In this document: piece after piece, positions 1 through 64,000 of the stretch
How positions within the stretch are numbered: the first letter of the stretch is position 1
How the letters are laid out: every line of letters starts with the position of its first letter
Assembly (NCBI RefSeq): GCF_014652275.1
Contig: NZ_BMYM01000002.1
Location: 744,001 to 808,000, forward strand
Direction: 5' to 3'
Length of the DNA: 64,000 nt
From: Parahalioglobus pacificus
GTDB taxonomy: Bacteria; Pseudomonadota; Gammaproteobacteria; Pseudomonadales; Halieaceae
Program-made: the position numbers and the translations under genes
Notes under the pieces: model-generated
Seen by the model: only the letters and a program-made list of their open reading frames with translations
Databases searched by the model: none
Told to the model about the DNA's origin: nothing

Positions 1-159
1 CGCTATCAACCGCGGGCCGGCGTGGGGACGCTGATAGCAATGATGTTGCCGTATTCCGTTGCGTTCCTGGTGCTGTGGTCGATTTTCTTTTTTGTCTGGA
101 CGTTTGTTGCTGGTCTGCCGGTGGGGCCGGCATCACCCACGTTCTACACAACGGGGTAG
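1..159 (+). CDS. AbgT family transporter, C-terminal end (partial)
   Basis: The first frame is open from base 1 to a TAG at 157-159 and gives the last 52 residues of a membrane protein. The segment contains GTLIAMMLPYSVAFL and ends with a hydrophobic helix followed by GLPVGPASP. This matches my memory of the C-terminus of AbgT family (p-aminobenzoyl-glutamate type) secondary transporters, which end with a GTLIA-MLPYS helix and a short GLPLGPGA tail. The gene starts upstream of the window. Substrate cannot be judged from this piece. The overlapping + frame at 59-346 is not a gene. Confidence 0.75.
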   Translation, partial: RYQPRAGVGTLIAMMLPYSVAFLVLWSIFFFVWTFVAGLPVGPASPTFYTTG

Positions 160-469
160 TTGCACTCACCGCAACCACCCCCGGACCAGGCGAAGCTGCA
201 GTAAGGCATCTGCTGAAACCCACGACCCAATGATCGGGGATCGATCGTCTACACTCCTTCCAAACACTGGGCGTGGGGAGTCGCCGAATGCACCCGACTA
301 CTTTGATAGCGGAGTTGCGCCAAAGTTGGCGCAGCGTCAGGCCTGACCGACGTCATTCCCCAGGTGATGGACAAGGCCAGCGGCGGCGGCCTGTTGGAGC
401 AGGTCGGCCGACTGACCAGATTGATGGGGGCAGCCAAGTCATTCCTGAGCTGACCGCCGCCCGGGTCAG
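160..469. other. Intergenic stretch with a possible gene fragment
   Basis: No convincing complete gene lies between the transporter end and yegP. In the + frame ending with TGA near 452, about 45 codons read as a plausible protein tail (LTDVIPQVMDKASGGGLLEQ, then LMGAAKSFLS), but the frame is closed by a TAG near 313 and has no start. It may be a decayed gene end. Low confidence. Confidence 0.25.
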
Positions 470-802
470 TCAGGTATTGTCAGCAACGGGCGCGTCGGGC
501 GCGTTTTTCTTCACTGACGCCACTCCATTTTCCATCGCGGACGCCGACGAATAGCTTTCTGACTTCCCGATGTTCTGGCCATTCGACGATGTGAGACTGA
601 AAAAGGGCTCACCGTTCTTAGCTACCTTGCGATCAAAGCGCGAGTCATCCTGACTGTTCTTTCTGACCGACTCAATGCCGTTAGCAGCAGACGCCTTGGT
701 TGCATACATCTGGCTGGTGAGGATGATTTGTCCGTTACCTGCCTTCAAATTGAACATGAACTTGCCGCTGGGAGATTTCTTGAGCTCAAATTTTCCCGCC
801 AT
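470..802 (-). CDS. yegP: YegP family protein with two DUF1508 repeats
   Basis: Small 110-residue protein made of two similar DUF1508 units. Each begins with a FxLKxSxxGKFxFxLKAxNGQ-type strand pattern and ends with a G(I/V)xSVxKN helix: residues about 1-50 (GKFELKKSPSGKFMFNLKAG) and about 52-100 (AKNGEPFFSLTSSNGQNIG). This is the architecture of E. coli YegP. The function of the family is not established. The ATG at 802 (MAGKF) is preferred because homologues start there; an ATG at 817 in the same frame would add five residues. An AGGCG lies about 9 nt upstream of 802. It is followed on the same strand by no close gene and sits alone downstream of proteorhodopsin. Confidence 0.85.
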   Translation of the reverse strand: MAGKFELKKSPSGKFMFNLKAGNGQIILTSQMYATKASAANGIESVRKNSQDDSRFDRKVAKNGEPFFSLTSSNGQNIGKSESYSSASAMENGVASVKKNAPDAPVADNT

Positions 803-938
803 CTTACTTCGCCTCATTGTTGAGAATTTACTGTGATTGCCGACTTAAGACGTCCGGCGTTTATTTAAAATAGCTCACATGCCGGATCGGGCAACCTTGA
901 CGAGGTTTTGTACAGGAAAGTATCGACTCATTTTCAGG

Positions 939-976
939 AAAAAGCCTGCGAAACTCCAGGTTGAAGCCCCGCAGGC
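939..976 (-). terminator. Rho-independent terminator of the proteorhodopsin gene
   Basis: On the minus strand, GCCTGCG (976-970) and CGCAGGC (950-944) form a perfect 7-bp stem around a 19-nt loop and are followed by TTTTT. It starts 12 nt after the proteorhodopsin stop codon. Position, stem and U-tract are all as expected for an intrinsic terminator. Confidence 0.8.
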
Positions 977-988
977 ACTAGCAAAAGG

Positions 989-1768
989 CTACTCCTTAGC
1001 TGCCGTCGCTTCGTTAGCGGCGTACCAGATGAACAGACCAAACGCGATCTTGTTCAGGACATCCGCGAGGTTATACACGATGTTGAGAGTTCCAACGTCT
1101 GTGCCTCCCGCGAGATAGCCCAGGAAGTAGCCGATGGGATAGATAGCCCAGCCCACGGTCACTGTCCACTTCATCAGCGTGTAGGCCTTTTGCACGGCAG
1201 GAGGAGCTTCAGTCGCTGCGACTTTGCTGGCTTCCCCAAAGAATATCTCGTACAGAATGTATGCCCACCCCAACATGCCAATCGCGAAGCCAACAGTAAC
1301 ATTCAGGTAACCGGCTTCACCCATGTATCCGGGAATCAACATGACCAAGGTACCGATCAGTAACCGCCAGAAAATGCCGCCTGAAACCTTGGTTATTGCA
1401 GCGAGTATTAAGTAAAACTCAATCATTAGCAGGGGAACTGTCAACAGCCAATCTATGTACCTGAAGTCTGTCGGAGTGTCGCCCGTTGCGACCCACACTT
1501 CTCGCATGTAGAAATAATGGAACGCGGCAATGAAAGTTACGAGCGCAGATACGGTAAGCGAAGTTGCCCACTTACCACCGATGCGCAGAGATTCCATCAG
1601 GAAGAATATCGTCGACGCGGCGAGCGCCATTGAAATCAACCAGAAGGAATAACCAACAAAATCACCTGACTGCAGCATAGTCGAGTCACCAGCGAATGCG
1701 CTTGTGCCCGCCACGAGTAAACCCGTGACTACTGCAGGGGTGACGATAAAGCGTTTTTTATTAAACAT
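989..1768 (-). CDS. Proteorhodopsin, green-absorbing light-driven proton pump
   Basis: Seven-helix retinal protein, 259 residues, with an N-terminal signal-like segment ending at TSAFA (residues about 1-26). Key residues are present: counter-ion Asp106, Thr110, proton donor Glu117 and His84 (equivalents of D97, T101, E108 and H75 in the classic green proteorhodopsin), and Schiff-base Lys240 in NKIAFG. The tuning position (residue 105 of the classic protein) is Leu114, which in this family means green absorption. The DTE motif indicates an outward proton pump, not a chloride or sodium pump. Start choice: AAGGAG lies directly against an ATG at 1774, and the in-frame ATG at 1768 has proper 6-nt spacing, so 1768 is used. 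It is transcribed divergently from the crt-blh-idi operon that supplies its retinal. Confidence 0.97.
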   Translation of the reverse strand: MFNKKRFIVTPAVVTGLLVAGTSAFAGDSTMLQSGDFVGYSFWLISMALAASTIFFLMESLRIGGKWATSLTVSALVTFIAAFHYFYMREVWVATGDTPTDFRYIDWLLTVPLLMIEFYLILAAITKVSGGIFWRLLIGTLVMLIPGYMGEAGYLNVTVGFAIGMLGWAYILYEIFFGEASKVAATEAPPAVQKAYTLMKWTVTVGWAIYPIGYFLGYLAGGTDVGTLNIVYNLADVLNKIAFGLFIWYAANEATAAKE

Positions 1769-1946
1769 CGTCATCTCCTTGATGCGTGCTGAGAGAGATA
1801 CCGCTCACCGCCCCGATGGGGCCGGTTAATGCAGTTACGCACACTGTTAATGGTCTGGTTCATTCACTTTCAATATTTTGATCCCCTAGCGAAAACCGCG
1901 CGTAACCAACCACATAACTCAAACAACAAACGCCCGGGAGTTAACT
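1769..1946. promoter_or_regulatory. Divergent control region between proteorhodopsin and crt operon
   Basis: This 178-bp stretch must carry promoters for both directions. Visible elements: the AAGGAG ribosome-binding site of proteorhodopsin beside its start, GGGAG 6 nt before crtE, a small GCCCC-GAT-GGGGC hairpin at 1810-1822 in the proteorhodopsin leader, and a direct repeat GTTAATG at 1825-1831 and 1846-1852, exactly 21 bp apart. On the minus strand a TTGAAA lies upstream of the repeats but no good -10 hexamer follows at the right distance. No regulator gene is adjacent. Confidence 0.4.
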
Positions 1947-2981
1947 ATGGTTGCTGTGGCCGCGCGTATAAATAGCATTACGACCCTCACACCAAGAGGT
2001 GACACGGCTCTTGAGAACTGCAAAGAGCGTATCGCTGACCGGTTGCTTGGAATCGCACTGCAATTCGAAAACCCTCTGCGCGATGCATGCACTCATCATC
2101 TAGGCACTAATGGAAAGATGCTGCGCGGCCAGCTGGCCGTGAGAGCAGCGCTAGCCGACGGCGCAGACACTAACCAAGCGATTGAATGGGGCGTGGCCGT
2201 AGAGCTCTTGCACAACGCAACGTTGGTTCATGACGACATTTGCGACATGGATGAAACACGTCGCGGACGAGCATCCGTCTCGCACCTGTTTGGTTCCCAG
2301 GTGGCACTCTGCCTTGGAGACGCACTCATCAGCGAAAGCTATGCCGCGGCGCGGAGGTATACGCGCCGCAGGGAGACACTCGATGCCCTGAGCATGACCA
2401 TCAAGGAGCTTGCACAGGGTCAGGCCAGCGAATTTGCCTGTAACCACTATCCATCAGTTGAGCGTTGCTTTGCGATTGCCATCAGAAAAACGGGACCACT
2501 GTTCAGTCTTCCGGTCTGCGGCGCTCTGCGCACCTACGACAGCTCTTCAGTGGCTGGAAGCACAAAAAAATACCTCAACGCGTGTGCCATAGCCTTCCAG
2601 GCGATAAACGACCTTGCCAATTTTGATCGGCGCGTCAGCAGTGCGAATCCGAGCTCAGATTTTTCAAGGATGCGCCCCAACATTGCTATCTCGCTGTTTG
2701 CGGACTCACTCGACACCGCAACACGCAGAGACTTTGACGCGCTGTATCGTTCGCTCGCCCAACCAAGACATGAAGCAACATGTTCCCAGAAGCTCATGGA
2801 ACAGTTCTGGATCACGTTTTCAGGATCCGTCGCCCTGAGATCTGCTCTTTCACTTACCAAGCTTGAAGTCGAAACAGCCGATCGACTCTTCGAGCAATTG
2901 GAAAAGAAGACTGCAGAGGTCGTGTCACCGCTGCACGCCTGGTTGCTCGCCACATCCGAGAAGACTTGCTCTCTTCACTAG
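1947..2981 (+). CDS. crtE: Polyprenyl (geranylgeranyl) diphosphate synthase
   Basis: Isoprenyl diphosphate synthase of 344 residues, first gene of the beta-carotene/retinal operon. It should condense IPP with allylic diphosphates to geranylgeranyl diphosphate, the substrate of CrtB. The first aspartate-rich motif is intact (DDICD, residues 96-100, preceded by LLHNATLVH and followed by ETRRG), and GKMLRGQL near residue 57 matches the GKxxR IPP-binding region. The second motif, normally DDxxD after FQ, reads NDLAN (221-225), so two of three aspartates are asparagine. Activity may still be possible but this is odd. GGGAG precedes the ATG by 6 nt. The crtI start follows 12 bp after the stop. Confidence 0.9.
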   Translation: MVAVAARINSITTLTPRGDTALENCKERIADRLLGIALQFENPLRDACTHHLGTNGKMLRGQLAVRAALADGADTNQAIEWGVAVELLHNATLVHDDICDMDETRRGRASVSHLFGSQVALCLGDALISESYAAARRYTRRRETLDALSMTIKELAQGQASEFACNHYPSVERCFAIAIRKTGPLFSLPVCGALRTYDSSSVAGSTKKYLNACAIAFQAINDLANFDRRVSSANPSSDFSRMRPNIAISLFADSLDTATRRDFDALYRSLAQPRHEATCSQKLMEQFWITFSGSVALRSALSLTKLEVETADRLFEQLEKKTAEVVSPLHAWLLATSEKTCSLH

Positions 2982-2993
2982 GCGGGTGATTGT

Positions 2994-4532
2994 ATGGAAG
3001 CGAAACAATTTCCAGGGCCTACTCAACATGCCGTTGTCGTAGGCGCAGGGTTCGGAGGTATCGCAGCTGCACTCAGGCTGCGCGCTCGCGGGTATACGGT
3101 AGAAATCATAGACCGCTGCCAACGTCTCGGTGGACGTGCTCAGGTCCACGTTCGTGACGGATTTCGTCACGACGCTGGTCCTACGGTGATCACTGCACCG
3201 TTCTTGTTCGAAGAATTATTCGCTCTATTTGGGAGGAATATAGCCGACTACGTAACACTGAAGCCGCTAGATACTTGGTATCGATTTCAATTCGCAGATG
3301 GTACCCACTTTAACTACGGCGGCTCCATCGAAGATACGCTGGCTGAAATTCGACGCATTGCCCCCGAAGATGAACAGGGGTATCTGGAGCTTGTTGAGGC
3401 CAGTCGCCGTATCTACGAACTCGGATTCGAAAAACTCGCCCACGTTCCGTTTCATAACCCGCGCAAGCTGATCGCACTTATTCCATCCATGGCCAGACTG
3501 GGGCTCTACAGGAGTGTCTGGCAACTCGTTCGCCGATATCTGAAGTCTGAAAAATTACGCAGGGCATTTTCGATTCAGCCGCTGCTTGTGGGCGGCAATC
3601 CTTTCCAAACAACGAGTATTTATAACCTCATACACTATCTTGAGCGAGCCCATGGCATTCACTTCGCAATGGGAGGAACCGGTGCATTAGTTGACGCACT
3701 TGCAAGATTGATGTCCGAACAGGGGATTAACACTCGGCTGAACACAACCGTTGACAGAATATGTGTTGAGGACAAGCGGGTGCGCGGTGTCTTTCTTGAC
3801 ACGGGAGAGCGGATTGATGCGGACATAGTCGTGTCGAACACAGACCCCGCTTTCTTGTACTCGTCGATGCTGAACGACAGACAATCCAAGGCAACGGCAA
3901 AATTGAAAACGCGGTTCGCGCGAAAGAGCATGGGCCTCTTCGTGCTCTTCTTTGGTACAACGCGCGCGTATGAAGATGTCGAACATCACACTATATGGTT
4001 GGGGAAAAGATACAAAGATCTACTGAATGACATCTTTAATCGCAAAGTTCTCTCTGAGGACTTCTCGATGTATCTCCACCGGCCGACAGCCACAGATCCG
4101 ACGTTCGCTCCTGATGGATGCGACAGTTTTTACGCACTGGTGCCCGTTCCTAACCTTTCGGCCGAGATTGACTGGAGTGTTGAAGGCCATCGCCTGCGTG
4201 AGCGAATGGTGGAAGCTTTGGACGAGACTATACTTCCCGGCTTACGGGACTGCATCACCAGTGACTTCTGTATGACGCCCGAGGACTTTCAATCGGATTA
4301 TCTAAGCCCCGACGGCGCGGGGTTCTCAATTGCGCCCACTTTCTATCAGTCTGCCTGGTTTCGCTACCACAACGTTGGGGAGGGTCCAAAGGGCCTTTAC
4401 CTCGTCGGCGCTGGGACACATCCAGGCGCGGGATTACCTGGTGTTCTAAGCTCTGCTAAAGTCCTCGACCAAGTTGTGCCAGCCGCTGACATTCAGGTCG
4501 CCGACTGTCGCACTTACGAGGTTTCTCCGTGA
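2994..4532 (+). CDS. crtI: Phytoene desaturase (CrtI-type)
   Basis: FAD-dependent desaturase of 512 residues that converts phytoene to lycopene by successive desaturations at the membrane. The N-terminal dinucleotide-binding fold is clear (VVGAGFGGIAAALRLRARG, residues 15-33) followed by LGGRAQ, and the C-terminal FAD-contact motif is present (GLYLVGAGTHPGAGLPGVL, near residues 463-481). Length is typical of bacterial CrtI. The stop codon overlaps the GTG start of crtB by 4 bp (GTGA), which indicates translational coupling. Confidence 0.95.
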   Translation: MEAKQFPGPTQHAVVVGAGFGGIAAALRLRARGYTVEIIDRCQRLGGRAQVHVRDGFRHDAGPTVITAPFLFEELFALFGRNIADYVTLKPLDTWYRFQFADGTHFNYGGSIEDTLAEIRRIAPEDEQGYLELVEASRRIYELGFEKLAHVPFHNPRKLIALIPSMARLGLYRSVWQLVRRYLKSEKLRRAFSIQPLLVGGNPFQTTSIYNLIHYLERAHGIHFAMGGTGALVDALARLMSEQGINTRLNTTVDRICVEDKRVRGVFLDTGERIDADIVVSNTDPAFLYSSMLNDRQSKATAKLKTRFARKSMGLFVLFFGTTRAYEDVEHHTIWLGKRYKDLLNDIFNRKVLSEDFSMYLHRPTATDPTFAPDGCDSFYALVPVPNLSAEIDWSVEGHRLRERMVEALDETILPGLRDCITSDFCMTPEDFQSDYLSPDGAGFSIAPTFYQSAWFRYHNVGEGPKGLYLVGAGTHPGAGLPGVLSSAKVLDQVVPAADIQVADCRTYEVSP

Positions 4533-5482
4533 TCAAACATCCAACATCCTCGGGTGACGCTCACAAGGTGCTTGCAAAGCACGGTAAGACATTTGCGTTG
4601 GCCAGCAAGTTCATGGGTAAGGAAACCTCATACAAAGCAGCAAGGCTTTATGCGTTCTGCAGATACTTGGACGATCTCGTAGACGAACGAGCCACTATTC
4701 AATCTGCCCGTAACGCACTCCGAGAAACGCGCAAACACTTGCTATCCGGTACTGGCTGCGATCCGGTCGTTGCTGATTTCCTGTCACTGGCCCGGGACAC
4801 GTCAATGGACCCCGCACTTGCCGCAATACTCATTGATGGCCTCGAAAGCGACCTTACGACAGTGGCTATCGATACACAGGAGGAGCTGGTTCAGTACGCT
4901 TACCGAGTTGCGGGTGTGGTCGGATTAATGATGTGTGCCGTCATGAATGTGAAAGATAGTCGAGCGCTACCCTTTGCGATTGATCTGGGAATCGCGATGC
5001 AGCTCACCAACATCGCCCGCGATATCCGGGAAGACGCGGCGATGGGTCGCAGGTACATACCCGGCAGTTGGATAGACAGACTGCGGGCTCGCGACCTAGT
5101 GGCGCCAAGCGCGTGCACGCAAGCGGCTGTTAGTTCCGGACTTAAGAAACTGCTGAATCTCGCCGATGACTACTATATGAGTGCGGCCCTTGGCTTGCAC
5201 TACATCCCTTTGCGTTCACAATTTGCGGTTCGTGTGGCTCGATCGGTTTATCGGGAGATTGGGCAGCTGATCCGTGAGCGGGACTATAACGTCAATGAAT
5301 CTCGGATCATTGTTGGGAACGCAAGAAAAGTACGAGTATCGCTTCGGGCACTCTTCTCCGAGCCGCGAGAGAGCACCTCGGACATTGCGGAGAAAAACTG
5401 CATTTCAAAGCTCCATACGCCATTACTTGGGCTTCCCGGCGTCCGAGTGTCATACGAAGGCAAGCCTGGGTGTCTCGCGTAG
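4529..5482 (+). CDS. crtB: Phytoene synthase
   Basis: Squalene/phytoene synthase family, 317 residues, joins two geranylgeranyl diphosphates head-to-head to phytoene. Both diphosphate/Mg-binding motifs are present: DDLVD (residues 48-52, within YAFCRYLDDLVDE) and NIARDIRED (161-169). The GTG start lies inside the end of crtI. The last 13 bp overlap the start of crtY, so the operon is tightly coupled. Confidence 0.95.
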   Translation: MIKHPTSSGDAHKVLAKHGKTFALASKFMGKETSYKAARLYAFCRYLDDLVDERATIQSARNALRETRKHLLSGTGCDPVVADFLSLARDTSMDPALAAILIDGLESDLTTVAIDTQEELVQYAYRVAGVVGLMMCAVMNVKDSRALPFAIDLGIAMQLTNIARDIREDAAMGRRYIPGSWIDRLRARDLVAPSACTQAAVSSGLKKLLNLADDYYMSAALGLHYIPLRSQFAVRVARSVYREIGQLIRERDYNVNESRIIVGNARKVRVSLRALFSEPRESTSDIAEKNCISKLHTPLLGLPGVRVSYEGKPGCLA

Positions 5483-6639
5483 ACGTATATGACGTTGTGA
5501 TAATCGGAGGTGGTTGCGCCGGATTGTCACTTGCTCGCGAGCTGTGCCGTATACCAACATCACCAAAAACGTTGGTTCTCGAGTCTCGCGGAAACTATGT
5601 CAACGACAAAACCTGGTGCTTCTGGGCCAGTAATAATCACCATCTTTATCACCTCGTTTCGAAGGAGTGGGCTAAGTGGGAAATTTCAACTGTGTCGGGC
5701 GATGCAATAACTCACTCGGCCAGCGGACGTTCCTACCAGATGATAAGAAGCATCGACTTTTACAATGATGCTCTGGATATCATCGATAGGGAACCTAACG
5801 TCAATGTAAGAACTCAGGCGCCGGTATTCGGTATTCGTCGAGACGCCGACGGGCTGGAAATTAGTCTTCCAGATGGTGCGGTTTATGCACGCCGCGTCGT
5901 TGATACACGACCGCCAACGCAGAAGAAATTGCAATCTGCAACGCTCCTACAGTGCTTTATGGGACACGAAGTTGAGACTGAACGGCCTGTGTTTGACCCT
6001 CACAAGGCCGGCCTGATGACGGACATGCGCGATGACGGCTTGGGCTTCAGATTTGTATACGTGTTACCGCTTAGCTCTCAAAGGGCACTTGTAGAGACAA
6101 CAAGATTCTGCACAACACTTTGCCCCAAAGCCCAGTTGGCAAAAGACCTAGAAGAAGACACTCGTAACTTGCTCGGTGGACAGGACGGACGTGTCATTTA
6201 TGCAGAGTGTGGCGCCCTACCCATGGGCATGCCTGCTACGGAGGGGGCCGATAAAGAAGTTTATCGGGCCGGTATATCCGGTGGCGCACTGAGAGCAGCC
6301 ACCGGATACGGATTCCAGAATATCCAGCAATGGGCTGAACGCTTCGCCTACTCTCTCTCTGGTTACGGCAGCGAAACCCACGCTAGCGCAAGCAAGTTCC
6401 AATCGTTTATGGACGAGATTTTTCTCAGAACCTTGAAACGCCATCCCGATCGGTCCGCTGAGTTTTTTCACTCGATTGCGGCCACGCTGGAAGGTGGGGA
6501 GTTCTCAGATTTTATGTCGGGGTATTCTCGATTGGGAGTTTGGCGGCGGATAGTCCAGTCATTGCCGCCACGCCCATTCCTAAACACATTGCTCCATCGT
6601 CAGGACAACATAGCTTCGCAGAGGGTTGTCGTTAGATGA
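5470..6639 (+). CDS. crtY: Lycopene beta-cyclase (CrtY-type)
   Basis: Flavin-dependent lycopene cyclase, 389 residues, turning lycopene into beta-carotene. The N-terminal VVIIGGGCAGLSLARELC (about residues 8-25) is the FAD/NAD-binding motif of the family, and NDKTWCFW near residue 46 matches the conserved DxxTWxFW-like block. It begins with GTG inside crtB; GAAGG lies about 9 nt upstream. The TGA overlaps the ATG of blh by 4 bp (ATGA). Context (CrtB before, Blh after) supports beta-carotene as product. Confidence 0.92.
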   Translation: MSRVDVYDVVIIGGGCAGLSLARELCRIPTSPKTLVLESRGNYVNDKTWCFWASNNHHLYHLVSKEWAKWEISTVSGDAITHSASGRSYQMIRSIDFYNDALDIIDREPNVNVRTQAPVFGIRRDADGLEISLPDGAVYARRVVDTRPPTQKKLQSATLLQCFMGHEVETERPVFDPHKAGLMTDMRDDGLGFRFVYVLPLSSQRALVETTRFCTTLCPKAQLAKDLEEDTRNLLGGQDGRVIYAECGALPMGMPATEGADKEVYRAGISGGALRAATGYGFQNIQQWAERFAYSLSGYGSETHASASKFQSFMDEIFLRTLKRHPDRSAEFFHSIAATLEGGEFSDFMSGYSRLGVWRRIVQSLPPRPFLNTLLHRQDNIASQRVVVR

Positions 6640-7502
6640 TCCTCCGAGGCGACAACGCCGCTTTTCTCGTGGCCTGCCTAGTTGCCCTGTTTCTAGCCTA
6701 CATGGAACTAGCACCCGATGGGCGCACGGCGGTTACCTTTCTCGCGGTTGCTGTGGTTACCATGGGTCTGCCACATGGTGCTATTGATGCCTGGTATGCC
6801 GAACGTCGCGGCTTTACCGGCGACGGCTGGCAGGGCTCTGTAGTTTTCTATCTGTGGTACACCGGATTGGCTGTGTTAACTGCAGTCGTGTGGTTTTTGT
6901 TTCCCGTTTTCAGCCTTTGTGTTTTCTTGTTGATTTCCGCTTGGCATTTTAGCGGTGATTGGAGAGATCACCTTGTTTCTTTAGAGAGACTGGCTGCGGG
7001 AATTACGCTTGTTTCTCTGCCTGCACTATTTCACCCCGAGAGCGTGCAGGTGCTTTACAGCGCACTAACTGGTGAGCCGTCTTCGACCATCGTGGTCGCG
7101 CAGAGTTTCTCGGCGGTAGTGTTTGGTGTATTTCTCTTCTTGAGTATCTTGTACCGTGCTCCTAGACAACCGCAATTTCTGTTCGAGAGCTCTATACTCT
7201 TGGTCTGTGCATGGGCGCTACCGCCGATCACATTCTTCCTCGTTTACTTCTGCGGATTACACAGTGTTCGACACCTGCTGAGAATACTTAAGGGTGCTGG
7301 ATACAGAGTTGGGTTATCGGCATTTCTGCACACACTGCTTGCCGTGCTGATCGCGATGACCGCCTGGATTATTTTCCCTGCCCATATCGAAATCGAGCAG
7401 CTTCTTCTAGGCACAGTATTTATCGGGCTAGCGTCGTTGACGGTTCCGCACATGCTCCTACACGATGTGCTCGCACATCTACATAAAGCAGAAAATTCGT
7501 GA
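6636..7502 (+). CDS. blh: Beta-carotene 15,15'-dioxygenase, Brp/Blh family
   Basis: Polytopic membrane protein of 288 residues that cleaves beta-carotene into two retinals, the chromophore of the proteorhodopsin. Conserved iron-ligand type histidines lie in hydrophobic helices: His47 (MGLPHGAID), His104 (WHFSGDW), His209 and His213 (LHSVRHLL), and His272/His276 (PHMLLHD). About seven to eight hydrophobic segments can be seen. It is coupled to crtY upstream (ATGA overlap) and to idi downstream (GTGA overlap). Confidence 0.95.
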   Translation: MILRGDNAAFLVACLVALFLAYMELAPDGRTAVTFLAVAVVTMGLPHGAIDAWYAERRGFTGDGWQGSVVFYLWYTGLAVLTAVVWFLFPVFSLCVFLLISAWHFSGDWRDHLVSLERLAAGITLVSLPALFHPESVQVLYSALTGEPSSTIVVAQSFSAVVFGVFLFLSILYRAPRQPQFLFESSILLVCAWALPPITFFLVYFCGLHSVRHLLRILKGAGYRVGLSAFLHTLLAVLIAMTAWIIFPAHIEIEQLLLGTVFIGLASLTVPHMLLHDVLAHLHKAENS

Positions 7503-8068
7503 CCACTGTAAAGGCGATCGTTCGTTATCCCAAAGTCGAATCGGTTATCCTCGTTGACGAACAGGATCGTCCACTGGGAGCTGCTGAGAAACAGTTTGCT
7601 CACATAAAATCGAAGTTGCATCGGGCTTTCTCAATTTTTATTTTTAATGAGCGAGGGGAGTTACTGCTGCAACGCAGAGCAACCTCGAAGTATCACTCCG
7701 GGGATCTGTGGGCAAACACCTGCTGTGGCCATCCGCGACCGGGAGAGCGGACCAAAAAAGCAGCACAACGTCGATTAATGGAGGAGTTTGGTTTCAGCAG
7801 TGTCCTCACTCGATTGGGACATATACGCTACCGAGCGGAAGTCACTCGCGGGCTTACCGAAAATGAGTATGTCCACATATTCGTTGGAACGCACCGCGGA
7901 GACATCTCTCCGGATCCGGCCGAGATCCGTGAGTATCGATTTTCGTCCTGGGAGTCAGTGATCAACGATGTAAATCATCGCCCAAGTGATTACGCGCCCT
8001 GGTTCAGGGTTTACCTCACGAAGAATATCTCAACACTTAATACAGCCCTTTCATCATTTCTCCAGTAA
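7499..8068 (+). CDS. idi: Isopentenyl-diphosphate delta-isomerase, type I
   Basis: Nudix-fold isomerase of 189 residues interconverting IPP and DMAPP, thus balancing the precursors for CrtE. The catalytic cysteine is in NTCCGHP (Cys76), the second catalytic acid region is RRLMEEFGF (Glu95/Glu96), and LLLQRRATSKYHS matches the substrate-binding block. The GTG start overlaps the blh stop by 4 bp. It is the last gene of the crtEIBY-blh-idi operon; no clear intrinsic terminator is visible after it. Confidence 0.95.
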   Translation: MTTVKAIVRYPKVESVILVDEQDRPLGAAEKQFAHIKSKLHRAFSIFIFNERGELLLQRRATSKYHSGDLWANTCCGHPRPGERTKKAAQRRLMEEFGFSSVLTRLGHIRYRAEVTRGLTENEYVHIFVGTHRGDISPDPAEIREYRFSSWESVINDVNHRPSDYAPWFRVYLTKNISTLNTALSSFLQ

Positions 8069-8447
8069 TTGGAAGATTCGCCAGGCGACACCATACGGTA
8101 TCTCTTAACTTCTTCAGAGCTGTGACTACATCACGCCTTGGAGATTTATCCCGAAATGAAGCAATGATTACCACGTGTAGTTCTAGAGTGCTGGCGGAGA
8201 GGAGAACAGAGTGCTTAAGGTTCTTATAAGGGTATCGATTGGGTAGTAGGAAAGACCTGACACCGGCTAAAGCTAATGGTCAGAAAACTCGTCGATTCTG
8301 AAGAGTGGATTTAACAGCAGTCCCTGTTTGGTCCTCGGCTCAGAAAAGTTAGGGTATGCTTACTTGGAACTGTCCCACTTGGAGGTGGTTATTCATGCGT
8401 TTCCAGTCTCATCCAAGTATCGGATGGGTATCCTGATACGGGGGGGT
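8069..8447. other. Intergenic stretch, nothing recognised
   Basis: About 380 bp after idi. The frame of the next gene is open back to 8328, but those codons do not look like protein (no signal peptide until 8448). No RNA, terminator or repeat was recognised. Confidence 0.4.
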
Positions 8448-9317
8448 ATGTCAGTGAGGTACTTTGCCGTGTTCCTATTGACATCCCTTTTTCTTCACGA
8501 AGCAATAGCACACGACCTTGGCGAGGCCGGTAACGAAGTCTGCGAGATAAGCTATCCCGTCCCTCCAACGTTTCGTTCAAGAGATCTTTATGAAAGGATT
8601 CCAGAGTCGGAAAGGCCGGACTATGAAGCTTTCGAGGCCAACCTTAGAAAACTTCCAGCGGGAAAGGTCTGGCAAAGCCCTCTTCAGGAGCAGCTTTATT
8701 ACAAGCTGAAGAAGGCTGACGCCGTTGCTCTAGTGGAAATGCCTGAATTTGAAAGCCAAGTATGGCAGAAGTCCACGCTGACAGATGTACTTCATCTCAA
8801 AGCTGTTCGGATCCCTATCGCCATTAGGGAGTGGATAAAGCCGCCGGTCGTCGAGCTGGGGAGTATGTTCGAACCGCATAGCATTGAGGTAGTCATGTCG
8901 TCTGGAAACTTGTTTTCTTCTGTATACCAATCTTCTGTGCATGATCTTCGTAACAGGGCGGACGATTCCATAAGAGAGTTTCGACGTCAGAGGAGTTCGG
9001 TTGAGAAAGCAAGCTCCGAAGGGCGAATATCGATTGCCGAGAGAGAAGAAGAACTGGCCAAGATCGAAGCATCTAGACAAGGCTCTTTTTTTGGAGAAGT
9101 AAGTTCACTTACTGGCTTGTTAGAACTAGGCGGGAGCTCGTCATCTCATCTTTGTGGTGTGGATTCGCTGAGGCCAAGGATGTCTTACGTGTTTTTTTTG
9201 CGATCTGACTCGGCCGGTGAGTATTCGTTCGCCGGTGCACAGTCGATCATGTCACCTGAAATGTCCAACTCGCTGCTTGAGGTTGTACCTCTATTAACAT
9301 CAAGTGAAGGGAACTAG
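8448..9317 (+). CDS. Secreted protein of unknown function
   Basis: Predicted 289-residue exported protein. The N-terminus (MSVRYFAVFLLTSLFLHEAIA) is a clean Sec signal peptide and decides the start at 8448, which is preceded by a run of seven G. The mature part is hydrophilic; residues about 165-210 are rich in Arg/Glu and may form a short coiled coil (REFRRQRSSVEKASSEGRIS). A few cysteines are present. I recognise no domain. It lies 12 bp before another secreted-protein gene that is broken, so both may once have been an operon for a cell-surface function. Confidence 0.7.
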   Translation: MSVRYFAVFLLTSLFLHEAIAHDLGEAGNEVCEISYPVPPTFRSRDLYERIPESERPDYEAFEANLRKLPAGKVWQSPLQEQLYYKLKKADAVALVEMPEFESQVWQKSTLTDVLHLKAVRIPIAIREWIKPPVVELGSMFEPHSIEVVMSSGNLFSSVYQSSVHDLRNRADDSIREFRRQRSSVEKASSEGRISIAEREEELAKIEASRQGSFFGEVSSLTGLLELGGSSSSHLCGVDSLRPRMSYVFFLRSDSAGEYSFAGAQSIMSPEMSNSLLEVVPLLTSSEGN

Positions 9318-9329
9318 GGGGGGCTGCGA

Positions 9330-9734
9330 ATGATTCCCAGCATAACCGCTAAAGTTATCTCGACGCGCTCTGTTCTCACACTTTTCGTTCTTTTTGCGTC
9401 TGGGATTGGCGGTAATGCCCACGCTCAGACTGAGCTGCTTTTAGACTCCAATTGCACGGTCTCAATACTCAATCGAACTGTCAGAGCTGGTGATGGCGGA
9501 AGTTTCGCAATGCCAAATATTCCTGACAACATGGGACGAGTCAGAGCACGGGCAACATGTCAAAGAGACGGCGCAACCGTTTCTGGAGAAATAGTTCCCA
9601 TGACGGCCTCCTCAGATTACGCCTTTCATCAGGTCAGCAGTGGAGCAGGCCTTGGCCATGTCCGTTTCGATCTGTTCCCAGATGTAGAGGATTTTCCTGC
9701 CCCCGAAAGGGCGGATGTAGTGGACGCCCTCTAG
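9330..9734 (+). pseudogene. Truncated secreted protein fused to antisense of an excisionase gene
   Basis: The frame encodes a signal peptide (about residues 1-33, ending NAHAQ) followed by TELLLDSNCTVSILNRTVRA, a sequence I associate with the N-terminus of very large secreted Ig-like/repeat proteins. After about codon 92 the reading frame runs antisense through the gene at 9612-9827 for 41 codons, so its tail (from SSDYAFHQVSSG onward) is not native sequence. I read this as the 5' remnant of a larger gene cut by an insertion or deletion. A G-rich ribosome site precedes the ATG, so a short chimeric product could still be made. Confidence 0.6.
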
Positions 9735-9827
9735 AAGGACGGAACCCTTGAGGCTATTTCGGATGTAGCGTGGGTCGAATTTGATGCGCTCAGAAAGCTC
9801 ATCGGTGGTCAGGTAAGTATTGCTCAT
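9612..9827 (-). CDS. Small excisionase-like / HTH protein of an integrative element
   Basis: A 71-residue protein with TTDELSERIKFDPRYIRNSL followed by VLLEGVHYIRPFGGRKILYI. This resembles small DNA-binding proteins (AlpA/excisionase type, winged HTH) found next to tyrosine integrases in genomic islands. AAGGAG sits 7 nt before the ATG, supporting a real gene. Here no integrase gene is left: only about 420 bp separate it from the tRNA-Arg gene that would be the integration site. Its 3' half overlaps the end of the broken secreted-protein frame on the other strand. Confidence 0.75.
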   Translation of the reverse strand: MSNTYLTTDELSERIKFDPRYIRNSLKGSVLLEGVHYIRPFGGRKILYIWEQIETDMAKACSTADLMKGVI

Positions 9828-10248
9828 CGTTCACTCCTTGAGGTCTATTTCGATGACTGCAAGGTGAACGTATCGTGGATTCGGGGACTGCGCTGAGCGG
9901 AGGGAAACTAACTCACTTGGTCGTTAAATGGCTTCTGTTCCGCCATGTCGCAACCCACTCAATCATGCGAAAAATATGGGCCGACGGCACAGATTTTTCG
10001 CCGCGCTCTGTCAACTATTTGGTGCCACATTTTTCGACAGCGCGTGCCGCGCAGGGAATTTAGAGGCTGACTTTTGGGGCTCAATCTTGATCACAGCGAG
10101 ACCGGTTACGCTTTGGACCAGTTACAGCTAAAAGTCACGTTTGTCGGGGAGCAATTTCTTAGATGCCAAACTTGGTCCAGATTTGGTCCAAATATGGTCC
10201 AACTGACATTTATGTTAGTGCAAGCTTACTGGGATGGTCGCTAGAGGA
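9828..10248. other. Remnant of integrative element, no gene
   Basis: I read the minus strand for integrase remnants and found only short frames. The stretch contains one TGGACCA (10114-10120) and three phased TGGTCCA copies (10173-10201) close to the tRNA, typical of the sequence found at the tRNA-proximal edge of integrase genes in such islands. It probably represents the left edge of a decayed element. Confidence 0.4.
10173..10201. repeat. Three TGGTCCA repeats spaced by 11 bp
   Basis: TGGTCCA occurs at 10173-10179, 10184-10190 and 10195-10201, each 11 bp from the next, so on the same face of the helix. An inverted copy TGGACCA lies at 10114-10120. They lie 48-135 bp beyond the tRNA 3' end. 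They could be arm-type integrase or excisionase sites, or just coding remnants of an integrase C-terminus. Confidence 0.6.
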
Positions 10249-10325
<77 letters not shown>

Positions 10326-10644
10326 ATCGGGATGGGGAGACTAACGTTCTCTACGCTTGTAGTCCACAGGGTGTGGTGCTTTTATGAAACCCTCCCGCCA
10401 TGTTACGACGACTGGGTGCGGCACCGTGACGGCGGTCGGGCTCTCGCTTCTTAACGACTGATTCGGGCAAACTTGCTCGCAATAAGTAGGTGAGTCGACG
10501 GCAACATTTTCTTGTAAATGTTGGAATTGCTCAACATCTTTGTAATCGCCCGTTCGGAGCAAAGGGCTAGTGAGTCATCCGTCGCTGTCCGTTACTGCTT
10601 TTAGGCAAAGCAAAGCTTGGACACCAAATGAAAGCACGTAGCAT
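10326..10644. other. Intergenic stretch with one inverted repeat
   Basis: No gene is evident. A perfect inverted repeat CAACATTT-N6-AAATGTTG lies at 10502-10523; it has no U-tract and could be a protein-binding site or a stem-loop. The tRNA-Arg promoter must lie within the 10326-side of this stretch but I could not identify good hexamers. Confidence 0.4.
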
Positions 10645-11523
10645 CTACCTTGATATATGCCTGTCAGGCACACGAAGTGAAAGCTCGTGCTCTGAATTTG
10701 GTTGCCAATCTGGCGGGCCGAAAACGCTCATCCAGCGATCATGTGCGGTGGTCGATCTGCGGATGTCTGCGGCGATTTGTCGCCACACATGAAACGTTAG
10801 TTTGAGAGGGTTATTGGTAGGAATGTTTTTGACAAGACCAAATGTGACAGGTTCCTCTTCTTTAGCGTAAGTGCCGAAAAGATGGTCCCAAATCATAAAT
10901 AGGTTCCCGTAGTTCTTGTCTATGTAATTCGGGTTACTGCCATGATGAACCCTGTGGGCAGACGGCGTATTGAATATCACCTCTAGAAGCGGTGGTAGGC
11001 GGCCAATGGTCTGGGTGTGACCTACAACACCCCACAGAGTCGCCATTACGCCTGCGACTGCAGTGATGCTCGGATCAAAACCGATCACGGGCAGAAAAAG
11101 AAAAAACGGCACTTTGCTGATGGGGCCGAACCAGGCCTGTCTGAAGGCAACACTGAAATTCATATGCTGGCTGCAATGGTGATTCATGTGCACGGCCCAG
11201 AGAAACCTTATCCTGTGTGATGCTCTGTGATACCAATAGAAAGTAAAGTCAATCGCGAAAAATGCGATGATCCATTGCAGCCACAGGGGCACATGCGTCG
11301 CGATGTCGAGTATGCGGAATTGATAAAGGAAAAAGTAGAGCCCTACAATCGTGCCTTGCGTGACACCATTAATAACTACATTCCCACCGAGCAAGCCAAG
11401 CGTGCCGAGCGAGTCATCTCTGTTGTAGTAATCGAGTTTCTGCCAATTTGAAATCGCAGCTTCAACGAGAATCATCAAGACAATTAAGGGTGCGCCTACG
11501 GCATATACGTCTGCTCCAGTCAT
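10645..11523 (-). CDS. Sterol desaturase / fatty acid hydroxylase family membrane enzyme
   Basis: Integral membrane di-iron oxygenase, 292 residues. The histidine boxes of the family are visible: HRASH (about residue 102), HMNHH (about 114), HTQTIGR region, and HRVHHGSNP (about 191). Four or so hydrophobic helices precede and separate the boxes. Such enzymes hydroxylate or desaturate sterols, fatty acyl chains, sphingoid bases or carotenoids; the substrate here is unknown. The ATG overlaps the stop of the upstream tetR gene by 4 bp (ATGA), so both are one transcript. Proximity to the carotenoid cluster makes a carotenoid hydroxylase conceivable, but the TonB receptor neighbour suggests an imported lipid instead. 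Confidence 0.88.
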   Translation of the reverse strand: MTGADVYAVGAPLIVLMILVEAAISNWQKLDYYNRDDSLGTLGLLGGNVVINGVTQGTIVGLYFFLYQFRILDIATHVPLWLQWIIAFFAIDFTFYWYHRASHRIRFLWAVHMNHHCSQHMNFSVAFRQAWFGPISKVPFFLFLPVIGFDPSITAVAGVMATLWGVVGHTQTIGRLPPLLEVIFNTPSAHRVHHGSNPNYIDKNYGNLFMIWDHLFGTYAKEEEPVTFGLVKNIPTNNPLKLTFHVWRQIAADIRRSTTAHDRWMSVFGPPDWQPNSEHELSLRVPDRHISR

Positions 11524-12122
11524 GACAAATACTCTTGCTTCAGCGCGCCATTAGCCCACAGCCCGATTACTTCTACCAGCGCATCGCGTCTCGTCATGTT
11601 ATGGCGATCATAAACTCCTTGCGTGCCAGCATGATCTACGAGCGCCATCAGCGAGGACAGTGCGAGGCCAGCATTCAAATCGTCTCTAATGGCAACCAAC
11701 AGGCTTTGCCGCGAATGTTCCATAAAGACCTGGTAATGCTTTCGATAGATCGAGTGAGCCTCAGGAAAATCGCGCTCAAGTTGCCTCCAGAACTCACGGC
11801 TGAACCTGCCGAGATGGTCCGCCCACTGCGTAATAAGAAGCTCTATCCTCTCTTTTGGCGGAAGCCCCTCGCTGATGCCCTGTTCCCGCTTCTGAAACCA
11901 ATGATCTGCCCATGAATTAATCAGTTCTTGAACGATGTGAGATTTGTTCTCAAATAGCCGGTAAAGCGTTTTGGTACTGATTCCAACCTCGCCCACTAAC
12001 TGACTGATTACAACATTGCGCGGACCCACCGTGCGTGATTGGTGTTCGAACACGTCCAATACCCGTGCATGAATGGCTGCATCTCTGTCGCTGACTGCCG
12101 AATTAGCTGCGGGTTTAGTCAC
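11520..12122 (-). CDS. TetR/AcrR family transcriptional regulator
   Basis: Regulator of 200 residues with an N-terminal HTH (VVISQLVGEVGISTKTLYRL followed by FENKSHIV) and an alpha-helical ligand domain. The frame is open to an ATG at 12206, but a strong sigma-70 promoter (12182-12154) lies inside that extension, so I place the start at the GTG at 12122 (MTKPAANS), which gives a normal TetR length. No good ribosome site is visible before it. It is co-transcribed with the hydroxylase-like gene and divergent from the TonB receptor, and likely controls one or both. Confidence 0.85.
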   Translation of the reverse strand: MTKPAANSAVSDRDAAIHARVLDVFEHQSRTVGPRNVVISQLVGEVGISTKTLYRLFENKSHIVQELINSWADHWFQKREQGISEGLPPKERIELLITQWADHLGRFSREFWRQLERDFPEAHSIYRKHYQVFMEHSRQSLLVAIRDDLNAGLALSSLMALVDHAGTQGVYDRHNMTRRDALVEVIGLWANGALKQEYLS

Positions 12123-12153
12123 GGGCGTTGATCTGTGGAAAAATATGCAAAAC

Positions 12154-12182
12154 ACTATATTTTCCTTGTTATCTATAGTCAA
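12154..12182 (-). promoter_or_regulatory. Sigma-70 promoter with overlapping palindrome, tetR-hydroxylase operon
   Basis: On the minus strand TTGACT (12182-12177) and TATAGT (12159-12154) are separated by exactly 17 bp. The hexamers differ from consensus by one and two bases. An inverted repeat ACTATA-N14-TATAGT overlaps the promoter (12154-12159 and 12174-12179), a plausible operator for the TetR protein itself. Confidence 0.65.
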
Positions 12183-12279
12183 CCTTTTTACACTCGCGCG
12201 CCGCATTGAAGGTCGAATCGGCAGTGAGCATCTCGTGCCTTCAAAAGACGTCGAGACTTAGATTGGAGCGGAGTAAGTT

Positions 12280-14721
12280 ATGTTGACTGTGGATACACGT
12301 GGCCTCTCGAGAGCGAATATTTTCGCAACCGCGGCACTTTGCGCGATTTTTTCAAATCCTGGAAAACTCAGCGCACAAGTCTTGGAGGAGGTTGTGGTCA
12401 CTGCACAGAAACGGGCTGAGTCGCTACAGGACGTCCCGATATCAGTTTCGGCAGTTAGCGGTGAAAAGCTTGATAGGGCGGGTATTCTCAATTTCGCTGA
12501 TCTGTCGGCATATGTGCCGAACTTTCAGAAGGCAGACACGGCTCTCGGACCGGTACTCCTTATCCGTGGGATCGGGTCAGGTGTTAACCAAAGCTTCGAA
12601 CAATCCGTTGTTCAGTACACAGATGATGTGGCATTGGGGCGTGCGCCCCTCGCACGTATGCCCTTTATGGATTTGGCGCGCATTGAGGTTTTACGTGGAC
12701 CTCAGAATGTACTTTTTGGCAAAAATAGTATCGGCGGTGCGCTCTCCTTAACGACGGCAGAGCCGACCAATACTTTTCAAGCCCGGGTTTCGGGTGAGTA
12801 CGAGCATGAGTTCTACCAACAAGTCTACAGTGGAACCCTGTCAGGACCACTGAACGATGTGTTGTCCGCCCGTCTGGCTGTCCGATCACTCTCGGACGGT
12901 GGCTACTACGACAATGACATCCTATCCGCGTCAGAACCCAGTCGCGAAGAATTCTCTATTCGCACGAAGCTGCGTTGGGACATGACCGATGCAGTGACAT
13001 CATCGCTGAAAATTGAGCGCGCCTTGATCGATGCTAGCGGGACACCGAGCGAAGTCTTTGTGAATTCGCCATCGCAGGGCGGGCCGCTAGCGTTTCTTTT
13101 TAACGATTCGACTTACCCGCAAATCGGCGAATCGTTAGGAGATCTAACGGGTGAGGACGTGGGGCAAGAGGACGGTACATTTGATTTCAGACGCTCCACC
13201 AGCATCGACGAGTTCTCTGAGATTGACGCAACGAACGTAACACTGCGAGTTGAGGCCAACCTCAATGAGATGGAGTTGACCGCTGTCACGGGATGGCTGT
13301 CTTATGACACGAACGAACTTTGCGATTGTGACCAGACCGGCCTTGATGTTTTATCGATCACGCAACGTGAGGACTATAAACAGTTCAGCCAAGAAATACG
13401 GCTAGCCTCACCTGTTGGCGGAACTGTTGATTGGCTGGGTGGGGCCTTTTATCAGCGCTCCGAGTTGAACTTTGACAGCTTCAGCCTTGTTGATGGCAAC
13501 AATATTCTCACTGCGCTCGGGACACTTGGAGACAGGCTAGGGCCTCTGGGCGCTGAACTGACGGCGATTGGCAAAGGCGCTAACTCGAAGACAGGCCGTG
13601 CCTATGACTCAGGCAGCGAGATGTATGCGTTGTTTGGCCAAGCGACCTGGAATCTTTCAGATAATGTACGACTGACTGTTGGTGCGCGTTACACCTACGA
13701 AGAAAAGGATGCCGCCCGTACTATTGATAGCAAAAATACACTTACGAACGATTTTGATGTTGAGCAGTCGATCGTCGTAAATCAGCTGCTAGGTATTGAT
13801 CTGCAAACCTTGGGCGAGCTGAGTGCAGAGTCCGCTTTGGGCCCTGAGTATCCGCAAGGATTCTTTTCGACGCATGACTTATCAGAGGAAAGGAGTGAAG
13901 AAGCATTCACCCCCAGTGTGGTAATGGAGTGGGACTCGAGTGATCACACCATGATGTATGGTTCTGTCGCCAGTGGCTATAAGTCTGGTGGTTTTGATGC
14001 GCGCGGTAATCGCGAAGGTGACTTCGCATACGATAATGAGACCGTGATTACCTATGAGGCTGGTATTAAAAGTCGCTTGTTCGATAATCGCGCAGAGCTC
14101 AATGCGGCCGTTTTTTACACAGACTATCGGGATCTACAGGTCAGCCAGTTTGATGGAGAGGCAGGGTTCTTCGTAGGAAATGCGCCTGAAGCTGTCACTC
14201 AAGGTGTTGAACTGGACGGGCGCGTCCAGTTCACCGAGGGGCTGTCGGCAACACTGTCCTTAGCGTATCTCAGCTTTGAGTTCAAAGAATACGAAGGTTC
14301 CTGTCCGCGACCCGAATTTATCGAGACCGGCGAGCGTAAGTGTGACTACGCGGGAAAGCGCAACATTTTTACCCCTGAGTGGTCAGGAAGCTTGGGCCTC
14401 GCTTATACAAAAGTGCTTGATCGAGGTTACTCAATTTTCGCAGGTATCGATGCCAACTATGTGGATGAACAATACATGGAAGTCACGTTGTATGAACCAC
14501 TGAAACAGGACGCATATACAAAGCTCAACGCCCAGCTTGGACTGGAATCCGATCGTTGGTCCATTTACCTGGTTGGCCGAAATCTCACAGACGAGGAAGT
14601 CACGAGTTACATAACAGAAGTGACTCTGTCCGGCGGTAGCCCATTCTTTGCGCCATCTTACTCAGGTTTTTACGATCGTCCACGCAGTGTTGCTGTACAG
14701 TTAAATTACTGGTTTGACTGA
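12280..14721 (+). CDS. TonB-dependent outer membrane receptor
   Basis: 813-residue TonB-dependent receptor. A signal peptide ending near KLSAQ is followed by the TonB box EEVVVTAQKR (about residues 39-48), then the plug domain (VPISVSAVSGEKL, then LRGPQNVLFGKNSIGGAL around residue 145), and a 22-strand-type barrel ending with an aromatic C-terminal residue pair before Asp (YWFD). The EEVVVTAQKRAESLQDVPIS start is typical of the large, lipid- or aromatic-associated receptor group in marine and sphingomonad-like bacteria. GGAG lies 10-15 nt before the ATG. It is divergent from the tetR-hydroxylase operon and upstream of the PLP enzyme, so it may import their hydrophobic substrate. Confidence 0.95.
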   Translation: MLTVDTRGLSRANIFATAALCAIFSNPGKLSAQVLEEVVVTAQKRAESLQDVPISVSAVSGEKLDRAGILNFADLSAYVPNFQKADTALGPVLLIRGIGSGVNQSFEQSVVQYTDDVALGRAPLARMPFMDLARIEVLRGPQNVLFGKNSIGGALSLTTAEPTNTFQARVSGEYEHEFYQQVYSGTLSGPLNDVLSARLAVRSLSDGGYYDNDILSASEPSREEFSIRTKLRWDMTDAVTSSLKIERALIDASGTPSEVFVNSPSQGGPLAFLFNDSTYPQIGESLGDLTGEDVGQEDGTFDFRRSTSIDEFSEIDATNVTLRVEANLNEMELTAVTGWLSYDTNELCDCDQTGLDVLSITQREDYKQFSQEIRLASPVGGTVDWLGGAFYQRSELNFDSFSLVDGNNILTALGTLGDRLGPLGAELTAIGKGANSKTGRAYDSGSEMYALFGQATWNLSDNVRLTVGARYTYEEKDAARTIDSKNTLTNDFDVEQSIVVNQLLGIDLQTLGELSAESALGPEYPQGFFSTHDLSEERSEEAFTPSVVMEWDSSDHTMMYGSVASGYKSGGFDARGNREGDFAYDNETVITYEAGIKSRLFDNRAELNAAVFYTDYRDLQVSQFDGEAGFFVGNAPEAVTQGVELDGRVQFTEGLSATLSLAYLSFEFKEYEGSCPRPEFIETGERKCDYAGKRNIFTPEWSGSLGLAYTKVLDRGYSIFAGIDANYVDEQYMEVTLYEPLKQDAYTKLNAQLGLESDRWSIYLVGRNLTDEEVTSYITEVTLSGGSPFFAPSYSGFYDRPRSVAVQLNYWFD

Positions 14722-15120
14722 CATGCGACTTGTGTGTGGATCAATTGGTTATAGGCAAATGGTCACGCAGCCACTGCCACCGAGATCTTTACCGCGGGAA
14801 ATGTGCCGTAAGAGGAATATCGATAGCGGGGGTCTGCTGGATGGCATCGGTAAAGTTTTGAGCCCATACGCAGAACCTTCACACTCTGACATCCGCTAAG
14901 GCGCTATCGCCTGACTGCAGAACTACAGGCAATACGGACAGGGACTGGTGCGCCGCGGGCACGATGTCCCGAGCGCTGCCTCAAGTGGTTACAACGGTGC
15001 AAAACGACTAGTCGCGTCGAACCTCACTGACGATACGAGGCTATACAGGTGCTATGCTGATCGGATTACCCGTTGCCGCAGTCGCAGCGACATCTGCTGG
15101 TAATGCTAGGGGGAAAAGTA
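14722..15120. other. Intergenic stretch, nothing recognised
   Basis: About 400 bp without a credible gene. A small AGGCG-CTAT-CGCCT hairpin lies at 14899-14912. A TTG-initiated extension of the next gene back to 15073 is possible but has no ribosome site. Confidence 0.4.
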
Positions 15121-16560
15121 ATGCACAAATCTATGCCAGAAGAAGGTTCCGTTGCCTCAGACATAATGCAAAGGCTCGAGGTCTTCAAGCAGCACGATCC
15201 AGATTATAAAGATGGTAGGCTCTGGAGCCTGGTTTACTATCTAAACGAAGAACACTCAGAGTTTCTGAAGGACGCGTATCACTGCTACGCATCCGAGAAT
15301 GGTTTGAATCCTGGAGCGTTCAAAAGCTTGAAGCGCCTGGAAAGCGAGATTATTTCTGCAACAGCAGAACTCCTTCATGGGACGGATGACGTATGCGGCG
15401 TCGTTACCTCTGGCGGTACCGAAAGTTGTTTGATGGCGGTCAAGACATACCGCGATAGGGCTCGAGACCTCCGAAAAATCCGCCGCCCTGAAATGATAAT
15501 GCCAGCGACTGCGCATGTCGCTTGGTTTAAGGCGTCCGAGTATTTTGATGTCAGGGTCCGTCTAGTGCCGCTGAAAGACGACTTCACGCCTGATTTGCAA
15601 AAGCTTGAACGACTCATTAATCGAAATACGATCATGATGGTCGGTGCAGCGCCAGAGTATCCCCACGGAATGATAGATCCAATATCTGCCATGGGTAAGA
15701 TTGGCCAGGATAGGAACATTCCCTTACATGTTGATGCCTGCGTCGGCGGCTTCATATTGCCATTTATGGAAATGAATGGAGAGTCGCTTCCCCCTTGGGA
15801 CTATCGTGTACCCGGGGTGACATCGATCTCAGCGGACATACATAAATACGGATTCGCTGCGAAGGGTGCCTCGACCATTACCTATCGAAGCCTCGATTAC
15901 CTGCGTTACCAGATGTTTGTTTATGAAGATTGGCCTGGTGGCGTATTTGCCTCCTCTGCACTACTCGGCACTCGGCCCGGCGGCGGGTACTCAGCCGCAT
16001 GGGCAGCGCTGCAGTTATTTGGCAAGGAGGGTTATCGCGATCTGGCCGCAGATACCTTGGAGGCTGTGACGCGACTCAAGGCCGGCGTGAATGCCATAAA
16101 TGGACTGCAGGTTATGGGTAATCCGCAGGGACCACTGTTTTCGTACCGCTCCTTGGATCCAGACCTGAATATTTATGCAGTGGGCGACCAAATGGATGCA
16201 CGCGGCTGGCAGGTAAATCGCAATCAGGGTCCACCTGGCCTACATGCGATGGTGACGGCACAGCACTTACCCGTCGTCGACCACTACTTGGCTGACCTGG
16301 CCGAATCAGTGGCCGTAGTGCGTGCTGATCCTTCATTGGCGCAACAGGGTGGTGCGGCTACGTATGGGATGATGGCGCACGTTCCACTGCGCGGTATGGT
16401 CAAAAAGAAGATTCTTGACATGTATTCTGAGCAATACCGCGCCGGTGGCGCGGAACTGGACATCGAAGGGGCCTCCTCGGAGGGTGTTGCCGGTGGAAAG
16501 CTTGGTCTATTGGACAGACTGGTGCAATGGTACGTGGCGCGGCAGGCGCGCAAGGCATAA
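15121..16560 (+). CDS. PLP-dependent lyase/decarboxylase, sphingosine-1-phosphate lyase-like
   Basis: Group II decarboxylase-fold PLP enzyme of 479 residues. The cofactor lysine is Lys242 in SADIHKYGFAAKG; VTSGGTESCLMAVKTYRDRA (about residues 98-117) is the phosphate-binding block and LHVDACVGGF the ring-binding aspartate region. HKYGFAAKG(A/T)S and the GGTES motif are typical of the sphingosine-1-phosphate lyase branch rather than of glutamate or aromatic decarboxylases. The ATG at 15121 is preferred because AGGGGG lies 8 nt upstream. Following the TonB receptor, and near a hydroxylase of the family that includes sphinganine hydroxylases, it may cleave a phosphorylated long-chain amino alcohol. 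The substrate is an inference. Confidence 0.85.
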   Translation: MHKSMPEEGSVASDIMQRLEVFKQHDPDYKDGRLWSLVYYLNEEHSEFLKDAYHCYASENGLNPGAFKSLKRLESEIISATAELLHGTDDVCGVVTSGGTESCLMAVKTYRDRARDLRKIRRPEMIMPATAHVAWFKASEYFDVRVRLVPLKDDFTPDLQKLERLINRNTIMMVGAAPEYPHGMIDPISAMGKIGQDRNIPLHVDACVGGFILPFMEMNGESLPPWDYRVPGVTSISADIHKYGFAAKGASTITYRSLDYLRYQMFVYEDWPGGVFASSALLGTRPGGGYSAAWAALQLFGKEGYRDLAADTLEAVTRLKAGVNAINGLQVMGNPQGPLFSYRSLDPDLNIYAVGDQMDARGWQVNRNQGPPGLHAMVTAQHLPVVDHYLADLAESVAVVRADPSLAQQGGAATYGMMAHVPLRGMVKKKILDMYSEQYRAGGAELDIEGASSEGVAGGKLGLLDRLVQWYVARQARKA

Positions 16561-16675
16561 TGAGATTCGAAAGAGCGGGGTAGACGGCCATTCAACCAAA
16601 CGTAAGGAAAATGCCAACACCAATGATGAAGACGTTTTGACGTGCGCTCATAGCATCACAGTCGTTATTCTAAAG

Positions 16676-16693
16676 CGCACACTGTCGTGTGCG
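16676..16693. other. Stem-loop between convergent genes
   Basis: CGCACAC-TGTC-GTGTGCG forms a perfect 7-bp stem with a tetraloop. There is no U-tract on either strand, so this is at best a Rho-type or RNA-stabilising structure in the roughly 200-bp gap between the PLP lyase and the SOUL gene. Confidence 0.4.
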
Positions 16694-16760
16694 GCAAACC
16701 TCCAGAGTCCTATTCGAAGGTTACCGCCAGCGGTTTAGGAGAACCTTTCTTCAAGGGATG

Positions 16761-17321
16761 CTAGGGCAGTACTTCAATGATGATCTCATTGCGTCGATTC
16801 CAAGGCAGCGTCATGGGCGGGTCGTACTGATTGACAGAAGGCGGACCTACCGTTTCGATTTCATTCTCGGCTAACACGGCCATCAGTTTTTCTGTCATTT
16901 CCGACACCTTGCCATCCGTTGCCCAACCGGAAAAGGGTATGGCAGCTACGCGTCTGCCCGGCACCTCCAATAGGGTCACATTAGCAAGGTCTGGCTCAGG
17001 CAGTGTGGCCATGTCGAACTCCGAGGGCAGTGTGAAAGCCATGTAGCCGTCCTCGGCCAGTTGAATCTCAACGGGTGCAGTCATTGCAATTTCCTGCTCT
17101 CTGTCGTTGCCCCCGAAGATGTAGTTTGCCAGGGCCCGGAAACCCTGCGTATCGCTGACATCATCGTTCATTGGGGTGCGTGCCTGTATGGTGGACTCAT
17201 ACTGACGAATCTCCACCTCGCCTAGCTGTTGAACCGCGGCATATTTGGGCTCTTCCAGGGACAGCACTGTGGCGCTGATTAAGAACAGAATGACAGCGGG
17301 GATGATGGCTTTGACAAACAT
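16761..17321 (-). CDS. SOUL family heme-binding protein, exported
   Basis: 186-residue protein of the SOUL/HBP family. It starts with a hydrophobic export or anchor segment (MFVKAIIPAVILFLISATVL) and carries the family pattern EEPKYAAVQQLGEVEIRQYE, FRALANYIFGGN and IAMTAPV. Bacterial SOUL proteins bind heme or tetrapyrroles in the periplasm; a precise role is not known. It appears monocistronic, with its end facing the PLP lyase gene. Confidence 0.9.
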   Translation of the reverse strand: MFVKAIIPAVILFLISATVLSLEEPKYAAVQQLGEVEIRQYESTIQARTPMNDDVSDTQGFRALANYIFGGNDREQEIAMTAPVEIQLAEDGYMAFTLPSEFDMATLPEPDLANVTLLEVPGRRVAAIPFSGWATDGKVSEMTEKLMAVLAENEIETVGPPSVNQYDPPMTLPWNRRNEIIIEVLP

Positions 17322-17452
17322 GAGAGGACCCTCTTTACGTTAGTATCAGTACGTAGCGGTCTCGCTTTTTGGTTCAGCCAGGTCCCATTCAATCAAAGAC
17401 ACCGATGCGGGCTTTGCCGCGTATCAAGTAAATTACCAAAGAGAAATTGACT

Positions 17453-17830
17453 GTGAGCAATGATGCTAAAAATGTTCTCGGCGAGCCTTTGCAGGCCTGC
17501 TGCTTCTCCCCAAGAACGGGTTTCTACCGTGATGGTTATTGCCGCACGGAAGCGCGCGATGCCGGGAGACATGTGGTGTGTGCCGAGGTCACAGAGAGTT
17601 TTTTGGCGTTCAGCAAGGCCAGAGGGAATGACCTCACCACACCTCGCCCCGAATTCGACTTTCCTGGCTTGGTCCCTGGCGATCGCTGGTGTCTGTGCGC
17701 CAGCCGTTGGAAGGAAGCTTACGATGCCGGTGTGGCGCCGCGGGTGATTCTGGCTGCCTGCGATGCTGCGGCGCTCACGGTGGTGTCGCTGGATGCGCTC
17801 AGATCACATGCGGCGGCCGCCTCGCACTGA
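17453..17830 (+). CDS. DUF2237 family protein
   Basis: 125-residue cytoplasmic protein with the hallmark pattern of DUF2237: KNVLGEPLQACC near the N-terminus, GFYRDGYCRT, GRHVVCAEVT, FLxFSKxxGNDL, FPGLVPGDRWCLCASRWKEA, and a C-terminal LAACDAAAL. Conserved cysteines suggest metal binding but function is unknown. A TTG at 17447 and a GTG at 17453 are the possible starts; AAAGAGA upstream fits the GTG better. Confidence 0.85.
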   Translation: MSNDAKNVLGEPLQACCFSPRTGFYRDGYCRTEARDAGRHVVCAEVTESFLAFSKARGNDLTTPRPEFDFPGLVPGDRWCLCASRWKEAYDAGVAPRVILAACDAAALTVVSLDALRSHAAAASH

Positions 17831-17952
17831 GGTCGAAGCGGGGTTTTGGTTTTAACCGCTGAACCACGTCGCGATTGATCTGGCCCCGATCAAACGGGCC
17901 GCCTCGTCTGCGCTAGTCTCTTCTCATCACTCCCTACAGATGAGACGCGATA

Positions 17953-18480
17953 ATGACGACTAAGAGTGCGCTTGAGCAGGAGATTCTTAGCACCTACGAG
18001 CGCTATGTGACTGTGCGTGATGCCATAGACGTTGGTGAAGACGATTGGCCATCATTGGCTGACTTCTATGTCGAAGACGCCGTGTATATCGACCCTGCCT
18101 GGGGCCGGCAAGAGGGGCGCGAGGCTATCCGTCAGTTCCTTGTGGACTCCATGGCAGGGCTTACCGGCCACGGCTGGTCCTCGCCTGAGCGCTGGACCAT
18201 GGTCGATGGGCATCGATTGATTAGCCAGTGGGATCAAGTTTTGGGTAAGAAGCCCGAGGGAGGGCAGTGGATAGTCCCGGGAATTTCTATCCTCTATTAC
18301 GCAGGTGACGGCTTGTTTTGCTACAGCCACGACATGTTGAACATGCGCTCTGTGGGCGAGGTGTTGAAAGCTATGGCCTGGCAGCCGCCGGCTGTCTTCA
18401 ATATGCCGCCCAAAGCGCCCGATTGGAACACAGCGCTGCCAGAGGCCTACGCGCACCTGTCCAGCGGGACGGGTGCCTGA
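17953..18480 (+). CDS. NTF2/SnoaL-like protein
   Basis: 175-residue protein of the nuclear-transport-factor-2 fold: N-terminal helices, then ADFYVEDAVYIDPAWGRQEG and a cone-like series of strands ending with FCYSHDMLNM. Family members include ketosteroid isomerase-like enzymes and polyketide cyclases. The stop overlaps the start of the next gene by 1 bp (TGATG), so it is translated with the dehydrogenase-like protein and probably acts on the same small molecule. Substrate unknown. Confidence 0.8.
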   Translation: MTTKSALEQEILSTYERYVTVRDAIDVGEDDWPSLADFYVEDAVYIDPAWGRQEGREAIRQFLVDSMAGLTGHGWSSPERWTMVDGHRLISQWDQVLGKKPEGGQWIVPGISILYYAGDGLFCYSHDMLNMRSVGEVLKAMAWQPPAVFNMPPKAPDWNTALPEAYAHLSSGTGA

Positions 18481-19544
18481 TGCCTTATCGCGTTATTCAG
18501 TGGGCAACCGGTGGCGTTGGCCGCGCGGCTATGCAAGCGGTCATGGCTCATCCTGAACTGGAGCTGGTGGGCTGTTGGGTCAGCAGTGACGCCAAGGCTG
18601 GCAAGGATGTCGGCGAACTCGTCGGCGAATCCGATATTGGCGTGATAGCGACGCAAGATGCAGACGCGCTAGTTGCCATGGACGCAGACTGCGTTCTGTA
18701 CAGCCCGGTCATGGCCGACCCCGATCTGGTGTGTCGGCTGCTGGCCAGTGGTAAAAACGTGGTGACACCGCTCGGCTGGTTTTATCCTGGCTCTCGCGAC
18801 GTCCGCGTTATTCAGGCCGCCTGCGAGCGGGGCGGCAGCACCCTGCATGGTACGGGCATTCATCCTGGCGGTATCACGGAACGGTTCCCTCTGATGGTAT
18901 CGGCGCTGTCCGCCGGCATTACCCATGTGCGAGCTGAAGAGTTTTCAGATATCCGTACTTACGGAGCGCCTGCTGTTATCAGTGACATCATGTTGTTCGG
19001 GAAGACGCCAGAGGAAGCGGCGGCCAGTCCCATGGTGCAGTTTTTGGGCGATGGTTTCGGACAATCTATGGAAATGGTTGCTGCCGAGCTGGGCTTTGAT
19101 ATCGACCCCCAGATGAATGCCACCCATGAAGTGGCCGTGGCAACGCAGCCTGTCGATACGCCCATTGGTGTGATCGAGCCGGGACTGGTGGCGGCGCAAA
19201 GATTCACCTGGCAGCGTACCGTGCGTGGTGAGCCCGTTATTACCGTGCGTGTGAACTGGTTTATGGGTGAGTCTGGATTTGATCCGGGCTGGAGCTTCGG
19301 AGCAGAAGGCGAGCGTTTTGAAGTGGAAGTCACCGGTGACCCGGGTTCAAAGGTGGTGTTCCACGGCTGGCACCCGGAGTCGGTGGCCGCGGGGTTGGAA
19401 CGCAACCCAGGTATCGTGGCCACCGCCAATCATGGTGTCAGCGCTATTCCCTATGTGTGCCGGGCGGAGCCGGGCATCAAAACGTATCTGGACTTGCCGT
19501 TAATTGCCGGGCGTGCTGCGCGCGACTTCCAGAAAGGGGTCTAA
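18480..19544 (+). CDS. Dihydrodipicolinate reductase-like NAD(P)-dependent dehydrogenase
   Basis: 354-residue oxidoreductase starting MPYRVIQWATGGVGRAAMQA; the TGGVGR motif is the nucleotide-binding loop of the DapB-like fold also used by 2,4-diaminopentanoate dehydrogenase-like proteins. LHGTGIHPGGITERFP near residue 122 is typical of the mycobacterial/proteobacterial group annotated as dihydrodipicolinate reductase-like. It is much longer than DapB (about 270) and lacks DapB's usual context. ATG at 18480 is chosen because it overlaps the upstream TGA; the frame is open further upstream but that part belongs to the NTF2-like gene. The natural substrate is unknown. Confidence 0.82.
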   Translation: MPYRVIQWATGGVGRAAMQAVMAHPELELVGCWVSSDAKAGKDVGELVGESDIGVIATQDADALVAMDADCVLYSPVMADPDLVCRLLASGKNVVTPLGWFYPGSRDVRVIQAACERGGSTLHGTGIHPGGITERFPLMVSALSAGITHVRAEEFSDIRTYGAPAVISDIMLFGKTPEEAAASPMVQFLGDGFGQSMEMVAAELGFDIDPQMNATHEVAVATQPVDTPIGVIEPGLVAAQRFTWQRTVRGEPVITVRVNWFMGESGFDPGWSFGAEGERFEVEVTGDPGSKVVFHGWHPESVAAGLERNPGIVATANHGVSAIPYVCRAEPGIKTYLDLPLIAGRAARDFQKGV

Positions 19545-19556
19545 CCCGCTCCGTAC

Positions 19557-20159
19557 TTAGTAGGGAGGGAAATCCGCCATAATCCGCGCAGCGGCTTCGT
19601 TGTACTTACCCTGATCCGACTCGTGCTGACCTTTCAGCTTGGATTGTGTCACGCTGCGCCACACGGACTTGTCCAACGTGGGGTCAATCATATCAACGAT
19701 AAATGTGCCCTGTGTGTAGTTTTGCACCGACACTTCCGTTTGTGTGCCCATGCAGCTCCAGCAGTTGTAGCGGGAATAGCGGTTATACGGGCCGTAGTAG
19801 GGGCCGTAGGCGCCATAGGTGGGTGTTTGGTAAGTGCGTACATCAGTTTTGTCGCGAGCATCCAAGTGCCAGCTCATGAGAATGTCTGCTTCGCTGGGAT
19901 CACTTACGTAGGTGAGTGTTTTTACCTCGAGCGCAGTTTTCAGCGCATCATCAATACGCTCTTTCTGGAAGTCACTCAGTGTGAGTGGGTTGTCACCCGT
20001 AACGTCACCGGACTCATCATAAAATGAAAATGTACGAACCTTGCTGAAATCGTAGTCCGACTTGTAGTCCACATCGGGCTTGGGGGTGCTGGCACAGGCC
20101 GCCAGTGCGAGTAGGCCAAAGGCAACGGCTGCGCGGTGGATCAGTGTTTTTATGCTCAT
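19557..20159 (-). CDS. DUF4136 lipoprotein
   Basis: 200-residue lipoprotein with lipobox ALAAC (Cys22). The mature part has the DUF4136 pattern: DYKSDYDFSKVRTFSFYDE, then SEADILMSWHLDARDK, a Tyr/Gly/Pro-rich central linker, and YTQGTFIVDMIDPTLDKSVW followed by a C-terminal helix. Expected in the outer membrane inner leaflet; function unknown. It is followed on the same strand region by two other envelope lipoproteins upstream (phospholipase D-like and DUF3080). Confidence 0.88.
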   Translation of the reverse strand: MSIKTLIHRAAVAFGLLALAACASTPKPDVDYKSDYDFSKVRTFSFYDESGDVTGDNPLTLSDFQKERIDDALKTALEVKTLTYVSDPSEADILMSWHLDARDKTDVRTYQTPTYGAYGPYYGPYNRYSRYNCWSCMGTQTEVSVQNYTQGTFIVDMIDPTLDKSVWRSVTQSKLKGQHESDQGKYNEAAARIMADFPPY

Positions 20160-20218
20160 TGTCGGTCTCCAGCCCGTGGTTGCTGCCGAGTCTAACAGAA
20201 TTTTTTCGGAGGCTCGGC

Positions 20219-21787
20219 CTAAAGCTGACTGCGGATGGGCAGCAGTCGAGTGAGCTTGGCGGCTGCGCGACGCCCCCAGGAAGACTCTGGCTCTTTGTCA
20301 TGGATTCGCCACTCGCCGCCTTCCATGCTGCGCCAATTTATATCGCCACGCTCGTTGAGGAAGGGCTGATAACCGCGCTCCGCTGAGGTCGTTTCCACCA
20401 AGCCTGTGATTTGGCCGGCGATCTTGGGTGCATCCATCAGTATACCGAGCTCGGTATTTATGCCGGACGAGCGCGGGTCCCAGTTAAAAGAGCCCATAAA
20501 AACGTATCGCTTATCCACCACGAAGGCTTTGGTGTGAAGGCTGGACTTAGCCTTTTCAGTTCCGGCCTCCACCGTACCCGAAAAGCCTTGATCGCCGCGC
20601 ATTTCAAAGAGTCGCACCCCGTGCCTTAGCAAAGGTTTACGCGCGGGTGCGTAGCCGCCATACACCCAGATGTGATCAATGGCAGCCAGGCCATTTGTTA
20701 CGACATCAATTTGCACCCCGGTGTCGGCCATCCCTTGCAGTGACTTGATGCCTGCCGCGCGAGGCACGAAATACGGTGAAATGACTAAGAGCTTCTGATT
20801 AGCCGATCTCGCCGCCTCGCCCAGCGGCGTGACAATAGCCTCATTACCCGACACTTTTCCGAACACTTTGTCAGGTGAGTCAAACACGAGGCGATAGGGC
20901 GCGACCTCGAATCGTGATGCACTGGTGGCCAGGTACTCTGAATAGGCACTGCTAAGCGCCTTGCCATACACTGAGTTGTTTACACGCTCCACCGCGTCTT
21001 CCAGTTTGGCCACTGCCGCCGCTAGTCGCTCTCCCTGGTCAGGCTGCTGCTCACTCAATTGCTCATAGGGCACAGCACGCTCATGCGCCCAGAATGCGTC
21101 GAACATAGCAGATGTGTCCTGAACGACAGGGCCGATTGCGAGGGTATCCAAGTCACCAAAGTTGTATTCCATATTGGCGGCGAAATACTCCCGCGCAATG
21201 TTGCGTCCGCCGACAATGGTTACCTGGTTGTCTGCCGTTAAACTCTTGTTGTGCATGCGACGATTGAGCCTTGCGAAATCCCATGCGTCGGCGCCCCTGA
21301 ATCGCCGATTTGCGAAAGGGTTGAACAATCGCAATTCCAAATTGGGATGGCTGGCTAACCCCGCGAGCAATTCTTCCATGTTGCGTGTGCTGATGTCGTC
21401 GATTAGCAGGCGGACGCGCACACCTCGATCAGCAGCCTTCAGCAGGTAAGCCAAGAAGACCCTGCCGATGATATCGTTGTTGATAAGGTAGTACTGCACA
21501 TCGAGGCTGCGCTGGGCGGCGTCAGCCACCAAAAGCCGAACTGCCAAAGCATCGATAGCGTCCGACAACAAATGAAAGCCCGAGTGACCTTCTGGATATC
21601 CGTGGCTGTAGGCTAGGGACTCACCCAACTGCGTAGTGTCTGTGTCGGTCAATGCATGGGACTGCGATTTTGGCGCTGTGAAATCGATACTGGCGCAGGC
21701 ATTTAATGTCAGTACCAAGCCGAGCGCTAAACAGTGTGCAAAAGGCGTGGTCTCAAATACGCGCTTACGGTCGATCGAGCAAAGCAT
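20219..21787 (-). CDS. Phospholipase D family lipoprotein (cardiolipin synthase-like)
   Basis: 522-residue protein with an N-terminal signal and lipobox LNAC (Cys31). Two HKD motifs are intact: HNKSLTADNQ (with GGRN downstream) and HTKAFVVDKR (followed by GSFNWDPRS), which together form the PLD active site. This two-HKD, exported layout resembles ClsC-type cardiolipin synthases and related periplasmic phospholipase D proteins. It likely transfers phosphatidyl groups on the periplasmic side. Length and motif spacing are normal. Confidence 0.88.
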   Translation of the reverse strand: MLCSIDRKRVFETTPFAHCLALGLVLTLNACASIDFTAPKSQSHALTDTDTTQLGESLAYSHGYPEGHSGFHLLSDAIDALAVRLLVADAAQRSLDVQYYLINNDIIGRVFLAYLLKAADRGVRVRLLIDDISTRNMEELLAGLASHPNLELRLFNPFANRRFRGADAWDFARLNRRMHNKSLTADNQVTIVGGRNIAREYFAANMEYNFGDLDTLAIGPVVQDTSAMFDAFWAHERAVPYEQLSEQQPDQGERLAAAVAKLEDAVERVNNSVYGKALSSAYSEYLATSASRFEVAPYRLVFDSPDKVFGKVSGNEAIVTPLGEAARSANQKLLVISPYFVPRAAGIKSLQGMADTGVQIDVVTNGLAAIDHIWVYGGYAPARKPLLRHGVRLFEMRGDQGFSGTVEAGTEKAKSSLHTKAFVVDKRYVFMGSFNWDPRSSGINTELGILMDAPKIAGQITGLVETTSAERGYQPFLNERGDINWRSMEGGEWRIHDKEPESSWGRRAAAKLTRLLPIRSQL

Positions 21788-21833
21788 AGACGTCTTTGTT
21801 ATTTTTCGGGATTCACCTCGATATAGTAAACGC

Positions 21834-22916
21834 TTACCGTGTTACCCGCGAAACCCCGCCACACGGCTCAAGAAATTTCTTGAGCGTCTCGACATGTCGT
21901 TTCGGTGCATCGCTGGCTACTGCAATCCGCTCATCACGTGACGCTCGCCAATCGCGGTAGCGGTCTGGTGTAGCATTCGCAAGCGAGGTCTCTAGCTCTG
22001 TGACTGGCGCAAGCAGGTCGTGCTTACGCCGCCCGATGGCCGCTGACCAGGGTTGAACGCCGCCCACAAAAAATTTCTCGATGACCGTTTTCAACACTCG
22101 CGCGGTAGGATCGCCCGGCCCGAATGCGCACAGCGGCTGCTCCACCCTGCGAGCTTCCAAAGCGGTATTGGCCGCTTCAAGCCCCTGCTGCTGCAACACC
22201 AATGCGCGGATTAACTCCCCACCGTCACCCCGCGCAATCTCGCTAAGTTCCAGCTCAAAGGCCGTGTTGTTCGCACGATAGTCCCCGGCCAACCAGCGCT
22301 CCGTCATGGCGTTGATGGCCTCCAGTGCGGTGATCACCTGGCTGCTGGTTTGCGCCGGGTAGTTCGGTGTCAGAGCTCCCGGGCGCCAGAACTTGCGGAA
22401 CTCCTCGCCGCCCAGCGTGGCATTAAAAATCAGTGCAGGTAGCTGCTCACGCTTCTGCGCCCAGGCGCTTTCCAAGGTATTGGCGAGTTCGTCTTCACCC
22501 TCGGCGCGCTGAGCTTCAATGCAAGCGGGGGCCAATCGTAGGTACTCAAGCTCCAGCAGCAGGCGCTGTGAGGGCGGCGCGTTCTTCCCTAGGCTGCTGT
22601 TGCGTTTGCCGATGGTGACCTGTACCGCGCAACCGGATAGCGCCAGAAAGTCCAGTGCGTCCAGCTCTGAGCCCTCAATGCGTAACCGCATATCGCGAGC
22701 CGGGGGTAGTCTGGGCCAATCTGCTTTAGCCGCTGTTGCTATCTCGATATCCAGCGTGTTGCCCAGCCGCGCGTGGTAGTCGGTCATCGCAGCATCTGCG
22801 CCATCCTCAGAGCAACCTGCGAGAACGCCAAGCACCACCGCAAAAAGCGCGGCCAATAGCAACCACGGGTGTGGCGCAACTCGTTGATCGGGCGGTGTTG
22901 AAGGCGACAAATTCAT
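21834..22916 (-). CDS. DUF3080 lipoprotein
   Basis: 360-residue lipoprotein: after a cytoplasmic N-terminus of about 17 residues there is a hydrophobic segment and lipobox LAGC (Cys35). The mature part (YHARLGNTLDIE, PSQRLLLELEYLRLAPACI, FRKFWRPG) matches DUF3080, which is found in marine gammaproteobacteria. It is mostly helical. Function unknown. It is upstream of and on the same strand as the phospholipase D-like gene, with 46 bp between them, so they may be co-transcribed. Confidence 0.85.
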   Translation of the reverse strand: MNLSPSTPPDQRVAPHPWLLLAALFAVVLGVLAGCSEDGADAAMTDYHARLGNTLDIEIATAAKADWPRLPPARDMRLRIEGSELDALDFLALSGCAVQVTIGKRNSSLGKNAPPSQRLLLELEYLRLAPACIEAQRAEGEDELANTLESAWAQKREQLPALIFNATLGGEEFRKFWRPGALTPNYPAQTSSQVITALEAINAMTERWLAGDYRANNTAFELELSEIARGDGGELIRALVLQQQGLEAANTALEARRVEQPLCAFGPGDPTARVLKTVIEKFFVGGVQPWSAAIGRRKHDLLAPVTELETSLANATPDRYRDWRASRDERIAVASDAPKRHVETLKKFLEPCGGVSRVTR

Positions 22917-22998
22917 GGTGCTGTTATAGCCTATTGTACGAACTGAATGGGCATCAGTGTGTGCAGAAAGGCGCGTTGTTAACCGCTAAAGAGTGAGA

Positions 22999-23751
22999 AT
23001 GGTCATGAAACGATTGCTGATGGTTTTTGGATTGCTTGCATCGCTTGCGCAACCTGTACAGGCACAGGACGCCCAGCAGATTATCCGCCAGGCGATGGAC
23101 CACTACCGCGGGGTCACGTCTTACTCAGAGATGACCATGACTATCCAGCGCGCAGACTGGACCCGCAGTATGACCATGCAGGCCTGGACCCAGGGCGATG
23201 ATGAAACGCTGGTGCGTGTTGTAGAGCCGCGCAAGGATGCCGGAAACGGCACGCTCACACTGGACGGCAACATGTGGACCTACACGCCCAAGATCAATCG
23301 TGTGATTCGTATTCCCTCGTCCATGATGGGGCAGAACTGGATGGGCAGTGATTTCTCCAACAAGGACATCAGCAAGAATACCGATGTGATCGACCAGTAC
23401 GATCACAGCTTGTTAGAGACACGCGAGCAGGATGGTCACACCGTTTATGTAATTGAGTCGGTTCCCCATGAGGAGGCTGCAGTCGTTTGGGGTAAGGAAG
23501 TGTTCACTGTGCGTGACGACTGGGTATTGCTGGAGCAGCAGTTCTGGGATCAGGACAATCAGTTGGTAAAAACCCTGCGCGCCCGTGAGATACAGATGAT
23601 GTCTGGCCGAGCCGTAGCCACAGTGATGCGCATGGCTCGTGAAGAAAAGCCGGGGGAGTGGACTGAGCTAACTACCGCCGAGGTGGAGTTTGATATCGAT
23701 CTCCCGGGCAATCTTTTCACCCTGTCGAACCTGCGTAATCCGCGCCAGTGA
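22999..23751 (+). CDS. Outer membrane lipoprotein-sorting (LolA-like) periplasmic protein
   Basis: About 250 residues, with signal peptide ending QPVQAQ. The mature part (QIIRQAMDHYRGVTSYSEMT, then VVEPRKDAGNGTL, MWTYTPKINRVIRIP, and SDFSNKDISK) matches the LolA-like family annotated as outer membrane lipoprotein-sorting protein, an open half-barrel that carries lipids or lipoproteins. It is distinct from housekeeping LolA in the longer C-terminal part. Starts at 22993 (GTG), 22999 and 23005 (ATG) are possible; AAAGAG favours 22999. Its stop overlaps the permease start by 4 bp (GTGA). First gene of a five-gene export-like module. Confidence 0.85.
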   Translation: MVMKRLLMVFGLLASLAQPVQAQDAQQIIRQAMDHYRGVTSYSEMTMTIQRADWTRSMTMQAWTQGDDETLVRVVEPRKDAGNGTLTLDGNMWTYTPKINRVIRIPSSMMGQNWMGSDFSNKDISKNTDVIDQYDHSLLETREQDGHTVYVIESVPHEEAAVVWGKEVFTVRDDWVLLEQQFWDQDNQLVKTLRAREIQMMSGRAVATVMRMAREEKPGEWTELTTAEVEFDIDLPGNLFTLSNLRNPRQ

Positions 23752-24977
23752 ACGTTGGCTCGCGCCTGGCCTGGCGCAATCTCTGGCGTCACAGCCGCCG
23801 CACCTGGCTCACTGTTGGTGCGATGATCTTTTGCAATGTGCTGCTGGTGTTCATGATCTCCCTGCAATTGGGTTCCTACGGGATGATGATTGATAACTCC
23901 CTGGGCCCCTTCACAGGCCATGCGCAAATTCAGCATAAGGACTACCTGGACGACGGCAAGATGCGCCAGTCCGTGCCCGCAGCTGCGGCGCTGGCACAAC
24001 AAGTGCGCGGCGATATCGGCCTAGAATCGGTGAGCGCGAGGGCCGTTGGTTTTGCATTGGCCTCCAGTGAAGAGCGCTCCTTTGGTGTGCAAATCAGTGG
24101 GGTGCAAGCGGCCTATGAGCCGTTGGTTTCTACACTGCCCGGGTTGGTGGCCCAGGGCCGCTATCTCAGTGAATCAGATAACGATGCCATCGTCATAGGC
24201 CGAGTGTTGGCCACCAATCTTCGCGCCACCCTGGGCGATGAAATCACCTTTCTCGGCAGTGGTCGTGATGGCTCGTTTGCAGCGGGCGTGGCCACTGTGG
24301 TGGGTATAGTCGATTCCGGGATCGACGATCTGGACAGGGCCATGGCGCACGTGCCGCTGGGATGGTTCCAGGAGGTCTTTGCCATGGGCGATCATGGACA
24401 CCAGATTGTTATTCGCTTTGCTGATATCGATGCGGTGACCCCAGGCCTGGCGGCGCTTGCGCCACAGCTGGATCTGGGTGACGAGCTGGTGCTGCTCGAT
24501 TGGGACGCGCTGTTACCCGGGCTGCGGCAGGCCATTACCTCTGATATGGCGTCGGCCTGGATGATGTACGGCGTGCTGGTGTTGCTGGTGGCCTTCAGCG
24601 TGCTGAATACGCAATTGATGTCGGTACTGGAGCGAACCCGCGAGTTTGGCGTGATGTTGGCACTGGGCATGAAGCCATCACGTATTGCTCGCCTGGTGGG
24701 CATGGAAACCTTGATGATGGCCGCTCTGGGCTTGTCGATAGGCGTATTGGGCGGCGCCGCCGTGGTCGCCTATCTGAGCGTTGCCGGCTTCCACTTTCCT
24801 GGGATGGAGGAAATGGCTTCCCAGTTCAATCTGCCCGATCGCATTTACCCTGAGGTCAGCGCGTTGGGCTTATTGTGGGGTCCGCTCACAGTGTTTGTTA
24901 TGTCGGTCTTTGCCGCCCTGTATCCGGCATTGAGAATTTTCCGGCTGCGTCCGGTGCCCGCCATGAGGGCTGTGTAA
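23748..24977 (+). CDS. ABC transporter permease, FtsX/LolCE-like
   Basis: 409-residue permease with the FtsX/MacB topology: one N-terminal helix (about residues 20-45), a large periplasmic domain (about 45-270), then three C-terminal helices with the coupling region NTQLMSVLERTREFGVMLALGMKP (about 290-315). It starts SRLAWRNLWRHSRRTWLT, typical of this permease group. GTG start overlaps the LolA-like gene; the TAA overlaps the next ATG by 1 bp. It likely forms a heterodimer with the downstream permease. Confidence 0.9.
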   Translation: MNVGSRLAWRNLWRHSRRTWLTVGAMIFCNVLLVFMISLQLGSYGMMIDNSLGPFTGHAQIQHKDYLDDGKMRQSVPAAAALAQQVRGDIGLESVSARAVGFALASSEERSFGVQISGVQAAYEPLVSTLPGLVAQGRYLSESDNDAIVIGRVLATNLRATLGDEITFLGSGRDGSFAAGVATVVGIVDSGIDDLDRAMAHVPLGWFQEVFAMGDHGHQIVIRFADIDAVTPGLAALAPQLDLGDELVLLDWDALLPGLRQAITSDMASAWMMYGVLVLLVAFSVLNTQLMSVLERTREFGVMLALGMKPSRIARLVGMETLMMAALGLSIGVLGGAAVVAYLSVAGFHFPGMEEMASQFNLPDRIYPEVSALGLLWGPLTVFVMSVFAALYPALRIFRLRPVPAMRAV

Positions 24978-26209
24978 TGCGCCTGCCACTGGCAACTCTT
25001 TTGCGACTGGCTTGGCGCAATTTATGGCGAAATTACCGCCGCACCCTGATTATGCTGCTGGCCATTGCTGTAGGTGTCTGGGCGATGATCGCCATGAGCG
25101 CTTTCTTGCGCGGGATGACTGACCAAATGGTGCGCAGCGGGCTTAACACCCTGCCGGGCGAAGTGCAGATCCACCAGAGCAATTACCGCGCCGATCCCAG
25201 TGTGGTGAACAGCATGCCGCCCCCTGATGGCGACTTGCTGGACGCGCTGAACCAGCCTCCGATCACTGCATGGACCTCGCGTGTGCGTGTGCCGGCGATG
25301 GTGTCCTCCGAGTACGACAGTCGTGGCGTTATATTGCTGGGCGTTGACCCTGAAGGTGAGACGGCCATTGGCGCGCTGCCCGACACGATTGTCGAGGGAC
25401 GCTTCCTTAGCGACGCAGACGACCGCGGTGTCGTACTGGGCCAGCGCCTGGTTGAGCGCCTTGATACGGCGATGGGTAAGCGTGTGGTGCTGATGTCGCA
25501 GGATCCCGACAACAATGTTGCCGACCGCGGCGCGCGCGTTGTCGGCATCTACCGTGCGAGATTGCGCAGCACTGAAGACACCCTCGTCTATGCGGCGCGA
25601 AACCCAACCCAGTCCATGTTGAAGCTAGGGAGCGCGGTCTCTGAAGTGGCCGTGATCGGTGGCGACTACCGCCACTCTGAGTCGCTGGTGCCGCCATTGG
25701 CCGCAGCTGTGACGAACATGCAGTTAGTGCAGAGCTGGCAGCAACTTGATCCCTACCTGGGATCGATGCTGAAAGTGCAAGACGGATTCACGCTGATCTT
25801 TATGGTGGTGATCTTCCTGGCGCTGTCTTTTGGTCTGGTGAACACATTAGTGATGGCGGTGTTTGAGCGCATGCGTGAAATCGGACTGATGCAGGCTCTG
25901 GGCATGCGCCCGGGGCTTATTTTGCTGCAGGTGCTGATCGAAAGTGTGTTGCTGTTATCGCTGGGGCTGATCGTGGGCAACGTCGCCGCCTGGCTAACCA
26001 TAAAGCCGCTGGAGTCGGGTATCGATATCTCTGCCGTCGCTGATGGTATGGAAATGATGGCCATGGGCACCACGCTGTACCCGGCGCTGGATGGGCGCGA
26101 CATGCTCACGTCCACGGCGATTGTGGTTGGCTTGGGCATTCTCGCCAGCCTGCTACCGGCCTGGCGAGCTGCGCGCCTCGATCCCATTCGCGCGCTGGCC
26201 AAAACCTGA
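24977..26209 (+). CDS. Second ABC transporter permease, FtsX/LolCE-like
   Basis: 410-residue FtsX-type permease, similar in build to its upstream partner: RLAWRNLWRNYRRTLIMLLA at the start, a periplasmic domain, then helices with NTLVMAVFERMREIGLMQALGMRP. Start at 24977 (ATG, TAATG overlap). The frame is open further upstream inside the previous gene but the family start is here. The two permeases form the membrane part of a LolCE- or MacB-like exporter that probably hands cargo to the LolA-like carrier. Confidence 0.9.
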   Translation: MRLPLATLLRLAWRNLWRNYRRTLIMLLAIAVGVWAMIAMSAFLRGMTDQMVRSGLNTLPGEVQIHQSNYRADPSVVNSMPPPDGDLLDALNQPPITAWTSRVRVPAMVSSEYDSRGVILLGVDPEGETAIGALPDTIVEGRFLSDADDRGVVLGQRLVERLDTAMGKRVVLMSQDPDNNVADRGARVVGIYRARLRSTEDTLVYAARNPTQSMLKLGSAVSEVAVIGGDYRHSESLVPPLAAAVTNMQLVQSWQQLDPYLGSMLKVQDGFTLIFMVVIFLALSFGLVNTLVMAVFERMREIGLMQALGMRPGLILLQVLIESVLLLSLGLIVGNVAAWLTIKPLESGIDISAVADGMEMMAMGTTLYPALDGRDMLTSTAIVVGLGILASLLPAWRAARLDPIRALAKT

Positions 26210-26222
26210 GGTGGGAATATAG

Positions 26223-26924
26223 ATGTCATCCATTCGTTGCAATGATCTGTGCAAAACCTTCGAGCAGGGGGGGGAGACCATAGTCGGGCTTGACCATGTC
26301 TCCCTGAGCATCGAAGAAGGTGAGTTTGTGTGCCTGTCTGGCCCCTCGGGTTCCGGTAAAACCACGCTGCTGAATGCCATGGGTGGTCTGGATACTCCCG
26401 ATAGTGGCCGCATACAGGTGGGTGACGCCGTGCTGACAGATCTGTCGCGCGGGCAGCTCGCCGATATGCGACTGCAAAATGTAGGTTTTGTCTTTCAGGC
26501 TTACAACCTGGTGCCCGTACTCTCTGCGCGTGAGAACGTGGAGTTTGTGATGCAGGTGCAGGGCGTTGACGCCCGGCAACGAAGCCAGCGTGTGCAGGAA
26601 GTGTTGGCCGAGGTCGGTTTGGAAGGGCTGGAAAGTCGATTGCCGGCAGAGCTCTCGGGTGGCCAGCAACAGCGCGTTGCCGTGGCTCGAGCCATAGCCA
26701 GTAAGCCCAAACTTGTGCTGGCGGATGAGCCCACCGCCAATCTCGATACACGCAGTGCGGCCCAGCTGATGGGCCTGTTCGTGTCACTGAACCAGCGCGG
26801 AATTACCTTTGTCATTGCTACGCATGACAGCCGTGTCATGGGCTACGCCCGTCGACTGGTGAAACTGCAGGACGGTCGCATGATCAGTGATGAAGCCCAG
26901 GAACCCACCGCGATGGTTGTGTGA
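26223..26924 (+). CDS. ABC transporter ATP-binding protein, LolD/MacB-like
   Basis: 233-residue ATPase with Walker [10 protein letters not shown] (residues 40-48), Q-loop [18 protein letters not shown], signature [15 protein letters not shown] and Walker [13 protein letters not shown], then the H-loop ATHDSRV. This LolD-type set pairs with FtsX-like permeases. It starts 13 bp after the second permease, and the next gene's ATG follows its TGA directly. Confidence 0.95.
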
Positions 26925-28184
26925 ATGGCCAGCCTGCGCGCGCTGGCTTGCGCGATACCCGCGCTGTGCTGCGCCCTGGTTGCGCCGGTCGCCGCTAATC
27001 CTTTTGAGCGTGGTCACGCCAAAGGCATTCTTCTCAGTGCCAGTTACCCTGACGACAGCCTGTTCCGAGAAAGCGTTGGTGCGGTCGCCAATGACCAGGG
27101 CTTGGATCTGCGCTTCAACTTCAGCGCAGGCAGCGGTGCATGGCAGCTAAAGGCCGATTACCAGGTGCTGGGCCTACACGGCGATTCGTTGGAATTGCGA
27201 CGCACGCTGGGTAATAGCTTTGTGGTGCCGCTGCCACTGCCGGACGACGACAGGCGCTGGTTCGACCTCACGGGCACCATCACTGACACCGACGATACCC
27301 TGCTGGTTCATCGCCTGGACAGGTTGCATCTGGACTACACCGGTGAGAAAGCGGTGCTGCGCTTTGGTCGCCAGGCGGTGAGTTGGGGCAATGGGTTGAT
27401 CTATAACCCCGTGGATTTTTTTAATCCCTTTGACCCCGCGGCAATCGACACCGAGTACAAGTTTGGCGATGACATGCTCTACGGGCAGTACTTATTGGAC
27501 TCGGGCAGTGACTGGCAGTTTGTCTCCGTGCATCGACGCGATGACGCCGGTGATGTCAGCACCGATGTGCAGTCCAATGCCATCAAGTTTCATGGCTTTG
27601 GCATGGACCGGGAATACGACCTTCTATTGGCAGAGCATTACAACGACACTGTCGTAGCTGTCGGCGGTGTGGCCAATGTGGGTGATGCGGTACTGCGCGG
27701 CGATGTGATGCTCACCGACACGGACGACGGCATGGTCACCAGCCTGGTGGCGAACTGGTCCTGGTCGTGGACGCCAGGTGGTTACAACGTTAGTGCTGTG
27801 GCCGAGTACTTCTTCAACGGGTTTGGACTGCGCCAGAGCGAGTACACCCCGGAGGATATCGCCGACGCATCAGAGCTGACCGAGCGCATTAACCGCGGCG
27901 AACTCTTCACCCTTGGCAGGCACTACCTGGGCGGCTCGCTGCAGGTAGAGGTGACGCCATTGCTGAACATCACGCCCAATGTGTTCTACAACATGGGTGA
28001 CGGCTCTGCCCTGGCGCAGGTCGTGGCTCAATGGGATGTGCGTGAGGACTGGCTGCTTTTGATGGCGGCCAATGTACCCTTGGGACCGGGCGGTACCGAG
28101 TACGGAGGAATAGACAGCGGCATTGAGGGGCTCAGGTTGAGTACCGGCCCCTCGGCGTTTGTGCAGCTGGCGATTTATTTTTAG
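26925..28184 (+). CDS. Putative outer membrane beta-barrel protein
   Basis: 419-residue exported protein (signal peptide MASLRALACAIPALCCALV ending APVAA). The mature part alternates aromatic/hydrophobic and polar residues in short strands typical of a barrel, with the recognisable block DRLHLDYTGEKAVLRFGRQA followed by VSWGNGLIYNPVDFFNPFDP and ends with a terminal aromatic residue (IYF). It looks like a porin-like barrel, and I do not recognise a named family. The ATG directly follows the ATPase stop, so it belongs to the LolA-like/ABC module and may be its outer membrane partner. Confidence 0.75.
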   Translation: MASLRALACAIPALCCALVAPVAANPFERGHAKGILLSASYPDDSLFRESVGAVANDQGLDLRFNFSAGSGAWQLKADYQVLGLHGDSLELRRTLGNSFVVPLPLPDDDRRWFDLTGTITDTDDTLLVHRLDRLHLDYTGEKAVLRFGRQAVSWGNGLIYNPVDFFNPFDPAAIDTEYKFGDDMLYGQYLLDSGSDWQFVSVHRRDDAGDVSTDVQSNAIKFHGFGMDREYDLLLAEHYNDTVVAVGGVANVGDAVLRGDVMLTDTDDGMVTSLVANWSWSWTPGGYNVSAVAEYFFNGFGLRQSEYTPEDIADASELTERINRGELFTLGRHYLGGSLQVEVTPLLNITPNVFYNMGDGSALAQVVAQWDVREDWLLLMAANVPLGPGGTEYGGIDSGIEGLRLSTGPSAFVQLAIYF

Positions 28185-28201
28185 CCCAGCAGTGGCAAGT
28201 G

Positions 28202-28831
28202 TTAGCTGCCTTCGAAGGACGCTTTCGCCCGTGGCATCCAGTCGAGAATGTTGGCGCAGTCTTCCGGCACCGGTGATTTTGCCGCCCAACCCGCAAACTC
28301 GGCCAAGATCATCAAGTCGATATCCGCCAGTGAGAAGTTATCTCCGGCCAGAAAATCGGCTTCGCCCAGGCGTTTGTCCACGGTGCGCCATCCGGCTTCG
28401 AGGCGGCGCTGACCGCGCTCAACCAGCGCGGGAATCTGCTCGATGCCCAGCGCTCCGGGCAATGCCCGGCCGGCAAAATTGGGATTGCCATTCCGGAAAA
28501 TCTCGGCAACCGCCATGAATACACTCACGAATAGCAGATGATCCCAGCTGATCACCTGCGCGCGCTCCAGGTCGGTGCTGCCCATCAGTGGTTTCTCGGG
28601 GTAGAGGCTTTCCAGATAGTTGCAACAGCCAATCACCTCAGTGAGCGTGGTGCCATCATCCAGCACCAGTGCCGGTACCGTGCCCAGAGGATTCACTTCC
28701 AGATAGGCTTCACCCAATTGCTCCTGGGTCATCATGTCGACCTGAACCGTCTCGATATCGATGCCCTTATAGGCCATAAACATCCCCAGGCGCTTGGGGT
28801 TGGGGGCAGGGTCGTAGGTGTACAGTTTCAT
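28202..28831 (-). CDS. Glutathione S-transferase family protein
   Basis: 209-residue two-domain GST: N-terminal thioredoxin-like part (MKLYTYDPAPNPKRLGMFMA, with cis-Pro motif GTVPALVLDDGTTLTEV near residues 50-66) and an all-helical C-terminal part (LGEADFLAGDNFSLADIDLM). The position usually held by the catalytic Ser/Tyr/Cys reads PAPNP, so the glutathione-activating residue is not obvious. Convergent with the beta-barrel gene. Confidence 0.88.
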   Translation of the reverse strand: MKLYTYDPAPNPKRLGMFMAYKGIDIETVQVDMMTQEQLGEAYLEVNPLGTVPALVLDDGTTLTEVIGCCNYLESLYPEKPLMGSTDLERAQVISWDHLLFVSVFMAVAEIFRNGNPNFAGRALPGALGIEQIPALVERGQRRLEAGWRTVDKRLGEADFLAGDNFSLADIDLMILAEFAGWAAKSPVPEDCANILDWMPRAKASFEGS

Positions 28832-28956
28832 GAATTTCTCCGCTGTTTGGTCAGGCTGCAGGGATGCTAACAGAGCGTGACAGCCGCCTCTATGGGCAGT
28901 TTTATCGACGGGCCGAAATCGCTATAATGCGCGCCGTTTTGAAAGAGGAATGACAC

Positions 28957-29382
28957 GTGATTACTCGAGTGACCGTATTTCTTGCTGCAGCGACGCTTGC
29001 TGCAGCTGCCGCTGCAGTAGAGCTCACCGGTGCGCAGCGCAGCGCGATCGAAGACCGCATCAAGCCTGTTGGCGAAATCTGCCTGCAGGGTGATAGCAGC
29101 TGTGGTGGCGCGGCCGTTGCAGCGGCCTCTGGCCCCCGTTCCGGCGAAGACGTCTACAACGGTGCCTGCATGGCCTGTCATACCACCGGCGCTGGCGGGG
29201 CACCTGTACTGGGTGATGTGGCTGCCTGGGCGGATCGCATAGCCAAGGGCACAGCGGCGCTGCACGACGCTGGCGTAAACGGTGTGCCCGGCACGGGGAT
29301 GATCGCCAAAGGCGGTTGCATGAACTGCTCTGATGACGAGATTTACGCCGCCGTTGACTACATGGTGGAAAACAGCCAGTAA
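28957..29382 (+). CDS. Cytochrome c5-like monoheme c-type cytochrome
   Basis: 141-residue periplasmic cytochrome. The signal peptide ends near AAAAAVEL; the heme site is CMACH (GACMACHTTGAGGAP), the axial Met is likely in the GTGMIAKGGCM region, and the C-terminal GGCMNCSDDEIYAAVDYMVE is typical of cytochrome c5, where two extra cysteines can form a disulfide. It likely carries electrons to a terminal oxidase. Starts with GTG after GAAAGAGGAA. A strong terminator follows. Confidence 0.92.
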   Translation: MITRVTVFLAAATLAAAAAAVELTGAQRSAIEDRIKPVGEICLQGDSSCGGAAVAAASGPRSGEDVYNGACMACHTTGAGGAPVLGDVAAWADRIAKGTAALHDAGVNGVPGTGMIAKGGCMNCSDDEIYAAVDYMVENSQ

Positions 29383-29403
29383 GCACTAACCGCTGTTAAC
29401 CTG

Positions 29404-29429
29404 AAAAGCCGCCTTAGGGCGGCTTTTTT
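29404..29429 (+). terminator. Rho-independent terminator after cytochrome c5
   Basis: AAGCCGCC-TTAG-GGCGGCTTTTTT: an 8-bp stem with tetraloop and a T-run, 22 bp after the stop codon. Confidence 0.93.
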
Positions 29430-29533
29430 GTGCTCGGAAGTTGGCACTATCGCGCAGTTTTTGTGTTCAGGGACTCGTTTGTTGTCGCAGTTGCACTACA
29501 CTGGCTGAATCCCGTCTGTTTAGGACCGCGACT

Positions 29534-30694
29534 GTGCTGTTACGATTGACCCTGATACTTCCCGTAGTGCTCCTTGTTGCCTGTTCCCAGGAAGCCCCAC
29601 CACCGCGTGTGGTCGAAGTCGTGGTGGATGAGGTGGTGTCTGAGCCCTACCAGCCCAAGTCTGAGTTCGTCGGAAGGCTGCACGCGCGCGATGACGTCGC
29701 TGTGCAGGCCAAGGTGACTGGCTATGTGCAAACGCGAGATTTCAAAGAGGGTGAGACGGTAGAGACGGGCCAGGTGCTGTATACCATCGACGCCTCAGAG
29801 TATGAGGCCGCGCTGGCGCGTGCCAAGGCCGGGCTGGCATCGGCTGTGGCCAACCAGGCCAATGCCGCGCGCAACTTCCGCCGGGGCAAGGAGCTGTTGC
29901 CGCAAGGTGCGATTAGCCAGGCTGAAATGGACAACCTTACCGCCAAAAAACTCGAAGCGGACGCCGGCATAGAATCGGCCAATGCCCAGGTCACCAGCGC
30001 TGAGGTCAATCTTGGATTTACGACGATCAGGGCACCCTTTACTGGACGCATTGCGCGCAGCGCCGTAAGCCCAGGCGATCTTGTGGGGCCTAACAGTGGC
30101 AACCTCACTACGTTGGTCAGCATTGATCCGATTGAGGCGCTGTTCCAGGTTAATGAAGCCGCTTATGTGGCAGCAATGGCAGAGCGTCTGGATAACGCGC
30201 GAGGCGCAAATCCGGAAGACTTGCAAAACGTTGAAGTGAGCCTGCGCTTGGCCAACGGTGAGACCTACCCAGAGATCGGCCACATAGATTACTTTTCTAA
30301 CCGGATCGACGAGGCGACGGGTACGCTGGAGGCCAGGGCATTGATCCCCAATTCCCATGCTCTGTTGGTACCGGGCCAGTACGTGCGCATTCTGCTGCAA
30401 GAAACCGACTTGGTTGAGGGGCTGTTTGTACCCCAGGCGGCGGTGCAAGCAGATCAGCAGGGCAGCTTTGTGTTGCTGGTAGATGGGAGCAACTCGGTGG
30501 TGCGGCATAACGTTGAGCTGGGTGCCCGCATGGATCAGCAGGTGCTGGTTAAGAAAGGTGTAGAAGCCGGTGATCGCGTGATCGTTCGAGGTTTGCAGCA
30601 GGTGCGACCGGGTATGCCGGTGTCGGTGCGCTCCCTCACGGATTCCAGCGAGTCCGGCGACAACCAAGTGGCAACAGAAGGCGAAGACGCCTGA
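29534..30694 (+). CDS. RND efflux periplasmic adaptor (membrane fusion protein), lipoprotein
   Basis: 386-residue MFP of the AcrA/MexA type. Lipobox LLVAC (Cys17) anchors it to the inner membrane; then the beta-barrel and lipoyl parts ([20 protein letters not shown]), a helical hairpin (residues about 85-150), and the barrel with [10 protein letters not shown]. The frame is open back to 29441, but GTG at 29534 gives the clean lipoprotein signal, with AGGA 8 nt upstream. TGATG overlap with the RND pump gene. Confidence 0.92.
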
Positions 30695-33600
30695 TGTTTA
30701 GCGCATTCTTCATTAAACGCCCCAAGTTCGCGCTGGTCATTGCGATTGTTCTGACGCTGGCTGGTGGTATTTCCATTGTCACCCTGCCTATTACCGAATA
30801 TCCAGCGATCTCGCCGCCCAACATCGTGGTTAACGGCGTATACCCCGGTGCCTCGGCAGAGGTTGTCGAGGCGACGGTGGGAACACCGATTGAGGATGCG
30901 GTGAACGGTGTGGAGGGCATGATTTATATGTCCTCCAAAAGTGCCAACGATGGCAGCTATTCACTCACGGTGACGTTTGAGATCGGGTCCGACCCCGACA
31001 TGGCTCTGGTCAGAGTGCAGAACCGCGTGAAGCTGGCGGAACCCTCCCTGCCTGCAGAAGTGACAGCACAGGGCCTGAACATTGATGAGCAGTCACCCGA
31101 CATCCTGAAAATTATCAGCTTTACATCACCGGACAAATCGCTGGACTACGCGTTTATTTCCAATTACGTGAAAATCAATATCCAAAGCGCCATTGCCCGG
31201 GTAGAGGGTATTTCCTCCGCACAGATCTTGGGCGAGGCAGATTATTCGATGCGTTTGTGGCTGGACCCTAATCGTATGGCGACGCTCGGTTTGTCGGTGA
31301 TGGACGTGCGCAGTGCCCTGTCTGAGCAGAACGTGCAAGTGGCTGCCGGTAAAATCGGTGCGCCGCCCTTCGACGGCCCTTTGCAAACGGAGTACACCCT
31401 GCAGACCAAGGGCCGCCTTCAGGACGTCGAGGAGTTTGAACAGATTGTATTGCGAGCAAAGCCAGATGGCTCCGCCATTTATTTAAAAGACGTTGCCCGC
31501 GTGGAGCTGGGTCAGTCGGGGTATAACTTCTACGGTGAAACCAATGACATCCCAGCGGTAAATCTGGCGCTGTACCTGCTGGCCGACGCTAACGCCCTCG
31601 CAGCTGGTGAGGCGGCGGACGAGCTGGTTGCTGAATTGGCCAAGAGCTTCCCGGAAGGCATGGACTATGTCGTGGGCTACGACACCACACGTTATGTCTC
31701 CACTGCGGTGAATCAGGTAGTGATTTCCCTGATGCAGGCCGTTGCTCTGGTCATCGCCATTACTTTTGTTTTCCTGGGTAGCTGGCGCGCCACTCTGGTG
31801 CCCTCGGTGGCTATCCCGGTTTCCCTGATCGCCAGTTTTGCGGTACTGCTGGCCATGGGCATGTCGATCAATACGGTAACCCTGTTCGGCCTGATTCTGG
31901 CCATTGGTATTGTGGTGGACGATGCCATCCTGGTGATCGAAAACTGTGATCGTCATTTGCGCGAAGACCCGACCATGAGTCCTGTGGACGCCGCGCTGAT
32001 CACTATGCAGGAGGTTGGCGGCGCAGTTATCGCCACCACATTGGTGCTGCTCGCGGTGTTTATTCCTGTGGCATTGTTGCCGGGTATCACCGGTGAAATG
32101 TACCGTCAATTTGCGGTCACCATTTGCGTGGCCGTGGTGTTTTCCTCAATCAACGCGTTGACATTGAGCCCCGCCCTGTGTGCTCTGCTGCTAAAGCCTG
32201 GAAAACAGAAAGAGGCGCGCTGGTACACCGCCTTCCTGTCGGGGTTTGGCTGGCTGACCGGACACTACGATACCGGCGTGCAATGGGTGCTGCGACGACT
32301 GGTGGTTGTCGCCATGGTGTTTGTTGCCTGGATGGCGGCCCTGGGTCTGGGTGTTATCAGTACGCCCACCGGGTTCGTGCCGGATGAGGATAAGGGTGCA
32401 TTGTTCGTGAACGTGCAATTGCCCGATGCGTCCTCTATCAATCGCACCAAGGATGTCATGGACAAAGTCACGCGGATCATGGCCGAGGACCCCAGCGTAG
32501 AAACCGTCACTTCCATTACCGGGTTTTCAATTCTCACCGGAGCCATGGCCAGTAATGGCGGCACGCTGTTTGTGGTGTTGAAGCACTGGGACGAGCGAGA
32601 GGACAAGGAAGAGTTGGTGTTCAGCGTGGCCCAGCGCCTGAACGCACGTGTGGTGTCTGAGGTGCCCGAGGCCCAGGTCTTTGCGATTACCCCACCGGCA
32701 GTGCCCGGTATGGGCGCGGTGGGGGGCCTTGAGCTGCTCTTGCAGGATTCCCTTTCACGGCCAGTTTCTGAGCTGGCGGCCACCCTCAATAACTTCATCG
32801 TTGACGGTAATCAGAATCCCGCGCTGGCTGGCGTATTCAGCACCTACCGCGCTAATGTTCCCCAGTACTACATCGACGTAGATCGGGTGAAGGCAAAGAA
32901 CCTGGGGGTATCCCTGAGCGAAATCTTTATGACGCTCCAGGCCCAGATGGGTTCGCTGTATATCAATGACTTCAATAAGTTTGGTCAAACCTACAAGGTC
33001 ATCATGCAGTCGGAGTCGGAGTTCCGTTCAGACCTTTCGGATCTGGACTACTTCTACCTGAAGTCTGCCGGTGGCGAGATGGTCCCCCTGAGTACCCTGG
33101 TGACAACGCGACCTATTCTGGGTCCCGATGTCTCCCAGCGGTATAACCTGTTCCGTGCGGCATCGGTGCGAGCAGGGCCCGCGCCGGGTTACAGCAGTGG
33201 CCAGGCCATGATGGCCCTTGAAAGCATGGCGGCCGATACGCTGCCTTCGGGTTACCGTATTGAGTGGACAGGCATGGCGTATCAGGAGCGGGAAGCCGGT
33301 TCTGCAGCCGTGTTGGCCTTCTCCATGGCGCTGATCTTTGTCTACCTGTTCCTGGTTGCCCAATATGAGAGCTGGTCGATTCCCTTCGCCATTATTCTCG
33401 TCGTGCCTATGGCCATCGGCGGTGCGATCGCCGGTTTGTTGCTCACCGGCACGGCACTGAATCTTTACGCCCAGATCGGACTGGTGCTGCTGATCGCGAT
33501 GGCGGCCAAAAACGCGATTCTGATTGTGGAGTTCGCCAAGACACGGCGCGAGGATATGGGTGAGGACATCGCCGTTGCGGCGCGTGAGGCAGCGCGTCTG

Positions 33601-33864
33601 CGTTTCCGGGCGGTGTGCATGACGGCAATTTCATTCATTCTCGGTATTCTGCCGCTGGTGTTTGCTGCCGGCGCGGGCGCCTTTGGTCAGCGTTCGCTGG
33701 GCATTACAGTGTTATGCGGCATGTTGGCTGCTTTGGTTGTCGGCACGCTCTTCATCCCTGGTTTTTACACGATGGTGCAGAGTTTGCGCGAACAGCTTAA
33801 AGGGCAGGGCGCTGCCACGCCAGCAACCAGTGACACAGCGGAGTCGCCGGCTTCTTCATCGTAA
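30694..33864 (+). CDS. RND multidrug efflux transporter (AcrB/MexB-type, HAE1)
   Basis: 1056-residue inner-membrane pump with the usual 12-helix, two-porter-domain duplication: [20 protein letters not shown] first helix, proton-relay aspartates Asp409 and Asp410 ([12 protein letters not shown]), and [14 protein letters not shown] in the tenth-helix region. Length equals AcrB (1049). Together with the upstream adaptor it makes a proton-driven drug exporter; an outer membrane channel gene is not adjacent and would be shared. Confidence 0.96.
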
Positions 33865-33947
33865 GGCGATAGTCAGAGCTGGAGAGTGCGGGTGTTTGAT
33901 CATGCCGGGTACACAACTCCGCAGCAGTCTGCTATCGCATATAGCCC

Positions 33948-35945
33948 TCAGGCAAACAATGACTTTAGCCCGGCCAGGGTTTCCTGGCCCCGGGCGACGT
34001 TGGCGCTCCCGTCGTCGTCTTCGCGTCCCTGCCAGGTCAGGTCATCCTGAGGCAGCTCATCAATGAATCGACTGGGTTCACAATCCAGGGTTTCGCCGAA
34101 CTGACGACGCTTCGCGGCGAATGTCATAGCCAGTGATTCCCGCGCCCGGGTAATGCCTACGTACGCCAGTCTGCGCTCTTCTTCCAGATTGCCCTCTTCG
34201 ACACTGGCGCGGTGTGGTAACAGGTTTTCTTCCATACCGATGATGTACACATGCGGGAATTCCAGTCCCTTGGCAGCATGCAGGGTCATGAGTTGCACGC
34301 GGTCATCACGGGCGTCCTCTTCTTCTTGCTGCTCCAGCATGTCCCTCAGGATAAGTCGTGAGATAGCCTCATCCAGCTCTACCGCCTCGTCCTGCATAAC
34401 ACGGTTCAGGCTGTCGATCAGAAAATCGACATTGGCCATGCGTTTCTCCGCAACGTCTTCCGAGGAACTGATTTGATCCAGCCAGTGGGCATAGCCGATA
34501 TCGCCGATTAGCTTGCGCACGGCGCTGATACCGCCGCCGCCCTCGCTGGCGCGCCGACGCTCTTCCAGCCAGAGCCGAAAGTCACGCAGGCGGGTAAGTC
34601 CGGCCTCCGCTATTTCGCCCGAATTGGCGCGACCTATGGCCTGCATCAGACTGCAGCGGCGTTGATTGGCCACAACACCTAAAGCTTCCAGGGTAGACGT
34701 GCCCAGCTTGCGGCGCGGAACGTTGGCAATGCGCAGGAACGCGTTGTCGTCGTTCTCGTTCAGCAGCAGCCGCAGGTAGGCCATGATGTCTTTAACCTCG
34801 TTACGTGCAAAGAACGAAGTGCCGCCGCTCATGTGATACGGCACCTGCTGTTGCTGCAGGGCCAGCTCAAGAATGCGTGCCTGGTGATTGCCACGGTAAA
34901 GCACGGCGTAGTCGCCGAAGCGGGTGCGCTTACGCAGTTTGTGGTCTAGGATTTCGGCGACCACCTGGTCGACCTCCGCCTGCTCATCGGCGCACCGAAT
35001 CACCCGCAGCGGTTCGCCGTGACCCAGTTCACTCCAAAGGGTTTTATCGAACACGTGCGCATTATTGGCGATCAGGGTATTGGCCGCCCCCAGGATGCGG
35101 GCGGTGGAGCGGTAGTTTTGTTCCAGCTTGACCAACTTCAGGCCGGGAAAATCCTCCTGCAGCTGAGCCAGATTCTCGGGCTTTGCCCCGCGCCAGGCAT
35201 AGATGGACTGGTCGTCATCGCCGACCACGGTTAAACCGCCGCGCAGTCCGGTGAGCTGTTTCACCAGGGTGTACTGGCTGGCATTGGTGTCTTGGTATTC
35301 ATCGACCAATAGGTAATGTACGCGGTTTTGCCAGCGCTCCAGCACGTCAGGTTTGTCCGCAAACAGCTGCGTGGGCAGTAGGATCAGATCGTCAAAGTCC
35401 AGCGCATTGTAGGCCTTGAGCGCGCGGTTGTAGCGCAGGTAGGCCTGTGCACAGAGCATGTCCGCAGGGTTCTTGCTCTCGCTCACGGCCAGCTCTGGTG
35501 CCACAGCATCGTTCTTCCATTGGGAAATCCGGTGTTGGATCAGCGCGGCTTTGTCCCCCTCGGTGCCATGCTCTTGCACCAGCAGATCCCGGATCAGGGT
35601 TTGTGAGTCCTGAGAGTCAAAGATGGAGAAGCCGCTCTTCAGGCTCAGGTGTTTTCTCTCCTGACGAATGATGTTCAGACCCAGTTGGTGGAACGTACTG
35701 ACCGTCAGCCCTTCCACCGCGTTTTTGCCCAGTAGTTTGCCCACGCGATCGCGCATTTCGCGTGCAGCCTTGTTGGTGAAGGTCACCGCAGCGATGTGCT
35801 TGGCCCTGATGCCGCAATCTTGCACCAGGTAGGCGATTTTCTGGGTAATTACGCTGGTCTTGCCGCTGCCCGCGCCGGCCAGCACCAGTAAGGGGCCGTC
35901 GATGTAGCGCACCGCCTCACGCTGGCGGGGGTTAAGTTGAGTCAC
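33948..35945 (-). CDS. rep: ATP-dependent DNA helicase Rep
   Basis: 665-residue SF1A (UvrD/Rep) helicase. Walker A GAGSGKT (residues 24-30), motif Ia AVTFTNKAAREMRDRV, motif II DEYQDTNASQ, motif III GDDDQSIYAWRGAKPEN, motif VI VGITRARESL. The start LNPRQREAVRYIDGPLLVLA and the length (E. coli Rep 673) support Rep over UvrD (about 720). It helps replication forks past bound proteins. It stands upstream of no close operon partner on the minus strand, with mscS-like gene 72 bp further upstream. Confidence 0.95.
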   Translation of the reverse strand: MTQLNPRQREAVRYIDGPLLVLAGAGSGKTSVITQKIAYLVQDCGIRAKHIAAVTFTNKAAREMRDRVGKLLGKNAVEGLTVSTFHQLGLNIIRQERKHLSLKSGFSIFDSQDSQTLIRDLLVQEHGTEGDKAALIQHRISQWKNDAVAPELAVSESKNPADMLCAQAYLRYNRALKAYNALDFDDLILLPTQLFADKPDVLERWQNRVHYLLVDEYQDTNASQYTLVKQLTGLRGGLTVVGDDDQSIYAWRGAKPENLAQLQEDFPGLKLVKLEQNYRSTARILGAANTLIANNAHVFDKTLWSELGHGEPLRVIRCADEQAEVDQVVAEILDHKLRKRTRFGDYAVLYRGNHQARILELALQQQQVPYHMSGGTSFFARNEVKDIMAYLRLLLNENDDNAFLRIANVPRRKLGTSTLEALGVVANQRRCSLMQAIGRANSGEIAEAGLTRLRDFRLWLEERRRASEGGGGISAVRKLIGDIGYAHWLDQISSSEDVAEKRMANVDFLIDSLNRVMQDEAVELDEAISRLILRDMLEQQEEEDARDDRVQLMTLHAAKGLEFPHVYIIGMEENLLPHRASVEEGNLEEERRLAYVGITRARESLAMTFAAKRRQFGETLDCEPSRFIDELPQDDLTWQGREDDDGSANVARGQETLAGLKSLFA

Positions 35946-36017
35946 GTCGGGGGTGTACCGCTGGTCAAAACGCCATTGTAGCCAGCTAGGTGTGCCGCGA
36001 CTATCGCCGCGGCAAAC

Positions 36018-36806
36018 TTAGGTCGAAGATTCTGTTTTAACGGACACCTGCGGTGCGGCCAGCGTGAATCCATCAGAGGTCGAGAACGCCTCGGCGGCAG
36101 CGATCCACAGCGCATCGCGGGTGGCGAACCAGTCAGCGTTGGCAACCCAGCAAAAGGCAAACAGTGTTGCCCGGCCATCCTCAATGCCGGTCACGAATAC
36201 CGCCGGCGGTGGCTCCGCCAGCACAGCTGATTCGCTACTCATCAGTGTCAGCAACTGTGTCTTGGCCGCACCGAGGTCATCGCTGGCATTCACGGTGAGT
36301 GTCAGCTCCACCCGGCGCTGGGGAACCTGAGTGAAGTTATTGATGGCACCGGCCATGACCAGCGCGGTGGGCAGGTAGACCGTTTGTCCATCGAAGGTGC
36401 GAACCACGGTTTGGTAGGCCGTGATGGCTTCCACGGAGCCCATCACGCCGCGCAGCTGCACCATGTCGCCCACGACATAGGGGAGTCGTGGCAGGAAAGG
36501 AATCAGGAAGAACACCACAATGGCACCCACGATCACCAACAGTATGGCAATGCCCGCCAGCCCCTCGACGTCGTAACCCAGACGCTCGGCCGCAAGCATT
36601 ACCGTGATGACCAGGATCAGTGCGTAAATGGCGCCGAAAACAACTTTCATGATGCGCGAGAACAGGGTGCCGGGTTTGATCAGTGCTGCCACCAGCCGAT
36701 ACAGCAACAGAATCGCTACCATGCCCCCGAGCATGATGAGTAGGCCCGATACGATCAGTTCGCCGTAGGCGCTGAGTTTTTCGAGGATATCGGCAGTGCT
36801 TTCCAT
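36018..36806 (-). CDS. Small-conductance mechanosensitive channel (MscS family)
   Basis: 262 residues: three N-terminal helices (about 15-40, 55-80, 85-110), then the MscS beta domain (RGVMGSVEAITAYQTVVRTF, VYLPTALVMAGAINNFTQVP) and an alpha/beta C-terminal part. The first helices are shorter than in E. coli MscS (286 residues). It should open on membrane tension after osmotic down-shock. ATG at 36806 is chosen over a TTG four codons upstream; neither has a strong ribosome site. Confidence 0.9.
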   Translation of the reverse strand: MESTADILEKLSAYGELIVSGLLIMLGGMVAILLLYRLVAALIKPGTLFSRIMKVVFGAIYALILVITVMLAAERLGYDVEGLAGIAILLVIVGAIVVFFLIPFLPRLPYVVGDMVQLRGVMGSVEAITAYQTVVRTFDGQTVYLPTALVMAGAINNFTQVPQRRVELTLTVNASDDLGAAKTQLLTLMSSESAVLAEPPPAVFVTGIEDGRATLFAFCWVANADWFATRDALWIAAAEAFSTSDGFTLAAPQVSVKTESST

Positions 36807-36942
36807 GGAGCGTTCCAAACCAACGTCAGGTCAACAGGCTAGCATGTATTGGCGCAGGAGTTGCAGCGATGGGCTGGCGATGCAATGCCGCGAGCATAAG
36901 CTACAATGCACATTCAACAGCAGCAGGGCCTGACCACATTTC

Positions 36943-37992
36943 ATGACGCTACTCGTCATTTATCTCTCCATCGCTATCGGCGTCTCTTTTCTGTGTTCCA
37001 TCCTTGAGGCTGTGCTGCTTAGCGTGACGCCAGGTTACGTTGAGAGCGCGTTGAGCAGTAAACCGCGCCGGGCACAAACCCTAAAGCTCGTGCGTGAACG
37101 GATTGATGAATCCCTGTCCAGCATTCTGATACTGAATACCTTTGCGCACACCATGGGCGCTGCCGGTGTGGGCGCCCAGGCCGTGCGCGTGTTTGGGCCG
37201 CAGTGGGAAAGCCTTATTGCGTTCCTGCTGACCCTGGCGATTCTCTATCTCTCCGAGATCATTCCCAAGACCCTGGGTGCCGTCTTCTGGAAGCAGCTGG
37301 CTCTGCCAGCGGCAGTCACCATTCGCTTACTGGTGCGTTTGTTGTTTCCTTTCGTGTGGATATCCAGTCAGCTGACGCGTTTGTTTGCGGGTGGTCACAG
37401 CGAAACCATCAGCCGTGAAGAATTGGCGGCCATGGCCAAGCTGGGTGAGCGCCACGGCTCTCTGGGAAGTCAGGAGAGCGAGTTGATGGGAAACATCCTC
37501 AGGCTCAAAGAGACCCGCACGGGAGAGATACTTACGCCACGCACGGTGGTCACAGCACTGGATGTGAACCAGAGCGTTGCGCAGGCGCTGGAGCTATTGG
37601 AAGAGGTTCCGTTCACGCGGATTCCCGTCTACGAAGGTGACGTGGATTCGGTGGTTGGTGTGGTGCTCAAGCCAAAGCTTTTGGAGCTCGATAGGCATCA
37701 AGAGGCGGATACCTCAGTGACTGACTGTGTATTGCCGGTGCACCGTGTATCGGAAGAGCTACCGGTGCTTCATCTGTTGGACCAGTTCATCAAGCGCCGT
37801 GAGCACCTTTTCCTTGTGGAAGATGAGTATGGTCAGACCTCAGGCATTGTGACGCTGGAGGATGCGGTAGAGACGTTGCTGGGCCGGGAGATCATGGACG
37901 AAAGCGATACCGTTGAGGATATGCAGCAGCTCGCCAAATCCAACTACCGACAGCGCCTTCGACGCACACGCGCCGAAACCTGGAACGACTAG
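36943..37992 (+). CDS. CNNM/DUF21 membrane protein with CBS domains
   Basis: 349 residues: DUF21 transmembrane domain (about 1-165, starting LLVIYLSIAIGVSFLCSILE, with LYLSEIIPKTLG) and a CBS pair (about 190-320, beginning LTPRTVVTALDVNQSV and including DEYGQTSGIVTLEDAVETLL). It lacks the C-terminal CorC/HlyC domain that many relatives have. Members are linked to Mg2+ or other divalent cation transport, and are sometimes annotated hemolysin. Its specific substrate is unknown. Confidence 0.9.
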   Translation: MTLLVIYLSIAIGVSFLCSILEAVLLSVTPGYVESALSSKPRRAQTLKLVRERIDESLSSILILNTFAHTMGAAGVGAQAVRVFGPQWESLIAFLLTLAILYLSEIIPKTLGAVFWKQLALPAAVTIRLLVRLLFPFVWISSQLTRLFAGGHSETISREELAAMAKLGERHGSLGSQESELMGNILRLKETRTGEILTPRTVVTALDVNQSVAQALELLEEVPFTRIPVYEGDVDSVVGVVLKPKLLELDRHQEADTSVTDCVLPVHRVSEELPVLHLLDQFIKRREHLFLVEDEYGQTSGIVTLEDAVETLLGREIMDESDTVEDMQQLAKSNYRQRLRRTRAETWND

Positions 37993-38021
37993 TTCCGTAG
38001 CAAGTACACCCAGCTATCGTC

Positions 38022-38045
38022 AGCGCTGCGTCAGGCAGCGCTTTC
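38022..38045 (+). terminator. Probable terminator between convergent genes
   Basis: AGCGCTGC-GTCAG-GCAGCGCT (38022-38042) is a perfect 8-bp stem followed by TTT, 30 bp after the CBS protein gene. It overlaps the last codons of the convergent P450 gene. The T-run is short. Confidence 0.55.
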
Positions 38046-39281
38046 CGCCTCCGGTTCGAAACGAATCTGCATCGCTTTCATCGCATTCACAAAGAATGAA
38101 CGAACGAACAATGGCTCTGCGGCAAACTGGGGCTGGCGTAGGCGTGGGATGATTTCCTCGAACATAATGCGCAATTCAAGCCGTGCCAGGTGCGAGCCAA
38201 TGCAGAAGTGTTGCCCAATGCCGAAGGAGCGCAGCTGGTTATACAGGTCAGGCATGCGCTCAGGACGGGTGACGTCGAAGTCCATCGCGTCCTCGCCAAA
38301 CACGGTCTCATCCATATTCACCGTGTGATAGTGCAGCAGCACTTTATCGCCCTTGCTGATGGCCTGGCCGCCCAACTCCAGGTCTTCCATGGCAGTGCGC
38401 CGCATGGCGATAAAAGCCGTGTTGTAGCGCAGGATCTCCTCACACGCACCGCCGATTTTCTCCGGGTTCTCTACCAGGTATTGCAGCTGGTCCGGGTGCT
38501 CCATCAGCAGTCGCATACCCTGTGCGATAACTGTGCGAGTGGATTCATTGCCGCCCACCAAGATCAGGATGAACATCCAGCCAAACATGTCTTCCGTCAG
38601 AGGGTCGCCGTCCAGCTCTGCATCGAGCAGGGCGCCGGTGATGTTGTCCATGGGTTGGGCGCGGTGTTGCTCCGCCAGTTTCAGGGCGTACTGAATCACC
38701 TCCAGCGACGCCATTTGCCCCTCCAGCTCTGAGGTGGCCATGTCCGGATCGTCGGCAAAGATCATGGTGTTGGTCCAGTCGAAGAACTGTTTGCGGTCCT
38801 GAAGCTGCACGCCAAGCAATTCCAGAATGGCAATGAGTGGAAGCTCTGCCGCAACTTCCTCGACGAACTCGCACTCGCCGCGAGCTGCCACGGCATCGAC
38901 AATCGCTTTTGCGTGTTCCCTGAATTTTGCCTCGTAGGACTCCACCCGCTTAGGCGTGAAGGCATTACGCACAATGCGGCGGACGCGCTGGTGCTGGGGC
39001 GGGTCCATATTGATGATGGTGCTGCGATGAATGCCTTCAACCATCTCCTGGTCGTACTCCATGGGGAACGCGCTGCGCTCCGCGGATGAGAACAGGGCGG
39101 GATTCTTGGAGACATAGTCGAGCTCAGCCTGACGTGTGACCACCCAATAAGGTACGCCAGTGAGTGGGTCTTCCATACGCACCACCGGGCCGGTATCGCG
39201 CACCGCCTTCAGCTGTTGATAGGGCATGCCTCCGGCGTAGGTATCAGGGTCCAGAAGATTGGCAAAGGGGCAGTGGCTCAC
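38031..39281 (-). CDS. Cytochrome P450
   Basis: 416-residue soluble bacterial P450. The I-helix motif is LVGGNESTR, the K-helix ExxR is EEILRY, and the heme-ligand Cys360 sits in FGIGQHFCIGSHLARLEL. The overall pattern, such as NMDPPQHQRVRRIVRNAFTP, fits class I P450s acting on steroids, terpenes or alkyl substrates in marine bacteria. No ferredoxin or reductase gene is adjacent, so electrons come from elsewhere. Substrate unknown. Confidence 0.95.
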   Translation of the reverse strand: MSHCPFANLLDPDTYAGGMPYQQLKAVRDTGPVVRMEDPLTGVPYWVVTRQAELDYVSKNPALFSSAERSAFPMEYDQEMVEGIHRSTIINMDPPQHQRVRRIVRNAFTPKRVESYEAKFREHAKAIVDAVAARGECEFVEEVAAELPLIAILELLGVQLQDRKQFFDWTNTMIFADDPDMATSELEGQMASLEVIQYALKLAEQHRAQPMDNITGALLDAELDGDPLTEDMFGWMFILILVGGNESTRTVIAQGMRLLMEHPDQLQYLVENPEKIGGACEEILRYNTAFIAMRRTAMEDLELGGQAISKGDKVLLHYHTVNMDETVFGEDAMDFDVTRPERMPDLYNQLRSFGIGQHFCIGSHLARLELRIMFEEIIPRLRQPQFAAEPLFVRSFFVNAMKAMQIRFEPEAESAA

Positions 39282-39447
39282 AGGTTTTGCTCCAAACTAC
39301 TAACTATTAGTCGATAGTAATTAGCCTGTTCGGCGTAGGCAAGGCGAGCCGGGGTGAGCGCTGTGCTCCGTCACGGTGCTAGCCCGCGCCGCCGAAAGGA
39401 ACTGCCGCAGTGCATCGACTTGGGGACATCTGTATGAGGTTTGGTCT

Positions 39448-40953
39448 TTAACGGTGTGGCTCTGCTGGCGCCCGTCGGTAGCTTAGCGCCTCGGCCAGCT
39501 GGCTGCGTTCAACGGAGTCTGCGCCAGCAAGATCTGCGATCGTGCGTGCTACGCGCAGTGTGCGGTGCAGGGCCCGACCGGACAGAGCCAGCGAGTCCGC
39601 TGCCGACTGCAACCACTGCGCATCGGATGTGAGCAATTGACAATGTTGCAGCAGAGCATCAGGCGTAAGCTGCGCGTTGGGTGACCCCTGCCTTGCCAGT
39701 TGGTGCGCCAGCGCGCTATCTACACGCGCCTTCACCTCGGCGCTGCTCTCCGCCTGTGACTGCGTCGTTAGCAACTGTTGCGCGGGTGGGCGTGTGACGC
39801 CAACGTGCAGATCAATCCGGTCCAGCAGTGGCCCTGACACGCGTTGTTGGTAGCGCGCGACCTGCTCAGGTGTGCAGCGACAGTGACGCTCCTCATCCCC
39901 GGCATAACCGCAGGGGCAGGGGTTCATCGCTGCAACCAACTGAAAGCGCGCCGGGAAGCGGAATTTAAAGCGAGCGCGAGAGACCGTGATTTCCCCGTTC
40001 TCCATGGGTTCACGCAAGGCTTCCAGCACCGGGCGCTGAAACTCTGGCAACTCGTCCAGAAACAGCACGCCGCCGTGGGCCAATGATGCTTCGCCGGGTC
40101 TTGGCACAGCGCCGCCACCCACTAGTGCCGCGGCACTGGCGCTGTGGTGGGGTGAGCGAAATGGCGGCAGCCCGGGTCTTGTAGGTGTCATCTGTGCCAA
40201 GTCATGTAGCGCAATGCTGGTGAGATAGTCTTCCTCGGAGGGAGGTGATAACAGGCCGGGCAACCGGCTGGCTAGCATCGACTTACCGGTGCCAGGAGGG
40301 CCGAAAAAAAGAACGTTGTGTCGGCCGGCTGCCGCAATCTCCAATGCACGTTTGGCAACAGCTTGGCCCACGACATCGGCCATGTCGCTGGCTGCAGTGT
40401 TCAGGACGGATGTTTGTGTGCGCTTTAATGGTGCAAAGGGCGCAAGCCCTTTCAGGCTGGCGCAAAGGTTGAGTAAATTGGTGGCGGGTTCGAGCTTCGC
40501 CCGGGATGCAAGCACTCCAAGGTTGTGCTCGTCAGCGGGTATGACGGCAGCCATACCGTCGGCGGCTGCTGCCAGCACTCCGGGCAGCAAGCCGCGCACT
40601 GCGCGGATACCTCCGTCCAGTGCAAGCTCGCCAAAGCATTCGCGCTTTTGAAGTGTTTCGGCAGGTAGTTGTCCGGAAGCGGCAAGAATCCCGAGAGCGA
40701 TGGGAAGATCGAACCGGCTGCCTGTTTTGGGCAGGTCGGCGGGGGCCAGATTTACGGTGATGCGTCGATCGGGAAAGCTAAAGTGGCTGTTGACCAGCGC
40801 GCTGCGCACCCGGTCTTTGCTCTCTTTCACGGCAGTTTCAGGCATGCCCACCATGTTGAATGCAGGCAAGCCGTTGGCGAGGTGAACCTCAACCGTGACG
40901 GGTGGTGACTGCAGACCGCACTCCGCGCGGCTGCGAACAGTGGCAAATTCCAT
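39448..40953 (-). CDS. yifB: YifB family Mg chelatase-like AAA ATPase
   Basis: 501 residues: N-terminal ChlI-like domain (PVTVEVHLANGLPAFNMVGMP), AAA ATPase (Walker A GPPGTGKSM, Walker B GGVLFLDELPEF) and C-terminal Mg chelatase-type domain. Related to ComM, which is a helicase acting in natural transformation. A short gap separates it from ubiK upstream, as in many gammaproteobacteria. Confidence 0.95.
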   Translation of the reverse strand: MEFATVRSRAECGLQSPPVTVEVHLANGLPAFNMVGMPETAVKESKDRVRSALVNSHFSFPDRRITVNLAPADLPKTGSRFDLPIALGILAASGQLPAETLQKRECFGELALDGGIRAVRGLLPGVLAAAADGMAAVIPADEHNLGVLASRAKLEPATNLLNLCASLKGLAPFAPLKRTQTSVLNTAASDMADVVGQAVAKRALEIAAAGRHNVLFFGPPGTGKSMLASRLPGLLSPPSEEDYLTSIALHDLAQMTPTRPGLPPFRSPHHSASAAALVGGGAVPRPGEASLAHGGVLFLDELPEFQRPVLEALREPMENGEITVSRARFKFRFPARFQLVAAMNPCPCGYAGDEERHCRCTPEQVARYQQRVSGPLLDRIDLHVGVTRPPAQQLLTTQSQAESSAEVKARVDSALAHQLARQGSPNAQLTPDALLQHCQLLTSDAQWLQSAADSLALSGRALHRTLRVARTIADLAGADSVERSQLAEALSYRRAPAEPHR

Positions 40954-40988
40954 AGCTCATCCTTGAGCAGAGGGGTGCTGTTATGGGT

Positions 40989-41264
40989 TCAGTTCGCCGG
41001 CGATGTTCCCTGTGCATCCAGCGCCTGCGTTAAGGCGTCGAGCTCTTGCTCCAGCTCCAGCACACGTGCTCTCGTGCGCTTCAGTACCTCGGTCTGGGCG
41101 TCGAATTCTTCCCGGCTGACGACGTCCAGCTTCTGCAGCGCGGATTGGGCCAGTGTGCGTACGCCTTTATCGACCTCCTCGCGTATTCCGCTGTTACCTA
41201 CCAGCTGATTGACCTGCTCGATCACATCGGTAATGGGTGGTGGCTTGGGGGGTTTAATCGCCAT
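40989..41264 (-). CDS. ubiK: Ubiquinone biosynthesis accessory factor UbiK (BMFP family)
   Basis: 91-residue protein with an N-terminal helix (PPITDVIEQVNQLVGNSGIR) and a C-terminal coiled coil (EVLKRTRARVLELEQELDALT). This is the trimeric YqiC/UbiK family, which helps ubiquinone biosynthesis in the UbiJ-UbiK complex. ATG at 41264 (MAIKPPKP) is chosen; the frame continues upstream but lacks family sequence. Lies just upstream of yifB. Confidence 0.88.
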   Translation of the reverse strand: MAIKPPKPPPITDVIEQVNQLVGNSGIREEVDKGVRTLAQSALQKLDVVSREEFDAQTEVLKRTRARVLELEQELDALTQALDAQGTSPAN

Positions 41265-41341
41265 ATCTGGTAAGACCTGTCGTTGATGTCGTTGGGTACC
41301 GATAGTAGAGCAAAGCCAGACGCACTCACAGCGCATCGGTG

Positions 41342-41358
41342 TGCACTTATATGGTGCA
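41342..41358 (+). promoter_or_regulatory. NtrC-binding site
   Basis: TGCACT-TATAT-GGTGCA is one base from the perfect NtrC palindrome TGCACC-N5-GGTGCA. Its centre lies about 140 bp before the expected start from the sigma-54 promoter at 41465-41480, a usual enhancer distance. A weaker half-site GGTGCG follows at 41371. Confidence 0.75.
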
Positions 41359-41464
41359 ACGCTCTCAAATGGTGCGGTTCACGCAGTGACAGAGTGTTCT
41401 CTTCCCGCCCCATAGGTGCGCAATTACACATTAACCTACTGTTTTTATTAGATTTATAGATTTC

Positions 41465-41480
41465 TGGCACAGCGTTCGCT
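41465..41480 (+). promoter_or_regulatory. Sigma-54 (RpoN) promoter of the porin-glnK-amtB operon
   Basis: TGGCACAGCGTTCGCT matches TGGCACR-N4-TTGCW with one mismatch and has the essential GG and GC separated by exactly 10 bp. It lies about 100 bp before the porin start and downstream of the NtrC site, giving a coherent nitrogen-controlled promoter. Confidence 0.75.
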
Positions 41481-41577
41481 CTATCGGGAGCACAGCAATG
41501 AATCACAGTGCGTTGTGTCGTAACTGCTAGCGCTCCCAGCAAACAGTGCGGCAACGCCCAACTAGGAGAAATGAAAC

Positions 41578-42315
41578 ATGCTGATTAAAAAAATGCTTCC
41601 CGCTGCAATGGCCACTGCACTTCTTGCCGGCGGCGTCGTCAATCAGGCGCAGGCAGAAGTCGAAATTAGCGGCAATGTTGCTCTGACCAGCGACTACCGC
41701 TTCCGGGGCATTTCGCAGTCCAACGACGACATCGCCGTACAGGGTGGTTTTGACGTTGCCTTCGACAATGGTATCTACATAGGCACTTGGGGCTCGTCTG
41801 TGGATTTCGATCTTGACAGCTCGCAGGGCTTGAACGGCAGTTTGGAACTGGACTACTACGTGGGGTGGGCCAGCGATATCGGCGATTCAGGCCTGGCATT
41901 GGACGTGGGTTACCTGTACTACGACTATCCCGGTGACAGCAGCGTATTGGAAGGTGACTACCAGGAAATTTACGCCAGTGCATCATTTGCAGACGGTACT
42001 GTCGGTATTCATTACTCAGATGATTATTACGCGGAATCTGGCAGCTTCTTCTACTACTACGCGGACTACAGCTTCGGTCTGTCGGACACCCTGTCTTTGG
42101 ATTTACACGTCGGTCTGAATGATTTCGATGACGCTGATGTATTTCTGTCAGACGGTGATTCTTACATCGACTATTCGGTAGGTCTGACTGCCTCCTACTT
42201 CGCCGTTGATTGGAGTCTGGCATGGGTCGGCACTGATTTGGACGGCGACGAGTATTTTGGCCTGGACGATCTAGTCGATGACACCATCGTATTCAGCATT
42301 TCCAAGAGCCTGTAA
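41578..42315 (+). CDS. TorF family putative porin
   Basis: 245-residue exported protein: signal peptide (MLIKKMLPAAMATALLAGGV, ending QAQAE), then EISGNVALTSDYRFRGISQS, the start pattern of the TorF (TIGR02001) putative porin family, followed by short Asp/Tyr-rich strands and a C-terminal VFSISKSL. Family function is not established; an outer membrane barrel is predicted. It lies 60 bp upstream of glnK and downstream of an NtrC/sigma-54 promoter, so it is probably made under nitrogen limitation and may admit a nitrogen compound. AGGAG is 7 nt before the ATG. Confidence 0.85.
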   Translation: MLIKKMLPAAMATALLAGGVVNQAQAEVEISGNVALTSDYRFRGISQSNDDIAVQGGFDVAFDNGIYIGTWGSSVDFDLDSSQGLNGSLELDYYVGWASDIGDSGLALDVGYLYYDYPGDSSVLEGDYQEIYASASFADGTVGIHYSDDYYAESGSFFYYYADYSFGLSDTLSLDLHVGLNDFDDADVFLSDGDSYIDYSVGLTASYFAVDWSLAWVGTDLDGDEYFGLDDLVDDTIVFSISKSL

Positions 42316-42360
42316 GGCGCGCTGAAATCCGACTCGGCGCCTCACGGGGCGCCGCAATAA

Positions 42361-42714
<354 letters not shown>

Positions 42715-42747
42715 CCCTGCTTACCCGATTAGAGAGAGTTCATTCCA

Positions 42748-43992
42748 ATGGAAGACAATATTTTTCAATTATCGTACGCGCTGGACACATTCTATTTCCT
42801 TGTGTGTGGTGCGCTGGTTATGTGGATGGCGGCCGGTTTCGCCATGCTGGAGTCCGGTCTTGTCCGCTCCAAGAACACCACTGAAATCCTTCTGAAAAAC
42901 GTGGCGCTGTTTGCAGTGGCCTGCACCATGTACATGGTGTGCGGTTACTCCATCATGTACGGTGGCGGTGACTTCACAGCATTCCTCAGCGGCCTTGCAG
43001 CTGACGGCGTTGCTGGAGCAGATGAGCCAGCAACCTACGCACCCTCGGCAGACTTTTTCTTTCAGGTTGTGTTCGTAGCCACGGCTATGTCGATCGTCTC
43101 TGGTGCGGTGGCTGAGCGCATGAAGCTCTGGGCTTTCCTTGCCTTTGCGGTTGTCATGACCGGCATCATCTACCCCTTGGAAGGCAGCTGGACCTGGGGT
43201 GGTATGCCCGTCTTTGGCATGTACACGCTGGGTGACCTCGGTTTCTCTGACTTCGCTGGCTCCGGTATCGTCCACATGGCGGGCGCGGCGGCTGCACTGG
43301 CTGGCGTAATCCTGCTAGGTGCTCGCAAGGGCAAATACGGCCCTCAGGGTCAGGCCCAGGCGATCCCCGGCGCCAACCTGCCACTGGCAACGCTGGGTAC
43401 CTTCATCCTGTGGATGGGCTGGTTCGGCTTCAATGGTGGTTCCGTGCTGGCTACAGCGACTGTGGAAAGCGCTAACTCCGTAGCGGTTGTGTTCTTGAAT
43501 ACCAACGCTGCGGCGTCTGGCGGCCTGATCGCAGCACTGCTGGTCGCCAAGCTGATGTTCGGCAAGGCCGACCTCACTATGGCACTGAACGGCGCATTGG
43601 CTGGCCTGGTAGCAATTACTGCTGAGCCTTCAACCCCGACTGCCCTGCAGGCAACCCTGTTCGGCGGCCTGGGCGGCGTGCTGGTTGTGTTCTCCATCAT
43701 TGGCCTCGACAAGCTGAAGATTGACGACCCCGTTGGTGCTATCTCAGTGCACGGTGTTGTGGGTCTGCTGGGTCTGCTGCTGGTACCGGTGACTAACGAC
43801 GGCTCAAGCTTCAGCGGTCAGCTGATCGGCGCGGCCACGATCTTTGGCTGGGTATTCGCAGCGAGCTTCGCTACCTGGTTTGTCCTGAAGATGGTGATGG
43901 GCATTCGCGTCAGCGAAGAAGAAGAGTACGAAGGTGTGGACCTTGCCGAGTGCGGCATGGAAGCTTACCCGGAGTTTGTCAGCGCGAAATAG
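42748..43992 (+). CDS. amtB: Ammonium transporter AmtB
   Basis: 414-residue, eleven-helix Amt protein. The pore twin histidines are His176 (SGIVHMAG) and His335 (AISVHGVVG); the conserved MGWFGFNGGS is at about 223-232. There is no cleavable signal peptide; it begins MEDNIFQLSYALDTFYFLVC. It transports ammonium and forms a complex with GlnK. A strong terminator follows at 44023-44048. Confidence 0.96.
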   Translation: MEDNIFQLSYALDTFYFLVCGALVMWMAAGFAMLESGLVRSKNTTEILLKNVALFAVACTMYMVCGYSIMYGGGDFTAFLSGLAADGVAGADEPATYAPSADFFFQVVFVATAMSIVSGAVAERMKLWAFLAFAVVMTGIIYPLEGSWTWGGMPVFGMYTLGDLGFSDFAGSGIVHMAGAAAALAGVILLGARKGKYGPQGQAQAIPGANLPLATLGTFILWMGWFGFNGGSVLATATVESANSVAVVFLNTNAAASGGLIAALLVAKLMFGKADLTMALNGALAGLVAITAEPSTPTALQATLFGGLGGVLVVFSIIGLDKLKIDDPVGAISVHGVVGLLGLLLVPVTNDGSSFSGQLIGAATIFGWVFAASFATWFVLKMVMGIRVSEEEEYEGVDLAECGMEAYPEFVSAK

Positions 43993-44022
43993 TCTTGCGG
44001 GCGCATTTTGCGATGCGTGCTT

Positions 44023-44048
44023 GGGGGGCCTTTTGGCCCCCCTTTTTT
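44023..44048 (+). terminator. Rho-independent terminator of the porin-glnK-amtB operon
   Basis: GGGGGGCC-TTTT-GGCCCCCC followed by TTTTTT: a perfect 8-bp stem with a T-run, 30 bp after the amtB stop. Confidence 0.95.
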
Positions 44049-44088
44049 ATGGCTTGCGATTCTGCATTTGCCTTTCATAATAGGATGA

Positions 44089-44451
<363 letters not shown>

Positions 44452-44487
44452 GCCGCCGTTGATAACAACCCAAAGGAGTAAAACACC

Positions 44488-44691
44488 ATGCTAAAGAAAA
44501 CTGCACTGACAGCTGCTGTGCTGGCCATGACGCTGGGCGTTGCGGCTTGTGGCGGCAGCACCACCACGGTTAAGCAGACTGAAACTCAGGGCCAGCAATT
44601 GCTAGATCTGAAGGAAGCTTATGATTCAGGTGTGATCTCAGAGCGTGAATACAACGACGCCAAGAAGCGCATCCTCAAAGGCAAAACCTGA
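44488..44691 (+). CDS. Small SHOCT-domain lipoprotein
   Basis: 67-residue lipoprotein: lipobox VAAC (Cys21), a Thr/Gln-rich linker, and a C-terminal SHOCT-like helix-hairpin (LLDLKEAYDSGVISEREYND followed by AKKRIL). SHOCT domains are short oligomerisation motifs. AAAGGAG precedes the ATG. Function unknown. Followed directly by a terminator. Confidence 0.85.
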   Translation: MLKKTALTAAVLAMTLGVAACGGSTTTVKQTETQGQQLLDLKEAYDSGVISEREYNDAKKRILKGKT

Positions 44692-44700
44692 GGCAGCAAT

Positions 44701-44727
44701 GGCCGGTGCTTCGGCGCCGGCCTTTTC
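44701..44727 (+). terminator. Rho-independent terminator with UUCG loop
   Basis: GGCCGGTGC-TTCG-GCGCCGGCC followed by TTTTCT, nine bases after the SHOCT lipoprotein stop. One T-G wobble in a 9-bp stem. The T-run touches the end of the convergent HAD gene. Confidence 0.85.
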
Positions 44728-45429
44728 TTATCCCGCCAGCGCCTCTACGGCCGCCGGCAATTCGTTTAGATTCCTAATCTCTGCATCGGCCCGCCGGCCA
44801 CCCGGCCAGCTATGGTTCCTGCCGTTCATCCAGACCGTATACATCCCCACGCCCTGAGCCCCTTTGATGTCGTGATCCGGGTTGTCACCCACGTGAACAA
44901 TACAGTCCGGTGTGGTGCCTGCATGGGCTAGCGCTGCCTGAAACATGTCCGGCGCAGGCTTTGCGGCCCCAATGTCTTCGGCGAGAAACGCAAAATCGAA
45001 ATACTCTGCGGCGTCTGTTTTGTAGATGTCGGCATTGCCGTTAGTCAGAGCCCCTAACGTGTAACGGCCGGCCAACTGTTCCAGTATCTCTAATGCCTCT
45101 TCGTACAACTGCACCTTGTGTCGTTCAGTCAAAAACGCGGCGAAGGCGTGCTCGGCCCCGGTCTCTGCCTCTTCTTCTGTAAACCCTGCTGCGAGTTGTA
45201 GCTCCCGCAGGGTGACCAGTCGCATTTGGCTGACGTTGTGGAGAAGCTCGGGGTGTCGCTTCCAGACTTGCTTCTTGAATTCCCACAGCCCTTCGTGATC
45301 ATAGTTATCAATGGTGCCGGGGCGGTGCTGAAGCAGCCAGTCTCGCTGGGCATCTTCAGCACGCAATAGCGCAGGCTCAACGTCCCAGAGCGTGTTGTCC
45401 AGGTCGAAGGTGATCACCTCTATGGGCAT
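44728..45429 (-). CDS. HAD family hydrolase (YigB-like)
   Basis: 233-residue haloacid dehalogenase-like phosphatase: motif I FDLDNTLWD (residues 8-16), motif II LTNGNAD, Lys in AAKPAPDMF, and motif IV HVGDNPDHDIKGAQ. The place next to xerC matches yigB in Enterobacteria and many gammaproteobacteria, where the enzyme dephosphorylates FMN and similar substrates. Start 4 bp from the xerC stop, same strand. Confidence 0.88.
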   Translation of the reverse strand: MPIEVITFDLDNTLWDVEPALLRAEDAQRDWLLQHRPGTIDNYDHEGLWEFKKQVWKRHPELLHNVSQMRLVTLRELQLAAGFTEEEAETGAEHAFAAFLTERHKVQLYEEALEILEQLAGRYTLGALTNGNADIYKTDAAEYFDFAFLAEDIGAAKPAPDMFQAALAHAGTTPDCIVHVGDNPDHDIKGAQGVGMYTVWMNGRNHSWPGGRRADAEIRNLNELPAAVEALAG

Positions 45430-45432
45430 GAC

Positions 45433-46356
45433 TTACTCCGGTTTGGGTTTGCGGCGTCTGGCCCTGGGGTGTGCCGCATCGTAGACCTTGGCCAGGTGCT
45501 GGAAATCCAGATGCGTGTATATCTGCGTTGTGGCGATATTCGCGTGCCCCAGTAACTCTTGTACGGCCCGCAGGTCGCCACTGGATTCCAGCATATGGCT
45601 GGCAAAGGAGTGCCGGAGCATATGGGGGTGAACATCCTGGCGCATGCCCGCCTTGCGGCCCAGTAATCGCAGGCGCGCCTGAATAGAGCGCTCGCTCAAT
45701 CTGCCGCCACGGCTGCTGGTGAACAGGGCGTCGGCGCAGTCGCTGTCGGGTGCCAGGGCGGGGCGCTGCGCCAGCCAGTTATCGATGGCGGTTAGCGCGG
45801 CTTGTCCCACCGGTACGGTGCGTGTCTTGCTGCCCTTACCGGTGACAGTTACAAGTCTGCCATTACGATCGATATCGTGAATGTTGAGCGAGCTCAGCTC
45901 AGCCAGGCGTAGCCCTGACGAATAGAATAGTTCGGCAATAGCCAGATCTCGCAGTCCCAGCGGGCTGTCGTCGCTCTTACTGAGGAAATGATCTAACTGA
46001 TCCGCATCCAGCGTTTTCGGCAGCTTGCGCGGTTTGCGCGGCGCCTGCACCGCCGCGGCTGGGTTGCGAGGCTGTCCAGCCTGACGCCCGAGGTGGTTGT
46101 ATAGGGAGCGGCATGCGGAGAGGCTGCGCTGAATACTGCTGCCTGCCAGGCCTTTGCGGTGCATGCCGGTTACCCACTGGCGAATGTGGCTCTCCTGCAC
46201 GGCATCGGGCTCATAAAGGCCAGCAGCGTCACAAAACAGAAGCAGGGCATTCAGGTCACGTTGATAGTTGGTCAGGGTATGCGGCGAGAGCTGGCGAACC
46301 TCGCGCAGGTAGGTCAGAAATTCCCGGATGGCGGCGCCAAGGGCGGATTCTGTCAT
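45433..46356 (-). CDS. xerC: Tyrosine recombinase XerC
   Basis: 307-residue tyrosine recombinase resolving chromosome dimers at dif with XerD. N-terminal SAM-like core-binding domain (about 1-95) and catalytic domain with Arg in SSGLRLAEL, Lys in GKGSKTRTVP, HxxR in HMLRHSF, and the nucleophile Tyr280 (TTQIYTHL). ATG at 46356 (MTESALGAA) is chosen with GAGG upstream. Part of the lysA-dapF-DUF484-xerC-HAD operon. Confidence 0.95.
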   Translation of the reverse strand: MTESALGAAIREFLTYLREVRQLSPHTLTNYQRDLNALLLFCDAAGLYEPDAVQESHIRQWVTGMHRKGLAGSSIQRSLSACRSLYNHLGRQAGQPRNPAAAVQAPRKPRKLPKTLDADQLDHFLSKSDDSPLGLRDLAIAELFYSSGLRLAELSSLNIHDIDRNGRLVTVTGKGSKTRTVPVGQAALTAIDNWLAQRPALAPDSDCADALFTSSRGGRLSERSIQARLRLLGRKAGMRQDVHPHMLRHSFASHMLESSGDLRAVQELLGHANIATTQIYTHLDFQHLAKVYDAAHPRARRRKPKPE

Positions 46357-46363
46357 TGGCGCC

Positions 46364-47065
46364 TCAGGCGTGTCCGTCCCGTGGCAAGTGGGCCATGCAT
46401 CGCACGAGCACATCGGCGATGTGGGTCAGGAACAGTGTGCCCATGCCGCTGTGATACCGCTGGGCGTCCGAGCTGCCCACCGCGACGACGCCCAATTCCT
46501 CGCCGGCAACCAGTGGTACCACCGCTGCAGAGCCAATATCGCCTGCATTGGGGAACAGGTAGCCCAGTTCCTCTTTGCGCAGCACGCCACACATGGGCTT
46601 GCGGCCCTTGAGGATAGCGCCGATCTCGATGCGCGCGCTGTCTGCTGTTTCCAATCGGCAGTCGCCCTCACTGCCGGGTTCGCCGAACAGTATCAGGCTG
46701 GCATGCTCCACCTTGAAGTCCTGTTCCATGCTGACAGTGAAAGCCTTTGCCAGGTTCTCGCGATCCCGGGCTTCCAGCAGTGTAAGAACGAGGTGGCGTG
46801 TGTTTTCGTACAGTAAGTCGTTGTCGCGTGCGTTGGCTGTGAGTGCGTTGAGGCGATGGCGCATCTCTACGTTGCGCTCGCGCAGTACGCTCACCTGCTT
46901 TTCCACCAGGGATACGGCGCTGCCAGAGGCGTGGGAGATGTGAAGGTGGTCCAGCATGTCAGGGTGGCGCTGGAAGAAGTCGGCGTGCTCCTTGAGGTAC
47001 TCGCGTACCTGGTCCTCATCCAGTTCGTGCTCGGCGGCGACCGCCTGCTCATTCGTTCCCGACAT
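46364..47065 (-). CDS. DUF484 family protein
   Basis: 233 residues, GAF-like fold. N-terminus EDQVREYLKEHADFFQRHPD followed by MLDHLHI is the DUF484 hallmark, followed by a coiled coil (VSVLRERNVEMRHRLNALTA) and a GAF-like domain ending in the FLTHIADVLVRCM region. Function unknown; the gene stands between dapF and xerC in most gammaproteobacteria. Confidence 0.92.
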   Translation of the reverse strand: MSGTNEQAVAAEHELDEDQVREYLKEHADFFQRHPDMLDHLHISHASGSAVSLVEKQVSVLRERNVEMRHRLNALTANARDNDLLYENTRHLVLTLLEARDRENLAKAFTVSMEQDFKVEHASLILFGEPGSEGDCRLETADSARIEIGAILKGRKPMCGVLRKEELGYLFPNAGDIGSAAVVPLVAGEELGVVAVGSSDAQRYHSGMGTLFLTHIADVLVRCMAHLPRDGHA

Positions 47066-47099
47066 AATTTCCCCTGGCTTACGCGGTGGGCTTTTGACC

Positions 47100-47930
47100 C
47101 TAGATTTTTATGCTGCCCTCATAAACGACGGCGGTTGGCCCGGTCATGAGCACTTGCTCACCGTCGCCCGGCCATCTGATGGATAGCTTACCGCCGGGCA
47201 GTTCAACTGTCACTGTGTCACTGAGCCAGCCCTGGCGGATACCGTGCACTACGGCAGCACAGGCTCCGGAGCCGCAGGCCAGGGTTTCGCCCACGCCGCG
47301 CTCAAAGACGCGCAGGCGAATGTGGTTATCGGCAACCACCTGCATAAAGCCGGCATTGGCGCGCTCGGGGAAGCTCGAGTGAGCCTCGATGCGTGGACCC
47401 AGGGTTGCCACAGGCGCGGTGTCTACATCGTCTACACGCAAAATGGCGTGCGGGTTGCCCATGGACACAGCACCGACGTCCAGGGTTTGATCGTCAATAA
47501 CCAGCGGGTATAGCGCCTGCTGGCTATCGGCCTCGATGGGCACCTCAGCGGGTGCGAGATGGGGGACGCCCATCGCCACTTCCACCTGCTGCTTGTCGAT
47601 CATGCGCAGTTCCAGCTCGCCTGCGCTGGTCTCAACCCGTAACACGCGCTTGCTGGTGAGCCTGCGTTCGCGCACAAAGCGGGCAAAGCAGCGCGCACCA
47701 TTGCCGCACTGGCTGACCTCTGAGCCGTCGGCGTTGTAAATGCGGTAACGGAAATCCACATCCGGATTCTCGGGAGGCTCGACGACCAGTACCTGGTCAC
47801 AGCCGACGCCGAAGTGCCGATCGGCCAATTTGCGAATATCGCGGCTACGCAGCCGGGCACGCTGGCTGACCAGATCGATGACGACGAAGTCGTTCCCGGC
47901 GCCATGCATTTTGGTGAAGTGCAGGATCAT
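47100..47930 (-). CDS. dapF: Diaminopimelate epimerase
   Basis: 276 residues, cofactor-independent epimerase converting LL- to meso-diaminopimelate for lysine and peptidoglycan. Both catalytic cysteines are visible: SQCGNGARC and ACGSGAC. Starts [20 protein letters not shown], the family N-terminus. The gene lies 5 bp after lysA. Confidence 0.97.
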
Positions 47931-47935
47931 AAGGC

Positions 47936-49186
47936 TTAGTCTGGCAGGCGGTGTTCGCCGCGCAGCAGGTCCGCCAGGGTTTCGCGTTCGCGCACGGCGA
48001 AGTGCCTGTCACCATCAACCATGACTTCGGCTGCCCGGGTTCGAGTGTTGTAGTTTGAGCTCATCACAAAGCCGTACGCCCCGGCCCCGGCGACTGCCAA
48101 CAGGTCACCTTCAGCGAGGTTCATGCCGCGGTCTTTGCCCAGAAAATCTGCGGTTTCGCACACCGGTCCCACCACATCCCAGGTGGCGTCGATGCCGTCG
48201 TTACGTTGGTGTACGGGTTGTATGTCTACCCATGCCTGGTATAGCGCGGGGCGGATAAAGTCGTTCATCGCTGCATCCACCAGGGCGAAGTCATTACCCG
48301 GTGTTTGCTTCAGGTACTGGACTTTGCACACCAGTATGCCGGCGTTGGCAGCGATGGAGCGGCCGGGCTCGAACATCAGTTCCAGGTTGCGGTCGCCCAC
48401 TTCCGCCCGAATGGCAGACAGGTACTCGGCGACACTGGGCGGCTGCTCATCGCGGTAGGTGACGCCCAGGCCGCCGCCCAGGTCGAGATGACGAATAACA
48501 ATGCCTTCATTGGCTAGTGAATCGATCAGTGACAGCAGGCGGTGCAGGGCATCAATGAAGGGACTTATCTCTGTTAGCTGGGAGCCGATATGGCAATCCA
48601 CGCCGACGATGTCGATATGCGCGAGCGCCTTTGCCTGCCGGTACACATCCACGGCCTGACCCATGTCCACGCCGAACTTGTTCTCTTTCAAGCCGGTGGA
48701 AATGTACGGGTGTGTTTTTGCGTCTACGTCGGGATTCACGCGTATTGAGACCGGCGCTGTCTTGCCGCACTCGCCCGCTACGGTGTTGAGCACTTCCAGC
48801 TCGGCCGCGGATTCCACGTTGAAACAGCGGATGCCCAGGTCCAGCGCGCGGCGCATCTCATCAGGCGTCTTGCCTACACCTGAGAATACTATTTTCGCGG
48901 GATCGCCACCGGCGGCCAGTACGCGCTCCAACTCGCCGCCAGAGACAATATCAAAGCCTGCGCCTCGACGGGCCAAGACATCGAGTACGGCAAGGTTTGA
49001 ATTGGCTTTTACCGCGTAGCACACCAGATGCGCGCAGCCTTCTAGCGCACTGTGATATTCATCCAGTGCCTGCTCCAGCGCGGCTCGGGAGTAAACAAAC
49101 GTGGGTGTGCCGTAGTGCTGGGCGATTTCCGCCACGGGCACGGCTTCAGCCAGCAGTGCGCCGTTCTCGCGGGTAAACATGCTCAT
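47936..49186 (-). CDS. lysA: Diaminopimelate decarboxylase
   Basis: 416-residue PLP enzyme making lysine from meso-diaminopimelate. PLP lysine is in CYAVKANSN, and the [15 protein letters not shown] glycine loop and [11 protein letters not shown] catalytic Cys region are present. Short gap to lptM upstream (6 bp) and dapF downstream. Confidence 0.97.
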
Positions 49187-49192
49187 GAGGCG

Positions 49193-49324
49193 TTAGTTGT
49201 CCGAAGAGTCCTGTGCAGGGGGCGGTTCCGGTGCGGGTGGCTCCGGGTAATACAGCGGCCCAGTCTGGCCACAACCGGCAAGCAGCAAACACGCCAGCAG
49301 GCTGTGGATCAGCACAATTCTCAT
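49193..49324 (-). CDS. lptM: LPS translocon maturation lipoprotein LptM
   Basis: 43-residue lipoprotein, lipobox LLAGC (Cys18) followed by GQTGPLYYPEPP, the LptM (YifL) hallmark. LptM binds LptD and helps form the outer-membrane LptDE complex. It is immediately upstream of lysA in gammaproteobacteria, as here. The gene is short but has a normal start; it is in the first position of the lptM-lysA-dapF-DUF484-xerC group. Confidence 0.9.
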   Translation of the reverse strand: MRIVLIHSLLACLLLAGCGQTGPLYYPEPPAPEPPPAQDSSDN

Positions 49325-49424
49325 TGGGGACGTCCAAGTCGTAAAACGCCGAGTATAGCGTCCGCTAGTTTCCCTTGCGAGTGACGCCTATCATAGGCTG
49401 CTCGTTAAGCGCCTAGCGATTGTG

Positions 49425-50423
49425 ATGCACGCCAGAACTCCTACATTATTCCGTTATGGCCCTACAGTCATGGTCGCCCTGTTGGGCTTGAGCGTGGCGA
49501 GGTCTGTACTGGCCGTTGATCCGCTGTATGTCAAAAACCTGTCACCCGTGGCCGGGCTGCTGGGCCTGCCGTCGCAGAGCAGTGCCCGCGCGGTGGACGG
49601 TTGGCAGGGCAATCTGCACACCAGCATTGCCAGCCACTACGTTCTCGACGATGCCTCTGGCGAGTCGCTATTGCTGGACGGGGAGACATTGCGTCTGGCG
49701 CTGGATCTACGCGTGTGCTTTGCCGAAAACTGGACGCTTGCCCTTGAGGTGCCCTGGCAGCAACAGTCGGGGGGGAATCTCGACAGCATTATCAATGGCT
49801 GGCACGACTTCTGGGGCATGTCTGACGGTGGCAGGTCTGATGCGGAAGACGACCAACTCGAGTACCGCTACTTGTCGGCGGACACCGGTTTTGGTCTGGA
49901 TGACGACACGTCAGGCCTGGGTGATATCACACTGTCACTGGCGTACACCTTCCACCAGAGCGATACCGCAGCGGCGTCCGTGGCGCTGGGTTATAAAGCG
50001 GGTACCGGTGATGAGGACGATTTTCAGGGTAGCGGCGCTGATGATGTGTTTGTTGCGCTGCGCTTTGGGGGTGAGCACCTTACCGACCTGCCACTGAGTT
50101 GGTACGGGCAGCTGGGCTATCTGTACGCTGACGACAGTGACCTGCTGGGGCCGCGGCAGGAAAACAATCTCTGGTTTGCAGGCGTGGGTGTCGATTGGCG
50201 GGTCAGTGAAAACTGGTCGCTGTTGGCGCAGTTAGACGCCAATGCCGCGCCGCTGGACAGCGACATTGATGCATTGGGGACGGATGCGATCTTGTTGTCG
50301 CTAGGTGCGCGCTGGCAGGTGGCCTCCCAGTGGCAGCTGGACTTCAGCTTTGTGGAGGATGTTCAGGTCGAGACCGGCCCGGATATCACTTTCCAGGCCA
50401 GCGTACGTTACACGCCCAAATAA
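49425..50423 (+). CDS. DUF3187 outer membrane beta-barrel-like protein
   Basis: 332-residue exported protein (signal peptide ending SVLAV) with DUF3187 features: ASHYVLDDASGESLLLDGET, WTLALEVPWQQQSGG, and barrel-like strands ending QASVRYTPK. Function unknown. GTG at 49422 and ATG at 49425 are adjacent; ATG chosen. It stands in the place that cyaY often has beside lptM. Confidence 0.85.
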   Translation: MHARTPTLFRYGPTVMVALLGLSVARSVLAVDPLYVKNLSPVAGLLGLPSQSSARAVDGWQGNLHTSIASHYVLDDASGESLLLDGETLRLALDLRVCFAENWTLALEVPWQQQSGGNLDSIINGWHDFWGMSDGGRSDAEDDQLEYRYLSADTGFGLDDDTSGLGDITLSLAYTFHQSDTAAASVALGYKAGTGDEDDFQGSGADDVFVALRFGGEHLTDLPLSWYGQLGYLYADDSDLLGPRQENNLWFAGVGVDWRVSENWSLLAQLDANAAPLDSDIDALGTDAILLSLGARWQVASQWQLDFSFVEDVQVETGPDITFQASVRYTPK

Positions 50424-50425
50424 TA

Positions 50426-50453
50426 AGGCCGCCGGTTCACGGCCTCCGGTTTT
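50426..50453. terminator. Possible bidirectional terminator
   Basis: AGGCCG-N8-CGGCCT (50426-50445) followed by CCGGTTTT, between the convergent DUF3187 and argH genes. Stem is short and the T-run is offset. Confidence 0.45.
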
Positions 50454-50463
50454 CGTTGCCGCT

Positions 50464-51864
50464 CTAGGTGCGCTCTGCAAGGCGGGCCAGGGCGCGATCA
50501 CAGGCTGCACTCACCTGCGCAGGTGCGGTGCCACCCAGATGGTCGCGAGCCTGTAACGAACCCTCCAGGGTGAGTACCTCAAACACATCTTCGCCAATGT
50601 CGCTGTGGAAACCCTGCAGGGTTTGCAGTGACATCTCAGAGAGATCCAGATTCTCCGCCACGCCGTGAGCAACGGCCTTGCCAACCACCTCATGTGCATC
50701 CCGGAAGGGCAAGCCCTTGCGCACGAGGTAGTCCGCCAGATCGGTGGCAGTGGAGAAGCCCCGGCGGGCGGCTTCGCGCATGGGTTCGGGGCGCGCCTTG
50801 ATTGCGGGTACCATATCGGCGAAAGCGCGCAGTGAATCCAGTACGGTATCGACCGTGTCGAACAGCGGCTCTTTGTCCTCCTGATTGTCTTTGTTGTAGG
50901 CCAGGGGTTGGCTTTTCATCAGCGTCAGCAGCGAAATCAGGTGACCGTTGATGCGGCCCACTTTGCCGCGCACCAACTCTGGCACGTCGGGGTTTTTCTT
51001 TTGCGGCATGATGGAAGAACCCGTGCAGAAACGATCAGGCAGCTCGATAAAGTTGAATTGTGCCGATGTCCACAGCACCAGCTCTTCCGACATACGCGAC
51101 AGGTGAGTCATCAGTAGGGCAGCAAAGCCACAGAATTCGATGGCAAAATCGCGATCAGACACGGAATCCAGCGAGTTTTCGGTGGGCTTGTCGAAGCCCA
51201 GTGCTGCGGCGGTCTGCGCCCGGTCTATCGGGTAGGTAGTGCCGGCAAGTGCAGCTGCCCCCAGCGGCGACTGGTTCATGCGTGATCGGCAATCCTGCAG
51301 GCGACCGTAGTCACGTTCCAGCATCTCGTTCCAGGCCAGCAAGTGGTGCCCAAATGCCACGGGCTGCGCGGTCTGCAGATGAGTGAAGCCGGGGATCACA
51401 GTATCATTATGCTGCGCTGCCAGTTCGATGGTGCCTCGCTGCAGCCGGGTCAGTTCACCGGCTATGGCATCAATCGCGCTGCGTAGATAGAGGCGAATGT
51501 CGGTGGCGACCTGATCATTGCGCGACCGTCCTGTATGAAGCTTTTTGCCCGTCACCCCGATCAGCTGTGTCAGGCGGGCCTCGATGTTCATGTGAACATC
51601 CTCCAGCTCCACTGACCACTGGAATGCGCCGGAGGTGATTTCTTCGCGAATCTGGTGCAGCCCTTGCTCGATGCTGGCGAGCTCATCCGCACTCAGGATA
51701 CCTACGCTCTGCAGCATGCTGGCATGAGCCAGTGAGCCATCGATATCTTCGTTGGCCATGCGCTGGTCGAAATCGACCGATGCCGTGAAGCGTTGTACGA
51801 AGCTGTCGGTGGCCTCGCTGAAGCGGCCGCCCCAGAGTTTGCTGGTGTCCTGCTTGTCACTCAT
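50464..51864 (-). CDS. argH: Argininosuccinate lyase
   Basis: 466-residue fumarase-superfamily enzyme making arginine plus fumarate. Start ATG at 51864 ([15 protein letters not shown]) fits the family; catalytic loop signature [12 protein letters not shown] is intact. It is divergent from the two-component pair, exactly as in Pseudomonas next to algZ-algR. Confidence 0.97.
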
Positions 51865-51988
51865 GCTGCTTGTGTTCCCAAGTGGTAGTGCCGGCATCGG
51901 CTGGATCCGCAAGCGGTGAGGCAGCAGACTTGTTCGCCGGGGTCAAAGGGTGCAAGTATACCACCGGGCAGTGCAGGAACAGGATGCT

Positions 51989-53044
51989 ATGGCGGCCATT
52001 GACGGCCAACAGTCACCACCATTGACGGTGCGCAACAGCGGTGAACTTTTCGTTCCCGACATCTGCGCGCCGCGCCCGGTGTTTATCATGGTGCTGCTCG
52101 CCGAGCTTCTGGTGCTGGTGTACACGCTGGCGAACAGCAGCCTGCCAAACTTCGACTGGGAGCTGCTGGCCCTGTGTTCGCTGTTTACGCAGTGGGTAGT
52201 GCTGCTTTGCGCAGCCACTATTTGCCTGCTGCGCAGTGCGTTCACGCGGCTGAGCCTGGTGGCCACTGCAGCCTGCTGTCTGGCCGTGATTGCACTGGTT
52301 ACGGCTGTCAGTTCCTATCTTGTTACCGTTGCTGTGGCAGATTTCCCGCCGGTGGGTTCTGCGTACTGGTGGGTGTTTCGTAACGTGCTTGTTGCCTGGT
52401 TGCTGGGTGCACTGGTGCTGCGTTATTTTTACCTGCAACAGCAGATTACCCTGCGCGAGCGAGCGGAGTTGCAGGCGCGTCTCGATTCCCTACGCGCGCG
52501 CATCCGGCCACACTTTCTATTCAACACCATGAACAGCATTGCCAGCCTGATCGATGCTCGCCCGCGGGATGCGGAGCGCGCTGTGGAGGATCTTGCTGAG
52601 TTGTTTCGTGCCAGCCTCAACGATCGGGATTCCGAGCACACGGTGGGCGATGAACTCAGGCTGTGCGAGGTGTATCTCGGTATAGAGAAGTTACGTCTGG
52701 GTGAGCGGCTCCAGTGCGAATGGCAAGTTGATGAAGCAGCGCGAAGCCTGCCAATGCCCTCGCTGTTGCTGCAACCGCTGGTTGAGAATGCTGTGTATCA
52801 CGGTATTGCACCGCGCGCCGAGGGAGGCGTGATCCGCGTTGCGGTGGCGCTCCGCGAGCAGCGAATAGCGGTGGAGGTCACCAACCCGATTCCCGAGCGT
52901 GGCGGGCATAGCGATGGCCATCACATGGCCCTATCAAATATCGAGCAACGGCTGCAGGCCCTCTATGGGACTCAGGGGTTGCTCCAGAGTGAGGCCACAG
53001 AGGCCGCTTACCGCATCACGCTCTCTTACCCGGTGACGCCGTGA
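51989..53044 (+). CDS. LytS/AlgZ-type sensor histidine kinase
   Basis: 351-residue membrane kinase of the LytS/YehU branch. Four or so helices (about 35-155), then the His-kinase box IRPHFLFNTMNSIASLID (the H of RPHFLFN is the phosphorylation site) and ATP-binding motifs LLQPLVENAVYHGI and LSNIEQRLQALYG. Neighbours argH and hemC match Pseudomonas algZ. ATG at 51989 (MAAIDGQ) is preferred over a GTG 13 codons earlier. Overlaps the response regulator by 4 bp (GTGA). Confidence 0.9.
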   Translation: MAAIDGQQSPPLTVRNSGELFVPDICAPRPVFIMVLLAELLVLVYTLANSSLPNFDWELLALCSLFTQWVVLLCAATICLLRSAFTRLSLVATAACCLAVIALVTAVSSYLVTVAVADFPPVGSAYWWVFRNVLVAWLLGALVLRYFYLQQQITLRERAELQARLDSLRARIRPHFLFNTMNSIASLIDARPRDAERAVEDLAELFRASLNDRDSEHTVGDELRLCEVYLGIEKLRLGERLQCEWQVDEAARSLPMPSLLLQPLVENAVYHGIAPRAEGGVIRVAVALREQRIAVEVTNPIPERGGHSDGHHMALSNIEQRLQALYGTQGLLQSEATEAAYRITLSYPVTP

Positions 53045-53769
53045 AAATTTTGGTAGTGGACGATGAGCCGCTGGCCCGCCAGCGATTGGTAAGGCTGCTG
53101 GCGTCGCTGCAGCCCGACGCTGAAACCGAAGAGGCGGCCAATGGCGAGTCTGCCCTGGCATTGGTGGCACAGTGCCAGCCCGACGTCCTGTTGCTGGATA
53201 TCCGTATGCCGGGTATGGATGGAATAGCGGTTGCGGAGCAACTGGAAACTTTGCCGGAACCGCCCGCGGTTGTGTTCTGCACGGCCTATGATGAGTACGC
53301 CCTAGAGGCACTGCGGCACGAGGCCGTTGCCTATTTGCTGAAACCCGTGCGGGAGGCGGAGCTGGCGCGTGCGTTAACCCGTGCCGGGCGCGTGAATCGA
53401 CTGCAATTGGCTGCCCTGAGGCCTGACGATAAGCAGGGTGCCCGCACGCATGTTAGCAGTCAGGGTCAGCGCACCGTTGAGAGCTTGCCGGTGAATGAGG
53501 TGCGCTGCTTTATCGCGGGGCAGAAATATGTCACTGCGTACGGCAGCGAACAGCAGCTGTTGCTTCCGGACACGCTGAAGGACCTGGAGCTTGAATTTTC
53601 AGACAGTTTCGTGCGCGTGCACCGCAACGCGCTGGTCTCGCTCAGGTATATACAGCGACTCTCACGCAGTGACGACGGTTGGGTCGTGGAGTTGGCGCAG
53701 TGCGATTTGAGACCCGCCGTCAGTCGCCGTCATTTAGCGGCGGTAAAGGAAAAGCTGGTTAAGCGCTAG
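53041..53769 (+). CDS. LytTR-type response regulator (AlgR-like)
   Basis: 242-residue regulator: receiver domain with phospho-acceptor Asp53 ([12 protein letters not shown]), acidic pocket Asp7/Asp8 and Lys in YLLKPV, then a LytTR DNA-binding domain ([38 protein letters not shown]). Pseudomonas AlgR controls alginate, motility and virulence; the role here is not known. Operon with the kinase. Confidence 0.92.
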
Positions 53770-53813
53770 CAGCAGCACTGGTATCATCTGCGTCCCTGAT
53801 TCGGATTTTGCCT

Positions 53814-54740
53814 ATGTCTCGCTCTCTGGTGATTGCCACTCGCGAAAGCCCACTGGCCCTGTGGCAGGCCAACCACGTTAAGGCTGCGTTGGAACATGCG
53901 CACCCCGACCTTGCAGTCACGCTGTTGGGTATGACCTCTCGCGGGGATCAGCTGCTAGATGTCCCCTTGGCCAAGGTGGGCGGCAAGGGGCTGTTTGTAA
54001 AAGAGCTGGAGACTGCCCTGCTTGATGGCAGTGCCGACATCGCTGTGCACAGCATGAAAGATGTCCCCATGGCATTTCCGGATGGGCTTGGCCTGGGCGT
54101 CATCTGTGAGCGTGAAGACCCCACCGATGCCTTCGTCAGTAATGAATTCGACGCCCTTGCGGCCTTGCCCGCAGGCAGTGTCGTCGGCACCTCCAGTCTG
54201 CGGCGGGAATGCCAGTTGCGTGCTCGCTGGCCACATCTCACGGTGAAATTTTTGCGCGGTAATGTGAATACTCGCCTGGCCAAGCTGGATGCGGGGGAAT
54301 ACCACGCGATTATTCTTGCCAGCGCCGGGCTCAAGCGTCTGGGTTTTGCCGAGCGCATTAGGGACAGTCTGCAGGTAGAGGACTCTCTGCCTGCCGGTGG
54401 TCAAGGCGCTGTCGGCATTGAACTGCGCAGTGATGACACCGCCACACTCGAACTGTTGCAGCCGCTGCATAATGGTCCTACTGCCGCTCGCGTGACTGCC
54501 GAGCGCGCAATGAACCGGCATTTGAACGGCGGTTGTCAGGTACCAATTGCCTGCTATGCCGTTATTGAGGGAGAGCAGTTGTGGCTGCGTGGACTTGTGG
54601 GTCGCCCGGATGGCTCCCAGATTCTGCGCGCGGAGGGCAGAGCGCCCATGGCACGGGCCGAGGCCCTGGGCGTGGAAGTGGGTGAGGCGCTGCTGGCCCA
54701 GGGTGCAGCCGCTATTCTGGCCGAGGTCTACGGTGACTGA
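53814..54740 (+). CDS. hemC: Porphobilinogen deaminase
   Basis: 308 residues, builds hydroxymethylbilane. Start ATG 53814 ([17 protein letters not shown]). Catalytic and cofactor-binding Cys241 is in LNGGCQVP, and the dipyrromethane-cofactor region shows the family motifs VHSMKDVP and GTSSLRR. Overlaps hemD by 8 bp. Confidence 0.97.
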
Positions 54741-55509
54741 CACCGCCGTGCTGGTTACCCGGCCGGCGGGGCAGAGCCTGGGGCTTTGTCAGCGTCTGTC
54801 GGCTGAGGGGCTGCGGGTGGTAGAGCAGCCCATGTTGACGCTACAGCCATTGCAACCCCTGCCTAAAGGCAGCCACGCGGCGGTACTTCAACTGGATAGC
54901 TTTCAGCACATTATTTTTATCAGCGCCAATGCGGTGCACTTCGGCTTTGACGCCATTGGGGACTATTGGCCGCAGCTGCCGGTGGGTATTCATTGGTACG
55001 CGATCGGGGAACGCACTGCCGCACTGGTTGGCGAGCAGGGTATGGACGTGCTCTCACCGGGCCAGGAGATGACCAGCGAGGGTCTATTGCGACTGCCGAG
55101 CTTACAGTCAGTGAGCGGTGAAAAGGTGCTGATTGTGCGAGGCAAGGGCGGTCGCCAGACGCTGCGCGATACTTTATTAGAGCGCGGCGCCAACGTTTCC
55201 AGTCTTGTTTGTTACCGCCGCAGCCCCCCGGAGATTTCGCCGGAGGAGCTGGCGCAGCAGCTGTCCGTAGAGAGTGTGGCCGCGGTAGTGCTGACTAGCG
55301 GTGAAGGTCTGGCCAACTTCACCCGATTGCGTCCCCCCGGTGAAACTACTAACTTAACAGCATTAACGCTGGTGGTGCCGTCGGCACGAGTGGCGCAGGA
55401 GGCCCGGGAACTGGGCTGGCAGCAGGTGCTGACCGCCCGCAACGCCTCTGATGACGCAATGGCAGAGACGGTATTGGCCTGGCGAGATAACAAGGGGATG
55501 CACGCGTGA
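54733..55509 (+). CDS. hemD: Uroporphyrinogen-III synthase
   Basis: 258 residues, two-lobed HemD fold: [20 protein letters not shown] near the start, [15 protein letters not shown], and [15 protein letters not shown] in the second lobe. GTG at 54733 chosen because it overlaps hemC; the family start TAVLVTRP is reproduced. Cyclises hydroxymethylbilane with D-ring inversion. Confidence 0.92.
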
Positions 55510-56651
55510 GTGACAGTGACAGGGATGAGAACAGCGTCACCGCTGTGACAATGGCTGAGGGCGATACGGCGTCTAGCGTTGATGCGACCGTGAATGAGCC
55601 ATCACCGTCACCCGAGGTAAAACGGCGTGGTGGCTTTATAGCCTGGCTGGCTCTGCTGCTGGTAGTTGGGCTGGGGGGCGGTGTTGCCTGGCTTGTCGAT
55701 CAGGCCATGCAGCGTTCGGCCGTATTATCTGAGCGTCTTGCCGCATTGGAGACAGCGGATTCAACCGAGCGCGACAGTATTGAATCTTCGCTGGCCGCTC
55801 TGGAGGCTCGTCTCGAACAAGCGGGTGCGGCGCGCTCTACCGAATTTCAGGGCGAGGTGTCAGCACAGGCTGCGCGTCTGCGCCAAGTAGAAGAGGGCCT
55901 TGCTGAGCAGCGCTCAGAGCTCACCCGTTTCACCGCCGCCGACCGGGAAAGTTGGTTGCTTGCCGAGGCCGAGTATCTACTGCGGCTGGCGAACCAGCGT
56001 CTGCTAATGACCGGTGATACGCAGGCAGCCGCTGCGCTACTTGCGAGCGCAGATGCTGTTATTAAACAGATGGAGGATCCGGCGCTTTTGTCTGTGCGCG
56101 CTGCATTGGCCACGGATATTGCCGCTGTGCGGGCAGTGCCCCAATTGGATATCGAGGGCCTGTATGTGCGCCTGGGGGCTCTTATCAACCAGGCGGATTC
56201 GCTGGCCATCTTCGAACTGCCCGAGCTGGATGCACCACCGCCCCCTGAGCCGGCTGACGATTGGCAATCCCGATTGGCGCAGGGCTATGAGGCAGCGCTG
56301 GCCAAACTGTCCGACTACATCATCATCCGCCGTCGCGATGTGCCCATGCAGGCGCTGATGGACCCCCAGTGGGAAGGTATGGTGAGGCAGAATCTCCGGA
56401 TGCTACTGGAACAGGCCCAGGTTGCACTGTTGTCTGGCAATCAGTTCCTCTTCACCGAGAGTCTCGGTCGCGCCCAGGAGTGGGTGGCGCAGTTCTTCGA
56501 ATCTGACGAAGCCGCAGCCCGGGCGCTCTCAAACGACATTGCCCGAATGCGCCAGGAAACCGTGCAGGTCGATCTGCCCGATGTGTCAGGTTCCCTGCGT
56601 GAGTTGCAGGCCGCAATCAGCCGCCACAACGCTGCCAAGGGAGCACCCTGA
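55506..56651 (+). CDS. hemX: HemX-like inner membrane protein
   Basis: 381 residues, one N-terminal helix (FIAWLALLLVVGLGGGVAWL, about 40-60) followed by a long periplasmic coiled coil and helical region ending LQAAISRHNAAKG. This is the family annotated HemX, uroporphyrinogen-III C-methyltransferase-like, always between hemD and hemY in gammaproteobacteria. It has no methyltransferase signature and its exact role is unclear. Coupled to hemD (GTGA overlap). Confidence 0.88.
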   Translation: MSDSDRDENSVTAVTMAEGDTASSVDATVNEPSPSPEVKRRGGFIAWLALLLVVGLGGGVAWLVDQAMQRSAVLSERLAALETADSTERDSIESSLAALEARLEQAGAARSTEFQGEVSAQAARLRQVEEGLAEQRSELTRFTAADRESWLLAEAEYLLRLANQRLLMTGDTQAAAALLASADAVIKQMEDPALLSVRAALATDIAAVRAVPQLDIEGLYVRLGALINQADSLAIFELPELDAPPPPEPADDWQSRLAQGYEAALAKLSDYIIIRRRDVPMQALMDPQWEGMVRQNLRMLLEQAQVALLSGNQFLFTESLGRAQEWVAQFFESDEAAARALSNDIARMRQETVQVDLPDVSGSLRELQAAISRHNAAKGAP

Positions 56652-56653
56652 TC

Positions 56654-57907
56654 ATGCGCCGGGTCTTCGTTTATGCCCTGATTGCGCTATTACTGGGCGT
56701 GGCGGTGGTCGCCCTGATTGAAACCGACCCTGGGTATGTGCTGGTGGCTTACGGTGACCTCACCCTGGAGAGCAGCCTCTGGGTGGCACTGCTGTTGTTG
56801 TTGGTGTTCACGGTCTCGATTTACCTGATTGTGCGCACCTTTCGCCGGCTATTAGCTGGCCAGCATTCCCTGGCGGGCTGGATGATAGGGCGCAAGTCGC
56901 GCCAATCGGCGCGGCTGACCAATCGCGGGCTGATCAACTTCATCGAAGGCAATTGGCAGAAGGCCCGCCGGCAGTTGCTGCGCGGTGCCAGCCACAGTGA
57001 TGCGCCCTTGCTGAATTATCTGGTTGCTGCGCGCGCCAGTCATCGCCTGGGTGAGCAGGATAAGGTTCGCGAATACCTGGGCGCGGCGGAGGCTACCGAT
57101 TCCCAGGCCGGCATCGCCGTTGAGCTGACACAGGCGGAGATGCGTTTGGCGTCGGCCCAATATGAGCAGGCCCTGGCGACATTGGTTCGCGCCCGGCGTA
57201 ACGCTGGCCGTCATCCCTATGTTCTGGACCTGTTGTGTCAGGCCTACCAGGGTCTGGGTGACTGGGAAGAACTGGCGCAACTGTTGCCTGAACTTCACAA
57301 GTACAAAGTCTTTCCTGCGGAGACGCTTGAGTCTTTGGAACAGCAGGTACAGGTTCAGCGTCTGGAGAGCAGTGCTACCGGCGATGAACCTGCGGTTAGC
57401 TTGCAGCGCTACTGGGGCGGTCTCTCCGCTGCCCAGAAGAAACACGCAGGACTGCGCCAGCGCTACGTTGAACAGTTGGAGACCGTGGGCGCCAGTGCCG
57501 CTGCCGAGAAAGTCATTCTGCGCGGGCTAAAGCAGCAGTGGGATTCAGGCTTGGTGGCATTGTACGGTCGCTTGGAAACGGAGCACGCCGAGCGTCAGCT
57601 CGCACAAGCGGAGGCCTGGTTACCCGAGCATCCTGAAGACCCGGACTTACTGCTATGCCTGGGCCGGCTGGCTGCGCGTCAAAGTCTGTGGAGTCAGGCA
57701 CGGGATTATTTTGAACGCTCGGCCCAGCTGCGCCCCGATCAGGAGACTTATTCCGAGCTGGGTAGGCTGGTGACCGCCATGGGTGATACTCGCGCCAGCA
57801 GCGCGTACTTTAATGAAGCCCTGGCTTTGTCATCCCAAAATTTGCCGGCATTGCCGCTGCCAGAGAAACCCCTGCCAAAATCACACCGCCTCTCCAGTCA
57901 GGACTAG
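56654..57907 (+). CDS. hemY: HemY family protein
   Basis: 417 residues with two N-terminal helices (RRVFVYALIALLLGVAVVAL, SLWVALLLLLVFTVSIYLIV) and a TPR-rich C-terminal part. The HemY N-terminal domain, together with position after hemX, is diagnostic. Role proposed in heme metabolism, not proven; it is not the oxygen-dependent HemY oxidase of Gram-positives. Confidence 0.9.
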   Translation: MRRVFVYALIALLLGVAVVALIETDPGYVLVAYGDLTLESSLWVALLLLLVFTVSIYLIVRTFRRLLAGQHSLAGWMIGRKSRQSARLTNRGLINFIEGNWQKARRQLLRGASHSDAPLLNYLVAARASHRLGEQDKVREYLGAAEATDSQAGIAVELTQAEMRLASAQYEQALATLVRARRNAGRHPYVLDLLCQAYQGLGDWEELAQLLPELHKYKVFPAETLESLEQQVQVQRLESSATGDEPAVSLQRYWGGLSAAQKKHAGLRQRYVEQLETVGASAAAEKVILRGLKQQWDSGLVALYGRLETEHAERQLAQAEAWLPEHPEDPDLLLCLGRLAARQSLWSQARDYFERSAQLRPDQETYSELGRLVTAMGDTRASSAYFNEALALSSQNLPALPLPEKPLPKSHRLSSQD

Positions 57908-57916
57908 CGCGGCCGC

Positions 57917-59398
57917 TTAGTCGATACCCAAATCGTCCCAAAGCGCGTCAACGCGCGCTTTAACCTCTTCATTCATGGTGATGGGCTCGCCCCATTCGCG
58001 GGTCGTTTCACCCGGCCATTTGTTGGTCGCATCAAAGCCGACTTTTGAGCCCAGACCTGCCACGGGTGAGGCGAAGTCCAGGTAGTCGATGGGTGTATCC
58101 TCAATGAATACCGAGTCGCGCTTGGGGTCCATGCGCGTGGTCATCGCCCAGATCACGTCTTGCCAGTCGCGCGCATCGACGTCGTCATCGGTAACAACCA
58201 CAAACTTTGTGTACATGAACTGGCGCAGGAACGACCAGGTGCCCAGCATCACACGCTTGGCATGCCCCGGGTATTCCTTACGCATGGTGATTACTGCCAT
58301 GCGGTAGGAGCAGCCCTCGGGCGGTAGATAGAAATCCACAATCTCGGGAAACTGCTTCTTCAGAATCGGAACAAATACTTCGTTCAGCGCCACACCCAAT
58401 ATGGCAGGCTCATCCGGCGGTCTGCCGGTATAGGTGCTGTGATAAATGGGTGCCTCACGGCTGGTGATGGCTTCTGCAGTGAACACAGGGAAGCTCTCCA
58501 CTTCGTTGTAGTAACCGGTGTGGTCACCGAAGGGGCCCTCATCGGCCATCTCACCCGGTTCCAGATACCCCTCCAGGATGTACTCGGAGTTGGCAGGTAC
58601 CTGCAGGCCGTGGTTGCGACAGGTGTCGGTGACACACTCCGCCAATTCGGTTTTGGCGCCGCGCAGCAAGCCTGCAAATGCGTATTCGGATAGGTTGTCC
58701 GGCACCGGGGTTACCGCCCCCAGCGTGGTTGCCGGGTCTGCGCCCAGTGCAATAGCCACCGGATAGCGTTCGCCAGGGTGCTTAAGCTGCCAGTCGCGAT
58801 AGTCCAGTGCGCCCCCGCGGTGGGACAGCCAGCGCATGATGAGCTTGTTCTTGCCAATCAGCTGCATCCGGTAGATGCCCAGATTCTGCCGTTCCTTTTC
58901 CGGCCCGCGGGTAATCACCAAAGGCCAGGTCACCAGGGGGCCGGCGTCCCCGGGCCAACAGGTTTGTATTGGGAGCTGGGTAAGGTCAACGTCCTCGCCG
59001 CGCTTCACATGGAACTGGCACACGGGGTTGCGCACCACCTTGGGTCCCATATTCATCACTTGCTTGAGAATGGGGGCTTTGTCCAGTGCGTCGCGCATGC
59101 CCTTGGGGGGATCGGGTTGGCGCAGGTAAGCCAACAACTCGCCAATGTCCCGCAGCGCATCCACGCTGTCTGCTCCCATGCCCAGAGCTACCCTCTCGGG
59201 TGTCCCGAAAAGGTTGGCCAGCACCGGAACGCTGTGCCCCTTGGGGTTTTCGAAGAGCAGGGCGGGCCCGCCGGCTCGCAGCGTGCGATCGGCGATCTCC
59301 GTCATTTCGAGATTCGGATCGACTTCTGTCGTGATGCGTTTTAGCAGTCCACGCTGTTCCAGCGCATCGATGAACTCCCGCAGGTCTCTGTACTTCAC
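57917..59398 (-). CDS. ubiD: 4-hydroxy-3-polyprenylbenzoate decarboxylase UbiD
   Basis: 493 residues, prenylated-FMN-dependent decarboxylase of ubiquinone synthesis. Starts [20 protein letters not shown] and has the family pattern [40 protein letters not shown] and [20 protein letters not shown]. Length matches E. coli UbiD (497). It is convergent with hemY (10 bp gap). Confidence 0.97.
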
Positions 59399-59503
59399 CG
59401 GCAGCGGCCCTGTGTGTGAAAAGCCGACACTATAACCGCTTTGCTGTTTGCGAGTGTGCTGAGGTTGGCGGGCAGCGCGCCAAATCCCTGTATAGTTGAC
59501 TTC

Positions 59504-60346
59504 ATGATTGCGCTTATCCCTATTGGTCTGGCACTGCTGGCCCTTTTCGCCTGGCTTGGCTTCCGACGTTGGCGAGATTGGTCGGTGCAGAGAAGACCCT
59601 TCCCCGAGGACTGGCTGGCACTACTGGAGCAGCGCCTACCGGTGTACCCCGCGCTTGACGCTGAACAGCAGCAGCGATTGCAGTCCATGATCAAGTTCTT
59701 CATTGATCGCAAAACCTTTTACGGCTGCGCCGGACTTGAGATTACAGACGAGATGCGGGTGATGATCGCTGCAGAGGCTTGTTTGCTGGTGCTCAATCGC
59801 GGCGGTGCCCTCTATCCGGCCTTGCAGTCTATCCTGGTCTATCCGGGCGCGTTTCGTGTAGAGCGTGAGCAGGCGCAGAGTGATGGCACCGTGTCATCAG
59901 GGCCTCATGGCCTGCTCGGTGAGTCCTGGAGTAATGGTAAGGTGATTTTATCCTGGGACGATGTGGCCAGCGGCGCTGCCGATTTCACCGATGGGCATAA
60001 CGTGGTGTTGCATGAGTTTGCTCACCAGCTGGATGCTGAGTCTGGAAGCACCAATGGTGCCCCACCGCTGAGGCGCAACAGCTACCGGACCTGGGCCACG
60101 GTTTTCAGCGAGAACTTTGAAGATCTGGAAATGCGCAGCCTGCACGGCCTCAAGACGGTGATGGACCAATATGGCGCCACCAACCCAGCAGAGTTCTTCG
60201 CAGTGGCTACCGAGACTTTTTTTGAGAAGCCGCACCAACTTCATCAGCGCAGGCCGGATCTGTATCTGGAGCTGCAAACCTACTATCAGCTGGACCCGCG
60301 CCAGTGGTGCGTTACTGAGTCCGCGCACAAGCAGTCTCAGCAGTGA
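59504..60346 (+). CDS. mtfA: Zinc-dependent peptidase MtfA
   Basis: 280 residues: N-terminal membrane helix ([20 protein letters not shown]) and zinc-peptidase domain with HEFAHQLD (His170, Glu171, His174) followed by [17 protein letters not shown] holding the third ligand. E. coli MtfA is an aminopeptidase that interacts with Mlc; a membrane-anchored form is common in gammaproteobacteria. ATG at 59504 gives the helix; the frame extends upstream without reason. Confidence 0.88.
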
Positions 60347-60461
60347 ATGCGGCTTGTTCGCCTACAGCACCGCGAGGATGCTTTAGATAGCAGCGTGTCA
60401 AGAAGGTGCCTGCCAGAAAAGTACTGGGGCTCGACTGACAGAGAGTTTGGTGAGGTAGGTT

Positions 60462-60483
60462 ACGGCGGGGTTGTGCCCGCCGT
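60462..60483. other. Stem-loop between mtfA and rho
   Basis: ACGGCGGG-N6-CCCGCCGT, a perfect 8-bp stem, lies between convergent mtfA and rho. No long T-run follows on either strand, so it may stabilise or end transcripts with Rho. Confidence 0.5.
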
Positions 60484-60497
60484 TGAGTAGCGGCGCG

Positions 60498-61766
60498 TTA
60501 CTTACGCCTCATCGACAGGAAGAACTCGTCGTTGGTCTTGGTGTCCTTGAGCTTGTCGATCAGGAACTCAATGGCCGGTGTATCTTCCATACCGTGCAGC
60601 AGCTTGCGCAAAATCCACATGCGCTGCAGCTCTTCATCGCCGGTCAGTAGTTCCTCACGGCGTGTGCCAGAGGAGCGAATGTTAATGGCGGGGTAAACGC
60701 GTTTCTCGGCCACCTTGCGGTCGAGGTGCAGTTCCATATTACCGGTGCCCTTAAACTCCTCGTAGATCACCTCATCCATTTTCGAGCCGGTGTTGATCAG
60801 CGCGGTCGCGATGATGGACAGGCTGCCGCCTTCTTCAATGTTACGTGCCGCACCGAAGAAGCGCTTTGGGCGCTCCAACGCGTGGGCGTCAACACCACCG
60901 GTCAATACCTTGCCAGAGGAGGGGATCACGGTGTTGTAGGCACGCGCCAGACGCGTGATGGAGTCTAGAAGAATCACCACGTCGCGCTTGTGCTCCACCA
61001 GCCGCTTGGCTTTCTCAATCACCATGTCGGCAACCTGCACGTGGCGCGAGGGTGGCTCGTCAAAGGTTGAAGCAACAACCTCGGCCCCGCGAGCACCCAC
61101 TGATCGTTGCATTTCGGTCACTTCCTCCGGGCGTTCATCGATCAGCAATACAATGATGTAGCACTCTGGGTTGTTGCTGATGATGGCCTGGGCGATGTTC
61201 TGCATCATGATGGTCTTACCGGCCTTGGGCGGCGCCACCAGCAGGCCCCGCTGGCCCTTACCGATGGGAGCGACCAGATCGATAATACGGCCGGTCAGGT
61301 CTTCTGAGCTGCCGTTGCCTTTCTCCAGTGCCAGACGCTCGTCCGGAAACAGCGGCGTCAGGTTTTCAAACAGTATCTTGCTCTTCGAGTTCTCAGGTTT
61401 GCTGAAGTTAACCTCACCCACCTTCAACAGTGCGAAGTAACGCTCGCTGTCCTTGGGTGGTCTGATCTTGCCCGATATGGTGTCGCCGGTGCGCAGATTG
61501 AAACGGCGAATCTGGCTGGGTGACACATAGATATCGTCCGGTCCCGCCAGGTAAGAGGAGTCTGCGGAGCGCAGGAAGCCAAAGCCGTCCTGCAGGATCT
61601 CCAACACGCCATCGCCGTAGATGTCCTCGCCGCTTTTTGCGTGGCGCTTGAGGATGGCAAAGATGATGTCCTGCTTGCGCGAGCGCGCCATGTTGTCCAG
61701 GCCGATATCCTTGGCGATATCAATCAGTTCCTGAGTGGACTTAGTCTTCAGATCGGTAAGATTCAT
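60498..61766 (-). CDS. rho: Transcription termination factor Rho
   Basis: 422-residue RNA helicase. N-terminal helix-turn domain ([20 protein letters not shown]), RNA-binding primary-site region ([20 protein letters not shown]), Walker A APPKAGKT (residues 178-185, Lys184), [14 protein letters not shown] for Walker B, and the TDxKxxND region near the end. Ends [13 protein letters not shown]. Upstream trxA gene on the same strand as in most gammaproteobacteria. Confidence 0.98.
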
Positions 61767-62016
61767 AGAGGTAGAGGTTCTTCAAAGAGATGGGGGAGAG
61801 GTTTTGGAAATGCAATTATTGTGCTGCCCAGCCAGACGTGTGGCGACGTAATGAGCGCAAATGGTTTGGGGGTAGCGGTTGTTTTTATAGTCACACTGGC
61901 GTGCGACAGTCGAAATTTAGCACGGGGTCAGAAGGGCGTCTAGTGGTTTTTTGAAGCGCGCTATTAAGGCAACAGCGCGAGATGAGGCCGGCCAAAGTGG
62001 CCGGCCCGAAAGGCAA
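61767..62016. promoter_or_regulatory. trxA-rho intergenic region with strong stem-loop
   Basis: A GGCCGGCC-N5-GGCCGGCC stem-loop (61986-62006) sits 11 bp after the trxA stop on the minus strand, then about 220 bp of rho leader. The stem has no U-tract. In E. coli the rho leader is long and is used for autoregulation by Rho; this leader could be too, but I saw no diagnostic site. Confidence 0.45.
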
Positions 62017-62343
62017 TTAGATAACGCCCTGCACCCACTCTTCGAGTTGGGTTTTTGACAGCGCACCTACTTTGGTTGCTTCTGCGTTGCCACCCTTGAA
62101 GACGATCAGGGTGGGGATGCCGCGAATACCAAACTTGGGTGGAATGTCGGGATTGGCGTCAACATCGACCTTGGCAATTTTCAGCTTGCCGTCGAACTGG
62201 TCGGCCAATTCGTCCAGCACCGGTGCAATCATTTTGCAGGGGCCACACCACTCTGCCCAAAAATCTACCAGTACTGGAAGCTCTGAATTCAGTACTTCCT
62301 GATCAAACGTCGCATCGCTGACGTGTACGATCTTGTCGCTCAT
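62017..62343 (-). CDS. trxA: Thioredoxin 1
   Basis: 108-residue thioredoxin with active site WCGPCK (Cys33, Cys36), the cis-Pro motif RGIPTL and C-terminal helix LEEWVQGVI. Start ATG at 62343 ([10 protein letters not shown]) matches the family; a longer frame upstream is not supported. Reduces disulfides in the cytoplasm with NADPH and TrxB. Confidence 0.97.
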
Positions 62344-62568
62344 TGTCTTCTCCATCGTGCGGGCGATTGGGATCGCCGGTGTAAGTGGTGGCATGTTACC
62401 ACCGGCTCTGCCGGCCTCAAGATTTGCCGCCAGAACGATTCGATATGCTCATATAGAAATTTGATCTAGGTCGGCGGTAATTTTACGGTGAACCGCCACC
62501 TTCACTGCCTGTCATACCGGGTTCTCAACTATCATGGGGCCATACCCCGCTAAAACAAGGGACTCCTG

Positions 62569-64000
62569 GTGAATAAAAAGCAAGTCATCGTGCTGGTGCT
62601 TCTGGCAGCTGCACTCTCTGGTTGGTTTTACTTCGATATTGGTAGCTACCTGCAACTGGATGTGGCCAAAGCCCAGTTGGGCGAGTGGCAGGCCTGGAAA
62701 GACGAAAACCCTGTGATAGCAGGCCTGTTGTTCTTTGCTGTCTACGTCGTGGTGACAGGGCTGTCGCTGCCAGGTGCGGCCATCATGACCCTCGCAGGTG
62801 GGGCGCTGTTTGGGTTCTGGTATGCGCTGGTCTTGGTGTCGTTCGCCAGTAGTGTGGGTGCGACCCTGGCGTTCCTGGTGTCACGTATCCTGCTCCGGGA
62901 CTGGGTGCAGGGTAAGTTTTCACGTCAGCTGCGCGCGGTAAACGAGGGTTTTGCCAAAGACGGGGCCTTTTACCTGTTCTCATTGCGGCTGGTGCCGCTG
63001 TTTCCTTTCTTCGTGATCAACTTGCTGATGGGGCTCCTGCCCATTGGCGCGGCGCGTTTTTATTGGGTGTCACAGTTGGGCATGCTGCCGGCAACCGCTG
63101 TCTATGTGAACGCCGGCACCCAGCTCGGTCAACTGGAGAGCTTGTCGGGCATTATTTCAGCACCCTTGCTGGGCTCGTTCGTGTTGCTGGCCATTTTCCC
63201 CTTCCTGGCCCGCGCCTTGCTGTCACGTATTAAGGCCCGTCGTGCCTTTGCAGGGTTCACCAAGCCCAAGCAGTTCGATACCAATATGGTAGTTATAGGC
63301 GCTGGGTCAGCCGGACTTGTCGCATCGCTGATCGCGGCCACGGTGAAGGCGAAGGTGACGCTGATTGAGCGGGACCGTATGGGCGGTGACTGCCTGAACA
63401 CCGGTTGTGTGCCCAGCAAAGCCATTATTCGCTCCGCACGTATCGCAGACTACATGCGCCGGGGCGACGAGTTCGGTCTTGCGACAGTCGAGCCGTCGGT
63501 AGATTTTCGCGCGGTGATGGAGCGGGTGCAGGGCGTGATAAAGCGTATTGAGCCGCACGACTCGGTGGAGCGCTTCACTGGTCTGGGTGTGGATTGCGTG
63601 CAGGGCGATGCCACCATCGTGTCGCCCTGGGAAGTGGAGGTGAACGGTCAACGAATCACCGCCCGAAACATTGTCATCGCCAGCGGTTCGCGCGCGCGTG
63701 TGCCGGATATTCCCGGGCTGGACACAGTGGACTACCTCACCTCGGACACCCTGTGGGACATTCGCGAAGCGCCCCGTCGCTTGCTGGTGCTGGGCGCAGG
63801 ACCCATTGGTTGTGAGCTGGCACAGGCCTTCGCCCGACTCGGCAGCAATGTCACCCTCGCTACCCACAGCAGCCGATTACAGCCGCGCGAGGACGAGGAT
63901 GTGTCATCGCTAGTGCACACAGCCTTCGAGTCACGGGGCATGACCGTGCATACAAGTTTTGAGGCCAAGGCATTCAAGCGCGACGGTGACAGGCAATACG
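62569..64000 (+). CDS. TVP38/TMEM64 domain fused to a mercuric-reductase-like flavin oxidoreductase (partial)
   Basis: At least 477 residues, with no stop before the window end. Residues about 1-230 are a DedA/TVP38-like membrane domain (LPGAAIMTLAGGALFGFWYA, SLRLVPLFPFFVINLLMGLL). From about 238 a class-I pyridine nucleotide-disulfide oxidoreductase begins (NMVVIGAGSAGLVASLIAAT), with redox motif GGDCLNTGCVPSK near residue 275 and the NAD(P) motif VLGAGPIGCELAQAF near 408. GTG start at 62569 is supported by AAGGGA 9 nt upstream. This fusion is known in marine bacteria but its substrate is not. The dimerisation domain lies outside the window. Confidence 0.88.
   Translation, partial: MNKKQVIVLVLLAAALSGWFYFDIGSYLQLDVAKAQLGEWQAWKDENPVIAGLLFFAVYVVVTGLSLPGAAIMTLAGGALFGFWYALVLVSFASSVGATLAFLVSRILLRDWVQGKFSRQLRAVNEGFAKDGAFYLFSLRLVPLFPFFVINLLMGLLPIGAARFYWVSQLGMLPATAVYVNAGTQLGQLESLSGIISAPLLGSFVLLAIFPFLARALLSRIKARRAFAGFTKPKQFDTNMVVIGAGSAGLVASLIAATVKAKVTLIERDRMGGDCLNTGCVPSKAIIRSARIADYMRRGDEFGLATVEPSVDFRAVMERVQGVIKRIEPHDSVERFTGLGVDCVQGDATIVSPWEVEVNGQRITARNIVIASGSRARVPDIPGLDTVDYLTSDTLWDIREAPRRLLVLGAGPIGCELAQAFARLGSNVTLATHSSRLQPREDEDVSSLVHTAFESRGMTVHTSFEAKAFKRDGDRQY

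Follow-up and report, generated by a model that had tools for sequence, protein, structure and literature searches.

In the window, a stretch of 64,000 nucleotides from Parahalioglobus pacificus (Halieaceae), a proteorhodopsin (PR) gene on the minus strand faces the operon crtE-crtI-crtB-crtY-blh-idi on the plus strand, and the promoters of both halves are probably read by the same sigma factor, RpoE (ECF11 group, held by ChrR), which would place PR and crt under one light- and oxidative-stress control. The cassette is real and complete: all seven reading frames were open, and profile matches assigned them to the families listed in Table 1. A first-pass annotation had described a complete retinal-making proton-pump cassette with PR on the strand opposite to the crt operon, and gene content, strands and coordinates agreed with it. 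The genes that define a retinal cassette, namely crtE, crtI, crtB, crtY and blh, were all present, and the whole genome contained one rhodopsin match and one blh match. Because the genes on the plus strand overlap (by 4 bases each at crtI/crtB, crtY/blh and blh/idi, and by 13 bases at crtB/crtY), crtE to idi form one tight operon. Among the loci compared, idi was located at the operon end in the window and L100 only, and before PR in L033. No Rfam matches were found in positions 1–10000 of the window.

Table 1. Genes and predicted signals of the PR-crt locus (positions in the window)
Feature	Position	Strand	Evidence
Proteorhodopsin (PR)	989..1774	-	Bac_rhodopsin 154.7 bits, cut-off 24.6
crtE, geranylgeranyl diphosphate synthase family	1947..2981	+	polyprenyl_synt 121.8 bits
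crtI, phytoene desaturase	2994..4532	+	TIGR02734 550.3 bits
crtB, phytoene synthase	4529..5482	+	SQS_PSY 189 bits
crtY, lycopene cyclase	5470..6639	+	Lycopene_cycl 166.3 bits; under NCBIfam cut-offs
blh, beta-carotene 15,15'-dioxygenase (retinal formation)	6636..7502	+	TIGR03753 173.2 bits, cut-off 95
idi, type 1 isopentenyl-diphosphate isomerase	7499..8068	+	NF002995 182.3 bits, cut-off 127
Predicted ECF11 (RpoE-ChrR type) promoter towards PR	1836..1862	-	TGAACC-N17-CGTA (CGTAA)
Predicted ECF11 (RpoE-ChrR type) promoter towards crtE	1879..1905	+	TGATCC-N16-CGTAA
Terminator-like hairpin 3' of PR	944..976	-	15-pair stem, 3-nt loop, then TTTTT

The alignment placed His86, Asp108, Thr112, Leu116, Glu119 and Lys242 of the PR (numbered from the ATG at 1774) at functional columns; the DTE motif, the retinal-binding Lys and the equivalent of His75 were all present, and the equivalent of position 105 was Leu. 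The annotated Leu114 is this same tuning residue, which is number 116 from the listed ATG and 114 from a second ATG at 1768. Translation more likely begins at this downstream ATG, because an AGGAG sequence directly adjoins the upstream one but is spaced 6 nt from the downstream one. The DTE motif and the Leu point to an ordinary green-type proton pump, for which absorption near 520 nm would be expected, and the nearest PDB relatives were structures of green-absorbing proteorhodopsin. The terminator that had been assigned to PR is plausible on account of its long stem and its place rather than of site number, because terminator-like sites in the scanned region (6) were not above the shuffled expectation (7.6). 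A hairpin in the 5'-UTR behind the PR promoter was also considered and dropped (mean z of –0.68 in 32 rows of the PR clade versus –0.51 in 54 others).

The starts of PR and crtE are separated by a gap of 172 bp, from which two transcription units run outwards. We found in this gap two back-to-back sites that both fit TGAWCY-N15-18-CGTA. The crt-side site matches the published RpoE consensus TGATC-N16-18-CGTAW exactly, and the PR-side site has one mismatch to it, an A for T in the –35 element (TGAAC). In 20000 dinucleotide shuffles of the gap, a site appeared on a given strand in 0.1–0.2% of cases and never on both. Matches to TGATCY-N16-CGTAW numbered eight in the 3.4-Mb genome, and two of these were located at rpoE-chrR and its divergent neighbour. 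As two back-to-back promoters fit one ECF11-type consensus, joint control is predicted. It had been proposed earlier that the divergent arrangement allows separate regulation of pump and chromophore synthesis. The locus does have two promoters and two transcription units, with –10/–35 pairs that are not identical, but the common sigma consensus makes this explanation highly improbable. An ordinary cassette is also conceivable, in which two independent housekeeping or RpoS promoters drive the genes, the layout is simply inherited and plays no part in regulation, and the motif is a chance resemblance or a remnant. However, a scan between positions 800 and 8500 found 0 sigma-70-type sites, compared with 5.6 in shuffles, and the best match inside the gap was 7–8/12.

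We examined the motif in 90 non-redundant loci that remained after nine duplicates (L011, L019, L104, L105, L107, L108, L114, L115 and L117) were dropped; six loci with <150 bp upstream (L024, L036, L042, L054, L071 and L113) were omitted from the motif counts, leaving 84. In the 27 head-to-head loci, the exact motif was present on the PR side in 12 and on the crt side in 17 (expected 0.12 per strand), counts to be read with the fact that the TGAWCY form was first spotted by eye in these same loci. Both sides carried it in 10 loci, the PR side alone in 2, the crt side alone in 7 and neither in 8. The eight loci without an exact motif favor the ordinary cassette with housekeeping or RpoS promoters, which is nevertheless unlikely given the density of the motif and its constant spacing: 29 matches were found in 8,100 bp upstream of PR versus 6 in 461,667 bp elsewhere in the same 27 loci, and the spacer was 16 nt in 24 of the 29, when 15–18 had been allowed. 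Among same-strand loci, the motif was found in 1/44 and 0/44 on the two sides (expected 0.17), and among further same-strand loci from an order-wide search in 1/16 on the PR side and 0 on the other.

We also counted the V. cholerae RpoE consensus as published (PMC5241685), which was not derived from these loci. In the head-to-head loci, exact matches numbered 4 in 8,100 bp versus 3 in 461,667 bp, and matches with one mismatch numbered 26 (2.8 expected) versus 158. Of the 54 promoter sides in head-to-head loci, only 4 thus had the exact consensus, including the crt side of the window and sites in L006, L065 and L111, and TGAAC forms accounted for much of the motif matches in the PR clade. On the PR side of same-strand loci, it was found in 2/44 (L032 and L033), above the 0.07 expected; in L033, from Vibrio chagasii, the exact consensus lies 96 nt before PR.

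The host contains an rpoE-chrR operon, in which ChrR scored 172 bits against a cut-off of 124.5. The host rpoE is preceded by TGATCT-N16-CGTAT, and TGATCC-N16-CGTAA lies before a divergent FAD oxidoreductase gene, behind which come genes for DUF1365 and a CFA-type methyltransferase. Among 28 rpoE-chrR loci of relatives, 14 had the exact motif before rpoE, 8 had it with one mismatch (CGTT), 2 were cut off and 4 were without it; every rpoE promoter seen has TGATC. ChrR was searched in 50 loci of other collections and five genomes. The motif tended to co-occur with ChrR across the 27 head-to-head loci (16 with both, 3 with the motif but no ChrR over the cut-off, 3 with ChrR but no motif, 5 with neither; Fisher's exact test, P = 0.027, uncorrected for kinship). 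ChrR was accordingly present in 3 of the 8 motif-less loci, and four beta-like loci (L014, L021, L023 and L030) had neither motif nor ChrR.

The TGAAC forms raise the possibility that these promoters are read not by RpoE-ChrR but by a different ECF sigma factor that recognizes a TGAAC-type –35 element; joint control would then hold, with a signal other than singlet oxygen. Numerous sites on the PR and crt sides have TGAAC, whereas rpoE promoters have TGATC, and the PR-side site of the window, with TGAACC and a 17-nt spacer, may therefore be weak or read by such a factor. As a general explanation, this is nonetheless quite doubtful: the crt side of the window and the three further loci carry the exact RpoE consensus, the CGTA element and the spacer of 16 nt do not differ, and the motif tends to accompany ChrR.

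The head-to-head layout itself is not unique to this genome, although the first-pass annotation had treated it as unusual. All 90 loci comprised 47 same-strand loci, 27 head-to-head loci and 16 without crt beside PR (L041 and L044 were reassigned by hand from divergent to same-strand, as only crtE is opposite and crtI-B-Y-blh follow PR). The PR clade that includes the window (34 tree rows, support 99/99) comprised 27 head-to-head loci, 7 with no crt beside PR and no same-strand locus; a layout universal among close relatives had been named beforehand as what would count against the annotation, and this is largely what was found. A clade-wide layout also suits the ordinary cassette. The order-wide search detected PR at 1e-60 in 45 of 390 genomes, and 29 loci other than the window were examined; no new head-to-head locus was found, and four PRs of 85–89% identity had all been counted before, so that the search, meant as an out-of-sample test, covered the same-strand side only.

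The descent of the crt operon is what sets the window apart, and to this extent the earlier sense of something unusual was justified. The operons paired head to head with this single PR clade fall into three crt lineages, none of them sister to another. That of the window is nearest to the operon of a Halieaceae member whose Gln-type PR is on the same strand as crt, and it differs in lineage from those of the other head-to-head loci. AU tests on constrained trees rejected inheritance of the retinal operon with the PR clade: a single clade of all head-to-head operons was worse (P = 2.3e-05), as was grouping the window with group A (P = 6.7e-04) or group B (P = 3.8e-05), in tests on 36 of 68 rows picked by the authors under LG+G4, with groups named after the CrtI tree had been seen. 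That one arrangement occurs with three crt operons of independent descent implies that it was re-formed or retained while operons were exchanged, which would point to selection for joint control. We tentatively suggest, at somewhat less than even probability, that in this PR clade the pump is wired to a singlet-oxygen sigma factor, that one ECF11 sigma drives both halves, and that ChrR rather than a photoreceptor is the light sensor.

In other bacteria, ChrR is known to be inactivated by singlet oxygen or related photo-oxidative signals. In the proposed mechanism, each half of the photosystem would start at a promoter read by RpoE, which the zinc anti-sigma factor ChrR holds. Light would generate singlet oxygen or related photo-oxidative signals, ChrR would be inactivated, and the freed RpoE would switch on rpoE-chrR itself and the adjoining FAD oxidoreductase-DUF1365-CfaA operon, together with the PR and crt promoters. 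Production of the PR, which is predicted to pump protons with green light, of its chromophore and of the quencher carotene would thus coincide with light that is both damaging and useful.

Carotenogenesis in Myxococcus xanthus involves the ECF sigma factor CarQ. Its crt genes are switched on by light and singlet oxygen, similar to the present proposal, but it has no rhodopsin and other regulators (excerpts of PMC12627116). Gammaproteobacterial cassettes with a green PR and crtEIBY-blh resemble the window in having all retinal enzymes, a DTE pump and Leu, although they are often same-strand (47 of the 90 loci). Aequoribacter fuscus IMCC3088, also of the Halieaceae, has a PR that carries Leu105 and lies next to retinal genes (excerpts of PMC10100682). 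The RpoE-ChrR regulons of R. sphaeroides and V. cholerae share the consensus, an autoregulated rpoE-chrR and neighbouring lipid genes; the portions of PMC5241685, PMC6852236 and PMC4373377 consulted do not name PR or retinal genes as members. Counting against the RpoE-ChrR reading, Vibrio PR has been tied to RpoS (portions of PMC3380642 and PMC9040609): in V. campbellii it requires RpoS1 and reaches its maximum in stationary phase (PMC3380642), which supports housekeeping or RpoS promoters. RpoS has been shown as the regulator in V. campbellii and AND4; the Vibrio locus L033 is same-strand, whereas the window is head-to-head. PR was up under light (1.8x, 3.9x) and stress in these strains, and the V. 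campbellii paper states that how light acts on RpoS1 is not known (PMC3380642).

The route by which light raises PR expression is unsettled outside a few strains, and the question can be put to the test through a specified sigma factor, a specified anti-sigma factor and two sites of ~27 bp. If the proposal is true, PR would be part of the photo-oxidative stress response, beyond its role as an energy gene.

The host genome (3.42 Mb, 8 contigs) carries the complete cassette described in the first-pass annotation, with proteorhodopsin (PR) opposite the crt operon; family models confirmed the strands, the coordinates and all of the genes. Four gene overlaps of 4-13 bases indicate that the crt-blh-idi genes form one operon. 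In the alignment, the PR shows the DTE triad and the retinal lysine, with Leu at the tuning position; its top matches among PDB structures are green-absorbing proteorhodopsins. The earlier numbering of this residue as Leu114 is correct when the second ATG (1768), which the Shine-Dalgarno spacing favours, is taken as the start. Among 27 head-to-head PRs (L041 and L044 having been moved out), the tuning residue is Leu in 22 and Gln in 5. A two-repeat DUF1508 protein is encoded downstream of the putative PR terminator.

Coordinates of the cassette, the predicted promoters, neighbouring features and the regulator genes (L135, rpoE-chrR locus of the host genome)
Feature	Sequence	Position	Strand	Basis or detail
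PR	window	989-1774	-	family model
crtE-crtI-crtB-crtY-blh-idi	window	1947-8068	+	family models for every gene
Predicted ECF11 promoter towards crtE	window	1879-1905	+	TGATCC-N16-CGTAA
Predicted ECF11 promoter towards PR	window	1862 down to 1835 (last A included)	-	TGAACC-N17-CGTAA
Two-repeat DUF1508 protein	window	470-817	-	
Third motif site	window	17350-17376	-	TGAWCY-N17-CGTA
SOUL heme-binding gene	window	16761-17321	-	
rpoE	L135	3328-3933	-	ECF sigma gene
chrR	L135	2657-3322	-	directly behind rpoE

We compared the layouts of 80 named loci (the best 80 of 239 relatives), the window and 18 genome regions, with duplicates dropped, and in this set found 47 same-strand, 27 head-to-head and 16 crt-less loci. 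A tree of the PRs (90 rows, IQ-TREE) placed all 27 head-to-head and 7 crt-less PRs in one clade (99/99) without a single same-strand member. The divergent layout is therefore universal in close relatives wherever crt adjoins PR, an outcome that the first-pass annotation had itself named as evidence against its reading. Within this clade, the window PR groups with five crt-less Halieaceae PRs (98/88). Two of the seven crt-less clade loci (L036 and L024) end at a contig edge upstream of PR, and no crt gene was seen in the sequence around PR in the remaining five. Five loci titled Rhodoferax or Beta-/Burkholderiales (L010, L014, L021, L023 and L030) have PRs of this gammaproteobacterial clade, which may reflect bin naming or transfer. 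Among 120 Halieaceae genomes drawn, the window's genome included, 19 carry rhodopsin and 9 have a blh match (8 above the cut-off); 6 of the 19 appear in both lists, and the other 13 fall outside the blh list, some genomes being incomplete. Strain IMCC14734 (Candidatus Litorirhabdus singularis), named in the title of L004, belongs to Halieaceae (PMC10100682).

The head-to-head crt operons split three ways, into group A, group B and the window, in both the CrtI tree (72 rows, FastTree) and the concatenated CrtI-CrtB-CrtY-Blh tree (56 of 68 rows, CrtE left out). Group A sits with alphaproteobacterial operons, and group B is Pseudohongiella-like. A single lineage was rejected by AU tests of joined groups, conducted on 36 hand-picked rows of 68 under LG+G4 with groups defined after the CrtI tree. 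The window operon pairs with L100 (support 100, concatenated tree), a Halieaceae locus with a Gln-type PR on the same strand as crt. Single-gene best matches were not uniform: CrtI (71%) and CrtY (42%) matched L100, CrtB (45%) and Blh (35%) scored highest to group B rows and CrtE (37%) to L013 of group A; the window operon is therefore deep, and its nearest kin uncertain gene by gene. Two histories would fit: replacement of the operon behind a PR promoter region already in place, or assembly of the head-to-head pair on more than one occasion. An idi gene near the cassette was seen only in the window and L100, at the operon end, and in L033 (Vibrio chagasii), before PR; these three loci also lie near one another in the crt tree.

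The PR-crtE gap of 172 bp contains an ECF11-type promoter sequence on each strand, pointing outwards, with 16 bases between the two -35 elements. The PR-side site is the weaker of the two, with its TGAAC element and 17-nt spacer. The published V. cholerae sigma-E motif, TGATC-N16-18-CGTAW, comes from genes that ChrR and blue light regulate (PMC5241685). Counts of a widened motif (TGAWCY-N15-18-CGTA), which are partly circular because the pattern was first spotted by eye in aligned upstream regions, reached 12/27 on the PR side and 17/27 on the crt side of head-to-head loci (expected, 0.12 per strand), compared with 1/44 and 0/44 in same-strand loci (expected, 0.17) and 1/13 and 0/13 in crt-less loci; within the head-to-head loci, 29 matches fell in 8,100 bp upstream of PR versus 6 in 461,667 bp elsewhere. 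The published motif is free of this circularity, and in the same sequences it gave 4 exact matches versus 3, and 26 (2.8 expected) versus 158 with one mismatch. However, exact matches also occurred in 2/44 same-strand loci (L032 and L033) and in the crt-less L110. In the clade to which the window's PR belongs, a site with one mismatch to the widened motif is retained 93-94 nt upstream of four Halieaceae PRs from crt-less loci (L002, L004, L112 and L116). In L033, the exact match lies 96 nt before PR, and the genome's ChrR exceeds the cut-off. The window has a third match to the widened motif, ~29 bases upstream of a gene for a SOUL heme-binding protein that may also belong to the RpoE-ChrR regulon.

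The host genome carries chrR immediately after a gene for an ECF sigma factor (rpoE); the pair shares a contig with the window, at a distance of ~0.56 Mb. Divergent from rpoE, on the other strand, are genes for an FAD oxidoreductase, DUF1365 and a CFA-type methyltransferase, which we take to be the core set of the RpoE-ChrR regulon. The rpoE/FAD gap contains TGATCT-N16-CGTAT on one side and TGATCC-N16-CGTAA on the other. R. sphaeroides RpoE controls genes adjoining rpoE/chrR, as stated in a D. shibae paper (PMC4373377). Genome-wide, TGATCY-N16-CGTAW matched eight times (reversed control, 0): at rpoE itself, the FAD gene and crtE, before three other open frames and inside two frames. One of the matches assigned to the three other open frames is at a DNA photolyase gene, and is ambiguous because it lies inside the longest frame and only ~9 bases before the likelier ATG. 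Among 28 rpoE loci of relatives, 14 had the exact motif, 8 had CGTT for CGTA, 2 were cut off and 4 had none, all four being weak alphaproteobacterial ChrR matches. ChrR exceeded the cut-off in 18/26 head-to-head, 4/6 crt-less and 2/23 same-strand genomes searched, a distribution that is partly taxonomy. Four beta-like head-to-head loci have neither motif nor ChrR and represent a natural negative case.

In the mainly open-access literature, the portions available of PMC9040609, PMC4373377, PMC8582858, PMC12627116 and PMC9723704 contained no link between proteorhodopsin and ChrR or an ECF sigma factor; proteorhodopsin, ChrR and 'sigma factor' co-occur in the first three by text search. The demonstrated regulator of Vibrio PR is RpoS (PMC9040609, PMC3380642), so regulation in the head-to-head clade may be different, or RpoS may have a role there too. 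The gap promoters and the regulator locus suggest that RpoE, held by ChrR, would read both the PR and the crt promoters, that light may act via ChrR, and that the PR and crt halves of the cassette would rise together.
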